In this document: piece by piece, positions 1-64,000 of the stretch
Layout of the letters: the number at the start of each line of letters is the position of its first letter
Numbering within the stretch: the stretch's first letter is position 1
From: Lophium mytilinum
Taxonomy: Eukaryota; Ascomycota; Dothideomycetes; Mytilinidiales; Mytilinidiaceae
Assembly: GCA_010093605.1 (NCBI GenBank)
Contig: MU004185.1
Span: 703,334-767,333, forward strand
Length of the DNA stretch: 64,000 nt
Reading direction: 5' to 3'
The notes under the pieces: model-generated
Databases searched by the model: none
What the model was told of the DNA's origin: nothing
Seen by the model: the letters and a program-made list of their open reading frames with translations, nothing else
Position numbers and translations under genes: made by a program

Positions 1-1003
1 GCAGCACCCCCTTTCTTCATGCCTGCTGCTAGAGCGAGTGACTCCACGTCGGCACTGTTGGACGCGGCGTATGAGAGGTACGTGACGGCAAGCTCCTCGT
101 TCTTTGTGCAGCCCCAAGCATGTCTACACATCGTGTCAGTGAACTGTAACCAACTGAAAACGTTTGCCACTACAGCCATAGCAAGCTGTTTGAGCGTTGC
201 TTCGCTCGATCGAACTGACCTTAGGGCGAGCCCATAGAGGACCTGGCTCAGCGCGTTGTTTGCGCCATTGGGATCCGCCAATTTCCCAAACATCACAGTT
301 GACTGATCATATTCTGCAAGCACCGTTAGGTACGATCCCAAAGTTTGCGAGAAAACGCGTCGTTGCCTTACCACCAGCTTCATGCAACCTGATAGCCTCC
401 TGGATGTTCACCTAGCAAACCTATTAGCACATCTCCACCTCAATTAGACAGCCCCAAACTTACATCACCACCCGCATCACTAACGCTCACACTCCTACTC
501 CTCTTCCCCTGCGGTGGCCCTCTCCCTCCCTCCCCCAGCGCCGCCTCACTGCTGTGCCTACTGACCGAATTCCCCTTCGCCAGCAGCGTCGCGCGCTTCT
601 CCCAGTTCGCCTCGTCCTCCGCCGTCTTCGCCACCGTATTATCAATGGTCGGCAGGTCCTCCGGCACATTTACCGAGCTCGAGCTGCGCTCGCGCGAAAG
701 GTGCAGCCGCTCAGAGAGCCGGCGGTCGCCCTTCTTGCCCTCATCTAGACTCTGATTCTGCGCCGCGTTCGAGTGTCTGCGAAAGCGGCCGCTGAGCCGT
801 TTATGGTCCCGGTGGGCCTCTGGGGTTTGCTGGGGAGGCGCGTCGCCGGGGAAGATTGGGGGCGCAATCTCCTCTTGGGTGGTTGTGGTCGTGCGCATGA
901 AGGTGAACTCTGGTACGTTCGGGGACAGAGTGGGACTGGCGGCCGGCGCGGTGCCCTCATCCTTTATCTTGTCTTTCTTTTTTAAGAGATTTTTGAGCGA
1001 CAT
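1..1003 (-). CDS. Sel1-repeat (HCP-like) protein, 5' part; 3' end off the window
   Basis: Exons, minus strand: 1003-464, 411-372, 313-220, 123-1 (continues past the left edge). The joined frame stays open across all three introns (52, 58 and 96 nt). The N-terminus is a basic start (MSLKNLLKKKDKIK), then a disordered Ser/Arg-rich stretch of about 175 residues. After the first intron comes IQEAIRLHEAGEYDQSTVMFGKLADPNGANNALSQVLYGLALRHAWGC, the beginning of tandem Sel1/TPR-like helical repeats as in fungal HCP-like proteins (the query residues are read from three exons). Such proteins are scaffolds, often tied to chitin synthase activation or stress signalling, but I cannot assign a specific role. 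The start is the only Met giving the usual N-terminus. Family is well supported; function is not. Confidence 0.8.
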
Positions 1004-1670
1004 GTTCGATCGTGAGGACTAATTGGGGCGAGGGGCAGGGCGGCGCGTAAGAGCTGAAGGTAGGGAGAGCTGCGCGGGGGCTGTCGTACAGACTTGACAA
1101 TGCGATTGTACGCTACCTGATCCTAAGAGTAGTTCGATATCTTCGGAGACTTCGTGATGAGAGGCGTATGATCATTGAGAAGGATACGCGCAGGCGAAGC
1201 TTGTGGTTTAAAGGCACCGTTGACGTGCGGCCAAGAACGACCTGCAGTGCTCAGCCTCAAACTTCGGGTCAGACTTCTAAGGAGTCCGCTCCAGGTACCC
1301 GGTCACAAGTAGATGTGTGACCACTGTTCTTCACAGGCTACCGTAGCTCACTTATTATGCGAAGTGTCACGTAGTAACATGTTATCAAGGTATAATGATT
1401 CATTTCTATTTAGACCTAGTACTACAATCTTTCTGATGATCCTCGTAGAGGCCATCAACCATTTTGAAGGCCCAAAACCAGACTGTCATAATAATTCCAT
1501 GCTCTTGCAGAAACAGAGATCGCAAATAGATCTGATGATGCTGTAACCCTAGCAATGCCATAAAATGGGTATCAATGGCAAGCTCTACCATAATCCGAAC
1601 GCCGGCATAATGCTCATAGAGCTTCAGGACTCAAGGAGTCCTGGGAGCATACCCTAACTTACTGTTACTT
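1004..1670. other. Intergenic region between Sel1-repeat gene and CCCH gene
   Basis: This is the upstream side of the Sel1-repeat gene and the downstream side of the CCCH gene. Short frames at 1313-1591 on both strands have no recognisable family, no plausible splicing partner and ordinary composition. I see no RNA gene or repeat. Confidence 0.5.
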
Positions 1671-3282
1671 TCAGATTCGCACGTAGTCCTGCTGCTGAGA
1701 AAGCCCGAGACCAATAATGTCGGAATCATCATCGATTCCCTCAGAGTCAAAGTCGTCGCTGTCCCCAAAGACCTCCTCATCGCTGGAAATGTCTTGGGAG
1801 TCATCATCGTCCGAGACCGGCAGGCTTCCCGCTGCAGCTGCCTTACTGCGGAGTTGGCTTGCACGATCGACATGGGGAAGACGACACTTCGCATTCCGGC
1901 ACATTCCCTTGTTAGCATAGTCAGGGCACTCAAACATATGACGGTCCGGGCAGTCGACGCCTTTGTCGCAGTATCCGAGGCGACCAAAAGCGCGGCAAAC
2001 TGGCGCAGTAGGGTTGATGCGAACGTGGGCATAGCGGCAGTTGGCGTTCGTGCAGTTGCCGCGGACGAAGTGAAGACATGCTGGAACGCGATGGGGGGTA
2101 GGAATGTGAGAAAGCTCACAGCCGTCGCCCAAAGCGCATTTGCCCTTCATCAAGAAATCCTTGCAAATCGCAAGCTTGTCAAAGTCATGTACGAACCGGC
2201 AGCTTGGACCTCTCGCACACGATCCTGTGGGTCGAAAGTTAGTGGTCCTCCAGAGTGGGAAAGAAAGATATGTATAGACGACGGCGAGCGATGGGGATGC
2301 AGGCAGGGGAGGAAAGGGGTTACCAGTTGGTGTGAAACGCGGGCAGAGCTCATCGACTTTTGGGGCTTCACGTCTCCTACAGAAAATTGTCAGCAGTTCT
2401 GATATGTTTTGGAGTAGCACACCATACTTTTTCCCTTTGACCAGGCCAGAACGATACATGTTTCCGTTCTTGCTCCGGACAAACATGACTCCAGCGATGG
2501 TGTGTCGCTTGGGCGTTATCTCAGTGGGGTCCCCTATATCAAGTTTTGTTATTCTTGCCAGGCCTTTGTAGGCGTGTTTCCACTCACGCGAGAGTCGCAG
2601 TAGTTTACTGCCCCCATCAACGACCTGGAATTGAGTAGCACCGATCGAGATGTTGTAGATGTCCGTAGACTTTCGTGTTGCACCGTGGGAGGAGTGGCGA
2701 GACGCGGTTGCAAAGTAATTGCTCAACTTGGCCTTTTCTCGAGCATCTTGGTCGCTCTGCTTTGACGCCGTGGTGTCTGCCATCGACCGGGCACGTTCTT
2801 TGCTAATCTGGTCGTACACCGAGGTATTGATCAGTTGCATGTGTCTGTCAGTCTTGGCGACCCAAGTGTTCGAATCCACTACGTCCATCTGGTGTGCCTC
2901 GCCGTTGGGAGGAGTGGCTGGGTTGCCGTTAAGGACGAGGGTGCGGTTCCGATGCGTTGAGTAGGGAAATTTAGCAACTCGTCCTCGGGGATAAGCGTAC
3001 GGATAACCACGCTGAGGGGCCCATGTTGGTGTGCCGCGTCCACGCCCGCGTCCTCGTCCATATCCTTCACCGCTAGTCAATATGGCGTCCTTCGGTGAGG
3101 CAGGTGAGTGTATAAAGTCCATACCGGGCGCAGGCCGGGGCGGACTCTGTGGCTGACCTTGCTTGTGAAGATTGATGCGACCTAGGGAGGAGTATATTAG
3201 GTCCGTATAGCAGAAGCGACAGAGTACACTATTCACCTGCAAGAGCCGCAATCTGGGCTTCTAGCTCAGCGGTATCCGTCAT
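1671..3282 (-). CDS. CCCH zinc-finger protein with five fingers (ZC3H3-like)
   Basis: Exons 3282-3237, 3181-2428, 2376-2324, 2224-1671; 468 aa. The start is MTDTAELEAQIAALAGRINL, obtained by splicing a 46-nt first exon. Five CCCH fingers lie in tandem over about residues 275-395: Cx8Cx5Cx3H, Cx8Cx5Cx3H, Cx7Cx4Cx3H, Cx8Cx5Cx3H, Cx8Cx4Cx3H. The N-terminus has a GRGRGRG tract; the tail is very acidic (SDDDDSQDISSDEE). Five fingers occur in both CPSF30/Yth1 and ZC3H3; the long N-terminal region and C-terminal position of the fingers favour the ZC3H3 type, a nuclear RNA-binding protein linked to mRNA polyadenylation and export. A continuous frame runs through introns 2 and 3, but splicing both restores finger 1 (CPRFTPTG/SCARGPSCRFVH). 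Divergent from the ATP synthase gene. Confidence 0.85.
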
Positions 3283-3877
3283 GATATCCTCGCTGTTTGC
3301 TCTGAATAAGGTAGTGGTGGTCTACGGTTATATGTTCTCGTATTGGGCGGGGGTGGGGTGGTTTGTAGAAAGACCGGTGTGGATAGTGGTAGAAACAAAG
3401 AGATAGGAAAGATGTAGGCAGGCGCCTCCAGCACTGGGCGCTTAAATACGGAGGGCGGACAACACCAGGCCTAGTGAATTCGCCCGGCAGGAACCGCACA
3501 GTCAGAGAAGAGATCTCAGAGGGTGACTGTGCAAGGAATACTGAAATCCAGTAATATGGCGTGGTCGGCAGTGTCGATGGCAAATGAAGCCGTCAAAGCC
3601 ACTCCAGAAGCTTCTAAGCAGGGTGAAGCCAAATATCTGCCAGAGATGGTGGTCGTATATTATTCGAGGGCACCTGGTGTTGTGCTACAATTCTAGAGGG
3701 GTGTATGGAGGATGAACGTGCAACTGTCGCAAGTTGGAGTTTGCTCCAGTGATTTGGGTTGAGTATTGGGCTGCTTACCTAAGTGGACGAGAACGCCAAG
3801 GCCGCTCAATCTTGAACATCCGAAAGCTCCTCACTCAAGCCGCCATCCTCGATACCTCTCCACTCTCATCCTCAGCA
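3283..3877. promoter_or_regulatory. Divergent promoter region, CCCH gene / ATP synthase subunit 4
   Basis: About 595 bp lie between two start codons pointing outward, so it must hold both promoters and 5' leaders. Frames seen here (for example 3266-3583 minus) look like chance ORFs. No motif is clear enough to name. Confidence 0.5.
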
Positions 3878-4788
3878 ATGGCTTCACGACTTGCAAGGAG
3901 CGCGGTTGGTCAGTATACACCTTCTCAGCCCATTGCAGCTGCCATTGGCCTCCTTGCTGACCCGTTATAGCCACCGCCCGCCTCCGCCCTTCCCTCCCCA
4001 TTCGCGCCATCCCGTCCATCACCGCGCAGCTCACCTCTGCCCGCTATGCATCCAACGTGCCCGTCGAGGACCCAAAGAAGAAGGCGCAGTCAATCTTAGA
4101 CTCGCTCCCGGGAAACAGCCTGATCTCCAAGGCCGCCATCCTCTCTGCCGGTGCCGGTGTCTCGATTGCTGCCATCAGCAACGAGATCTACGTCGTCAAC
4201 GAGGAGTCCATCGTCATGCTGAGCTTGTTGACCATTTTCTGGGCTGTCGGTCATTACGGAGGGCCTATGTACAAGGAGTGGGCTGAGGGCCAAACCGCCA
4301 AGATCAAGGGCATTTTGAACGCCGCGCGGGAGGACCATACTTCGGCTGTCAAGGCGCGAATTGAGAGTGTTCAGGACCTTGGGGGTGTCATTGACATCAC
4401 CAAGACTCTGTTCGAGGTTTCCAAGGTACGCATGTCAAGTACCCGGGCAAACCAGATTCATCCGTCGGGCCGATGATGCTAATGGAGTGGCAGGAAACCG
4501 CTCAACTCGAGGCTAAGGCATACGAGCTGGAGCAGAAGACCGCTCTTGCCGCCGAGGCCAAGACTGTCTTGGATTCCTGGGTGAGGTATGAGGGTCAGGT
4601 CAAGCAGAGGCAGCAGAAGGAGCTTGCCGAGGCTATCATTGCCAAGATCGAGAAGGAGCTTGAGAACCCCAATACTCTCAAGCAGATCCTTAACCAGAGC
4701 GTTGCTGATATTGAGAGTACGTACAGACATCCTCTTCCCTGAATCTACACACTAACAGAAACTAGGGATCGTGGCTACCAAGGCATAA
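3878..4788 (+). CDS. atp4: Mitochondrial F1Fo ATP synthase subunit 4 (subunit b)
   Basis: Exons 3878-3908, 3971-4425, 4494-4716, 4766-4788; 243 aa. Subunit b forms the peripheral stalk that holds the F1 head against the membrane sector in the mitochondrial inner membrane. The N-terminus MASRLARSAVATARLRPSL is Arg/Ser-rich without acids, a mitochondrial presequence, with likely cleavage near ARYAS/NVPVED. Two hydrophobic segments follow (AAILSAGAGVSIAAISNEIY and IVMLSLLTIFWAVGHYGG), then a long charged helix to the end (KQRQQKELAEAIIAKIEKEL). Intron 2 has a good branch site (GCTAAT) and ends GGCAG. The last exon codes only IVATKA. Length and order match the fungal family. Confidence 0.95.
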
Positions 4789-5066
4789 TCGCCATCAAAA
4801 CATCTCCTTTTTCAATTCAGCTCACTGTTAAATAAACCTGTGCCATAGCTATCCCCTTTCAATAGATTCCCGCCACAATTTTGAAAATCACGTTGACGTT
4901 CACATTTCGCGTCTCGGGTCAATTTCCCAGCAGTGTCATCTCACATCTAATAATACAGTCTTATTTACGAATACTTAACGAGTTTGATGAAAGTTCGATT
5001 CTGTCTCGCGGGTAGAGGTAAAGGGATGAAGGGAACGAAGAAAGAAGCTAGACGATAACAGCCAGC

Positions 5067-6504
5067 TCAGTCAGATGGGGACATCCCATTGCGATACAGC
5101 CATAGCCGACTGATGTCCTTGACCCTTGCCGGGTGCAACATACGACCAGGATCGAATTGTGACTCCGAAGACGCGATCTTGATAGGCAAAATAGGACTGT
5201 TGACGTCCTCCACAACCGCCACGGCCTCATCACTACCAGCACGGACAGTCGACTCTGCCCCTTCCCTTGCTGTCGACATTCCAGCTCCCACGATCTCTAC
5301 CTCCGAGTTCATGAAATCGCTATCCTCCAGAACACGCGAATCTGGTCCTAAGGGGAACATCGCGCTAAGGTAGTGCTGGTTGAGCAAGTGCCCGGAACCG
5401 TTACGCGTGAGCACATGGCCCATGTACCTGTTTCTCATGTTACGGAAGCTCAGGACGCCCCAACAGGCTACGAAGTCGCCGCTGTTGGCATAATGCTCGA
5501 TGTGGCGCACGGCTTTGTCTCCTGGGTTGGAACCTTTGCGTAGTTCGGCATTGTGCATGGACGAATAGCTCCGGTGCGGATTGTTGAAATGGTTGGATGC
5601 GTTGCCGAAGGTGTATATTTCGAGTTGTTGGAGGATGTCTTGTGGGACTAGGAGACTGTCAGTTATGGTGTTCTACACTGATCCCTCGTCAATGTTAGAA
5701 TATGGAAAGTAAGTTCACCGTTACATACCTTCTGCGAGCAGCCAGTCCAGAATCATTGCTCCTTCGATTCCACCTTGACTATGAAGGATAAGAACGACTT
5801 TCTTAAATCTTGCATCTAGCAATTTCTCCTTGATCAGAGCATACGAGCGCCGGATATCGTCTGTCGAGTAGCAAAAGTCCCTTTCGATGACGCACTGGAT
5901 CAAGTCGAAAAGAATGCCATATGTACGGTTGAGGACCCCAATTATCGGCCGACGAAAGGTTAAAGCAAGACGATCCACATTGCTTTGCAGCCAAAGGTGT
6001 CTGACGTTCCTTTTCTCAGTATCCATTCGTCATCCTAGGATTGAGCTTGTGGAGTACATACCCAGTGGCAACGCCATTCAGAAAGATCCAACACTCATCT
6101 TCATGTCGAGCGTCGGGACCGATGTTGACGTTGGACTTTACCGAGGTCGAGGTGCCATTCAGAATCCAGCTGATACTATGGACCAAGAGGAGAACAGTAG
6201 AAACGTAGAGTATAAATGATCCTACGGGGAACACCACAAACAGTGGTAAGGAAATCATGTAGACGGATTCTAGAACGAGAAGAAGGAACTGCAACACCAG
6301 GCAAATGAGGTTGGAAGGGGATTGGGGAGACATTTCGTCCGATTTGCTACTCGACCATGGCAGGAATACACCGGGGATAGAACGGAAGTTCTTGAAGAAA
6401 AGCGAGACATCGTAAACACAAAGACGAACTGGGCCTCCTGTGACTGGGGGTGGGGTCTCGTCGTCGGATCCCCCGATCTGGGATGGGAGCAAGGTAACTG
6501 CCAT
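5067..6504 (-). CDS. Membrane-anchored alpha/beta-hydrolase (lipase-like) protein
   Basis: Exons 6504-6062, 6000-5729, 5647-5067; 431 aa. The first exon gives a soluble N-terminus and two adjacent hydrophobic helices (about residues 66-90 and 88-112). After WIFLNGVATGHLWLQSNVDRL comes a lipase-like core with KKVVLILHSQGGIEG, where Ser222 of HSQGG is the expected nucleophile of an alpha/beta-hydrolase. A second conserved stretch is LEIYTFGNASNHFNNPHRSYSSMHN, followed by HYANSGDFVACWGVLSF. I recognise this as a conserved fungal family annotated as hypothetical or lipase-like; substrate is unknown. The full Ser-Asp-His triad cannot be fixed by eye. Converges on the ATP synthase gene with a 278-bp gap. 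Confidence 0.8.
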
Positions 6505-7557
6505 GGTTTCTGGGGTACCCCGAAGCAGATGTGGTGGAGTAGTTTCGGATGTCTCACACTGCGAACACGTCGAATAGCTCAGTGCTATATATCTGCGCTG
6601 CCGTTAGATAAGGCGTGGTAGGAGCTGAGATGGTTGCGAGTGGCCTTTATTGACCGTTTGCGGCTGTAAGACTAGCTGCCTTGTGATGGAAGGCAAGGTC
6701 GCGGTATAGGCGTAGGATAGGGGTTCTTGATGGTCAGCAGGAAGGGAATCTGTCCCTGAAGTCAACGAGTCCGTGTAGCAGGCAACAAAGCAATGCTCCT
6801 GCTCTAAATGTTACGGATAGTTCCTACTCATACATCGAATCCGCGATCGAGTTCTTCGCTGATGAGTCTGCAGGACATAGCTCTAGGATACACAGAACCT
6901 GCTAACAAGCTATATGTACTTGCGTATTGCAGAGGTATTTGCTTCAGCCATTTTATGACACCACCAAGACAACCACACTTCTTGGTGGTTAGTGCTTTCA
7001 TCGAAGTCAGGCATCTTGGCAACATGATCTTCTACTTGCAAAAAACAGTCACTTGTCGAAATTGAAGGCTTGCTGAAATTGTATGGAGGGTAAGAGATGT
7101 TCTCTGGAAGAGCCAAGAGTGAGTCTGATGATGACTTTGAATTGATGTGGAGGGAAGCGCTAGCCGATCTGGATGTGTCACCTGAGGAGATTGTGTGACT
7201 TCAACCCGAACGAGCCATTCAGGTGACAGTATCTAGCCTCGAAAAGAAATGAAAGTACGGTTATGGTTGTCATTGGTTGTTTTGGTAAAGGTATCCAGCT
7301 GCGGTGTGACCTTTGGGATAATGCAATTAATTGGCCTGACAGGTGGAGGCGGAGCTGTTACACTGCATTGATGTCAGCTGTACGAACGTCACCAGCTTCT
7401 CATTGACTACTCAAAGGTATCCCAAACTACAAATTTTAGAGCTTTGAGTTCCCTGTAAGTTTACCATCATACTCCAAGTCGCTGAAACGAGCACTGCAGT
7501 CTCGCCTCTTGAAAGCCTCCTTTAGATCAATGCAGTAACTCCCACGCGCTCTCGCCC
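6505..7557. other. Intergenic region upstream of lipase-like gene
   Basis: This 1.05-kb gap holds the lipase-like gene's promoter and the acyltransferase gene's 3' side. Frames at 6808-7116 are short, unspliced-looking and unfamiliar. A tRNA-like D-arm match near 6575 was checked and dismissed. Nothing else is evident. Confidence 0.45.
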
Positions 7558-9314
7558 TTACAATCTTGGTTTCGTCCCTGATTCCAATAAATACTCCATT
7601 TTTTTCTTCCAAGTTCTTGCTGCGCTCTCATCAATGGCGTTTCCATCATAAGAAGCAGCAAAACACACTCCATTAGCATCCGTCAAACTCCCGATGAGAA
7701 ACTCGTTGTCCCTCGCTCTCACGCCCACTCTCACGTCTCTAAAGTCTGCTGCAAATTCTTTCCCGCTCTCAGATCCTCCAACGGTGTAGACGCCGGGCTT
7801 GAGCAAATGCGCGATAGGACCGACTGAGCTGACGCCACAGGTAGCTCCGAATAGCTTGATGTTGGCGGGATACCCCCCCTGCGGGTCTGCCATGCCTGTT
7901 TTACGGTGTAGAGGAAGCTTCTCTTCTTGCCGTTCAAGTGTCATCAAATAATTTTCTGCTATCAGCCGTGCTGGGCTGTATGGGGAAACTACTTCTGATT
8001 TGCGGAGGCGTTTTTGATAGATGCTTAATTGCCGGTGAGCCTGGCGTACCGCAAATTTGAACCGCCTTTCTACATCTAGATCCGAAGATAAGAACGGAAG
8101 CACGAGCCCGCCACTAAATGCAAGCATGCAAGAGTCGGAGGGCACTGTGTAGTTGAAGAAGGCCCTTGGACTGAGAGGAAACGACGCCACGAAAGGACGC
8201 CGCTCGGTCAGGGGAATGTCAGGATTGCGCGACTCTTCAATTTCCATCATAGCGAGGGCTACCAGGGCAAAGCATCCAGCTCCTATACTGGCCTTGGTCT
8301 CACGGACTAGCTGGATGAACCGCTTCGATGCTCCTGGGCTTAGGTTTGCGAGGCACTGGAACGAGTTGAGTGGTGGTATACGCTCTGGTGAGTAGTCGAA
8401 GACCTTATCAAACACTTTGGGTAGTGCTGCTGCCGCAGTACGCGCTTCAGAACGGCGCAGAGGGTTAACAAATGTTGGAGGCAAGGTGCGCTTGACGTGT
8501 CGTAGAATTCGCATTATAGCCCAAAACCATCGCTGCCTAGCCAGGCTGCCAGCAACAGGAGGGTACAAATCTTCTTGAGATGGAGGCAGACGCGAAGAAA
8601 TATTTTCGGACGATTGGAAGAAACCGAGATCCCTCTCTAGATCGCCCATAGGTGCGTTGAGAATTCGGATCAAGTGGGACATCCAATGGTACATGGAGAC
8701 TCCATCTGTGATTTCGTGGGCAGCTACTAACATTAATCGAAGACTAAAATTGCCGTTGGATAGAGGCTTGAGTGGAAGACAGTAGAGTTTAGACAGCGAG
8801 GTATCCGGATCAATCAGTCGTCCCGTATTCAGGCTATGTCGAACGAACTCATCATCTTCAACTTTCTGATAAGCGTCATCAACAAACACCAGTGCTTTCG
8901 AAGTCTCGTCGAGTACATCTTGAGTCTTCTTGGGAATGTTTACAGCGAAGTCCCTTTGTTCGGTCCCTGTGGTTCTAAGCACCCGCGCCATGAGAAGCAC
9001 ATGCTGGAGGCGCAACGAAGCATAGGCATACAGAAGCCGTTTCCGGAACTCTTTGACATCCAAGTCATTCCGAACTTCAAGGGTCAAGAGAGCATTGACC
9101 TAGTCGGTGCTGTAAGTACAAGGAACAAACAGGAAGTGGACTAAGAACTGACGTCGGCTCTTCCTTCATAGTCAGAGCCATCGGTGTCGAATGATGATTC
9201 AACCAGCCCAATTCGCCGTTTGAAGATAGGCTGACCATCCAAGACAGATGTTTCCCATGCATAATAATTGCAAGCGTACTTGGTAAGCCAGTGGGTTGTG
9301 TCTGTCTTCTCCAT
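7558..9314 (-). CDS. HxxxDG CoA-dependent acyltransferase-like protein (condensation-domain fold)
   Basis: Exons 9314-9153 and 9099-7558; 567 aa. Splicing at GAC/GTCAGT...GACTAG/GTC joins MEKTDTTHWLTKYACNYYAWETSVLDG to the long second exon in phase 0. The diagnostic motif is AAHEITDGVSMYHW, an HxxxDG-type motif (His about residue 182) as in chloramphenicol-acetyltransferase-like, BAHD and NRPS condensation folds. Near the C-terminus PANIKLFGATCGVSSVGPIAHLLK resembles the second-half strand of that fold. Fungal relatives include alcohol and trichothecene-type O-acyltransferases; no signal peptide or membrane segment is apparent. No biosynthetic cluster surrounds it: neighbours are housekeeping genes, so a secondary-metabolite role is unproven. 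The acyl donor and acceptor are unknown. Confidence 0.7.
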
Positions 9315-9879
9315 GACGAATAGATATCACAGGCGTTTGTAATGAATGTGCAGAATGACGGTAACACAGATATAAAGCTTCAGGAGCACCTAGTTATTGT
9401 CGCAGCCGCGACTGAGCATCTCCGGAAGATATGAATATGTAGTCATTACTGTCTTGAAATTATATTTTGCGGCGATCTAACAGTGTGGCGAATTGATGTG
9501 GGCGCCAGGGCGCAGACGCCTCTTCCCTTTACCCGAAGAGGCAGGTTGAGAGTCCACTTTGAGCGATGCTTTCGTACAGACATGATTGTTCTTCGGATCC
9601 TGCTATAAAGCAAGGTTTCACCAGTAACGATAGATAGTGTTCCCCTCCTCGTTGCAGAGCTTCAGTCCGGCTTGAAATTCTTGCTGGGCTAGCTGGGCTG
9701 ATCGCTGTAGCCACAACCTGTCAAATTGGAGTTTTAAGTTTGTGGACTTAATTACTGCTTCTAAAATTGCAGGATCTATTGGGTGCAATCCTAAGAATTA
9801 GGGAGAATCTTGTATTTTAGAATCCCATGCAAGCCTTGGGTTCAAGATAGTCATTTGAGACACATCTCAGAACAGAGAA
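9315..9879. other. Intergenic region, acyltransferase promoter / eIF3d 3' side
   Basis: This 565-bp gap has the promoter of the acyltransferase-like gene and the eIF3d 3' region. The short minus frame at 9529-9714 is unfamiliar. No repeat or RNA gene seen. Confidence 0.45.
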
Positions 9880-11726
9880 CTACTCTTCGCCCTCATCCTC
9901 CTGAATCGTCTCTCGCTCCTCCAAATCCTCTTCGAACGTGTTCTCCGGTACCGAGTACAGTCGCAACACCGACTTGTTAGGGTCCTTAACTAACACATAC
10001 TTGCCTTCATCCATCTTCAGGCACATGTCGGCAATTGTGCGGACAATACCCCAGCCGTTGTTAAGGTTTAATGCCATCTGGTTAATGAAGTCCCGCGGCT
10101 TGCTCGTGAGCACACCGAGAACAACGTGGTCGTTGTTGTTTTTGGGATTTGTTCGGGAAACAAAACTAAAAGGGCAGTTAGAAAATCTGATCGTTATGAC
10201 AGGACTGCTCGTGAAAGGAAAACTTACCCAAGCTTCATGGTATCTGCCTTGGCGAGGATGCTCTGTACGGCCCATCGTGCCAACTTACAGCTGTTGTTCT
10301 TCATCTCAGTAGCAAGAACGGCACCTCGTTGACTAGCCAACTTGGTACGCCAATCAAGAGCGCCTCCACTACCTTGAGCCTTGTTGTCGAATTCGTTTAG
10401 AGCCTTGATAGTCAAGAACTGATCTTCGCCGTTGATGTTGTTCTTCACAACCGCGTCGAGCTCAGTCCGTATCACCAGATAGAGTGGTTCCTCGTCCTTC
10501 TCGAGCGATAGGTCAAACCTCCGGTATCTGTAGGCTTTCGAGGCGGGTGGATCTGACTCAACCTCTTCGTTGTAGAAAGGATGGTCATGCGCCATGCTGA
10601 GCTTGGAGCTCTCGGATTCGAGGACCACCTGGAGGGGGAATACGTTATTGATGTGGGTAGCCTCCATCATCAACGCGCCAGGACTGTTGATAGAGTCTTT
10701 GTTGCCCTCTGATATTTCTAGAGGAGCATCGGTGGCATTCTCGTTGACCGTGACCATATCCAGGCTAGCATTGTCCCTCTTGTCGATGAACACTTTGTTG
10801 CCCCTCCGTGTGAAGACCAGATCCCACGAATAAACGGACTTGGTGGCGCACATGAGCATAGACAAGATGTTGTCTGTCGCGAAAATGGTACCCTCGTCCT
10901 TTTCGGCCAGCTCTTGGATGATAGGATCGCTTGATGTGGTAACATTGTATGCCGCTCGTTCGAGAACATTGAGTCTCCTCTCGGACGTCTTCGCACCTGG
11001 CTGCTTGTCGTAGGCGCGGTCGTAATGGTAGAGGAAGCCGTAGCTGTCGAGGTCTTCTGCTTCGCCGGTATCGAGGTTGAGTTTGGTGAGTCGTGCAAAG
11101 TCGATCTCCTCGATAACGGTCCAGTCGGGCTTGACAGCCACCGAAGCGTCCCGGTTGCGCTGCGGTTTGTCGTCTCTCCAGCCAAACCGACGACCTCCCC
11201 GGCCACCGCGTCCACCACGATTGTCGTATCCTTGGCCTCCACGCCCGCCACCAACGCGCTGGAAAGTACCTCTACCACCCCGTTGTTGCTGTCCACCCCG
11301 CTGGCCACGACCACGGAACACAGTTCCACCTCCTCTCCCAAAGCCTCGGCCCCTAGCTGAGGTCTTGCTGTTGTCTACTACGGAGAAAGTAGCCTCCTCC
11401 TCGGCGGCTGCGATGGCGAAAGGGTTATTCTGAGGGTTTGCGCCGTACACTTGCTGATCTGCACACCAGAATTAGTTAGCATCCGCTTTTTGGACGCTTT
11501 TTGTCGAAAGCAACGCACCCCTGTAGTTCCGGTTGCCGTATTGCTGCCGTCCTCCTCGTTCTCTGTCTTTGCCCTCAGTCCAGTCGGCCATGCGGCCGAG
11601 TTTGTCTGCCTTGGAGTATGGCGCGTAAGGAACGCCGTCGAGCATGGTCTCGCTCGCAACTGGTGGGCCCCAGCCATCGGTGGTGGGCAATGCGGACACC
11701 AGGTCCAGAAGAGACGCGGGAGCCAT
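9880..11726 (-). CDS. Translation initiation factor eIF3 subunit D
   Basis: Exons 11726-11519, 11458-10228, 10165-9880; 574 aa. eIF3d is a peripheral subunit of the eIF3 complex on the 40S ribosome and in other eukaryotes contacts the mRNA cap. The start [22 protein letters not shown] is typical. A long Arg/Gly tract ([10 protein letters not shown] ... [11 protein letters not shown]) follows, then the conserved core [29 protein letters not shown]. The core continues through [24 protein letters not shown] and ends in [43 protein letters not shown] and an acidic tail. Splices fall at [17 protein letters not shown] and KLG/FVSRTNP. Divergent from the 12031 gene. Confidence 0.95.
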
Positions 11727-12030
11727 AGTGGAGGTGGTTGGTGTTGAGAAAGGGTGCCGGCGCGAGACGATTTTATCGCCTTTCATTTTGTCGAAGTGCG
11801 GCGGCGGAAACGGCCACGTGACTCGAGATGTCGGGACTGCCCCGCACGGGAGCTCTTCTTGCCTCCCAAACTTCTTCACTACGTTCTTGACAATTGGGAG
11901 TGCATCGCAATCTCTTTGTCTACTCCTCACATTGGCGCCTATTCTACTTTTGCTTTGTGTTCAGTCCTGCCAGTCAGTCAACTACAGATTATGGCTTCTT
12001 CCGGATCATCTCCTTTGTCTGGCGTCAAAG
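11727..12030. promoter_or_regulatory. Divergent promoter, eIF3d / 12031 gene, with upstream ATG
   Basis: 304 bp separate two outward-facing starts. An upstream ATG at 11991 opens a frame that overlaps the main ATG at 12031 out of frame and ends at 12092. It could lower or regulate initiation on the plus-strand gene. Confidence 0.5.
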
Positions 12031-13470
12031 ATGATCAAAACCGTCGAGATATTAGCTCACATTTCAGCTCCAACAACTCGGAAGCAAGATGACCAATACC
12101 GGGCTGAGGCTCTCGCGTATCTCGCGTTTGAGCCTCACAACCCAACAAAAGAGCTAGGCAGTGAATCTGAAGCACGTTCTTTGGGAATTGTCAAGTCAGG
12201 TGAAATCTCTCTGGAGTGTCAATTAGATACCGAGGAACAGACGTACCACACCCCACCGTCTCGGCCTACTGGAAGCTCTGAGAAGAAAAAGACGCTACCT
12301 GAGCGATATCTTACCGAATCTTATGGTAGCTTTTCCACCGGGATCCTCTCATTCGAAGGCTGCGGCCAGCCTTTATACGAGAATAATCACTCCCGAATTG
12401 GCATGGAAGGCTCTATCACCGACCCAGCCATGAGTCTCAAAGCTGTCGGCACATTGAACCCAAGAGAGGGTAATGTGGATTGGACTCTCCACAGCACTCG
12501 GACAGCCTTTTCGGCTTTCGAAACTCAACTCATTGCCCCATACTCGTCATCCGAACCTGGGGATCTCAATCCTTTGATATCGAAAAGCCCGGACAGCCCT
12601 CCTGCTTTATGTCGACGTGGCTCACCATCACCAGAACGCAATCAACGAGATATAGAACGCCATGGACCTGGCAGTACATCGGCCGATATCAATCACGTGG
12701 GTACAGATGGCACGAAGCAGGTCAACTTTCGAACATCGATCGGTGAGGACGAAGTCTTACGCTATGTGTCCATCTCCGCTTCAGAGGACAGCTCGAGCCC
12801 AGTGCGAGAGATCCAAATCAGCATCGGCATGGGCGTGAGTCGGTCACGTCCAAGAGAGGCTCCAAGCCCTAAACCGAAACCACAAGATGTGCCAAGCGTA
12901 AGGAGTCCGGCTTTAATTCGTCGGTCTATCGAGGATTACTCGAACCGCGGGATACACAGCTTGGATATAAGCACGTCGAACGAGACCTATACATTCAGGT
13001 CCTTACCCTTCGAAATCTTTCCTCCGTCTGCAGAAGTGTCTACAACGAAGCCCGCCACCTGGCCGTCTCAGAGCACCCCACTATTGGATAGTATGAAGTC
13101 TAACGAAGGAAATATTGGACGATACAAACCCAAGAAGACTATTAGGCGCCTTGAAATGGATGAGCGAGGATTCTGGAGAATTGAGACTGCTAGCTGGCCA
13201 CGACAGATTCAATATCGATTCTGGTCGAGTTTGGCGAAATGCATCCAAAAGGGCGATTTCGGTTGGGGTGTAACAATGCATCGAGAGGCTCCGGCATTGG
13301 AAGACGGATCGTTAGAAGACGATGAGCTTGGAATGGTGCGCTTGTATTGCTGGGGAGAGCTGGTAGAGCATACATATTTATTTCTCTGGCTGTACAGTGG
13401 AGGAAGAGCAGCCAAAGCTAACTTACAGTGGATCGACGCTGATAACCTTGTGGTTGTTCAGATGCCCTGA
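12031..13470 (+). CDS. Conserved fungal protein of unknown function
   Basis: Single exon, 479 aa from ATG 12031. The N-terminus MIKTVEILAHISAPTTRKQDDQYRAEALAYLAFEPH matches, from memory, the start of a conserved fungal hypothetical family. The middle is Ser/Pro-rich and likely disordered. The C-terminus is ordered (DERGFWRIETASWPRQIQYRFWSSLAKCIQKGDFGWGVTMHR, then GMVRLYCWGELVEHTYLFLWLYSGGRAAKANLQWIDADNLVVVQMP). The frame is open upstream to 11644, but that stretch overlaps eIF3d exon 1 and lacks family likeness. No catalytic motif is visible and I do not assign a function. Confidence 0.75.
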   Translation: MIKTVEILAHISAPTTRKQDDQYRAEALAYLAFEPHNPTKELGSESEARSLGIVKSGEISLECQLDTEEQTYHTPPSRPTGSSEKKKTLPERYLTESYGSFSTGILSFEGCGQPLYENNHSRIGMEGSITDPAMSLKAVGTLNPREGNVDWTLHSTRTAFSAFETQLIAPYSSSEPGDLNPLISKSPDSPPALCRRGSPSPERNQRDIERHGPGSTSADINHVGTDGTKQVNFRTSIGEDEVLRYVSISASEDSSSPVREIQISIGMGVSRSRPREAPSPKPKPQDVPSVRSPALIRRSIEDYSNRGIHSLDISTSNETYTFRSLPFEIFPPSAEVSTTKPATWPSQSTPLLDSMKSNEGNIGRYKPKKTIRRLEMDERGFWRIETASWPRQIQYRFWSSLAKCIQKGDFGWGVTMHREAPALEDGSLEDDELGMVRLYCWGELVEHTYLFLWLYSGGRAAKANLQWIDADNLVVVQMP

Positions 13471-13871
13471 CAATCTTACTATGGTCAACACATACTTCTT
13501 TCAATGTAGTCTTATAAGTCGATCTAGACCTTGTCAGTTAGATTAACTACCAAGTTCGACAGCATCTTTGATCACTCCTTAAATATGTGCAATTCACCTG
13601 CTTGAGGGACTGACACAACCATTACACCATTGAAGTAGTAAATCGGCCTACTTCATTCACGGCTAAAATTGTTGTCAAAGCACGCTAGCCACATAAATAA
13701 ATATATTGAACCCCTTGCAGAGCTCGGTCTAGTTCCACTAGTTTCAGCCCTGCCACCACTCCCACCACCCCCTGCCGCTCGTTCCCAAAGATAGGTTCGC
13801 GGTAGCTGAAGGAACACCTACCAACTTCCCCTCCAGTAAAGTTATGATCGCCTTGCTGGCCTGATCTCCAT
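13471..13871. other. Intergenic region before the phosphodiesterase gene
   Basis: This 401-bp gap has the 3' side of the 12031 gene and the promoter of the phosphodiesterase gene. The stretch 13680-13800 is C/T-rich, as in many fungal promoters. Nothing else noted. Confidence 0.45.
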
Positions 13872-16204
13872 ATGTCTACTCCCGAGTATTCGAAGCTGCG
13901 GGCTCAGCGCGACGAGTCCCCTGACGATGCGCGGCTCACCCCCGACCCCGACTTCTTTTCAGGAGACGAGGACCACTACGATGATGGTCGACCCTCTGCG
14001 GACATGGCCGCGCATGACCGGGGTATACTTGAAGAGGAAGAGGAGCGGGAAACACTGCTGAGCCGCGAGGGGAGCAAAGGAAAGTTTCCTGCGCTGTTCC
14101 GCTCTGGCAAGAGTACTGGGGATGCTGTAAAGATTGGAGGACTGGAACGGAAGCGGCTCAAGAGGCAGGCAAGACGAGAACGCAAGGGAGCTCGTAATGG
14201 AGAGTCCAGCGAACTGATGTATGAGATGGAGGAAGGCGTTGGCCGGTCAGATTCGGAGTTGTCCTCGAGAAACTCATCGCAATCAGACCAACAGCGACTT
14301 GAAGCCGTACTCGCCCATAAGAAGGTAAGTTACCAGACCTCTTAGGTGCATTCAGGGCTAATGGAACAAATAGGAGCGTCGAACCCGCATTTGGAGACGA
14401 GTCCTCATACACTCTTCTATCATCGTTCTCTTTCTCATAATCCTCTTCGTTGCTTACAGAGCATCTAAACGCTCCAGCGTTAAGTACACCGCCAGCCTCC
14501 TTTCGAATGGTACCCATAACTTCGCTCCTACCACTATCCTCATTTCCCTCGACGGCTTCCGGGCCGACTTCCTATACCGTGGTCTCACCCCTACTTTGAC
14601 CAAGTTCGTCCAAGGAGGCATCTCCCCGAAGTACATGACGCCGTCTTTCCCGAGCGTTACTTTCCCAAATCATTACACAATGGTTACGGGGCTATATCCG
14701 GAGGCTCATGGCATCGTGGGAAATACCTTTTGGGACGTCGATCTCCAAAAAGAGTTCTACTACACAGATCCAGACAAGAGCTTGCAGTCATTCTGGTGGG
14801 GAGGAGAACCAGTATGGCTCACTGCAGAGAAGCAAGGAGTGCGGACCGCCATACATATGTGGCCTGGCTCCGAAGCCCATATCGGTGACATTGAGCCAGC
14901 CCATGTGGACAAGTACAATGGCTCTGAAGTGCTGTCTCGAAAGACGGACAGGATATTTGATTTCTTGGACTTGCCTGGACCAGACAGTCCTGCAGCGAAA
15001 GTAGACCTGCCGCGGCCCCAGCTCATCGCGGCATATGTGCCAGATGTAGACGGAGATGGCCACCAGTATGGCCCGAACAGCACGGAAATCCGTCAGACTA
15101 TCATGAATGTCGATGATATGCTGGAGCAGATCCTCCAAGGCCTTCAGCAGCGCAATCTTACGGAAATCGTGAACGTGATTGTCGTTTCTGACCACGGAAT
15201 GGCGACAACGGACGTTGAACGGCTGATTCAGCTCGAAGATTTGGTAGACCCTGAGGAACTCGAGCATATCGATGGATGGCCTCTCTACGGCTTACGTCCA
15301 AAGAAACCAGAAGACCTAGACCGTCTTCACATACAACTCCAAGAGAAGGCGAAGACGAACCCCAACATTGAGGTATACCTCCGTGATAAGGACATGCCAG
15401 AACGATACCACTTCTCACAGAACGAGCGTATCGCGCCATTGTGGATAGTGCCCAAGACCGGTTGGGCTATTGTCACGAAGGACGAGTTTGATGTCGAACA
15501 GGGGAAGCTAAACGGAGACGTGTATCACCCTCGAGGACTTCACGGCTACGATCACGAGCATCCTCTCATGAGAGCTATCTTCGTTGCCAGGGGGCCAGCG
15601 TTCCCACATAAGCCCAACAGCCGTCTCGAGCCTTTCCGTAAGTCCAGCTCTAATGCCAACTTTAGAGGAAAATATTAATGAATACTTAGAAAACATCGAG
15701 CTCTACAACATCGTCTGTGATTCCATCGGCATCGAGCCGAAGCCAAACAATGGAACCATGCGCCTGCCACTTAAACCCGCGGGCCTGCATTCAGACCACG
15801 GTACACCTGAGGACGAGACCCCGGCTGATCCAGTGGGATCTCCTGCAAGCAGTGCCATCTCTCCGAGTTCCGTGCCGGTAAAGAGCGTCTCTACCTCTTA
15901 CACAGTAGCACCCGTCGGCGTAACGTCTGGTGTCCCCGAAACTCCTGTTCTCCAAGCCACTCCTTCAGCCTCGGACGCTCAGGACGCACCAGCGACCCCG
16001 GTAATGCCCTCTGTAGGCCTACCTACAACTCCTCCACCCGCCCCTCCCAGCACGCCAGTGGCCACTCCCACCAAGGAACCCTGGTGGGAGTGGGTGCACG
16101 ACAAGATCGAGGACGTCGAGGAATGGGTGGATGATTTACTGCACCCGACGGAAACGCCCGCCAACGGCGGACACGGTGGTGCATACAAAACAGACACCCC
16201 TTGA
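13872..16204 (+). CDS. Type I phosphodiesterase / nucleotide pyrophosphatase (NPP family), type II membrane protein
   Basis: Exons 13872-14324, 14374-15637, 15690-16204; 743 aa. The protein has an acidic, charged N-terminal tail of about 155 residues, one membrane segment (VLIHSSIIVLFLIILFVAY) and an outward catalytic domain. Key NPP signatures are visible: ILISLDGFRADFL (metal-binding Asp), PSFPSVTFPNHYTMVTGLYPEAHGI (catalytic Thr in SVTFPN), DVDGDGHQYGP, and VVSDHGM with a later HGYDHEHPLMRAIF. These enzymes hydrolyse phosphodiester or pyrophosphate bonds in nucleotides. After NIELYNIVCDSIGIEPKPNNGT comes a Ser/Thr/Pro-rich tail ending in an acidic helix. The intron ends are GTAAGT...AG in both cases. 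Converges with RAD17. Confidence 0.92.
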
Positions 16205-17107
16205 TTTTAGACATTTGAATTCATGCGCGACTCGGTTTGGGGGCGTTTGGTTTTGCTTACGTAGATTTCTGTTGCTGATACCCTCCTATTCATACTCTAT
16301 CGCGCAATTGAACATTATGGTATCTTTTACCTAGCTGTATATCGTCTTGTGATGTTCAAATCTTGCTTCAAATATGTGAATAACTCTGTGACTGGAATGT
16401 GCACTCCAACTGCACCGAACAAAAACTCACTGGGACTGACGATCACGGGATTCATTCACTGTTGGTTAACTTGGTTCATTTCACCTAAAGAATGCCCCCG
16501 ACGAACTTTACACAGCAGGCAGGGCAGGTCAAATTTGCTCCGACTGATATTAGAATTTGGATATGTAGTGGGTGTCAAAAGGCCTGAAAGACTAGGTACG
16601 CAACCAGAAGGAGCTGTCGACACAGTTAGAATTAGGTCTTTAAATTATAGTATATGCAGACATACACAGAGGGTGCTTCAATGAGGTTGAGACGGTGGCA
16701 AAACGTTCCACGCCGAGGTCCAAGTTAAACGTCGCTAGACAGTGTAATTGTCCAGCATATCACTTCAAGGTTTCTAGGGCGTTTCAAGGTCGTATCTACT
16801 TTTAAATTACTACCGTTTTGGTGTACTGAAACGTAAGCTTGACGGCGTCACATACTCGAGCTGCCCTTCTGCAAGCTTGAAGGATACATTATCCCTAGCC
16901 TTCTTTGGCAAGGTGGGCTCCCGGATTTTGATATACAAAACTCGTATGACTCAGTGACTTCGTGTGGTGCTGTTCGAACTCGTGGTTCGTATGAGCCTAG
17001 CCATTAAAGTAGACTGTTCCTCTCAGGTCGCTGCCACGACTTTCCTCTTTTCAAATATTATGGCCAGATACCAATAGTCTTGAAATCACCGAATTGCATG
17101 TTTCGTC
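16205..17107. other. Convergent intergenic region
   Basis: The 903 bp between two 3' ends are moderately AT-rich. The frame at 16349-16684 looks like a chance ORF. A GTTCGA-containing stretch near 16972 has no cloverleaf around it. I see no supported feature. Confidence 0.45.
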
Positions 17108-19768
17108 TTAATCGTCCTCAATATCGTCGTCACTGAGCACTAGCTTCGCAACATCGCTTTCTACGGCTGACGTAGGTATCATGGACTCGTTCTTCACAAT
17201 AGTACCCTGACCAGGTCTTCGCGATTTCCTCCCTTGGGCAGTCGGAGGATCAGTACTCCATTGCTCAACATCCGTGTTCCCGTCGTCGTCATCTAGAGCT
17301 TCCTCGCTGGACCCACCGATGCCATGAAACGCGGTCACTTTCTCAACCTCTCTCAAGCTACCCGACTTGGTCGCTGATATCCGGTTCCGCATAACGAGCG
17401 CAATGTAGGGTAGACGTTCGAGCAGCATCTCATGCTTAGCCGAGCTGCCGCTTCCAAGAAGTACGGAGCTTGGCTCTTCCTCTGTCTTAGTTCTCGATGG
17501 CTGATCTGATCGGGTTTCAGTGCTACGTGATACCGATCCGTTCCTTCTCCAGGACTCGACACCGCCAACCTTACTGTCTCTTTTCTTGACCTGCTCAAGG
17601 AGGGGAGCGAATAGCTGACCACTCTGAGCTCGGCCAATCCACATATCAAGCAAGCCCTCGATCTCCTCTCTTTGTCGCCAGATCCGGAGAGACGTAGGGT
17701 AGAACATGGAGAAGGCACTAGTTCTACTACCCGTTTTCCCTTTACTGCTTGCTGTTCCAGGAGGCGGTGTGATCCGTTTGACTGGAGATGGTAGGCTGAA
17801 GAGCAGGCCGCGAACACTGACCTGGAAACTGAGCTCGTCCTGGCGCAGGTTGTCCGCGGTCGTTCCTTGGAACGTAAGCCTCGCGGCCGCACCAGATCCG
17901 AATCTGTCGGGTGAAAGCAGGTCTGCGTCCGAGAGAGCGTCGATGCATCCGTTGATGGAGTCCATGGTATCTTCAGGGCTACCGCCATCGCACGATAGCA
18001 GGTAGTTCTCGTGCAAAGCTGCAATGAACGTCTGAATATCCGTCCCGAGGTCATCTATCAACTCGTCTACGTGGACCTGCGACAGCTTCGGCCTCCGAAG
18101 CTCCGGAAAGTAATTTGGTGGTTGAGGAATGGGCTCGCTGGTGGTGTTGGGTGCGTCCCGCTTGTTGTGGACAACTTTGCCAACAGCATGAAAGATGCCA
18201 AGAGTGCTCTCACGCTGAGTGATTATTTCGAGCGATTCTTGCTCCATCTTTGTGAGCGTGGTATCCCGTCCACTCTTCTTTGGCTTCGTGAAAGCGACTT
18301 TTGCACCCCATCCGTCTTGATCGTCCCCGCGAACGCAGAGAAATTCGAGCGAGGACACCGCGCTCCGGATATCACCAACCTCTGACAGCCGTTGGATTAC
18401 TTGAGGTCCGGCAGTTTTCCGTCTACCCGTCTTCCGTGCTTCTTTCTTCACAACAAGCTCCAGAGCCTTCGCCATAAGTGTCGGAGCAATTGGGTTGAAT
18501 TCTATGGTTGTTACGGCTGGATGGTTCAATATTTCAGGTCCAAGTAGACGATGCGCAGTGAAGCTATCAGCGGCAGCCGTGTTAGTAGAGAGAAGCGTCT
18601 CAGAGATTATCAGAATCATTGGAGTTACAGGATGATTAAGGTCTTTTTGTCTAGCAAGGAATGCTCCCATTGAAGGGGTATTCACGGCCAGGAACTGTTG
18701 GATAGATGATCGAAAGGCCTGCACACTTGCAGACGAAGGGGTGAATGTATTCGGAAATTCCTCGACGATAATGACCTCCTTTTCTCGTCCTTTTTTCATG
18801 GCTGGTTCTGGCTTCGCTTGCGGTTGTACCGTGTCTTGAAACTGCAGGCTCCCAAACTTCCCGGTCCGACCGATGAAGTCTTCGAACTGTGCTGTCATGG
18901 AAACGGCCCCGGCTCCGAAGGCAGTATTTGCGGGATTCTTCCATTCGTGTGCCATAAATCCGAGATCATCGGCAAGGAGGGACATTGTGGTAGTCTTGCC
19001 GCTTCCTGCAGGCCCTTTAAGGAGCAGAAGTCTCTTGCGCTCTCTGCCTTCGAAGACATCATGCAGCCACTTGCGAACGTCCAACACCTTTCGCTTATGG
19101 ACCGCTAATTCGTCAAGATTCATAGGTTCGTATCGCTCCGTCCATGGCCTCTGATCGGCCACCTCGAGAATCGGAGGCAGAGGCAATGGGGCAGCTCCAC
19201 GGGTCCCCTTCTGTGTTTTCAGGAACTTCTGGCTGCCGGCTGGAGTGCCTTCGCCATCTCCACTCAATCCCTCTCCCAACGTGTTCCGTGCGCGTTTCCG
19301 TAGAGCTAAAGCTGTTACTGATTCGGTCTTGATATCAGAGATTCTGACAGGTCCTTCGTCCGAGGAGTCCTGAATAAAGTCTTCATCTTCATCTGCAGGC
19401 AGAGCAGCACTCTTGCCCAAATTTGGAGGCGGTATGCTCTGTTGGCGTTGCGGAATGGCGCTGAAGAAGGACGATATAGGTTTGTGTATTGGTTTCGGTT
19501 TGGCAGGAGACTTGGAAGGCGATTTCTTGGGCTGCGAGGGCCGCAACGGTCTTGCAGAGGAGGCTTCCTGGGTGGTAGCCGGTGTCGACAGCGATGATGA
19601 GGGCAGTCGGCCCGACGAGGTGCGGAGTGACTGTGTGCTTCGCGAGTTGCTCTTCGTAGCTCGGGTCTCCGTCACAGGTCCCTTAGAGGGCCGTTGCGGA
19701 GAGAGAGGGACATCGGATCCATCCTCGTCGGACAAGACGATTGGCTGTCTCCTGGCCGCTCGCGGCAT
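17108..19768 (-). CDS. rad17: RAD17 checkpoint clamp loader
   Basis: Single exon, 886 aa. Rad17, with RFC2-5, loads the 9-1-1 clamp at damaged DNA in the nucleus. The N-terminal ~200 residues are disordered and basic, with SFFSAIP near residue 100. The AAA+ part starts at PWTERYEPMNLDELAVHKRKV, with Walker A GPAGSGKTTT (about 252-260) and a Walker B-like VIIVEEFPN. TPMILIISE and TAHRLLGPEILNHP match the Rad17/Rad24 lid region. The helical C-terminal half includes CLHENYLLSCDGG-like text (AALHENYLLSCDGG) and ends in an acidic tail (LVLSDDDIEDD). Length is usual for fungal Rad17. Divergent from the coiled-coil gene over 1.16 kb. Confidence 0.93.
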   Translation of the reverse strand: MPRAARRQPIVLSDEDGSDVPLSPQRPSKGPVTETRATKSNSRSTQSLRTSSGRLPSSSLSTPATTQEASSARPLRPSQPKKSPSKSPAKPKPIHKPISSFFSAIPQRQQSIPPPNLGKSAALPADEDEDFIQDSSDEGPVRISDIKTESVTALALRKRARNTLGEGLSGDGEGTPAGSQKFLKTQKGTRGAAPLPLPPILEVADQRPWTERYEPMNLDELAVHKRKVLDVRKWLHDVFEGRERKRLLLLKGPAGSGKTTTMSLLADDLGFMAHEWKNPANTAFGAGAVSMTAQFEDFIGRTGKFGSLQFQDTVQPQAKPEPAMKKGREKEVIIVEEFPNTFTPSSASVQAFRSSIQQFLAVNTPSMGAFLARQKDLNHPVTPMILIISETLLSTNTAAADSFTAHRLLGPEILNHPAVTTIEFNPIAPTLMAKALELVVKKEARKTGRRKTAGPQVIQRLSEVGDIRSAVSSLEFLCVRGDDQDGWGAKVAFTKPKKSGRDTTLTKMEQESLEIITQRESTLGIFHAVGKVVHNKRDAPNTTSEPIPQPPNYFPELRRPKLSQVHVDELIDDLGTDIQTFIAALHENYLLSCDGGSPEDTMDSINGCIDALSDADLLSPDRFGSGAAARLTFQGTTADNLRQDELSFQVSVRGLLFSLPSPVKRITPPPGTASSKGKTGSRTSAFSMFYPTSLRIWRQREEIEGLLDMWIGRAQSGQLFAPLLEQVKKRDSKVGGVESWRRNGSVSRSTETRSDQPSRTKTEEEPSSVLLGSGSSAKHEMLLERLPYIALVMRNRISATKSGSLREVEKVTAFHGIGGSSEEALDDDDGNTDVEQWSTDPPTAQGRKSRRPGQGTIVKNESMIPTSAVESDVAKLVLSDDDIEDD

Positions 19769-20926
19769 GCTGCCGCCGTGGATTCGAATTCGGGTTCGTG
19801 CAGGGGGGCATCGTTGAGCCGGCCGATCTGCGTGGGCGGAAGAGCGGCTTCACGGCTTCACGACTTCACGGCGTCACGGCTTGGCGTGCAGGTGAGGCTG
19901 GAGGGCGCGTGAATTGCAACCTTGCAATCGGCTGGTTGGATTCGCGCTTGGACGTCCATTGCGCCGGGTCTTCTAGTGGCGTCCGGCCCGCTGGGAGCCG
20001 CCTCCTCTAACGTGCCGTGCCAGCACCACTCCTTCGTGGCCCCACCCCCCTCACTTCCGCCCTTCACGGCCTCGTGCAACAGCTGGACATGTATATCCAG
20101 TACCGCCTGCCCTTCAATGATCATCACGCTACGCGCGTCATAGAGGTACCGAAGGTCCGCGCTCAACCGCCTCAAGCGGTGCTCCAACAGCAGCAACAGG
20201 CCCATCACGAGTCTCTCGCAACATCCTCACTTCCAAAGTGCTCGCTCTTGGCATGCCAGCGCGCCGGCGACCGTGCTGCTAGGGGCTGCATGCGTGGCTC
20301 CTCCAGCATGAGCTGCGGTTCCCGGGCTGCTCGAGCCGCGCTCTCGACCACCAACCGAGCGACTCCACGCGTCCAACTCTGATTTTTGACTTCCCTCTAG
20401 CTGCTCGGCCACGCGATGACCGTTGCCACCTGTTTGCCGTTTGGTAAGGCCTCCGTATTACCTGCAATCAAGTCCGTTTTAGTCTTTCCGTGCCACCTCC
20501 CATTAGCTGGTCGACCCTGTTTGTGGCAGTTAGCGCCAGTCGCCTATCTCAGTCTCATCATTGCTTCGTCTTTCCGGACTGTTTTGCCTCATTACTCCGC
20601 CCGTTGGCATTGAAACACATGACCAACATGCATGTCTAGCTCTATGGCTCCATCCTTCAACTCCCTGGCATCATGCCATTGGGACATCTGGGCCAGTCGC
20701 AGCGTCTTCTGAGCGCAGGGCTGTAGCCTCATATCTTCTGTCAAACCAATTTTCTTCCTTCAAGTGCTTGTGTCTGTGACTTTGCTTGGTCGGAATCTTG
20801 CACCACTACTCGTCTCACATCTAATATATACTACTCGTCCCGAGGACAAACACTTGACATAACCATCGCTTTGTCCTCCCAAGCTTCCGACACCTGCAAC
20901 GGATTGGGCACTGAAGTTTAGCAAAC
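19769..20926. promoter_or_regulatory. Divergent intergenic region, RAD17 / coiled-coil gene
   Basis: 1,158 bp, with a GC-rich half beside RAD17 and a C/T-rich part near 20740-20900. A short degenerate direct repeat (CTTCACGGC/CTTCACGAC-like units) spans about 19848-19880. Several overlapping frames on both strands at 19858-20613 have low complexity and no recognisable family. I call no gene here. Confidence 0.45.
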
Positions 20927-23900
20927 ATGGCGAAAGCAAAGAAGGGTAAGGGCAAAGGGCCCAAAAACGCTTCGCAGCAATCTAAATGGACGTCCCCACC
21001 CCCTAGCCCGACGCTGTCTTCGAAATTACCAGATCTCTCGGAAGAACTTCCTTCTTCGCCCCCTTCCGTTCCATCTACCCCTACACCAGCACCGTCTGTG
21101 CCCTCACCGAGTCTTGCTAAGCAAGATCCAGTCCCTGTTCGAAATCCTTCCGAACCGTCACCAGAGGCCTCGGTGTGCCAGGAAGAGACTGGGGCCCCGC
21201 CCACCGAAGAGTCGAAAGAAGCCGACGACTCTACAGACACGGTTGATAACTCTGAAAAGGCGATCGAAGAGTCTACGAACACGTACGACGACGCTACAAA
21301 ACCAGACGACGACCCTACAAAACTGGACGACGACTCTACAAAAACGGACGACACCTATACAACAGCCGTCGAAGAGTCTACAAAGACCGACGACGACTCT
21401 ACGAAAACTGTCGAAGAGTCTACGATACCGAAAGACACCACCCACGAGCAACCGGTGACTCTAGAAGCCCCCGAACAATCTACTGTTCCTCCAAGTAGTG
21501 ACGTAGTCTCGACACCTAAGATACCTGAAGCACCTGACGCGCCTGAAGCATCCGAAGCACCTGAAGCCCCTGAAGTACCCGAAGCACCCGAAGCCCCTGA
21601 AGCCCCTGAAGCACCCGAAGCACCCGAAGCACCGATCGTAAAGAACAGCGTAGCAACGCCTGAGGACCCCGTGGCAGCGGAAGAGACACCCGCCACCGAC
21701 GAGAGCGAAGAGGTACCGGATAAAACAGAGGAACCGAAACCACGCGCACCATCTCCACCTCCCAGTGCAACTCGAGAACCACCTCGGCGCAAGCAATCTG
21801 AGATCGCACGCCGCGACGAGCCGCGCCACTCGATCGAGCCAACGAGGGAGAGGCCTTTAGACTTCCAGGCTCGCCCCTCCGGTCTATCTCGGCTGCCTTC
21901 CCAGCCTCAATTTCAACACCAATTTGCAAGCAGAGTTCCTTCGGAACAGTACTCCACACCTCCGACATCAAATTACCAGCCGAGATATTTCTCTCATACA
22001 CCTCCTAGCGCCCCGCCTTACTATCACCCGATGTCCCCACAAAACGGCTACGCCAACGGCACTCCGTACCCCATGCAGCCGCAGCATCCCTCTCCGAGTC
22101 CTTACCACAACCATTATGGAAGCTTCAGTTCTCCCTTCGATCCCTTTTCAAACAGCCCTCCACCAATGCTACGTCATGACTCGGTCGCATCAAGAGGAAG
22201 CAACAGTCTTGAGCATTACCAAGGTTCAGGCCTGGATGGCAACTCAGCAATCGAGGATGAATCCGGAGACCTATTTTCTCGGATATCGTCTGCAATTCCC
22301 GACCTTCACTTGTTACTGACTCGTTACAAAGAGACACACGGTCAACTCGGATTGCGCGAAGAACTCAATCGAAGAGCCGAAATGCAGCAAGCCGAAACTA
22401 TCAAGCGCAAAGATGACCATATCGACCATCTGACTAAGGAGCTCGACGCAGAGAAGGAGAAACGGGACTCAGATAGGACGAAACACAGATTGGAGCTCGG
22501 AAACCAGGACGAAAATCTGAGGGAATTCAGGGATCGGATTGCTGGGTTCGAGCGAAACAAAGCTGAAGTCGAAAAAGCGAAGGCTGCTCTTGAAGCCGAC
22601 CGCGTAGCATTGGAATCGTCGAAAGTGGACATGGAAAAGCGTCTGCTAGAAGAGTTTGAGAGCTGGAAATCGAAACCTCACGAGCCCTGCAGAGAAGAGC
22701 AGATTGCGCTGGCCGTTCAATTCGATAAAAGCCTGAATGAACAGGAGCGTGCGGCTGAGGCTAAAAGGGTCGAGGCAGAGGAAAACTTTACGAAGCAAAA
22801 AAGCGAAATGGTCGCCGAGTTCGAGAGCCAAAAGCTAGCGATTGAGTCAGAGTTCGAGAATGTCAGGAAAGAGATTGAGGCCAAGTTGACTGCTATCCAG
22901 AAGGACCTTGAAGACGCTCTACAGAAAGAGCAAGAGGGTCGGGAATCTTGGATTGCAGAGCGTGAGACTCTTATCAAGGAACATGGCGAGGAAATTGAGA
23001 CCCGCCAAAAGCAATGGGAGGAAGAGACTACAGCCCTAGCAGCTCAGCACACGAAGGAGAAAGAAGAGGCGGAAAAAGCGTGGACTGAAAGGCAAGCAGA
23101 TGCGACAAAAAAGCTAGAAGAGGAGCAGGCAAAAGCGGAGCAGCTCTTGATAGAGAGGGACGAGCTGCAGAAGACCTTGGATGCAGAGAAGCAGCAATTT
23201 GCAAGGGAGAAAGATGAACTTCAAAAAACTTTAGATGAAGAGAAGCAGCAGTTTGCAAAGGAGAAGGATGAACTTCAGAAGAGTGTAGACATCGAAAAGG
23301 AGCTGACAGATAAAGAGAAGGCCGTGAACGAGGAGCTTGCAAAGGGAATAGATCAGCTTCAGAAGAGCTTGGATGATGAGAAGGCGCAGGCTGTTAAGGA
23401 AATGGAAGAATTCCAGCAACGTCTGGATGATGAGAAGGCGCAGGCTGTCAAGGAAATGGAAGGATTTCAGCAGCGTCTGGACGAGGAGAAAGAGAAGTCC
23501 TCGAAGGACACGGCGGACCTGCAGCAACGCCTGGACGAGCAAAAGGAAACGTCTTTGAAGGAGTTGCATGATCTTCAGCAAGTCTTGGATGTAGAGAGAG
23601 CCAAGTTCGAGACCGACAAAGCAGAGCACGAAAAGCGCATCGAAGAACTAGAGGGACGTGTCAAGGAGGCAACCGAGATCCAGAAGCAGCTGACCGACGA
23701 GAAAGCTGCGCATGAGCAAGATCTTGATGTCATCAAGAGTGTCGCGGCAAATTTGGAGGCAGAGAAGGCAAGGTTGGAGAAGCTGGCCGAGAGTTACGGA
23801 GGCATCTCGGACATCAAAAGTAAGGGAGACGCATTCTAGTAAGTTTTCCCTTGTCGCCCTTGGAAGTCATCGGAGATGAACGCTATGGTTCTGAGCAAGT

Positions 23901-25806
23901 CAACAATAAGGGGTATTTTGCAAGCTACACAGCTTTCGCGTGTGGCGGAATCACATCTAAGAACGTGCCCAGTTTTCTTCTACCGACTGTACTGTTGGGG
24001 GTCATGTCCCGTATCGGTTAGCACCACCAATCCATTGTAGTTCGAATGCTTCCGCAGTGTATATCTTCCTATGACAAATGCTGACCATTCTTGTCTCTCA
24101 TCAGCCTAGATTCATTCAGCCAACTCTCGAAACAAATACTGGATCTTTCCAAATCTCATTTCGCACACCTACCCGTCGTTCCTCCTGCGGACGTCCTAGC
24201 TACTATTCCTCCCGGACTTCCGTCCTTCCTTGGAGACTCTGAAGCCTCCCGTCAGCTGCGTACCGCCTATATTGCGCACACCGTCTCCAATTTAATCACC
24301 TTCCGCGTATTTACACCCTTCCTCTTTAGCTTGGGACGCCGCTACGACAAGGCAGACGGTCTGTTCACTTCAATGAGCAGTCACCTTCGCGGGAAAAGTA
24401 CTCGAAAGGAAGCAGTCTGGAGGCAAAATACCCTCGTTGCTGCGTTCACTAGTAGCGGTGCAAAGCAGCGCATTAACTCTGCGGCTGGCTCCGTCGTCGA
24501 GGAGGTCGTTAACGCCATCAAGCACTTCACAGCGCCAGTGGAAGAAGAGCAAATTAGACATGCCGTCAGACGCATCGTCAAACTGGCAGCAGAGACTTGG
24601 CGGCTTGCGCGCCTCGAGCGAGAAATGATCGTTGCCAAAATGCCAGCGGTAGACGACCAAAGCGCAGAAGGGAGTGGAGGGGACATCGAGGGTTCATGGC
24701 CAGCGTACACCTTCGACTCCGCAACCATGCCAGCCATAGAAAACTCTGTCATTTCAGGCTTCCAAGAATCTCCAAAGATGCTCCTTCGATTATTCCCCGT
24801 CATCCAGCGAGAAGCAATTCACGACAGCTTCCGCTTGACAGACCAAGAGAAGGAAGACAAAGGTTGCATCTACAGTCATGGTCTTGCGCTTTACGACGAC
24901 GCCTTTCCAGTGGTATTGAGAGAGCAGGAGCTTCGTCAGGCAGGACTCCCCCAAGCCCCTAGTACCACGTCGTCTTCGGTTAGCGACTTCCCTCCTCCTA
25001 CGATACCTCCTCCCAGGAACCCCCCACCGCCAGTGCCGCAGAGCGAGGCTTCAGATGCGAAGTCCACCGTGACATCGAATTATCGTCGAACGTTGGAACC
25101 GCTACGCACCAGTGACGTGGGTAGTATCAAATCTCGCGACTCGAAAAAGCACGGTACAGATGCAGGAAGCGCCTCTCCAAAATCTCCGTCAGCTTCGCTC
25201 AAATCTGCAAAAAGTGAAAATGCACCACCTCCTCCGACGACTCCGCCTCCACCTCCGCCTCCACCTGCACCCCAGGATGAGGCTGTTGCTGAATCCCCAA
25301 AGAGTGTCAATGCACCGCCTCTACCTCCACTTCAAGATGAGCCCGATTACCCGACACCCCCGAGATCCAGAGCAGGCACACCGCCATCTCCCCTCTTCCC
25401 TGCCACCGACGAAATCGACGGACTGAAACAACATGAATCTCGACCCCCAACTCTAAGTCGACGAAGTTCCCGACCGACCTCATCACGTGGCATTGTTCTA
25501 GACAGCCCAAAAGAGGGTACTAGTTCTCGGCGAGGGAGCGGGTATACCATCAGCAATCGATCCAGTATGGAAATACCCGGCGGCAAGAACTGGCGGACAG
25601 AAAGCCGGAGCGCGGCAATCAAGGGCCTGTATCCTGATTCGCCTCTGGCTGGAAGTCCGCCTTCTGATAGGGCTTATACGCCTTCTTTGAAATCGAATCC
25701 TGCCAAGAGTGAAAGACCGGAGTCTTTGAGAAGGGTTTCGACGGGGAGAGGAGAGGAGCCGAAGTTGGGGGAGGGGCACAAGGGTGATAGGGACCAGAAG
25801 TCGTGA
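20927..25806 (+). CDS. Large coiled-coil protein with Pro-rich C-terminal half, unknown function
   Basis: Exons 20927-23838 and 24105-25806; 1,537 aa. The first exon ends ...GAC GCA TTC TA with GTAAGT following, so the apparent TAG stop is formed by the intron's first base; joining to C CTA GAT gives AFYLDSFSQLSKQILDLS in frame. Order: basic start (MAKAKKGKGKGPKN), Pro/Ser region, tandem D/S/T-K repeats, an Ala-Pro-Glu repeat, a Pro/Tyr/His-rich region, a long coiled coil (about residues 480-960) with heptad-like E/K/L repeats, then a conserved helical region (SHFAHLPVVPPADVLATIPPGLPSFLGDSEASRQLRTAYIAHTVSNLITFRVFTPFLF) and a polyproline-rich tail (TTPPPPPPPPAP). It could be a cytoskeletal or scaffold protein, but I do not recognise a named family. 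Confidence 0.78.
21268..21427 (+). repeat. Coding tandem repeat, acidic D/S/T-K units
   Basis: Within the coiled-coil gene, units such as EESTNTYDD, ATKPDDD, PTKLDDD, STKTDD and EESTKTDDD recur, with about 21-27 nt periods. The frame is kept throughout. Confidence 0.75.
21529..21633 (+). repeat. Coding tandem repeat, (E-A-P)n
   Basis: A 9-nt unit GAAGCACCT/GAAGCCCCT is repeated about a dozen times with small changes, coding EAPDAPEASEAPEAPEVPEA and on. Probably a length-variable disordered linker. Confidence 0.85.
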
Positions 25807-26395
25807 TGCTGATACTGTCCCTTCTCTTGAACTTTCTTTGCAGTCACTCTTTTACTCATTTCCTTTTGTTCTTCATGATTGATGACATAGCATCGTTAGC
25901 GTGCATATTTGCATTATGGTCTGGGTCGTATGTACAACACTATCACATCTTGCATTGGACCGCTTACTACGTTTCAGCATCAGCGATTTTGGTAGTTCGA
26001 GCGAATCCGATTCTTGTAGCATTTGCAGCGGAAGGCGTTTCTTTTGTCGGTCAATGGTAGCAGATGTTTGTTATCTCATGCTTCGTCCTATTCAGTCATA
26101 GCAATAATAGTGTATCGATTAGACAGTGGATTCTAGATACTGCCGTTCATTTCACATTTGAAGTTGGTTGCAACCTTTGACGAATGTTGATTGTGCGATC
26201 CAGCCTGTCGAAGACTACGCAGGGGCTCTACACGTAGTAGATGCTTGGTCGTGTAGCCCGGTCAGGCGAAGACGTTGGTGTATCGTAACATGGTATCATT
26301 GTACGCTGTCTATCCGATGACATCTCATTTTGTAACAGTCAGCACTGTCTCCGCTAATCCGCATCTAATTCTCTCCAAATGATGTAGCAGCGCTA
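25807..26395. other. Convergent intergenic region
   Basis: 589 bp between the 3' ends of the coiled-coil gene and TMA22. The frames at 25803-26101 are short and unfamiliar. Nothing supported. Confidence 0.45.
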
Positions 26396-27169
26396 TCATC
26401 CGGCACTCTTCTTCTTTTTGTCCTCGATACAATCGATATTGTCCTCGGGTATGTCCTTGTACGTCTCCACAACGTAATCGTAGATATCGTCACTCAAGTC
26501 ACCTTGGACGGTTATCTCCTCGCCGCCGCCTGGAAGCTTGGTCACACTGGACCCAGTCGCGAACTTCTTGCCAAAATCCTTCGCTACCTTCTTCAGTTCC
26601 AATCCATGTGCTTCGAGGCCCTGCACCGCGGTAACGTATTTTCGCTTGTTTCGTTCGATGCGTTTGATGAGGACTTTGGACGTGGCTTTGACCTCCTGAG
26701 CTCGGGCTTCGGCGGCGACTGCTTTGGCGGCTTTCTTTTGGGCGTCTTTGTCGGCACGCTTCTGGGCTTCGAGGGTTAAGGAGGACATGTTGGCGTTGAT
26801 GGCATCTGTAGAAGCGAGTCATACGTCAGCAAAGCGGTCAAGAAAGACATCAAATACTCGGGGAAGAAAGTAGAGCGGTACCTTGTGAGTATAGTCGCTC
26901 ATGCATCTCCGGGTGGTGTGTCTCGAGCCATTCCTCGCACTTTTTGACGGTTCCGCCGAACTCGCAATACTGCAGGAAGACTTGATCAGAAAGGGGGACC
27001 ATATGCATCGAACACCGGGTGCCTACCTACTTCTGGTGGCAGGCTGCATACTGAAAGAATGAGCTTCATTGGATTACGGAGTATGATCTGGGGCGAGCTG
27101 CTTACCGCCGCAATACGTGACTTGTTTGGCATGTGACTCGGACGAACTTGATGCTGCGACTTCTGCCAT
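26396..27169 (-). CDS. tma22: Translation machinery-associated protein 22 (DENR homologue)
   Basis: Exons 27169-27106, 27050-27031, 26969-26882, 26805-26396; 193 aa. DENR/Tma22 pairs with Tma20/MCT-1 on the 40S subunit, acting in recycling and reinitiation. The N-terminus carries a Cys cluster ([31 protein letters not shown]). The SUI1 domain is at the C-terminus (VLIKRIERNKRKYVTAVQGLEAHGLELKKVAKDFGKKFATGSSV ... EITVQGDLSDDIYDYV). Exon 2 is only 20 nt (VCSLPPE); without it the frame and Cys pair are lost. All four exons close in phase (582 nt). Upstream neighbours are unrelated. Confidence 0.95.
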
Positions 27170-27370
27170 GGTGCGGTGTTATATGTAATGTAGACTCTTA
27201 AGCTGTGTGTGAGGTGAGGATGTTTAAAACACGGCGGGGCAGATTCCTGAGTTGGCGGGGTCGCCAAGATCTCGCCACGTGACTTGCTCCGCCGTGGTGA
27301 ATTTTGAAGATTTATAAGAGCGTATTATATGAAGATAACAGAACGCCTCTTTGCTTGAAAGTAGTGACCT

Positions 27371-29183
27371 CTAGCAACGATCCAAGTTCTCGAGGATCCT
27401 AATCTTAGGTTCCATCTTAACCATGATCCACCACCCTCTTGTTACCTTCTCTCTCAACATATCCAGAAGCGCATATTTGGGTTGACTGCTCTTAGCAGAG
27501 CTATTCGACCCTTCCTCCAATTGAAGCTCTTGCACTGTTTCTGGGGCATGATGAAATCTTGGCTGCCCCGGACGAAGAATTCGGACCCCAGAAAATCCGT
27601 ATTGCACGGCGAGAATCCGCCATTTTCCGATTACTTTCTCTGGTCTCTCGGCTAGTACATAGTCAAACTTGCACCAAAAGGCTGGATCGAGAAGCAGGGA
27701 AGGGTCTTCCGTTTTGTCGTAGAGCCACTTCCCACGCGGATGCTCCACCGGATTCCAAAGATTGCTGCTGCGGATAGATTGAGAGCTGTCGTGTCTCTCT
27801 AAGAATCGCGTAACTCCTGTCTGGCAGGCCAAGTTGTCGAGGTGTACCCACGATCCATTGCTCCCGTGACCAGCTATTTCGTGGAATTTTGTGAGGGCAG
27901 CGCCACCCGGATAGTTCAGGCTTGATACAGCAAGTAACACAGTAGAGATAATGAAGGTGGTTAGGATGGAAGTCACAAGACCAAGACTCAGGAGGCGATA
28001 GACCGTTGTCTTGGCCCTCCGAGTCCATATCCAGGAAGCACCAGCAGCGGCAACAGCTGTCAACCCAGGAATGATGTATATGATGAATCGCCACTCTTTA
28101 TGAGGAAGAAAACTGTACAGAGCGACAAATCCTGCTGATGGTATGGTTATGTCGAGACTACGCTGCCGAGAGGTACGGTTGAATATCGCTAGCGGGATGA
28201 GTATGATGTAGGTCATGGGATTAATAAGTAGGCGGGGAAGAGCGTTCAGAAAGTAGAAGTGCCAAGGTGATGTTCCCCAATCGGCGGAATGGCCTTGGAT
28301 CGTATTGTAGTAGAAGCCGGTCCATTCGGGCCAGAGAGGGAAAGTTTGCCAGAAGAATGAGTCGATTGAGACAGTACTCAAGAGGCCAATAGCTACGCCG
28401 CCTATACCTGCTGGGAGAATTGTACCCGTAATGGATATTTTACCCCAGGAAAGAAGGTAGAGAGTTATGCACGCAAGGAGGATGGCAAGCTCGGAGCGGA
28501 ATATAACACCAGCAACTGTTAGCAGGTACAGAGATAGCCGGTGGTGTTTAGAAGCTGATCTGTTTGTTTCGGGATATGAGCCGGCTAAGAGGAGGCTTCT
28601 TAGCGCCAATGTGCCTGATGATATAATGTCAATATGAAATATTAAGAAAGAGTTGGTAGGTACGCACTCAATGCAAAAGCAAACATGTTTGGTAAAGTGC
28701 GAGACGCATAGTAAATGACGTGGAACTGGCTCGCTTGCAATAAGGTGAACCAGATCCGCGCAGGTCTCCCGAATGCCTTTTGTACTGCTACTCCAAGCAG
28801 GATCAACGACGTTGCATTGAGCAAGCCAAGAATAGAGCGGACTGGTAAAGATTAGGTTAACGGTCACAAATCTATGACAAAGGAGGCTCACCAAGGAGTT
28901 GAACCTGATAAGAGTGGCTCAGAAATGCTATCCAAGGCCTGGACAGGCCTGCTAACAAGAGAGCTCCAACGAACGTCCTGGGAACAGATCCAGGAAATGA
29001 TACATGATCGAAATGAATTGCTAGAGTGCGTGAATAGTCTTGACTTGGTATGCCATGCGTCAAGATATCATGGGTCGCTTGGATATTGAACGACTCCTCA
29101 ACCTTGGTGTATGGCGCATAGTAGAGGTGGACGAGAATTAAGGCTGGAATGATTGAAACCAGCAAAGCCCCAGAAACAGCCAT
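27371..29183 (-). CDS. alg12: ALG12, dolichol-P-Man:Man7GlcNAc2-PP-dolichol alpha-1,6-mannosyltransferase
   Basis: Exons 29183-28892, 28841-28668, 28614-27371; 569 aa. This ER-membrane GT22-family enzyme adds the eighth mannose to the lipid-linked oligosaccharide for N-glycosylation. After a first hydrophobic helix comes the luminal signature [21 protein letters not shown] and [17 protein letters not shown], as in ALG12. Many further hydrophobic segments follow, with [16 protein letters not shown], also a GT22 landmark. The tail is soluble and basic ([20 protein letters not shown]). Splices at [13 protein letters not shown] and AFALS/TLALRSL keep the frame. Divergent from PFA4. Confidence 0.93.
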
Positions 29184-29606
29184 GGCTGATGGGTTGAGCG
29201 GATTGTCCAGGACTCTGAAACACTATGACCATTGGTCCATCTCGTTAAACGGGTCTGGAGATGAGGTCGACTGTCTAATGGTTTGTTGTCTTCTGAAGAT
29301 GATGAGTGATGTTGATAGAAACCGAAGGCCGTGCGTTCCCCTGTTCTATTCTGCTCTCGGTCTAAATACGACGACTACCTCTCACCTTCAACAAGACCCG
29401 AAAGTCCGCTCCACCATCTCGTACAGTGCTTAACCTTCCAAACCGACATTCGACAGCGGGTATGCTCAAGGGTATCGTGTGACTAGAAGTCTCGGCTTAG
29501 TGGACGGCAACTCAGCCCGAAGGATTTCGCTCACGCCAAGCCTCTATCCCCGTGATACTTTCTCCTAGGATTTTGTTTATTTGAAGGCTCGATCATTACT
29601 ACAGCC
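29184..29606. promoter_or_regulatory. Divergent promoter region, ALG12 / PFA4
   Basis: 423 bp separate two start codons facing away from each other. Both are ER membrane proteins, which could suggest shared control, but no motif is clear enough to name. Confidence 0.45.
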
Positions 29607-31129
29607 ATGCAGCTCCCGCCTGTGGCTTCTCTCGCTGTACCAGGGGTACTTGCTCTGATCACGTTTCTTGCATACTCTTCCCAAATACTTCTTTTGTATC
29701 TTGAGCCACATCCCCTGGAAGGCAAACAAGTCGTCACTTTCAACGTTCTCGTCTTCTGCTTGCTGCTTAGTTATATTCGATCCGTCCGGACCGATGCGGG
29801 TCAAATACCCCGAGTGGTACAGCACGAGGACAATATTGCAACCATCTCTCAGAGTCATGCTTCCAAGAGTAGACAGCGGTGGTGTCGGAGGTGCGAAGCG
29901 GTAAAGCCCCCGAGAGCGCATCACTGCAAAGTTTGCAAAAGGTACCATCTCCATGTTTACGGACCTCCGGAGAGAATGGTTTTTTAATCCTGTCCGTTCT
30001 ATAGATGCATACCCAAAATGGACCACCACTGCCCATGGACGGCAAACTGTGTTTCGCATGTCACATTCCCACATTTCATACGTTTCCTCTTCTACGCAGT
30101 CGTGGCAATGTCTTACCTCGAATACTTTCTGTATATCAGATGTGCTGTTGTATGGGGTAACAAAGATCTCCCGAGTGTACGACCCCTATGCTGTGTAATC
30201 TTCAGACGGCAATGCTAATTCTCCGAGCAGTACCTCGGTCCCACAATCGTGCAATATATCCATCTTTTCTTGTTGATAAGTACCAACTCGTTAACCTTGT
30301 TTGTATTAACGATCTTACTGATCCGGAATATCTGGTGTCTGACGGTGAACACTACCACCATCGAAGGATGGGAAATCGAGCGACACAGTACTCTGGTTCG
30401 ACGTGCGCGACACTTCGGGGGCTTCTTGGATGGACCGGATGGGGTTAGAGTCAGAATAAAGAGACAGGAATTCCCGTATGACATAGGTATCTGGGCGAAT
30501 GCCAAACAGGGTATGGGGACAGGCAACGTAAGGCAATTCGCAGGATCTACCAAAAGACACAGAAGTTAACACATCACTAGATACTCGCTTGGTTCTGGCC
30601 CCTTTCGGCTTCTCCGTCAATCGAGAGCGGACTGACTTTCGAAGAAAACGGATTTGAAGGTTCAATCTATCAGTTCTCAGCGTCAGTGCAATTAGACTAA
30701 CCAAGTTTTCTAGATCCTTCCATGTCCTGGCCTCCGCCTGACCCAGATCGGCTCCAGCGCAAGTCAATACCTGCACCGCGGTATGGATCTGGATTCACCC
30801 AAGACGGGCCTGACTATTCCGCCGAAGAGAGCAAGAAAGCCTTCAAAGTGCGACAAGAAGCTGACATGCTGCGCTGGCAGGGTCCAGAAGAAGACCAGGT
30901 GCAACGTCGAAAGCCCTATGTAAAGCGCCTGGAGGCACTTCAAGAACCGTCAGAAGTTCATTATGATGGAGCTAGCGACGAACAAGCGAGCGATAGCGGA
31001 GAGGAAGGATGGAAAAACTCAGAGGGCGAGAGGCTACGTGATTTCGGCGTAGACGAGGATGCGGAGTTCTATGATGAGGAAGACAATATCCCGCTCAGTG
31101 AATTAATAGCCCGGAGAAAGGGCCGGTGA
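29607..31129 (+). CDS. pfa4: PFA4-like DHHC palmitoyltransferase
   Basis: Exons 29607-29941, 30005-30176, 30231-30527, 30581-30659, 30714-31129; 432 aa. Pfa4 in yeast is an ER S-acyltransferase for chitin synthase Chs3 and related clients. Two N-terminal membrane helices precede the cysteine-rich domain [40 protein letters not shown], with the DHHC tetrad rebuilt across intron 1. Two more helices follow (FPHFIRFLFYAVVAMSYLEYF and IHLFLLISTNSLTLFVLTILL), then the family TTxE-like TVNTTTIEGWEIERH. The tail holds LAWFWPLSASPS, DPSMSWPPPDPDR and an acidic end. Intron 4 starts with the weak donor GTTCAA, so that border is slightly less sure. Length matches fungal Pfa4. Confidence 0.92.
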
Positions 31130-31758
31130 ATTAAAAAGCGTCCACGCCCTTTATTGCAGATAGACATGAAATGAATACTCCCCCTTTTCCAATTTCAATC
31201 CCGTTAATCGGAAACTGATCCAAGATCCGCGATTTATACTGAGCTATCCAGCCAAAATTGTTTGCACAACGCTCAACGTTAGCTGGGCGCATTTGGCTGA
31301 CGAGTGTAATGTATGCAAGCATTTTGCGTGAGCAATCAAGATGTCTAATACGGAGAAAGCAAAACGGTGTGCCGCAGCATTTCCTAAACACCATTCCCAG
31401 CCGCAGCCACGGCCTACCAAAGTCCCTTCCTCCGGCACATTAAAAAGGTAAACGCCACCATTGACTAATTTTGAGCAGAGGACCCGGGATTGCGCACACG
31501 GGCGAAGTCTCTACAATACCCTCAAAGTCGACACACACCAATCGTACCCTCAACCAATGAATCATACAGTTTGATGACAGGCCATCTCCTCCCCTGCCCA
31601 GCCAGGCCGTCGAATGATCTCTTGAAGTTGCCTGCAGCCTCCTACCGATCCTGCACGCAGGCGCCGTCTTTTCCGGTGGCCCAGATGCCGCAGAAAGCCA
31701 AGCCTGGCGTACTGACCCGATTTGTCGTCTTGACTTTCCTGTTCCCGCGGCGCGTCGT
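31130..31758. other. Convergent intergenic region
   Basis: 629 bp between the stops of PFA4 and HapC, holding both 3' untranslated regions. Frames here are unfamiliar; no RNA gene or repeat is evident. Confidence 0.45.
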
Positions 31759-32848
31759 CTAGTACTCGGCGGATCCGTTTCCGTTGTGAACGGTGTACCC
31801 GAACGCAGTGCTGTCTTGGTCTCCCATTTCGGCGTCGCCGCTTAGAACATTGTTGTGGGAGTTCTCCGGTTGGCTGTAGGCAGAGGCGGAGGAGGCATTT
31901 GTACCTGCGCTGTTGGCCCCGCCGGCCCCACCTGCGTTGAAGACACCGGCACCGGGTGGCTTGTTCTGGGTTGCGAGGAGGGTCTCGTGCCACCAATCAA
32001 TACCAATAGTTCAGATATTCGTCTTTGGCCAGTTTGAGGCAACAAACGAAATGGGGGGAGGGGGAAAGGAAAGTGGGCAGCTTACTTCGCGATAGCGGGA
32101 CAGATATATCTTCAGTGCCTCGGCGTAGTTTTCGAAGCCGAGCGAGGTCATGGCGAACAGGATGTCCTCGCCATTGACCGTCTTGCGCTTCTCCTGCTGG
32201 CATTTCTCCGAAGCTGGGCGCGGCAATGTCAGCTGCCATTGGGGGTTCAGATGGGCGCGGAGACTCACCTTCGCTGGTGATGAAGGAGATGAATTCGCTG
32301 ACGCACTCCTGCATGCACTCCTTGGCCTCTTTTGCGATCTTCGCGTTCTCGGGCAGGGCCATCTTCATGATTCGCGCGACTGGAGCAAAGTTGCGGATGT
32401 TAGCATCTGATGCATGAGAACTGCTGGGGGTTGCCCCTGGCTGTGGCGGCGAGGAGGAAGACGGTGGGGGGGTTGTGGACATGGCGCTGGCTGCAGGGCG
32501 ACCGTTTTTCAGGCACCGCAGATCAGACTGGCGCTCGAGGCTTGGTGATTCGGTGCTTTGACGACTGAGACGCGCGACTGCGGAGGATGTGCCGTGTTCG
32601 CAGCGCCAGTCATAGCATTCGTCGACATGCAGGTGGTGAAAACAGCGGGCAAATCAGAAGAGGGGAGAGCGCATAAAAGACCAACCATTTGCGATGGGCA
32701 GCCATCTGTCCTGCTCCTTGACTTCGAATTCGTACCCGAGTCCCGGCGCTTGTGTATCCTGAGGTTCACGGTCCATAGGAGGTTCCGAATCGTCAGCCGA
32801 CTGGACTCCAGGTTCCACGTCGAGCTTTTTCGGGGGAGTGTCCGACAT
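31759..32848 (-). CDS. hapC: CCAAT-binding factor subunit HapC (NF-YB)
   Basis: Exons 32848-32686, 32379-32269, 32213-32086, 31965-31759; 202 aa. HapC is the histone-fold NF-YB partner in the nuclear CCAAT-binding complex. The first exon gives [14 protein letters not shown] ... [15 protein letters not shown], which joins to [37 protein letters not shown], then [53 protein letters not shown] immediately before VARIMK is the conserved NF-YB start of the fold, so I prefer this first exon. Intron 1 is long (306 nt) with a weak donor (GTTGGT). A Met at 32482 inside intron 1 is also in frame with VARIMK, a possible alternative start. The tail is Asn/Ser/Gly-rich. Confidence 0.93.
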
Positions 32849-35317
32849 GTTTATTCGGCCAGCTGCAGGCGGCTTGGGCGCGGTGTGTGAGCTGGCGCTG
32901 GGAGGCGTGGCAATACACGTCAGCGAGAGGGAGGATTGAGCTGGCCGGAAATGCAACCTGGAGACTGTGTAACTGCTAGCAGCAGACGGGGTCGCGGAGG
33001 CAGCTAGCCGGACGCTGCAGAAGCTTCAGTCTGCAGGAGGCGGACGGCGCGCAAGGGGAGCCTGCAGCCGCGGCCGTGTTCCCTGTGACGCGTTACTACG
33101 TGAATGGCAGGGCGCGCAGAATAGTGAGGAGGGCCCCGTACGAGGCGGCGATGGCACCGGCGGGGCGAGCGCTGGCGAAGCTGGTTAGTGACAGCTAGTG
33201 ACCGCGACAGAGCTGGTTAGCGACGGCGACGGCGACGTGACGGCGACGGTGACGGTGAGGCAGGGCGCGAGGGCGCAAGGTGGGCGTCGGGGCGTGGGGT
33301 TGGTTGCGGTGGTCGTGATTGTGGGTAACGCGGTTGAGGTGCAGAAGAGGATGCGAGATAGACGCAAGAGCGATCGACCGTGGTGGAGCTCTTCTGCCAA
33401 ACGGCCGAGCAACAACGACACCAGGCCACCAATACGCACGCCCGGCCGACTAACCCGCACAGCACGGGCCGACGGGTGCTTCGACGATGACGGCGCCCGC
33501 CTGGTCGCGCGCTCGGGACGGTTGCTAGGTGGGCAAAGCGATGGGATGGGCGCACGATGCCCGCTCGGAGGGACCCTCAGTCGCATCGAACGCTGCCATC
33601 TCCTGCGTCGAGAGCTCGGTTCGGGAGTGCCATCGCGAACCCCCTCAGCGACCACAGTGAGAGAGCCCTGGCGGTGGACGACGAGAGGCGAAGGGGCTGC
33701 AGCAAGCCTCCGTCACGGCTCCTCCGCACCCCGGCCCTGCCCCTGGCTCCGCGCTGCCACTCGTTCGTGATTCGGCGCCCTACGCGTGTTTCGAGCTCTT
33801 TTCGCATTTCCGCTGTTCTTTTCGCCCATTGGCCTGCGATCGGGGATTATTTCTGAGCCCTATCCGGCCTCGAGACGTCTCCTCCGCATCGCCAACCTCA
33901 CTGAACTCAGCCGCATCGCAGCATGGCCAGCGTCGTCTGCCCCCCGCGCTGAGGCCCCCGCCCCGGCTAGAGACAGGGAGGCCTCCGCATGCAGCTCGAG
34001 CTGTCAGTGCATGCTGGCCTGACGCCGTCCACGGGAACAGTGTGCTGTCGCCTTCTCGCCCCGTGGACGACGCGGAGAAGCCGTTCTACACGAGCCGTCC
34101 CGAGGCCAGCACGAGCCGAAGCAGCGGGATCCTGGCCGGCAGCACGTTATGGAGCCTGGATATACGCAACAGCAGCGGCTGCTCGCCCTCTCCGCGATGG
34201 ACGTTGCGGCATCCACTCAACTGCAATGCCCTGCTGCACCACCCGCGCCGCTGGATGTCCTATGAGAAGCATGTCCACCGCTGCGGAGAGCGCGAGTCCA
34301 TCTGGCGTCGATCCACGGCCAACGCATCGCTGGGCCTGCAGCCTTCGGGCGCCCCAAGCCCCACCAACCTCAGCCTTGTGACGAGCCCCTGCGCGACCAT
34401 GCCAACACGCAGCAGTTCGCGGCCTCAGACGCTGGCTGACGACATGGACTCTCCCTGACGCCTTCAGTGGTCGCCAGCAAACCCGCACCCACGTCTGCCG
34501 CGTCCCTGCCCAACATCCATGGCGACTGTCATGACCAGCTCACTACTGGCCTACGGACAGCGCATCAGCTGCAAGTCCGGCCTAGCGCAACGACAGATGG
34601 CCGCCGGTTTTGCTGCATGCACTGACATGCCAGATAAGAATCGTGGCTGTCGGGCCCTTGTCGAACATCGCATGACCACGGTATCTACCGGCGGCGTTGG
34701 GCGAAGGTAAGTGCATGGCGAGCAGCAGTTCACGGGAACCGAGGAAGTATCAGCACAGCAGCAGGCTACCACCACTATCTACCGCCAGCGTTTAGGCATG
34801 ACATATGCGTGAATCACGTTACGTGAAGCCATTGGCATCTTATCGGGCTGGATACAGCCTGGTAGCTCTTATTTACGTTGCTTGATCAATGAATATAGTG
34901 CCAAGGCTAATGAGCATTCACTATCTAAAACTACGCTAAGTACTTCTTTTCTCCCTGCTTTGGGCGTTGAGACTCTCGTAATAATCCGGCCGATGACAAG
35001 GCACCTGTACAGATAGCTTAGACGATTCCTAGTATTGGGATAATGTGCCTGGTCCATCCATACTCGAATATGAGCGTTGGAACGGCATGGGAGGGTAACG
35101 AGCTTGTTGCTAGGCACTCTCACTCACCACGGCTCGCCCAAATGCTCTATCGGCGGGGAAAGAAGTCTCCTTGCAGTTCAAACGCAATGGCCAAGCTGCC
35201 ATTAACCTCCGGTTAAGCTGACCGTGTCTCAATATCACAACGAATGCTGCCTCCGTGTGCTGAGAGACAGAGCGCATATATCAAGATCCTCGAGTGTGAG
35301 CGTCTCTGAAAGCTCGT
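32849..35317. other. Long GC-rich intergenic region upstream of HapC
   Basis: About 2.5 kb. The part 33000-34750 is GC-rich, with GACGGCGACG-type simple repeats near 33220-33260 and long but low-complexity frames on both strands (plus 33198-33770 and 33829-34458; minus 33185-33655). Their products are rich in R, P, S and A, as expected from GC-rich DNA without selection for stops, and none matches a family I know. It likely includes the HapC promoter and leader. From about 34800 composition returns to normal; the minus frame 34869-35123 is unfamiliar. Confidence 0.4.
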
Positions 35318-35984
35318 CTACTGTTGGACTACCTGGATATTGTTCTTCTTCTGTAGAGTTTGTCAGCAGCCATCCTGCGAATCAAAATGAACCATCTCAA
35401 CTACGCTGAACGCCAAGGCTTTAATAGTGAATGCAGTACCTTCCACTTCTCCATCTCGTCTTGCTTGGACTTGTACTGCTTGAGCAGATCATCCAACACC
35501 TTCTTCAGACCCTCGGAATTAGTCTTCAAGGCAGGGGCCACGTCCTTCACCGTCCTTTCTACCAAGACGCCATTTATCATGCGGAAGCACTTTCGGTCTT
35601 GTGGAAGCGGCTCTAACGTCTCAAGCACGAGTCTATGACGTCATTAGCGGTATGCCAATGACACAAACAAGACAGAACATAGCGGTGAGAAAGTAGGGAA
35701 GGAATGTGCAAGATACTGAAAGCACACTACGCGGGGAGGAAGCGGTGTGTGAGAATCGCATTGGCCATGGTTTACGAAATTGAGTCGATTCTTACTTGTG
35801 CTCCTCAGTCTCCTGCTCTACATCGCCAATCTTTTGAGCAATTTGCTGGAGGGTGTTCTTGTAGTTTGAGTATTGGACTTGAAGCTCTAGTCATGGTCAG
35901 ATATGGCCTAACCGCTCTACGCAAGCAATACAAATCTAAGAACTCACCCTGTTGCTTCTTTGCCGACGGCTGTGGCTGAGCCAT
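35318..35984 (-). CDS. gim4: Prefoldin subunit 2
   Basis: Exons 35984-35948, 35886-35796, 35632-35440, 35350-35318; 117 aa. This beta-type prefoldin subunit helps deliver actin and tubulin chains to the CCT chaperonin. Sequence: MAQPQPSAKKQQ, first coiled-coil arm ELQVQYSNYKNTLQQIAQKIGDVEQETEEHKLVLETLE, the beta hairpin LPQDRKCFRMINGVLVERTVKDVAPAL, and the second arm NSEGLKKVLDDLLKQYKSKQDEMEKWKKKNNIQVVQQ. Four exons close in frame (354 nt); the last exon is 33 nt. Length is normal for the family. Confidence 0.95.
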
Positions 35985-36217
35985 AGCGAAAGCCCGGATT
36001 ATTGTTGTGATTTGAAGGTTTGGGGTTCTGAGGTTGCTCTGGGCAGATGGTGGTTTCACTTCAAATTTAGACTTGCGTGACATTACATTTAGCAAGGGTC
36101 CGTGCACCGGCATCTTCGAGAGCGGAAGACCACCGCGCGGCTTTGCTTTGACGACAACCCACCGAATAATCTTCGACTGTCCAATTCGGCCGCTCAACTA
36201 GAGCACAAACAGGCATC

Positions 36218-36543
36218 ATGCATCCCCATCTGCATACCAGCCAAAACAAGAGTATGTCTGGCTCCTCGTCCCCCCCCCCTCGACCCCGCGCGCATGATCC
36301 GCAGTGGCGACCAACGTTGACTGACTTGCCTCAGACTGCGAGGAGGTGATGAACGCCCTCGACGAATGCCACGCTCGCGGCTTCCTCTACAAGGCAATCG
36401 GAATGTGCAACGACGCGAAACATCAGGTCAACATGTGCCTGCGAGCTCAGCGCCTTGAGCGGACAAGATTGAACAGGGAAGAGGCTCAGAGGCGGCGCGA
36501 GAAGGTTCAGGCACGGTGGACAGAGATTGATGAGAATACATGA
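36218..36543 (+). CDS. cmc2: CMC2-like twin CX9C mitochondrial protein (cytochrome oxidase biogenesis)
   Basis: Exons 36218-36251 and 36335-36543; 80 aa. Cmc2 is an intermembrane-space protein needed for cytochrome c oxidase assembly. The start MHPHLHTSQNKN is typical. Two CX9C motifs are present (CEEVMNALDEC and CNDAKHQVNMC), spaced for an antiparallel helical hairpin held by disulfides through the Mia40 route. The first Cys sits at the splice junction (NKN/CEEV region), so splicing is required for the fold. The C-terminal helix is very basic. Divergent from prefoldin 2 with a 233-bp shared promoter. Confidence 0.93.
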
Positions 36544-37220
36544 GCTACTTTTTCTAGCTGGCAGTGCAAGGGAGTCGCTCTGGCGTTTTGGGTCTCGGGC
36601 AAATGGACATCAGAAACCCAAGCATCTCGGATGTTCTTGAAGAAGTGGGAGAATACCACCTCCTGGAAACTCCACTACCATCACCAGAACAGAGCTTCCT
36701 GAAGCTAAGTCTCTTAGGCTCATTCATTGTAAAAAACTGTACATTGTAGTGTAAATAATGAGTTCAGAAGCAGTGCTCGTGGAGCGGTTTTTTTCGGCTA
36801 GGGAAACCCCCGTTTCACAGAAAATGTTATACTTGAGGCTGTCAGAATATAATATCTTATACCATTACTCATGGTCCCGCTCAGCCATTATACCTCTTCG
36901 ATCTCTTCCCAGTTTTATTATGTTATTACCCTTATTATCTAGATGTTGATGCACCAGACCCATCAGCTAGACTTATCTTGAGTCGATTCTTAATGTCTCT
37001 ACTTTATAATACGTGAGGTTTGCGTTGTACTGGGATATCCGATAATACATTGAAGCCCTCCAATATTCGGCTGTTTAGAGAGTGAAGCACCTTTCGTCCA
37101 TATCCGAGGTCCCTAGGGTATTCGCTGAGCACCTGGAGATATTGTGTGCGAAGAGTTGCAGGAAATCATGCCTCGTAGTCCATTGTGTGTTCCGTCGCAT
37201 TTCCAGGTATCTAGCTAGCA
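36544..37220. other. Convergent intergenic region
   Basis: 677 bp between CMC2 and the NTR2-like gene. It is AT-rich around 36830-37060. No supported frame, RNA gene or repeat. Confidence 0.45.
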
Positions 37221-38483
37221 TCAAGCGTCACTCAAGTCGCTCGCTGCAGCTATTGGTGTTGCCCCCAAACTCTCTAATCCTCTACCGACGATCAACTTGG
37301 TGCCCTCAGATCCGCTAATAGGCGTGGCTGGAGCACCAATACCCGCTTCGATTCTCAGTTTCTCGTAGCGTTCCCCAGTTTCTTTCAATTGCCCCTGGAT
37401 CCAGTTCTCTCGTTCTGCAATGTCCACCTTCTCAGCCCTAAGGTTATCCATCCTTTTTAGCTTTCTAGCTTGAATGTCCTGCATACTCTTGAGAGCAGCC
37501 TGTAAGCGCGCGACTACAGCACCAAGCTCTGGCAACGGCGTGATCCGGGGAGGGGTTTTGAGTCCTGCGTCTAGCATCTCTGGGTCTTTCTTTCCATAGG
37601 TTCCTGCCCGGGTTTGCGCAGCGTCGTAAGCAGCTTTACGGTCCGCCTCCGAGTCATCAGAGCCGTCATCAGAAGAGCCTCCCTCTGCCATTGCGATTAG
37701 GTCCGCCATATCTGCACGTCGCTTTTTCTTGGCCTCCCGTTCAGCTTTCCGGCCTAGAGATATTCTGCCATCTTCGACGAAGTCGTCGAAACCTTCAGCT
37801 ATGTCTTCGTCCTCTCGTACGAGGCGCGACTCGGAGTATTTCTCTTTTGGACGTAAGGTGATCTCCCGCGGCACATCGGATGCATCTGAAAGGTGGTCGT
37901 CCTCAAACCCATCATCGTCAAGGGATATGAAATCACCTTGCTCCTTAGCTAAGCGTGCACGACGCTCCTTCTTCTCCCGTATCTCTGCTTCAGTAGGAAT
38001 GAAAGATTCTCCATCGTCTGTGAGGCTTGCCAGGGGTCCGAACTTCGAGGCAATGTCAATCGCCTTAGACGAGCTTTCGGCTGGCTTTGGAGTAGAAGGT
38101 GTTGAGTTCCTCAGTTCGGCAAGATAATCTTTACTATAATTTGGTTGGTCTTCAAGAATCCCTGGGCATACTTGGCGTAGCTCAGAGGACAGGCCAGAAG
38201 GCAGCGATTTACGCTCGGCATTCTTTTCGATAGCGAGTCGACTGAGGTTTGACTTCTTTGGAGTGAATACTGAGGGGCTGCCTTCGGCGTTGCCATCATC
38301 ACCCTCACTTTCGCCTGGGCCAAATGAAAGTCGAAGGGAGGAGCGCTTCTTTGGCTTGCTCGGTATAGTAGGTCGTTTCACTACCTCAGAAGCGGGCGAG
38401 CTTGCAGGAGTCCCATCACCCTCGACGTCCTCATCTTGCGCAATCTTCCGTGGTATCCTTCGCGCAGCAAAAGATTTCTTCAT
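37221..38483 (-). CDS. NTR2/GCFC-type splicing factor-like protein
   Basis: Single exon, 420 aa from MKKSFAARRIPRKIAQDEDVEGD. The SFAARR-(x)-RK start, acidic/Ser-rich N-terminal half, PAESSSKAIDIASKFGPLASLTDDGESFIPTEAEIREKKERRARLAKEQGDFISLDDD and the C-terminal helical region (VARLQAALKSMQDIQARKLKRMDNLRAEKVDIAERENWIQGQLKETGERYEKLRIEAG) fit the Nineteen-complex-related protein 2 family, linked to spliceosome disassembly with Ntr1 and Prp43. The reading frame is open to an earlier Met at 38555, which adds 24 residues without likeness and crowds the SmG promoter. Divergent from SmG, another splicing component. Confidence 0.8.
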   Translation of the reverse strand: MKKSFAARRIPRKIAQDEDVEGDGTPASSPASEVVKRPTIPSKPKKRSSLRLSFGPGESEGDDGNAEGSPSVFTPKKSNLSRLAIEKNAERKSLPSGLSSELRQVCPGILEDQPNYSKDYLAELRNSTPSTPKPAESSSKAIDIASKFGPLASLTDDGESFIPTEAEIREKKERRARLAKEQGDFISLDDDGFEDDHLSDASDVPREITLRPKEKYSESRLVREDEDIAEGFDDFVEDGRISLGRKAEREAKKKRRADMADLIAMAEGGSSDDGSDDSEADRKAAYDAAQTRAGTYGKKDPEMLDAGLKTPPRITPLPELGAVVARLQAALKSMQDIQARKLKRMDNLRAEKVDIAERENWIQGQLKETGERYEKLRIEAGIGAPATPISGSEGTKLIVGRGLESLGATPIAAASDLSDA

Positions 38484-38684
38484 GGTTGTGGGAGTGAAGC
38501 CGTGGAGTTGCTGGTTGCTTGCACTAAATGATGGGTGCTTCCTCACCGCCCACATCGCTTTCTGCCTCGTGCGTCGGGTTTTCTTCGGACCGCGCGAAAG
38601 TCAACCTCCACCACATCTACTACGTCGACTTCGCAATTTCAATACCTTCACTACACTTCATCTGATCAGAAACAATTTTGCAAG

Positions 38685-39186
38685 ATGCCTCAAGCTCAGC
38701 CGGAGCTAAAGAAAGTGCGTATGGGTATCGAGAATCCTGCAGATGTTGATGATAACCTGAGTGTGCAGTATCTCGACAAGCGTCTCTTCGTCCAACTGAA
38801 CGGCAGCCGAAAAGTCATAGGAGTATTACGCGGCTACGATGTATGTGACCTATACTTTCGAGATGTGTCGGAGCGGAAAGAAAAAAGACGAGAGTAGTTC
38901 TGACTCCCGTCCGCATAGGTCTTCCTCAACATAGTCTTGGACGAAGCTGTGGAGGAGAAGGAGGGCGGGGAGAAAGTGAGAATCGGTATGGTGGTATGTT
39001 GCACACAACGATCATAATGGCCGTATTCAACTGGAGCTAACAGTCGTCTTTCCTAGGTCATCAGAGGGAACTCCGTTGTCATGCTTGAGGTAGGCCCCAT
39101 CCCGAAAGTTCCCAATAGGCTATAGGATACTAATTATGATATAGGCTTTGGAGCGCATTGGTGGTAACGATAGGGAACAACGGTGA
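38685..39186 (+). CDS. SMX2: Small nuclear ribonucleoprotein SmG
   Basis: Exons 38685-38714, 38769-38840, 38919-38993, 39057-39089, 39145-39186; 83 aa. SmG is part of the heptameric Sm ring on spliceosomal snRNAs. The product [83 protein letters not shown] is a textbook SmG, with Sm1 ([30 protein letters not shown]) and Sm2 ([15 protein letters not shown]). Four introns in an 83-residue gene is dense. Intron 1 is 54 nt, a multiple of three with no stop, so retention would add 18 residues without breaking the frame. Confidence 0.96.
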
Positions 39187-39445
39187 TCTGAACACCCGTG
39201 CGATTCTATGGTCGAACCAAGCAGATTGAGAGAGGGATTGCTAAACCCTACATGCTACGGGTGCCGCCTCAGCAGTACAGTTTTCTGCGAACTAGGACGA
39301 GAGCTAAAGGCAACTCTTGGTCATGAGTTCAGGCGTTTTAGACAAAAAGTCATGCGCCACAAAGATTCAAGTGGAAACGAGTGCATTGGCTGGAAGATGA
39401 TGGCGAATAATCCTCATCTACATTTCATACTTGAAAAGACAAAAA

Positions 39446-40718
39446 TTACAGCCTCGCTCTCTCGTGCGCCTTCTTATATTCCTGCACCAAGTCCCATGCG
39501 ACCTCTGCAAACGGTTTCATCTGGGCCGCGTAATCCTTTGCTTTCTCGCTGCTCGCTTGCCTCATGGCGTATCGTGCGGCTATACCTTGCATGATGATCG
39601 AGCCTCTATATATTCCAAAAGCATCACCCCATGTCATCTCTGGTTTTGGGTCCCATCCAGCGCTCTCACTATACCACTCAATAACTTGGTCTCGGGTAGG
39701 AAGCCCTTCGATGGCCCCCGGCAGGAAGTCCTCGCTTCCCCGTCCAACGCTACGAGCTTTTTCCGATTGGGCTGTAAGGTATGGAGTGAGAAGATTTACC
39801 AAATCAGACAGAGGGTGGCCAACAGTCGACATTTCCCAGCTAAGCGTCACTACGTCAGTATATCAAAACCTAACAGGCGGTGATACACGTACTCTAGGAT
39901 ACCGATGACCCGCGGCTCTGTCTTGTGAAACACAACGTTGTCTATTTTATAGTCGCCATGAACGAATGTACTACGGTCCTGGGGCTGCGTTTTCGGGTCA
40001 CTAAAGAACGCGACGATGGCATCTTGATGCGGAATTTTCCCGACGGGTATCTTCGTATCAACATCTACAGCCTTAGCTTGGGCGTCGGAAATCGTCTTGA
40101 ATGTCGCGATCTGCCGGTTGTAGAAACCGCTTGGCTTGCCGAAGCTCTCCAACCCGACGCTTTTCGGAGGAACGCTGTGGAATTTCGCGAGCGAAACTGT
40201 AGCAGATTGCCACCTGGAGCTGATTTAGCTTCTCTTTCGAGAATCTGTCTTGAACGTCAACCTACATTTTCGTTCGTTCCTCGGGCGTGACACCTGGAAT
40301 GGCGGGGTCTTCGAATATCCTCCCATCCAAAAACGTCATGATGTAGAAAGGCGTGCCAACCACGCTGTCATCCTCGCAAAGACAGAGAGCTCGCGGCACC
40401 GGGACATCTGTGTTCTCGAGGGCGTGTATTATCCGATATTCGCGCTCCACTTTGTGTGCCGTTTTGGAGAGGAGCAGCCCCGGGGGCTTCTTCCGCATGA
40501 CATATTTGCGGCCAGCTTTATCAGTTAGCTGGTAGGTGGGGTTCGACTGTCCATAACCAAACTGCAAATACGATGTCAGCAAGGTTCTACGAAAGTGCGA
40601 GGGACATGTATTCCAGTACCTGCTTGACATCAATGGGAACCTGTATTTCTGGGACGTTTGCGCTGATATAGCGTTCTAGCGAGGCAACATCAATAGGTTG
40701 ACGAACGACACCGGCCAT
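39446..40718 (-). CDS. Aminoglycoside-phosphotransferase-fold kinase (ACAD10/11-type)
   Basis: Exons 40718-40620, 40561-40266, 40213-39893, 39839-39446; 369 aa. The sequence has the APH fold in order: [12 protein letters not shown] (ATP loop), [10 protein letters not shown] (Lys), [44 protein letters not shown], the catalytic loop [15 protein letters not shown] and the metal Asp in [20 protein letters not shown], then the helical tail [14 protein letters not shown]. It most resembles the kinase half of ACAD10/11, which phosphorylates 4-hydroxyacyl-CoA, but here it is standalone; the substrate is inferred only. Exon 2 ends AAAAT/GTAGGT, which removes an apparent in-frame TAG. A mitochondrial or peroxisomal signal is not obvious. 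Confidence 0.88.
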
Positions 40719-41048
40719 GGTTGCGACAGCTGCAATGGCATAGTGGAAGATCCGGGGTGCAGAGGACGCGTTTATGGGGCGAGATCTGAGCTGGGAACAG
40801 CTTAGCCGTGCCGAGGTTGGTCACTGTTTTGATCCCGATGAGGTGGGGAGAAGAACCGTGACGATGGCGCAGAGGCGTTGTGCTTGCGGGTCTTAGGCCG
40901 ATACGCTTAGAAGTTTCGGATGCCGTTACGAACGGGATTGCCGAGATCAAGATAATCCTCGTCAATATTTGTTACATAGTACTGAGCAGCCTCGTATTTT
41001 GATGTGGAGGCTGGCTACAGTCACGTGATGATACTAGTCCCGGAAATA

Positions 41049-41274
41049 CCGTATTAACTAAGCGTATACAAACGCCAGGCTTGGCAGCGCTAGTAGATCC
41101 CCTAAACCCATGAGCGTATAGTTGGTCGGGGAATCAAGCTGTCAGGCGCCGATTGGCGCCGACGGGCGCTGACAGGCCCACAAATCAGGTCGAAAGGGGT
41201 GACCTAATACGCTCAACGAGTAAGGTTAAGATAGCGTGCCAAGAGTGGCGTTTGTATACTCTCAGTCAATACGG
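41049..41274. mobile_element. TA-flanked MITE, copy 1
   Basis: A 226-bp element bounded by TA (41047-41048 and 41275-41276). Its ends are imperfect inverted repeats of about 40 bp: left CCGTATTAACTAAGCGTATA, and the reverse complement of the right end starts CCGTATTGACTGAGAGTATA; both run on into ACAAACGCCA and CTTGGCA. No coding frame. The TA flanks suggest a Tc1/mariner-superfamily transposase acted in trans (inference). It shares its right TA with copy 2. Confidence 0.85.
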
Positions 41275-41276
41275 TA

Positions 41277-41480
41277 CCGTATTCTCTGACAATATACAGA
41301 AGCCACTCTTGGCTCCTCTAAACCTATAAGCGTTTAGTTTATCGGGAATCGAGCTGTCAGACGCCGATGGGCGCCGACAGGCCCACAAATCAGCCCGATA
41401 GGCGTGACATGATTCGCTCAACGAGTAAGGTTAAGATAGCGCTGCCAAGCGTGGCTTTTGTATATTGTCAGAGAATACGG
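41277..41480. mobile_element. TA-flanked MITE, copy 2
   Basis: A 204-bp relative of copy 1, bounded by TA (41275-41276 and 41481-41482). Left end CCGTATTCTCTGACAATATA and the reverse complement of the right end are identical over the first 20 bases. The interior shares GACAGGCCCACAAATCAG and CTCAACGAGTAAGGTTAAGA with copy 1, in the same orientation. Noncoding. Confidence 0.88.
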
Positions 41481-42217
41481 TAGTCGTTATCAGAACTTTA
41501 CCATTCATAGCTAGGTTCCATGGGCATAGGATGTGTGCTCTAGCGTTACCTCAGCTATAATGATTCATTCCCTGTGACAACTAACGGGTGCGTTCAACTT
41601 TAGGTAGATGAGACTCTCAAAGACACCTCGCTATTCTACTGACGCAATGCCCGCTCGAAGCCGTGCACCCTAGAGCAATAATCTCTACTTACAAATGCAT
41701 CTAGCAGTATCCATAGCTCTGCTGGGTGTACATAAAGGTGTCTCGTTATTTCACTATCCTCTAAAGGGATGCATCTAGTCTTACAGAAGGCTCATCTTTG
41801 CACCAATGGCACTACCAAGGCGGTCACTGTCTGAAGTGCCTCGATCCATTCTAGGAAATCGTACAACATCAGCTTTGAGTGATCAGAAGTCTCGTGCATC
41901 CATACGCTCAGAAAACAAGGTCTCATGTGCATAGAAACATATCTCAGAACGCACAGGATTCACAACAACACCCACCTCTTCCAATCACAGCAAATAGAAC
42001 ACCAGTTTAATTGCAGCTACAAACCAATAGGCCTAGCCGTTGGCGCAGTGACCATCTGATTATTGAGCCCCTGCCCCTGTGCCCTGCAGCCGAATCCTTG
42101 GGCCGCAGCAAGCACCCACCTGGGACTTTTCAACATTAACAACAAACACGACCCGCGACATATGGCACTACAAACCCCTCGGCGCCTGGGATTAATAAGA
42201 AACACTACCCGCGACAC

Positions 42218-44658
42218 ATGGCTCTTAACACCCCTCGACGTTTGGGCGGGCGGCCCTCGCTGGCAGTCGCGTCCTCGTCGCCAAACCTCTCTCTCGCCGC
42301 CAGCACCGCGATCGCCCGGAAAGCAAGCTTGAACGCTCTCACGGGAGGCCACGGTGGTCCCACTACCCCCTTAAACAAGATGGGCGGCGCGGACGGACAC
42401 GATCTCGAGGTCGGCGACACGGTCGACGTGCCTGGGGGTATGCATGGAACCATCAAGTTCATCGGCAGCGTCCGCGGGAAGAAGGGGCTCTTTGCCGGCG
42501 TCGAGCTGAGCAGGGAGTTTGCATCGCGCGGGAAGAATGACGGCGACGTGGACGGGTAAGACTTGCATTTCTGTCTTTGCTATCTACACATTCCAAAAAG
42601 CGGTCTCTAACAGCTCATAGAACGCGCTACTTTACTACTTCTATCCCCGGGTCTGGAATCTTTCTACCCTACCACCGCGCCTCCAGACGAGCATCGCCCA
42701 CGAACTCCTCAGACACGTTTCCTCCAACTCCTACCACACCGGCCTTCACAAACTTCAACCTTTCAACAAACGATGCATCAGATAAATACAGTCCCACGCC
42801 GTCCCTGCCAAAATTCTCACAATCCATGGGTCCCGGGGCGCGAGCTCCAAGCCCCGTCTTCAAACCAAAAGGCCGGCCCTCTCTTCCTAGGCCGGAATCC
42901 CCTTTTCGTAAACAGCCTAGCCTGGCCCCGACGCCTGGCAGAGCGCCATCTCTGGGCATAGGGTCCTTTTCGAGGAGCCAAATCGGAGGTCCGAGATTGA
43001 CTTCAAGCCCTGCACCGCATAAAGTAGGCTCGCCCAAGCCTCGGACCCCAGGGCCTCCCTCCCGCCCGTATTCTCGAAACAACTCTCGCCTCGGGCAGCA
43101 TGCCACCATAGATGAAGATAACGAGTCGACACCTGTCGGACTGGGGCGCACAAGCGATAGCTCTGTTTCTAGTTTCAACCCTCGGGCAAGGCCCCCATCA
43201 GGCCATACAGAGGAAGAGGTCCAGCGGCTCGCTAAGAAGCTCGAAGAACGCGACAGACAGTTGAAAGAACAAGCGTCATCCCTGGCAGATATGGAATCCA
43301 GCCTCATGGAGCTGCAGAATCTGCTGCCCTCAGAATTATCTGACCAAATGCAGTCGCCACGCACGGGCGGTCAAGAAGATCAGGATGTTGCGCAATTACG
43401 CGCCGCTCTCCGGGAGAAGAATGAGAAAATATCAATGCTAACAACAGAATTCGACGCTCACAGAGCTGACTTCCGGAGCACCATCGACACATTAGAAATG
43501 GCCAGCACAGAGACCGAGCGAGTGTATGAGAAGAAAGTCGAAGACCTGATGCATGAGCTTAGGGAGCTTCAGGAAAGAGGCGAGGATGTTGAGAGTGTTG
43601 CCAGACAACTCAAGCAGCTGGAGGAGCTTGTGCAGGAGCTCGAAGAGGGCTTGGAAGATGCACGACGTGGAGAAGCTGAAGCCAGGGGAGAAGTAGAGTT
43701 TTTAAGGGGCGAGGTCGAGCGCGGCCGCTCAGAGCTACGCCGTGAGCGAGAGAAAGCAGCTGCGGCTTTGAAGGGGGCGGGCGCGATAATGGACGGCCCA
43801 GTAAGTCCTGGGGGTATGCGTGAGGTTGAGCAACGAGACGACGAAATTCGGGGGTTGAAAGCCATCATCCACTCCCTTAGCTCTGGACCAGATCTTGGAA
43901 GCCCAGGCCTGGAGCGCGGTCGTTCGCCGCTGCAGCGCAATGGAGCACTTCCCATGGAGGACACAGAAGAGGTCGCACGGACTCAGGCAAAGGCAGAGCG
44001 TTTGGAGCGGGAAAAGGAGGAGTTACAGGGCTTGGTGGAGCGGAAGGCATTTAGAGAGGAAGAGCTGGAACGTGAGATTGATCGTCTACGAAATGAGGCG
44101 AGGGCATCAGAGCAGCGCGACAGCGTGATCAGCAATGTGGCGTCGGAGCGCACTGCTGTGCAAGACAAACGCTCATCTGGACGTGACTCCAAAGGCACGA
44201 CCATCAGCTGGCGAGACGCGCCACAGCATCGCCACGACCCTCCTCAGCTACTGGAGCCAATGATGGAGTCTGACACGCACTCGTCGGCGGACGGAAGTGT
44301 GCTGTGGTGTGAGATCTGCGAGACAGGCGGACACGATATTCTGAACTGCACTGCTATGGGAGGCAATGCAGACGGCGCCGTGAGGACGCCGGACAGTGTG
44401 AAGCGCAACGGCAAAGACGCAGTCATCCACGGCCTGCGAAACTTGTCGATGTCGTCTGAGGGCGTGCAGCCGGCACCCCTTACGCCCAAAAAGGCGCAGA
44501 CTCCAGGTAATGCACCGTCCGCGCCACTCCCGAGTCCGCTGGCAACGGGCCTGGTGCCTGCTAAGGGCAGCAATGTGGCGGATCCTGACAAGTGGTGTGC
44601 GCTCTGCGAGAGTGAAGGGCACGACGTGACGGCATGTCCCAACGAGGACGCATTTTGA
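42218..44658 (+). CDS. CLIP-170-like CAP-Gly microtubule plus-end protein
   Basis: Exons 42218-42555 and 42621-44658; 791 aa. The CAP-Gly domain spans about residues 67-130 (VGDTVDVPGGMHGTIKFIGSVRGKKGLFAGVELSREF ... DVDGTRYFTTSIPGSGIFLP), joined across the intron. A Ser/Pro/Arg-rich linker follows, then a long coiled coil (about 330-620), and two CCHC-type zinc knuckles at the end (WCEICETGGHDILNC near 675 and WCALCESEGHDVTACP at 771). This order is that of CLIP-170, Bik1 and Tip1, which track growing microtubule ends and bind dynein factors through the knuckles. An almost duplicate start region lies 56 bp upstream (ATG at 42162), but it is out of frame. Confidence 0.92.
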
Positions 44659-45615
44659 AGCATTTGCAGCGATGATATCCAGGGGCACGCAAAGCATGTT
44701 GGGGCGCAAATTACTATACACTAATATACTTGTTGGATTACGCTACTACATTTGTACCATTGGCCGTGTGTCTAGTCTGTAGGCAGGAGTAAGTAGTCTA
44801 TGCAGTCAGGCTCCGTTGGACGTTAAGGGCAGTCTCCACTGGCTCCCCAAACTATCGCTTCAGAATTTATAGTAAGGTACAAGAGGACCTCGAGCAGTGA
44901 TGGGTGAGTGTGCACAAGTCTGGAGAGAGTGTGTACCTCAAGGTATAAAGGTTGACATAGGATTTGGTCCATACCTATTCGTGGACTGCCAGTGCTGTAG
45001 AAGCCGTAGACGGGCCGTGGACATGCTCCGCGATGGTCGCCGACGATTGGTGCATGCCGTGCTCGTGATGAGAAAATCCATGGGTAGCCGCCCCGCCTGC
45101 ACGCCTCAGAGGGCATTGTCCCATGCAAAGGGCCTGCAAAGGTTTCACTGGCAGCAGCGGAAGAAAACTGAAATTTTCATCGGTCACTGCACGCTTCAAA
45201 GCAAGCCGCCCAGGGGACCGCCTGTGCTTTACTCTCCCCTCCCCCCCATCGCCGCCAGTCTCAACATCCTCCCCAACCTCGCTGCCGGCCTCTCTGTTGC
45301 CATTGAGTTCACCGCGCGCATCATCGCCCGTGGTCGGAGCTATTATTTCTTTCTAGCGTGACGGCTGCTTATCGCGATAGCGTGTCTAGGCGAACCTCGA
45401 CCTCCATCTAAAAAATTAATCTGAGCTCCCCCCGCGATCCCCCCTCCACTCCACGATACCAATTGCTCGCTGTTGCTGGACACTGCTGGCCTAGAGCTGC
45501 TCTACTTTGTCCCCGAGCCCTCGACGACTCTGCGCCGCCTCCTGTGAGGCTCTGCTGAGCTCCGCAAGCTTGCCCGCTCTGCTTCTGCTCTCCCCCGTTG
45601 ACTCCCACGCCTGCA
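44659..45615. other. Intergenic region upstream of the carbamoyl-phosphate synthetase gene
   Basis: 957 bp, holding the CLIP 3' side and the synthetase promoter. The C/T-rich stretch 45220-45480 fits a fungal promoter. The plus frame 44897-45361 is unfamiliar and I do not call it a gene. Confidence 0.45.
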
Positions 45616-48600
45616 ATGGCTGTCTGCGGGCGCCTAGTACGCCGCACGCCAGCTCTTCTTCGCCAATGCCGTTCTCCTGCTCCTCCAGCGGCATTCCGTG
45701 CTTTCTCTAGCGCATCGTCTCCATTCACTGCTCTGAGGGCTAGCTATGACTCAACACCTGCGTCCCGACAGCTGCGAGCTTTCTCCAAAATCGCCGCCTT
45801 CAATGCCTCAAACGCTACCCAGGAGGCTCCCAATGCCAAAGCTTACCTCGACAGCGGTGCTATTCTCGGCGCACGCAACCTTGTTGACGTCTCCAAGGTG
45901 CTCGTGATTGGTAGCGGAGGTCTCAGCATTGGCCAGGCAGGCGAGTTCGACTATTCAGGTACGTCTCACACAACCAGATCTCTGGAATAGCCCTATAACT
46001 GTCCCCAGGGTCACAAGCTCTCAAAGCGCTGAAGGAGGCCGGTGTCCGCTCCGTCCTTATCAACCCCAACATTGCCACGATCCAAACCTCGCACGTTCTC
46101 GCCGACGAAATCTATTACCTGCCCGTCACGCCCGAGTATGTCGAGTACGTTATCCAGAAGGAGCGGCCAGACGGCATATTCCTTAGCTTTGGTGGTCAGA
46201 CCGCCCTCAATCTCGGCGTCAACATGAACAAGAAAGGCCTCTTTGAGAAATACGGTGTCAAGGTCTTGGGGACGAGCATCAAAACCTTGGAAACGAGTGA
46301 AGACCGTGACCTCTTCGCCAAGGCTCTTGGGGAGATCGACATCCCAATTGCCGAATCCATTGCAGTGGGCACCGTGGACGCAGCACTGGACGCCGCAGAG
46401 AAAATCGGATACCCCATTATTGTACGTGCGGCATACGCCCTGGGTGGGCTGGGTTCTGGCTTTGCGAACGATGCGGAGGAACTCAGGAATTTGTCTGCAA
46501 GGTCATTGACACTTTCTTCGCAAATCTTGGTGGAGAAGTCATTGAAAGGATGGAAAGAGGCCGAATATGAAGTTGTCCGTGATGCCAGCGACAACTGCAT
46601 TACCGTCTGCAACATGGAAAACTTCGACCCCCTCGGCGTGCATACCGGTGACAGCATTGTCGTCTCTCCGAGTCAAACGTTCAGCGACGAAGAGTACCAC
46701 ATGCTCCGCTCTGCCGCAATCAAGATCGTTCGCCATCTTGGTGTAGTTGGCGAGTGCAATGTACAGTACGCGCTACAACCCGACGGGCTGGACTATAGGG
46801 TCATCGAGGTCAACGCCCGTCTATCAAGGTCTTCCGCGCTTGCCTCCAAAGCCACAGGCTATCCTCTCGCCTATACTGCCGCCAAAATTGGGCTCGGACA
46901 CACCCTCCCGGAACTCCCCAACGCTGTTACCAAGACCACCACGGCAAATTTTGAGCCCAGTCTGGACTACGTCGTCACTAAGATGCCTCGATGGGATCTA
47001 GCCAAGTTTCAACATGTCAAAAGGGACATTGGAAGTTCCATGAAGTCTGTGGGAGAAGTCATGGCAATTGGAAGAACATTTGAAGAATCCTTCCAGAAGG
47101 CTTGCCGACAGGTTGATCCCAAGTTCTTGGGCTTCCAGGGAGACAAATTCGAGAACTTGGACGACTCATTGAAGAATCCTACTGATCGCAGGTGGTTGGC
47201 CGTCGGCCAGGCTTTGATGCACGAAGGCTACACCGTGGACCGGGTTCATGACCTTACGAAGATAGACAAGTGGTTCCTCTACAAGCTGCAGAACATTGTG
47301 GATTGTACACACGAACTCGAAGACATAGGCAGCTTGTATGGCCTGAAGAAGGAGGTCATTCTGAAGGCGAAGAAGCTTGGATTTTCCGACCGACAAATCG
47401 CCAAGGCCGTCAATACAACCGAAGACGAAGTTCGAGCGCGTCGGAAGGGTTTTGGCATCAAGCCTTGGGTCAAAAAGATTGATACTCTAGCCGCTGAATT
47501 TCCTGCAGACACTAACTACCTATACACGACATACAATGCCTCGTCTCACGACGTGACCTTCGACGACCATGGAACGCTTGTTCTTGGGAGTGGAGTTTAC
47601 CGCATCGGAAGTTCCGTGGAGTTCGATTGGTGCGCTGTAAATGCTGCTACCTCACTGGCAAAGCTCGGCAAGAAGACTGTTGTGATTAATGTAAGTTTGA
47701 TTTTTGTTTTTCTCATGTCTCCTGGAAGTTCGTGCCGCCATTCTGGACGCCAAAAACTCGACACACTCACCCAGGACTGGATCTCGGGTGCACATATGTT
47801 TGCCACCACCTGAGGGACCTCAACGACTTTCCGAGTCTTTCAAAGCGAACACCTTTGGTCTCGGTCATTTTTCTGAGAATGGACTGAGGCACCTCAAGCG
47901 GTGGCAGACAGACATATGGACTGGAGGTTCATGCGACCTCACTGTCTCGTTTGCACATCTGTCTGCCACCGCTTGACTGGCTTCAACAACTTTTCAAGTC
48001 GCCCAAAGCGAACACCTTCTGTCTCATTCAGATTCCTGATAATGGACTGGGCCACCTCAAACAGTGGCACCACAGGTGGGAGTCTGGACGGTCTTACCCT
48101 GGGATGGGCGCGCCTTCCTTCCAGACTCCCACCTTCCTCCTGGGAGGACACCCTCACGTCAGGATTCTCAACAAGATGGCCTCTCTCAACCCTCACACTC
48201 TGCCCACTTGTTCTGCCAAATCCGCCTTCTCACTCACATTTGGTCTGAATCGAGTCCCTTCATCTTCCTTGTAACTGGTTTGAAGCGAGCCTCGGCGGAT
48301 AGGGCATCTTCGAAAAGTCCTTTCCAATCCTCAGCCGTCGCTGTCAGTTGGCCTCTAACCAGTTTGAACGGAACTCCTCCAGCTCCTCACTATGGAGTCT
48401 TGCGGTGCTACTCAAGCCCAATGGCACTGGTCGCTGTTCATTGTGGCTCTCTGGTGCTGCCTGGACGATACTCCTTTCTATCAGAAGCATCTCCTCTTTG
48501 CTCAGTTCTTCCCGACTCTCTATGAACTCGAGTCGGTCGCTTCTGGAGCTTCTATTGTCTTTGCAGCTGGTCTCTTTGAGGTCCTCATGTCTACCACCTC

Positions 48601-51360
48601 ACCTGCACCTCACTTCTTCAAGACTTTACCAACAAACTTCTCCTCTCGCTGGGCTATCTATGTCATTGTACTTGAAAAAGGACTTTCTCGCCCCCGCGTG
48701 TACATCGGTTCCGGCACCTCAACGTCAGGAGGCGTCCGCGGCCGGCTTCAACAATACGACGATGGCCTTTGTATCCCCAAATTCGTTCAGTCTTCCCTAG
48801 ACGAAGGGTTCGAAATGGTCCATAAAGGACTTCTCTGCTGGATTCCCATACCGCCCCCCGCATTGGTACCTACCTATCGCCTTCTTTTTGTCGCTCTTGA
48901 AGCTACTTTCACCTACATGTTCTGGACCATGAAGGCCACCAAGGGTGATTATGGGATGGGGCATATGTGCCTTTGGGATCGTACCACATTAGCCTACGAC
49001 GGATTGTGCTCTCACTGCTCCTTGAACGAGGGCATCCGAGGCGATTTCGACCTATCTGCCGAAGAACTCGAGGCCCTCGCCGTTGTGAAAGAGGAAAAAC
49101 GCCTTCTGATCAAAGCTGAAAATGCTACCAATTGGCACTTCAAGCAGATGGAGACCAACTACGATGATTACATAGGTTACAACGTCGAGAGGAAAGCCAG
49201 ATGGAGAGCTGAGAACCCAGGACATGACGCAGCAGTTCAAGCAAGGCGCATCGAGGAGGCTCGTGCTGCACTTACCTTCCATTGTGTACCATGCGACCTC
49301 TCATATGGCACCAAGAATTCACTGGACATTCACCTGGCGTCTGCTATGCATTCCCGGAAGCTGCAGGAGACCGAAGACACGCCGTTCAAATGCGGACCCT
49401 GCAACAAGGCCTTTGCGAACCAGCAGAATTTGAACCGCCACCTCCCGACCGCACGCCACAAAGCAAACGTGGCGGCCGCCCTCCCGAGCCCTGCGCTCGG
49501 ATAGGGGGGTAATGAAGAAAGCTCTTTTTGGACCCATTTTGGACTTCCATCATACTCACTCAGCACACCTTCCCGCCGCCGTCTGAGGTGGCCCGACGAC
49601 TTTTCCAGCATCGCCAACCCCAGCATTTCCCATCCCGCTCAGCCCGCCGAAGGCCTCCTGACGGCGGCAAGCCGCTGTGCGCAAAAGCCCTTTTTGGACC
49701 CCCGGACGTTGGACGACCTGCGACATTTTTTTTTGTATCACATTGTGTCAATCGCTAACTTGAGACCAAAAGTTCAATCCCGAAACCGTCAGCACAGGTA
49801 TAACGATTTTTACTCAATTACTAAAAATTTATCTAATTTACATTTTAGATTTTGATATCGCGGACAAATTGTATTTCGAAGAACTTAGCTACGAAAGAGT
49901 TATGGACATCTACGAGCTCGAATCAGCTAGCGGCGTCGTTGTGTCTGTCGGTGGTCAACTGCCCCAGAACATTGCCCTGAAACTGCAAGAGACTGGGAAG
50001 GCTAAAGTCCTCGGAACTGATCCGAACGATATCGACAAAGCCGAAGATCGCCACAAGTTCTCGCAGATCCTCGATTCGATAGGCGTCGACCAACCCGCTT
50101 GGAAAGAGCTGACCTCATACGAAGAGGCGCAGGCTTTTGCCAATTCCGTTGGATACCCTGTGCTTGTTCGCCCAAGCTACGTTCTGTCTGGAGCTGCCAT
50201 GACGGTGATCCGGTCCGAAGATGAGCTGAAGGACAAGTTGTTGGCCGCGAGCGAAGTCTCTCCCGACCATCCCGTAGTGATCACTCAGTACATCGAAGGC
50301 GCTGAAGAGATTGACGTTGATGCAGTCGCGTCGATCGGAAAAGTACTAATACACGCCGTGAGCGAGCACGTGGAGAACGCGGGTGTGCACTCCGGTGACG
50401 CAACACTCGTCTTACCTCCCGTAAACCTGAGCAAGCGTACCCTTGAGAGGGTCAAGGAGATCGCCGACAAAGTGGCCAAAGCATGGAGCATTACCGGACC
50501 ATTCAATATGCAAATCATCAAAGCAGCAGACCCCGAAGGCGGAGAACCGAAGCTGAAGGTCATCGAATGCAATCTGCGCGCTTCGAGGTCGTTTCCATTC
50601 GTCAGCAAGGTTCTCGGCACAAATTTCATCGACGTTGCCACAAAGGCTCTCGTTGGAAGGGAAGTTCCAGAGCCAGTAGATCTCATGGCAGTGAAAAGGG
50701 ATTATCTGGCAACGAAAGTGCCGCAATTCTCTTGGACCCGCCTTGCAGGCGCAGACCCTTATCTTGGTGTTGAAATGGCTAGCACAGGAGAGATGGCCTG
50801 CTTCGGAACAAATCTCGTCGAGGCATACTGGGCTGCAATGCAATCCACCATGAACTTCCGCCTCCCACAACCTGGAGAAGGTTTATTGTTTGGAGGCGAC
50901 ACTACTAGAATGGAGCTTGCCAAGATTGTAGACTACCTCAACCCCCTCGGCTACAAACTGTACGCCGCAAATCAAGAGGTAAAGCAACACCTAGAGCAAT
51001 CCTCCAATGACGGAAGTGTCAAGGTGGAAGTTATTGAGTTCCCCGTTGAAGATAAGAGGGCTCTCCGAGAAGTGTTCGCGAAGTATGATGTCCGTGGAGT
51101 GTTCAACCTGGCCAAAACACGTGGTGCCTCTCTCGTAGACGAGGACTATGTGATGCGCAGGAACGCAGTCGATTTTGGTGTGCCTTTGTTCATGGAACCT
51201 AAAGTGAGTATACCTGCTTGTTCTTCCAGCCTGCTTGCTAACAAACACCCAGACTGCGGTCCTCTTCGCTCAATGTATGAGCGAGAAGCTGCCACTCAAA
51301 GACGGAATCCCCAGTGAAGTGCGCCCATGGAGTGATTTCATCGGCGGACGACCGTTGTAG
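45616..51360 (+). CDS. cpa2: Arginine-specific carbamoyl-phosphate synthetase, large subunit (mitochondrial), with an endonuclease-bearing intron
   Basis: Exons 45616-45958, 46009-47690, 49773-49797 (25 nt), 49849-51203, 51253-51360; 1,170 aa. It makes carbamoyl phosphate from ammonia (from the small subunit), bicarbonate and two ATP, for arginine synthesis. The Arg-rich start [20 protein letters not shown] is a mitochondrial presequence. Two homologous ATP-grasp halves begin at [28 protein letters not shown] and [37 protein letters not shown]; each has its GGQ motif ([27 protein letters not shown]). Splicing of introns 3 and 4 gives [24 protein letters not shown], an exact family match. There is no aspartate transcarbamylase fusion, so it is the arginine, not pyrimidine, enzyme. 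Intron 3 is 2,082 nt and carries another gene; all others are about 50 nt. Confidence 0.95.
47782..48072 (+). repeat. Imperfect tandem duplication, ~163-bp unit
   Basis: Unit 1 (from 47782) and unit 2 (from 47945) share blocks in order: TCTCGxxTGCACATxTGTxTGCC, CTTCAACAACTTTTC-like, CAAAGCGAACACCTT, AATGGACTGxGxCACCTCAA and AxCGGTGGCA-like. The second unit breaks off near 48072. It is noncoding and upstream of the nuclease-like ORF. Confidence 0.75.
48074..48134. repeat. Perfect 15-bp inverted repeat with 31-nt loop
   Basis: Arms AGGTGGGAGTCTGGA (48074-48088) and TCCAGACTCCCACCT (48120-48134) are exact reverse complements. It follows directly after the tandem duplication, so it may mark an element end or form an RNA hairpin in the pre-mRNA. 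Confidence 0.85.
48587..49504 (+). CDS. GIY-YIG nuclease-like protein with two C2H2 zinc fingers, nested in a cpa2 intron
   Basis: 305 aa, intact and intronless. GIY-YIG domain: [24 protein letters not shown] has the two motif halves as AIY and YIG, followed by the conserved Arg in [11 protein letters not shown] and a candidate catalytic Glu in [18 protein letters not shown] Cys/His segment follows ([26 protein letters not shown]), then a charged helical linker and two C2H2 fingers, each Cx2Cx12Hx5H ([23 protein letters not shown] and [23 protein letters not shown]). This is nuclease plus DNA-binding fingers, the layout of a homing endonuclease. The frame is open upstream to a Met at 48392, but the added 65 residues are hydrophobic and family-unlike, so I chose Met 48587. 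How the ORF is expressed from inside a sense-strand intron is unclear. Domain call is firm; activity and mobility are inference. Confidence 0.8.
   Translation: MSTTSPAPHFFKTLPTNFSSRWAIYVIVLEKGLSRPRVYIGSGTSTSGGVRGRLQQYDDGLCIPKFVQSSLDEGFEMVHKGLLCWIPIPPPALVPTYRLLFVALEATFTYMFWTMKATKGDYGMGHMCLWDRTTLAYDGLCSHCSLNEGIRGDFDLSAEELEALAVVKEEKRLLIKAENATNWHFKQMETNYDDYIGYNVERKARWRAENPGHDAAVQARRIEEARAALTFHCVPCDLSYGTKNSLDIHLASAMHSRKLQETEDTPFKCGPCNKAFANQQNLNRHLPTARHKANVAAALPSPALG
49520..49701 (+). repeat. Short direct repeat and inverted repeat after the nuclease-like ORF
   Basis: AGCTCTTTTTGGACCC (49520-49535) and AGCCCTTTTTGGACCC (49686-49701) differ at one base. Between them GCCGCCGTC (49575-49583) pairs with GACGGCGGC (49660-49668). 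These may be the 3' end of the mobile unit. Confidence 0.65.
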
Positions 51361-51642
51361 AGAGGGCAAACGGATGGCATTATGTTGAAGGTTTGATAGG
51401 TGCTATAATAAGTGCTTGCTTTGTTTCGTGTATATATTTTCTCACACTCTTGCTTAGGCGTAGGTCAGAAAAGTTTGGGTCACGGGAAAAACTACCACGG
51501 CCATCAAGATTAGGTCAAGGATGTCTTTCTCAAATTCGATGCTCTAGGTATTGCGTCGCTTGAGGCGCTTTAGTCGATGTTAATGAAATACCGCTATACA
51601 CAACAACCCTTCCTTCCCTATCGGCACGATTAGATCATACAG

Positions 51643-53689
51643 CTATACCAGGGTCAACTCGTCCAGAGAATCGTCGTCGTCCTCGTACATGTCGATTGCG
51701 CGTTTCAGTCCGGAACTTCGACTCGGTGTGTGTTGAGACTTGGCCGGAGCTCTCACACCCGAAACTCGACGGTACTTTGGTCTCGATCCAGAGCGCCCAC
51801 TCGAGTGTTGTCGATGGCTAGACGTCTTCGGTGAAGCCATAATATTGCTGATGCTAACAAGATTTGAAGCAGACGACCAATCAAGCTCGTCATCTGATTC
51901 CTGTTTCACGATCGGCGTTTTCGCAGCCCGTGGTGTCGCCGCCATCAACTGCGGATTGTGTTTTTCCAGCGAGGATCTAGCCTTGGATTTGCCAGATGAT
52001 AGCCCTGAATGTCTTCCGCTGATCGATTTCCTACCGGTACTTCCCATAATTTGTTTACGGGCAGAGGGGGTCCTTTGAACTGTCACGGGCTCCGTGTGTT
52101 GCGAGACCTCAGGAGAAGAATGCGATTCTATCGAGTCCTGTGGAACCGGAACTTCTGGCGAATCGCTCTCGCTCGATGCATCTAGTTGGTCAGACAGCAT
52201 GTGTGCAACATCTGGAGCTGCTGGTGCGCCAAGGTTCCAGTCCTCCAGGTCGGGAGAATTACGATCGACCGTCGCGTCCGGTGGTAAAGCTGCAGTTCGT
52301 TGCGATTGTGGTTTCCGGAACGGGCGCTGACGAGTTTGAAGTGGCGAGCTAGGGACACTGAAGTCCCGAGTCATCTGGGGAATTAAATCTTGAGCGGACT
52401 CTGAATCTCTCGAAATGGATCTCTCTCTGCCAAATGCGGGCTCGGCCAACTGTTCTTCGCCCTGATCGGGCGGTATCCTGATTGACTCTGCGGAGCCTGG
52501 ACTCTGGTTCTTTAAGTGCTTGTGGTAATGGTGCTGGACAATCCATGGAGGGCGGTCTGGCCAGTATGAGCAAATTGTCGCCCATGGGAATTGGTGGTCC
52601 TCCTTGAGCTCCAGTAGTAGTATATTGTCTTCATCGGAGAACTGATAGCGAGACTTCCGGCCTTTGTAAGCCCTCTTAGCAGATGTGTTCGCAGAGTATT
52701 GGCGAGATCTGTCTAGGTAAGTTGGGAAGTTATGCTTGTTGCCCTCTTCCTCATCATCTTCCTCGTCACTAGCGTATTCTGGGTCTTCTCCATGACTGTC
52801 CACGTGAGGCGATGCATTGTCTCTAGGAAGAGAGCGTCGCTCTGTTGCAAAGCGTCGAGAGACTGGCCGGACCAGGCGCACTCCTGCAGTTGGGTCTGGG
52901 ACCGCCCAAATACTCCCGGTTTGCGGCGAGACGGGTCGAGGTGGCAGAGAACGGGGGAGCGGCTGAGACACATCACGGCTAAGTGGTGTATGTTGAGGCA
53001 ACGGCGGAGCACTCCAGAGAGAACTCAAGACAGGTGGACTAGACTGCCATTGGGCAATGAATTGCGCAATCTGCATTCCAATGCCTCGTCCTAATGCCTC
53101 GATCGCAGCAGCTTCAGTCGGCTGTCGTCCCAGGGGAGTTGTATGTTCGACTTGCGACGGCCGCTGCATCCGACTGTGAGCAGTGCTTTCGCCGGTGGCA
53201 GTGGGCTGTGTGGCCTTTACAATGGTGTCGTCGCAGGTCGCAGTGTCCTCCATCTCTACGCCTTGATCAAGTCCCTAATATCGAAGTCAGAGCTTGCGCA
53301 AAGCATACTTGGGCGCGAGAGGCAAGAGAATAATCGGAACCTACCAAAGCTACAACCTCGCCACTCTCCGATCCCTCGGTGTCATCGCTGTCGCTGATGG
53401 TACCAACCATGTCGTCTGCAAAGGCTCTCAGGATGGCACCAGCCTCACCCTCCCCCACGTCCTGCTCATTCCTCATCCGCGAAATGTGACCATTATTCAC
53501 AACTATTTCGCCAGTCTGTAAGTCGATCTCGTCGCCGACGTTGGTGAAATCCTTTGTGTACTTCAGAAATATATTCTCAAAGGCGCCTTTGAGCCGATTG
53601 TCGTTGCGCGCGCGGTCACGATAGAGATCGGAAGAAGAGTCCGGCTCTTCTATAATAGCGATCCGGGGCCGTTTTGGCGGGCGTTCCAT
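51643..53689 (-). CDS. scm3: Scm3, CENP-A (Cse4) histone chaperone
   Basis: Exons 53689-53345 and 53274-51643; 658 aa. Scm3 deposits the centromeric H3 variant. The N-terminal signature DNRLKGAFENIFLKYTKDFTNVGDEIDLQTGEIVVNNGHISRM (about residues 30-75) is the Scm3 heart. Splicing joins GEVVAL to GLDQGVEMEDT in phase 0. A Myb-like segment KGRKSRYQFSDEDNILLLELKEDHQFPWATICSYWPDRPPWIVQHHYHKHLKN lies at about 322-377, as in other long filamentous-fungal Scm3 proteins; it probably helps DNA binding. The rest is disordered, Ser/Pro-rich and basic at the end. Divergent from ATG6 over 325 bp. Confidence 0.92.
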
Positions 53690-54014
53690 GGTGGAGTGTG
53701 TCGGTGGAGTGTGTTGGTGGGGGTGGTCGTGGTGTGTCGCGCTGGTGTAGTTGACACGAGCGTGGAGCGCGTTTGTCTTTCGGAGGAGCCAAGCCGCCAG
53801 ATAAAGTGCCAGGCCGTGCGTTCCAAGTTCACTCGGCTTGCCGATGCCCCTCGCGGCCCGTGACGACGAACTGATTCACCTGCACGACAGCTGCCTTCAC
53901 CACACTCCAAGCTAGCACAGATCATCTGCATAGCTTAGAACTGTCGCTTTCCACCCGCCCCCATGCTTCAAGCGCTGTAGGAAGCCTTCTCGCTGCACAT
54001 TCCCCTCCGCTGCA
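53690..54014. promoter_or_regulatory. Divergent promoter, SCM3 / ATG6
   Basis: 325 bp between two outward-facing start codons. A GTGTCGGTGGAGTGTGTTGG-type short direct repeat lies at about 53695-53720. No named motif. Confidence 0.45.
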
Positions 54015-55561
54015 ATGTATTGCCAGAAATGCAGAACGCCTGTTCGACTGGATGCATCTGTTGAGGAGCTCAACCCCGCCGCTTTTAAGCTCTTGACAGG
54101 TCGCTCTTCTCCTCCCTAATCCTCGAGGTCCTGTAACTGACCCCGATAGACCCCATCGTTCCAGCGCCTCATCCGGCCTCCACGACGGTCCCCCTTCGTC
54201 AAACACGCCTCGCATTCCCAGAGCAGCGCCGGGAAGACTACCAGAGCGCTGTGCATGATGCACGAGCACCTACCTTTAAACGAGCGATCCCACCAGGCCG
54301 CTTTGCTAAGAATGCATCGGTCTCCCCAAGCAAGATGGGCATGAAAGATAACCCCGCCATGTCATTCGTCATGCTCACCGAATCCCAAGTCGTTCAGAAG
54401 CCCAATATTACATGGGAAAACGGAGTAGATGAGGCCTCGCGCGATCCAAACGCACCTTCACCGGGCCCAAGGATTGCCGCCGAGATCGAGACCACCGACC
54501 GGCTGTACGAAATACTTTCTGCCCACTCCGACATTGACCATCCTATCTGCGTTGAATGCACCGACCTGTTAGTAGAAGGACTACAAAAGAACCTTGCCGG
54601 CGCTATAAAGGAGCGAGACGCGTATGTGGAGTATTTGCGGCGGGCAAACACCGACGTTCCATCCGATGAAGAACGTCAACAAGGTCTAGAAGCTTTGGAA
54701 CTTGCACGGAAGCAGGAGGCATCTAGCTTTGCAAAGCTTGAAAGCCTCGAGCGAGAGAAAGCTCTGCTAGACAGCCAAATTACCGCCTTGGACATAGAAG
54801 CACGAGAGCTGGATCAGATAGAGCAGGGCTTCTGGCATGAACGCAACTCGTTTGCAGGAACTCTGTCTGCTTTCCAAGACGAACGGGACAGGCTCAACAC
54901 TCGCTACGACCATGATGCCAAGCAGTTGCAGCGCCTACAGCGGACGAACGTCTACAACGATACCTTTTGCATCGGCCACGATGGGTTCTTTGGCACCATC
55001 AACGGGCTGCGTCTCGGTAGATTATCGAATCCGCTAGTTGAATGGGCTGAGATCAACGCCGCCTGGGGTCAGACTTGCCTGCTTCTTGCCACTGTGGCTG
55101 AACGGCTGGGCTTTTCTTTCAAGGGCTATCGAATAGTCCCCAGGGGATCCTCTTCTCAAATTGAAAAATTGGAATACCCCCAATCCCCTTCTGGAAATGA
55201 CCCATCACATCCGGTCAAACCAAAGGTCACAAAACTAGATCTATACTCTACTGGAGAGATGGGCTTAGGCTTTTTCTTGCATCGACGGATAGACGCCGCC
55301 ATGATTGCGTTTTTAGAATGCTTGCGTCAGCTGGGCGACTTTGTCGAACAGCCTCCTACACAAGGACCCGCAAATGCAGGTCATGGGTTAAGAATGCCTT
55401 ACGAGATTCACAAAGACAAAATTCACGACACTAGCATCAAATTAACCTTCCAACAGGAGGAGTCGTGGACAAAAGCCTGCAAGTATACGCTGACATGCTG
55501 CAAATATCTCCTCGCGCATGCGAGCAACACGACCACTCCTACTTCTCGAAGAAACGTGTAA
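54015..55561 (+). CDS. atg6: ATG6 / Vps30 (beclin 1) autophagy protein
   Basis: Exons 54015-54099 and 54150-55561; 498 aa. Atg6 is a subunit of the Vps34 PI3-kinase complexes in autophagosome formation and vacuolar sorting. The N-terminus MYCQKCRTPVRLDASVEELNPAAFKLLT has the CxxC pair usual for fungal Atg6. Then MSFVMLTESQVVQ, the coiled-coil region from ICVECTDLLVEGLQKNLAGAIKERDAYVEYLRR, and the evolutionarily conserved domain TNVYNDTFCIGHDGFFGTINGLRLGRLSNPLVEWAEINAAWGQTCLLLATVAERL with GEMGLGFFLHRRIDAAMIAFLECL. Length is normal. A later frame (55465-55821) overlapping the end is spurious. Confidence 0.95.
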
Positions 55562-55933
55562 GACGCTTGTTAGGTGGAGCGAAGATAATTATACCCCAGT
55601 ACTTTTGGATAGCCGAGGTCTTGCAAATACCAGGCGTTGTGAAAATGAGAGTGCGTGAAAGGAAATGCGGTGTTTGCGTAATAAATAATTTAGGGATAGC
55701 ATGGTGGTGCAGGCCTGACGGCGTATCTTACTCGCTTTCAGGGACTGTTGCAAAAGCTTATAGTAGGATGCTAACCCAGGTGTATAACAGAAGCATCCAA
55801 GTTATAGAAGTAGATATATAGAATTAAATTATAAGTAAACGCTCCAGAAATGCGCTTAAACTTGATTGTATAGTGTAAATATCTGAGCTAGAAATAGCAC
55901 ACTTACTATTAAATGTATAGAGTCGGTGTAAGA

Positions 55934-55934
<1 letters not shown>

Positions 55935-55981
<47 letters not shown>
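55935..55981 (+). repeat. (TAGA)n microsatellite
   Basis: About eleven perfect tetranucleotide units at the left edge of fold-back element A. Confidence 0.95.
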
Positions 55982-56313
55982 GAATTATATTACTTAAGTT
56001 CTATTATATACTAACAGTGATAGAGTTGTATGTCTACACTATATAATGCACGGTAAAACGCTTCTCTAACGTTTTTCTAACGTTATCTAATATCTCTTAT
56101 ATTGTAAGTTTAATAATAGCATAAGCGTTATAGCCTTACACGTAATAAGCTTAAAGCGTTCAAATAGAACAAAACTGTAAGCGTTTGAACGTGATACAAT
56201 AAACGTTAGATATCATTACAAGGATATTACAGAAGCGTTTTACAATGCATAAAATAGCGTATATATTTGCTCCGTTGCTATTAATATAGAATAGAACTTA
56301 CGCCCTACAATTC
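55982..56313. mobile_element. Fold-back element A with microsatellite-tipped arms
   Basis: 332 bp between inverted GATA and TATC arrays. Left end GGAATTATATTACTTAAGTT and the reverse complement of the right end GGAATTGTAGGGCGTAAGTT match, and similarity goes on past 100 bp (shared TAATGCAxxGTAAAACGCTTCT). Almost the whole element is an imperfect palindrome. Noncoding; related to element B. Confidence 0.75.

Positions 56314-56354
<41 letters not shown>
56314..56354 (+). repeat. (TATC)n microsatellite
   Basis: About ten units at the right edge of element A, followed by degenerate units to about 56395; complementary to the left array. Confidence 0.95.
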
Positions 56355-56427
56355 CATTGATCTATCTATCTACCTATTAATCTGTCTATCTATTCTTATA
56401 CTTATTAGACCTTTAAATAGGAGGGGT

Positions 56428-56672
56428 AGCTCCTATTAGGGTCTATGTAGCTGTTCTATCTAGGCTAATTTATAAGGGAAACCTGTTTCCTGCTGGGCAG
56501 TATTTAGGTAAAACCCTTATCCTCTATTATACTCAGTAATAGGCGCCCTTCTCTTTTTACTATAGCTATAGTGGACATGTAGTAGGTCTATAAGGACTAC
56601 TACAGGATAAGCTACTAAGATGCATGTATTAGAACTATCTAGATACAGTTCTTATCCTTCTAGGTTTAGGCT
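56428..56672 (+). repeat. Diverged direct duplicate, AT-shifted copy
   Basis: Aligns by eye with 57062-57313 (for example CTATCTAGGCTAATTTATAA versus CTATCTAGGCTAGTTACAAG). Where they differ, this copy mostly has T or A for C or G, as expected from RIP. Family unknown. Confidence 0.6.
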
Positions 56673-57061
56673 ACGTAAAATCCAGATGTTAAGCTAGTAT
56701 AGGATTAGTGTAAGGGCCCGCGTGTAAATAATGCACACATAGGCTCTTTATCTAGGACGTTAAGTAGAGTTAAAGAGTAGTGGGTGGCTATATAGGCTAT
56801 AGGAAACAGGAAGGCTATAGGAAATAGAAAGGCTAGATAGTTTATGGGTACTATGCAGCTATTAGGCAAGACTTAGTAGATAGTAATAACATTACTCTGC
56901 TTTAAGAGAAGGAGGTATACGATTTATAGCTTCTGTATAATTTTATAGGTAGGCTATTGTTAAATAAGAGTGCTAATAAGTAGAAGGGCTAGTAGGGCGG
57001 GTTAATAATAGGAGTGGTAGGCTTAATGTATTATTATTATTAAATTCTATTAAGCTAGTGC

Positions 57062-57313
57062 AGCTCCCGTTAGCGGCTATACAGCTGTCCTATCTAGGCT
57101 AGTTACAAGGGGAAATTGCTTGCTACCGAATAGCTATTGGATGAAACCCTCATCCTCTATAGTGTATGGAGCCGAGCGCTCTCTCTTGGAGCATTATTTA
57201 GCTGTTGGGGACGCATGGTAGGTAGGTCTATCAGGCCTGCCACAGAATAGGCCATTGTGATGCGTCCTCCTAGATCAATCTGGATTGGGTTGTGGTTATC
57301 CTCCTAGGTCCGG
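57062..57313 (+). repeat. Diverged direct duplicate, GC-richer copy
   Basis: Partner of 56428-56672, in direct orientation about 630 bp away. It keeps more C and G (for example GATGCGTCCTCCTAG against GATGCATGTATTAGA). The pair might be terminal repeats of an old element, but the DNA between shows no domain. Confidence 0.55.
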
Positions 57314-57856
57314 GTTGGGTTGGGTTGATTGGAATCCGGCGCGAATAGCTGGTGTAGCCAGCGTATATTTGTATCTACTCTTTATATAACATAGGTCTAC
57401 TAGCTAGATTGCCCGCCTGCTAGGGCCCCCTAGGCTGCCCTTCCTACAATAACCTGTATACTGCTGATTTGCTCTATAAGTCTATATTACAAGTGATTAC
57501 TTATATATATATAATAGTAGACCAACACGCGCATCTATCCTTTTAGGCCATATAAACAGTGTCACCAGCAAGGTATTAATCCTTCTCCCTGTGTAACAGT
57601 TACCGGCCGGCCGACTGGCAAAATGGCAAGGCTAAAGCTGCAGACTTCCTATTAGCCTTAGCATATAGAGGTGCTGTATAAGCTGTAGCTTATTCAGCTG
57701 TGCACGAGTGGTTAAAAAGGAAGTATATACGCATACTTGCCATCGCCCAGGCAGCTAGCTGCTGTCCACCACGAGTCTACCAGGTGTCTATAGAGGCCTG
57801 GAGCTAACTATTACTACTATCATATACTACGCCCTGCGGCGTCTACCCTTCTACTA

Positions 57857-58030
57857 CCATATTCTCTGAGAATATACAAAAGCCACGCTTGGCACCGCTA
57901 AGCCTATAAGCGTATAGTGTATCGGGAAATCGAGCTATCACACGCCGATAGGCGTGACATGATTTGCTCAACGAGTAAGGTTAAGATAGCGCTGGCAAGC
58001 GTGGCTTTTATATAATCTCAGAGAATACAG
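57857..58030. mobile_element. TA-flanked MITE, copy 3 (shortened)
   Basis: A 174-bp relative of the elements at 41049-41480, between TA (57855-57856) and TA (58031-58032). Left end CCATATTCTCTGAGAATATA; reverse complement of the right end CTGTATTCTCTGAGATTATA. It has the shared CTCAACGAGTAAGGTTAAGA but lacks about 30 bp of the interior, around the GACAGGCCCACAAATCAG block. Confidence 0.85.
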
Positions 58031-58910
58031 TATTGGGTAGAGCCCCTTTATATGGCGTATAACGCTCTCGCAATAATAGACCAACTATATCTTGCAGGTA
58101 GAGGTTATCACCTCTAATAACTTAACGCCGCGCGGCTATTAATAATTCCCTTGTGCCTACTAACTAAACTAATAATATCCTTGCTCTTACGCCTATTAGC
58201 TCCCTAGTCCTTAGTCCTAGCGTTTACTTAAATATTCGCGGTAGCGTTCATTCATTTATCTATTAAGAGATATAAGTGCAACTATACTAGTATAGAGGTG
58301 TCCTTTTATTTTAATAGATTAGTCCTATCGCTCCTACTAATAAGTATAAGCGCTAGTATAGCCGTAGGTTAGAATAGCTACCTAGGTATTAGAATATTAA
58401 AAAGTTTTTGAAACTACCCCTCTATTTTATTATTATTAGTTGTGCAAGAGCTTTACTAAGGCTCCTATAAAAACTCTTCCATTCTAGCGGCGTTAAGGAC
58501 AACATCTTTAAAGACAATCTCTAGCCACAACGCAACGTTGTTGCACCAGTAATAAACGTGATTCTCACTCTCATACAGGCCTTGCGGTTTGAATAAGATA
58601 GAAAGAAACCCCCGTAAAATAATATGGGTCAAATCATGGTTTTAGTGTTCCTCTTAATATACTATAAAACGCTTTTCTACCTTTCTTTTAATAATATGCT
58701 ATAATAGCTAATTAGACAATAGATCTAATAGAGATATTGCTTATTATAAAGAACTGAGTCTTTACATGATAGTAGTATAGTAGATAAACTAGAGCTACAC
58801 TAGTAAAACATACTTTTAATGTAACATGCTCATAAGCATTATAATAGTATAAGCGTTACATCCTTATGTATAATAGGCTTAAATGTTAAAGGTATAGAGT
58901 TAATGTAAGA

Positions 58911-58961
<51 letters not shown>
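58911..58961 (+). repeat. (GATA)n microsatellite
   Basis: About twelve perfect units at the left edge of fold-back element B; the bases before it (TATAGAGTTAATGTAAGAATAGATA region) match those before the array at 55935. Confidence 0.95.
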
Positions 58962-58962
<1 letters not shown>

Positions 58963-59340
58963 GAATTATACTACTTAAGTCTCATTCTACATCATTAGCA
59001 GCAGAGTATATATACAGCATTCTATGCACTATAAAACGTTTCTCTACCGTTCTTATAACGTTATCTAATGTTTGTTGTATCACGTTCAAACGCCCACGGT
59101 TTCGTCCCGTTTAAAGGCTTTTAAGCCTATTATGCGTAAGGATATAACGCTTATGCTATTATAAACCTTACATTGAAAGCTATTAGATAGAACAAAACTA
59201 TAAGCATTTAAACATAATACAATAAGTATTAGATAATATTATAAGAATGTTAGAGAAGCGTTTTACAATGCATTAAATGGCGTAAATATACAACTCCGTT
59301 GCTGTTAGTATAGAATACAACTCAAGCAATATAAATCCTA
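58962..59340. mobile_element. Fold-back element B with microsatellite-tipped arms
   Basis: 379 bp, related to element A over its length (GGAATTATACTACTTAAGTC; GCACTATAAAACGTTTCTCT; AGAGAAGCGTTTTACAATGC; CTCCGTTGCTGTTAGTATAG). As in A, the two ends are inverted repeats that continue into GATA and TATC arrays. It contains GTATCACGTTCAAACGC, a less AT-shifted stretch. Confidence 0.75.
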
Positions 59341-59342
59341 TA

Positions 59343-59374
<32 letters not shown>

Positions 59375-59380
59375 CATCTG

Positions 59381-59430
<50 letters not shown>

Positions 59431-59462
59431 CATCTATCCATCCATCCATCCATCCATCTATT
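59341..59462 (+). repeat. (TATC)n/(CATC)n microsatellite
   Basis: A 122-bp array of TATC with interspersed CATC units, at the right edge of element B. Confidence 0.95.
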
Positions 59463-60877
59463 TATTCCTATATCTATCTCTCTACCCACTTTTCTATATA
59501 GAGGATATGCCTAGTAAGTAGATAAGAAATATATAAGGGGTAGTAGTAGTAGGAGTTTTATAGTATATAGTATATATGAAATAGATTAATATCTAGTAAT
59601 AACTTTCTTACTTAACTCTTAGGATCTGTTTTCTTTATTAATAGCTTCCAAGTTGTTAAGTATAAAGTATGCTTTCTAAATTAGGCTAGTACTACTATTA
59701 GTGCCTACTCTATAATAATCTTAAGTCTAGTATATATATTATACTATACTAAGAGAGAAGTATATATAGGTCTAGAAACTATAAACGTCTATGTCTTTTG
59801 ACCTTTTAAAGATAGGGTGTTAAGTGTCCTATTAAATAGTATACTACTTAAGTATACTAATCTAGTATACTACCTTTATACTATTATATTAGACTATAGG
59901 CCTCTTAAGATATAAAATCCTAGCTTTAGTCTATCCCTTACTTAAATAAGAGTTTTATACTAAGAGCTTTATTATCTTACTAGCCCTAGAGTGTATATTA
60001 TATATATAGTAGCTATACTATTTAATAAAGTATTAGATGGAGGTAGAATAACTCTACCTTTTAGTAGATGCTAATAGAATATATATCTATCTATAAGGGG
60101 ATGTAATTACTTGTCCCCTAAAGTAACATTATTATCAAGATACCCTTAATTACTACCCGTTTCTCCCCACTTCTCTCTACATCCTCCCTTCTTCCCCTAA
60201 GATTTAGTTCTTACACCGCTAAGAATAACTTTTTATAATTAATGCAAAGTATAATTACTAAAGTTTAACGCAGTATTCATATTATTCTATACTTTAATTA
60301 CTATACTATATTCCTTATGCACTATATATCTATAAAGGAAACTTAAATCTACTTATAGAAAGGATAATGCCTTGTTATAAAGGTCCTAACACATAAGACT
60401 ACCTAAGATGTTGATATCTGGGTACTTTTTACCTTAAAGAGCACTAAGCAGGTGGTGGGCGCATCGGTAGGCGGGCCAGTTGTTCTGGCACATGGCTAGC
60501 ATCTGTTCACTTTTTTTGGTGTTGTAAATAAGATTTGACGTTTCAGATTGGTAGAACAAATTTACCACGTCTGGGAGCTAAGATCGAGTTGAAGGGTGGA
60601 GAAATAGGAAGAGAAAATGGGGTGATATTTAAGCTGGTTCTATTATTTATTGGGCCTGCAGTGTTTTATTTTAAAGGGTTGTACATTGAGTAGCAAATGT
60701 TTAACAATATCAACACCACATAAAATACACATGACGCTATGCTTTCAATCAAAGTCCCACGGGTCAGACACTCCTGCTAACCTAGCGTAACGATACCGAA
60801 ATCCATGACCTCTCATCGCAAATAGTACCAAGCCTCTTCCTTCCTCGATACCACCAACGGGGGAGTCAAGCTGTTAC

Positions 60878-61598
60878 TTAGTGGCATGCAACGGATTTTG
60901 TCGCAGACGAATTACCGAACGTCATATATCCAATGAAGGCTCCTACGGCCACAGCAAGCATAACCCACCCGTTGTAGGTCATGAATAAGAGCCTGTTGAC
61001 CAAATCAATCCATTTGATCACTTGCGAGGTGCAAAAAGATCACTTACATGATGAAGAAGGAATAAAATACTTGAAGAGCGTAAAAAGCGGCATTTACCAT
61101 CTTGTTCCTCCTTTCAACGGCTTGCACAGACCTCCCTGACCAAAGTAATGAGCTCGATTCGTTGACGCTAGGACCTTCAAACCATCCTTTCAGCCTTGTT
61201 CGGTGAACGGACGACGTAACGCAGTCATCGTGCTACGACTCAACCACAGCTACACCGACTCTTTGTCTGCACCAATGAATAAATCCACTCACTTGTAGCT
61301 TCATCCACGCGTCTTGGAGTGTTCGAGTATGCTTCGTAACGGCGGGAAACCTCGCGGACGGCTTCGTAGCCTGCAGTAAGAAGGACGATGGCGAGCAAGG
61401 ACCAGAGCAGAGAAAAAGTGCCAGAGACATGCCATTGCCGGAAGACAATACACAGGTCCTGGGTGTCCCAGGTGAACAGCATCTAAGCAAGTTAGCAACG
61501 CTTCATTCAATGAGCAAGTCCTAACGAACGTTCATGTTGCAACGGTGGCTGTTGCCATGGTCCATATCACCATGGTCCATGTGTGAGTGGTCCATCAT
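60878..61598 (-). CDS. CTR-family copper transporter
   Basis: Exons 61598-61530, 61482-61293, 61186-61048, 60992-60878; 170 aa. CTR proteins import Cu(I) as trimers. The extracellular N-terminus is Met/His-rich (MMDHSHMDHGDMDHGNSHRCNMNMLFTW), as needed to bind copper. TM1 is WHVSGTFSLLWSLLAIVLLTAGYEAVREVSRRYEAY; TM2 ALQVFYSFFIMLLFMTYNGW carries the MxxxM selectivity motif; TM3 VMLAVAVGAFIGYMTFG carries GxxxG. All exons close in frame (513 nt). The donor of intron 1 (GTTCGT) is weak, and the acceptor of intron 2 (GAAAG at 61187) is the least certain border, as it lies in the variable loop. Divergent from bna1. Confidence 0.9.
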
Positions 61599-61950
61599 GA
61601 GTGGAGTACGTCGGTAGCTGCGTATTTGCTGCTGTTAGTCTGGAGGTGTTGGGGATGATTGTCGAAGGTGCGAGAGGAGTAGAATGGTGAGCTCTTAGGT
61701 GGGACTGTCAACCGTTGCGGGACGTCTCAGTAGCGTCGCAAGGGACCCGATCCCTGCTCCGATCGCCGCCAAGCGCTATGTCAGATTCGCTTTCGGCTGT
61801 CCACGGAACTGTACCGCAGCTCGACGTCGTGTCTGACATCTCCGGGAACCCTCTACAAAGTGATCAAAACTTCACAGGAATAATCGGATCGACTGTATTT
61901 ACTATCTTGCTTAGGGGTACACAGCATAGTAGCCTTGCATCTTGCTCACC
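61599..61950. promoter_or_regulatory. Divergent promoter, CTR / bna1
   Basis: 352 bp between outward-facing starts of a copper transporter and an iron-dependent dioxygenase. A metal-responsive element could be expected but I cannot point to one. Confidence 0.4.
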
Positions 61951-62710
61951 ATGCAAGCCCTAGGACGCTCTGCTTTGCGTCTTACGCATCGGCCCGTCAC
62001 CACTCGCAGGTCAGTCTTCGCAACACGCTACCGCAAGTTTGCCTTGACAGCCGCCCGAGGCGCTCTTTCAAGCCCGTTGAATTTGCCGAAATGGTAAGCA
62101 TGCAGCTTCTTAGTATGTCATTTCCTGTTCTTACTGATTGAATGCAACGTAAAAGGCTTGAGGACAATTCTCATTTGCTCAAGCCGCCTATCAACAACTA
62201 TTGTGTGTATAATGACGATGTGACTGTGATGGTACGCTCAGTCCGTCCCCCTGACTTAGGCCAAGACTTACTCGTCACTGAACTCAGATCGTTGGCGGCC
62301 CCAATGAACGCACGGACTATCACATAAATGAGACCGCTGAATGGTTCTTCCAGTACAAAGGCGACATGTTACTGAAGACGGTCGACGATGGGAAGTTCAG
62401 GGACATACACATACGAGAAGGAGAGATGTTCCTTCTCCCACCAAACACTCCTCACAACCCCGTCCGCTTCGCCAACACAGTGGGAATAGTCCTGGAGCAA
62501 CATCGGCCTGAGAGCTCAATAGATCGACTGCGTTGGTATTGCCAGAATTGCGGCGAGAAAGTCCATGAAGCCGCCTTCCACTGCACCGACTTAGGAACGC
62601 AGCTCAAGGATGCCGTTAACAAATTCAAGGCCGACATGGAAGCAAGAACCTGTCGTAGCTGCGGTACTGTGTGCGATGTAGCTCCGAAGGGCACTGCCAA
62701 GGAAGGCTGA
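61951..62710 (+). CDS. bna1: 3-hydroxyanthranilate 3,4-dioxygenase
   Basis: Exons 61951-62093, 62156-62231, 62288-62710; 213 aa. This Fe(II) enzyme opens 3-hydroxyanthranilate in NAD synthesis from tryptophan. The core [64 protein letters not shown] has the His and Glu ligands; LLPPNTPHNPVRFANTVGIVLEQHRP has the third His. The C-terminal rubredoxin-like pair WYCQNCG ... CRSCGTVC is present. Unusually, about 43 residues precede LNLPKW (MQALGRSALRLTHRPVTTRRSVFATRYRKFALTAARGAL), rich in Arg and free of acids, like a mitochondrial presequence. Yeast Bna1 is cytosolic. The core is certain; the first exon is less so. Confidence 0.9.
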
Positions 62711-62741
62711 CCGCATACAATACCCACTGCGGATATCTCGA

Positions 62742-64000
62742 TCACAACCCCTTCCACATCATCTTGGAAACGTGGTCAACCTTCTTTCTGCTTGGTTTCA
62801 CGAGGCCAAAATATTTGAACTCGGCCAATGATCTCTGGAAGAGGGATCTATAAAAAGTATCAGTCTGATTCGGGTGGAGAACAGCTGCAGCTGGGTGATA
62901 GGATATGGATCTTACGTGGTTACGTCTTCCGCTTGACTGTCTTCGTTCCCAGTGATGGCGTTGAAGGCAAGCCACAAATCGTTGACATTCAACATCGCGC
63001 CCGACTCAAGGTACAGTTGATACAAGATAGCGCTTGGTGGCTGGCTAACTGATAGTTGATGCTGCATCTCTCGTTAGCTAAAGGCAATGCAAGATGAATG
63101 AAATTGCGAGCATACTCCTTCCTCGGCCTTTGACTCTGCACAGCAAGTACAATTGAGATAGTCGTGCGGTGATGATAGAGCGCGTTCTATCGCAAATCGA
63201 GGCTTGGGTGCGAAAACCTCGTTATGTGGCGATTTGAGGTCGTATAAGAGGATTTCGGACAAGTATAGACTGTGCGGGTCAATGAGCGCTTCTGTCAGAT
63301 ACGCTTCCAGCTCATCGTGAAAGCGTCCAACCAGATCTGAATAGGCGGCATCTTGCTTGGAAAGTGTAGACTTGTGCTTGCTTAGATCTACCTTTTGAGC
63401 CACTAGGGTGGTCCTAAGGGTATTGCTTTGTATATCGTAGTGGCTTTTGAGGGGTTCTGATGTAGTAGTACTATGCTCCGTCAGGTCGGCAAGTGCTTGT
63501 TGATATGACCCAATGTCCATTGGTAGCCCACTATGCCCCGAAGATGCTAAGCTTGCTAGCACATGAGAAAATGTATCTGAGGATGCTTTCCTGACCATCA
63601 AAAGGGTCTCACGGGTCAGCGGTGACCCGTAAAGGTCTCCGGAAGCTGATCGAATGTAAAGCGAGGAGTACCGGACTTGCTGCGTTTTCCAGACAGCGTT
63701 TCTGAGGACGACAACAGTTGCGATGGCTGACACGAGTCTAGAAAGCGCTGTTTGACCTAATTCTAGATGTTGTTTGATATTCGCAAATAGAAATTGATCT
63801 GAATCCAAGAGGCTGTGTATTTCGCGGGTGGACCCGTCTTCGAGCAAGGCCTCGACATGGCTATATTATGAGTCAGTACTCTGGAAAGACTGGTGATGTG
63901 GGACACAGTCATACTTGCGGAAAGACGGGAGAGTTCTTAGAGCCTCAAATGTACCGTGGTTTATCTGATCAAACGCAAGCGAGCCATTCAGGAAGACACT
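62742..64000 (-). CDS. orc3: Origin recognition complex subunit 3, C-terminal part
   Basis: Exons >64000-63915, 63860-63116, 63061-62916, 62847-62742 (the 5' end is off the window). Orc3 is a core subunit of the ORC that marks replication origins. Visible: NGSLAFDQINHGTFEALRTLPSFRKN/HVEALLEDG, the linker helices, then the C-terminal signature APKPRFAIERALSSPHDYLNCTCC, continued after splicing as GHQLSVSQPPSAILYQLYLESGAMLNVNDLWLAFNAITGNEDS and LFQRSLAEFKYFGLVKPSRKKVDHVSKMMWKGL, the winged-helix end. The joined frame is open throughout. Its stop lies 31 bp from the stop of bna1, so the two 3' regions must overlap. Confidence 0.92.

Follow-up and report, generated by a model that had tools for sequence, protein, structure and literature searches.

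A zinc-finger gene with GIY-YIG-like motifs beside MITE-like palindromes in a predicted spliceosomal intron of a fungal carbamoyl-phosphate synthase gene

Introduction

GIY-YIG homing endonucleases occur in group I introns, among them those of phage T4 and of fungal mitochondria. An association with spliceosomal introns was reported for mirusviruses in November 2025, and the spliceosomal homing introns concerned were named 'shintrons'; according to the accessible part of that report they hold more than 2,000 genes, including 334 endonucleases, 132 of which are GIY-YIG, and the association is called previously unobserved (PMC12768974). An earlier note on the DNA studied here knew of no described example of such an arrangement; for viruses, these mirusvirus introns, which carry homing nucleases of GIY-YIG and other types, now provide one, as far as the accessible text goes (PMC12768974). 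For cellular nuclear genomes, no recognisable report of such an intron was found in the literature accessible to a search that lay mostly outside subscription journals, and no nuclear fungal GIY-YIG protein was recognised in the accessible text of the literature matches listed.

Several other systems bear on the locus. In the available sections of a study of the Faustovirus capsid gene, five group I introns are described together with other, potentially spliceosomal ones, and GIY-YIG ORFs lie in two introns (PMC6247863). Mycosphaerella graminicola harbours families of MITEs (short palindromic non-autonomous DNA elements) with 5-6-bp duplications, and the same source, in its accessible portion, mentions Penelope-like elements with GIY-YIG (PMC4522978). 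Introner-like elements in fungi are treated in the accessible part of PMC4457414. One further paper, PMC4469406, led nowhere, as its visible text concerns mitochondria. Here we describe a gene with GIY-YIG-like motifs nested in an intron of Lophium mytilinum; "the window" denotes the whole stretch of DNA that was analysed, 64,000 nucleotides of contig MU004185.1.

Results

The host gene and its long intron

Removal of four introns (50, 2082, 51 and 49 nt) from the host gene, which we take to be cpa2 (Table 1), left a single ORF of 1,170 aa that no stop codon interrupts. The PDB match itself is named carbamoyl-phosphate synthase: the 271 aa flanking the junction of the long intron matched the mitochondrial enzyme at E = 2.4e-134, and the junction was ungapped in both carbamoyl-phosphate synthase alignments printed. 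Three further large-chain sequences in PDB matched the junction region at 5e-104 to 2.4e-102 (E values only). Only one of the four introns is long (47691-49772); it starts with GTAAGT at 47691 and ends with AAG at 49772, a branch-like CTAAC begins 18 nt before its end, and its site is in phase 0 within a conserved stretch (VVIN/FNPETV). The earlier note had placed the ORF on the sense strand of the only long intron of cpa2 and had the insertion splitting a conserved stretch of the synthetase, and both statements are borne out by the spliced CDS and the junction alignment.

Rfam analysis of 47600-49900 returned seven matches up to E 5, none of which reached the gathering score or was a group I or group II intron. 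With no catalytic RNA core matched, a group I or II intron is ruled out, and the GT-AG boundaries together with the absent group I/II signature identify the long intron, from its sequence, as spliceosomal; it is thus predicted to be spliced out of cpa2. The nested ORF was also considered as an unspliced part of cpa2. The frame of exon 2 stops at 47813, and this stop and the junction alignment therefore exclude such a segment. As a separate observation, two introns separated by a 25-nt exon, the long one and one of 51 nt (18% GC), interrupt the conserved NPETVSTD stretch (exon and short intron, 49773-49848).

Table 1. Positions of the features in the window.
Feature	Position	Strand	Exons or details	Basis
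Host gene, taken to be cpa2	45616..51360	+	exons 45616-45958, 46009-47690, 49773-49797, 49849-51203, 51253-51360	spliced CDS, PDB junction alignment
Long predicted spliceosomal intron	47691..49772	+	2,082 nt, GTAAGT...CTAAC...AAG	sequence, Rfam
First palindromic MITE-like copy	47734..47919	+	left end near 47739 by eye	nhmmer E = 1.4e-18
Second palindromic MITE-like copy	47941..48069	+		nhmmer E = 1.2e-25
Nested ORF	48392..49504	+	370 aa, GIY-YIG-like motifs and two C2H2 fingers	ORF list, Pfam, paralog similarity
GIY-YIG-like motif region	48653..48901	+	AIY ... YIG ... R ... E, residues 23-105 of 305-aa form	motif level only
Two C2H2 fingers	49277..49462	+	CX2CX12HX5H by sequence reading	Pfam residues 296-320, 332-357 of 370-aa form
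Possible third, very degenerate palindrome copy	49507..49607	-	not significant	nhmmer 1.6 bits

The nested ORF and its zinc fingers

Among 2000 Markov surrogates of the cpa2 intron, a sense ORF reached 305 aa or more in two and 370 aa or more in one. Pfam analysis of the 370-aa ORF revealed significant C2H2 fingers (zf-C2H2_jaz, 3.3e-8; zf-met, 3.5e-6), and reverse transcriptase was absent among its 15 Pfam matches, this ORF alone being scanned. PHROGs and NCBIfam gave the nested protein weak, unrelated names only (best, LigD_PE_dom at 0.0066), and among the 60 of 145 matches listed from a PDB search by sequence, the matched residues all fell in the finger region. Codon scoring favoured the ORF's own frame (0.103), and one antisense frame was also positive (0.051). 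A scan for bacterial promoters and terminators, uninformative for a fungus, returned none of either.

The intact ORF described in the earlier note is confirmed, and its two fingers are upheld by Pfam; the length of 305 aa given there is corrected, the ORF being 370 aa from the ATG at 48392. The shorter form starts at 48587 and lacks residues 33-65 of the longer one. These residues resemble the broken paralog described below (tblastn against 1.5 kb, 8e-6, 29.6 bits), and none of 500 shuffles matched that score, the best reaching 29.3; the match is in a different frame from the GIY part of the paralog. The N-terminal similarity to the paralog therefore favours the 370-aa start, and expression would presumably proceed from the ORF's own start.

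Is the nested protein a GIY-YIG nuclease?

The motif order (G/A)IY..YIG..R..E was found in 12 of 200,000 protein shuffles in its strict form and in 455 of 200,000 in a looser one, patterns that were chosen after the sequence was seen. No GIY-YIG model in Pfam, PHROGs or NCBIfam matched the nested protein. A home-made profile of 25 phage-type GIY-YIG sequences (6 from T4 and 19 from IMG/VR) scored it at 1.6 bits, which 36 of 2000 shuffles equalled, and produced only fragmentary alignments (residues 35-45 and 191-207), the paralog fragment not being reported at all. AlphaFold2 predictions of the 305-aa form alone (mean pLDDT 31.9) and of 115 aa with one paralog fragment (mean pLDDT 36.5) were both too poor for a fold search. 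Since the label rests on motif order, with unsupportive profiles and failed structure predictions, we call the protein GIY-YIG-like: the motif order named by the earlier note stands, and membership of the family receives no support from Pfam, PHROGs, NCBIfam or our own profile, or from the low-confidence AlphaFold2 models. Judging from its motifs, the protein may have nuclease activity.

MITE-like palindromic repeats

Most of the first 380 nt of the cpa2 intron consists of two repeat copies, identified with an nhmmer profile that was built from 48 other copies and excluded those of the window. The first copy begins about 43-48 nt inside the intron, the second is 78% identical to it over 125 nt, and together the dispersed palindromes (47734-48069) account for roughly one sixth of the intron's length, on its 5' side. 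Elsewhere in the genome, the intron's DNA finds its best single match on C16 (79% over 148 bases), and the window contains one further match to the family, of at least 9 bits, at 41824-41888. Across the genome, the 16-base core with up to 3 mismatches had 780 + 737 matches against 354 + 414 for the reversed control, and the exact core occurred at 44 places, 2 of them in the cpa2 intron; the arm pattern had 83 + 74 matches against 0 + 0 for its control. Because both arms of a single copy can match, the number of copies is lower than that of matches, and the family likely numbers a few hundred copies at most.

The repeat consensus is 236 bp long with inverted ends CACGC..GCGTG. Among 30 full-length, distinct places printed, inspection by eye revealed clean 5-bp target duplications at 7, the other 23 not being scored systematically; the copies at L020 and L047 are without one. 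By eye, the L020 copy sits inside an apparent intron and the L019 and L021 copies sit outside genes. Copies of the family were also noted at L061, L067, L056, L060, L034, L021, L037 and other loci.

Neither the right edge of the insert nor a target duplication around it was found in the cpa2 intron, and the palindrome 3' of the window ORF was not significant against shuffles (p = 0.14 and 0.5). A residual intron of 104 nt, obtained if the insert ended at 49716, is for these reasons a guess. Among local-alignment controls, one of three regions, inside the ORF, reached p = 0.040. Two stretches, L121 and L122, were considered as long forms of the repeat with a transposase inside and rejected; separate MITEs surround their ORFs instead, which are 353 and 366 aa long, host-gene-like and each framed by two copies of the family. 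A transposase was sought in two stretches only.

A broken second copy

Besides the ORF itself, a protein-level search across all 24 contigs of the genome (43.2 Mb) found one related place, about 362 kb away on the same contig and matched by two separate segments (E = 2e-6 and 1.2e-4). Four further matches were weak (E 0.165-0.412, query residues 277-358), and a candidate third remnant at C17 (E 0.049) was dropped, the frames there holding no related protein. The second copy (L018, about 4614-5461) is interrupted by stops and frame changes. It is intergenic, 3' of a gene that is presumably HSP70 and whose coding end is near L018:3924 by eye, so that the sole relative found in the ORF's own genome is 3' of that gene and none is in a cpa2-like target. 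An N-terminal stretch, GIY, GVRGR and a GLCSH...EALAV block are recognisable in the broken copy, the fingers weakly so; it retains GIY and GVRGR and has YTS in place of YIG.

Over the 63 codons of two conserved blocks, one of which holds the paralog's stop, the two copies differ at 25, 15 and 45 first, second and third positions, respectively. The p-value for the excess at third positions over the rest (Fisher p = 2.5e-7) overstates it, because the blocks were selected by protein similarity, which itself lowers the differences at positions 1 and 2; the pattern suggests past protein constraint during the divergence of both copies. In the broken copy, a piece resembling the Glu-bearing helix of the window ORF precedes the GIY part (L018:4614-4733, E 0.009), so that the order of parts may differ between the two copies. 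At the DNA level, L018:4300-5600 matches itself only, and direct alignment of the window locus with the L018 locus is weak.

Stretches with a weaker resemblance to the repeat family than those in the intron flank the broken paralog, with 9.2 and 18.1 bits before it and 14.5 bits after it. They stand out from shuffles (p 0/300, 0.003 and 0.003), and six 64-kb shuffles gave no match of at least 9 bits; the background in real sequence is 81 separate matches of at least 9 bits in 248 kb, mostly fetched for holding the repeat. These data make a link between gene and repeats suggestive, not proven. Elsewhere at L018, an apparent HSP70 intron (3085-3260) possibly holds a MITE-like palindrome (17.1 bits; p = 0.033, no better than one control), and tandem units of about 115-120 nt were seen by eye downstream of the broken paralog (5600-6160).

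An intact free-standing parent gene was not found in the genome by six-frame searches, which can miss split or diverged genes. Six peptide patterns, which reach close relatives only, yielded six pattern matches and no relatives in bacterial and archaeal genomes, and no pattern match in viral contigs.

Discussion

The reading we favour, with a probability of roughly 55%, is that a repeat-borne gene, mobile or once mobile, landed in a short ordinary intron of cpa2 and is tolerated there by splicing. The intron would have received transposon-like DNA, that is, palindromic MITE-like repeats and a zinc-finger gene with GIY-YIG-like motifs, and the host would tolerate this insert because the spliceosome would remove it together with the intron. 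The nested gene, putatively mobile, would belong to a small family whose members move, or formerly moved, together with the palindromic repeats, either as cargo of a transposase whose cuts are staggered by 5 bases or via breaks introduced by the gene's own nuclease. The dispersed palindromes at the 5' end of the intron indicate insertion of repeat-borne DNA, presumably into an intron that was already present. Support also comes from the dispersed family, the repeats near both copies of the gene, the third-position excess and the copy in the apparent intron at L020. Counting against it, MITE pairs also frame the host-gene-like stretches at L121 and L122, neither the right edge nor a duplication was found, real sequence holds background matches to the family as well, and the two loci match weakly as DNA.

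The earlier note had gone further and proposed homing. Its intact gene, nested within a conserved gene in an intron predicted to be spliceosomal, is confirmed; homing receives no support here, the one related copy being intergenic and the dispersed palindromes at the 5' end pointing to an insert carried by repeats. A spliceosomal homing intron, whose nuclease would cut intron-free cpa2 at VVIN/FNPETV so that repair copies the whole intron in, strikes us as quite improbable, although an intact ORF occupies the only long intron at a phase-0 site in a conserved stretch, the GIY-YIG-like motif order recurred in only 12 of 200,000 shuffles, the fingers could putatively bind DNA, and an equal layout is reported for mirusviruses in the accessible text of PMC12768974. 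Against it, the only relative found lies outside any cpa2-like gene, dispersed repeats occupy the 5' part of the intron, and profiles do not support the nuclease family. We are correspondingly doubtful that the locus is a cellular spliceosomal homing intron in which a nuclear selfish gene, GIY-YIG-like with zinc fingers, has teamed up with genome-wide palindromic repeats, and there is a slim chance that such a pairing corresponds, in eukaryotes, to a nuclease gene on which a swarm of palindromes depends.

Two further accounts dispense with a mobile nuclease gene or with a pre-existing intron. The nested ORF might be a duplicated host zinc-finger gene that entered the intron by chance, is not mobile, and now serves a host role or decays. 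We consider this unlikely: the third-position excess suggests past protein constraint, and MITEs near other genes could make the repeats incidental, whereas the six-frame searches found no intact free-standing parent (within their reach for split or diverged genes) and family-like repeats lie near both copies. That the repeat is an introner-like element, itself creating introns and bearing a gene in this copy, would agree with the repeat copies in the cpa2 intron and the apparent intron at L020, and introner-like elements are known from Dothideomycetes, as the accessible part of PMC4457414 has it. The start of the repeat some 43-48 nt inside the intron, together with the L019 and L021 copies lying outside genes by eye, makes this account very unlikely.

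If the favoured reading of repeat-borne cargo is right, the locus represents a zinc-finger family with nuclease-like motifs, unnamed in the libraries scanned and adjoining a MITE-like family, and splicing keeps the inserted gene harmless to cpa2. Should homing be true instead, with intron-free alleles of kin gaining the whole intron, the idea drawn from mirusviruses would extend to a cellular genome, a cellular nuclear spliceosomal homing intron would be new, and a testable route of intron gain would be at hand.

The locus can be compared with several described systems. Like the Penelope-like elements with GIY-YIG mentioned in the accessible portion of PMC4522978, it would pair such a motif with mobility in a eukaryotic nuclear genome; it differs from them in its 370-aa ORF without reverse transcriptase among its Pfam matches. 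As in MITEs, the arms are palindromic, the copies are many and scattered, and 5-bp duplications occur (7 of 30 places, by eye), whereas here a gene stands beside the palindromes. The order (G/A)IY-YIG-R-E and a possible DNA-binding C-terminus recall the GIY-YIG endonucleases of group I introns; unlike those, the protein has no profile match and carries C2H2 fingers, and Rfam gives no self-splicing intron. From mirusvirus shintrons it differs in its probable place on a cellular fungal chromosome, in the repeats within the intron and in the intergenic paralog, and also in that its nuclease family is recognised at the motif level only and its target specificity is putative. What it has in common with shintrons, as far as the accessible text describes them, is a GT-AG intron without a group I/II signature that contains a gene with nuclease-like motifs (PMC12768974).
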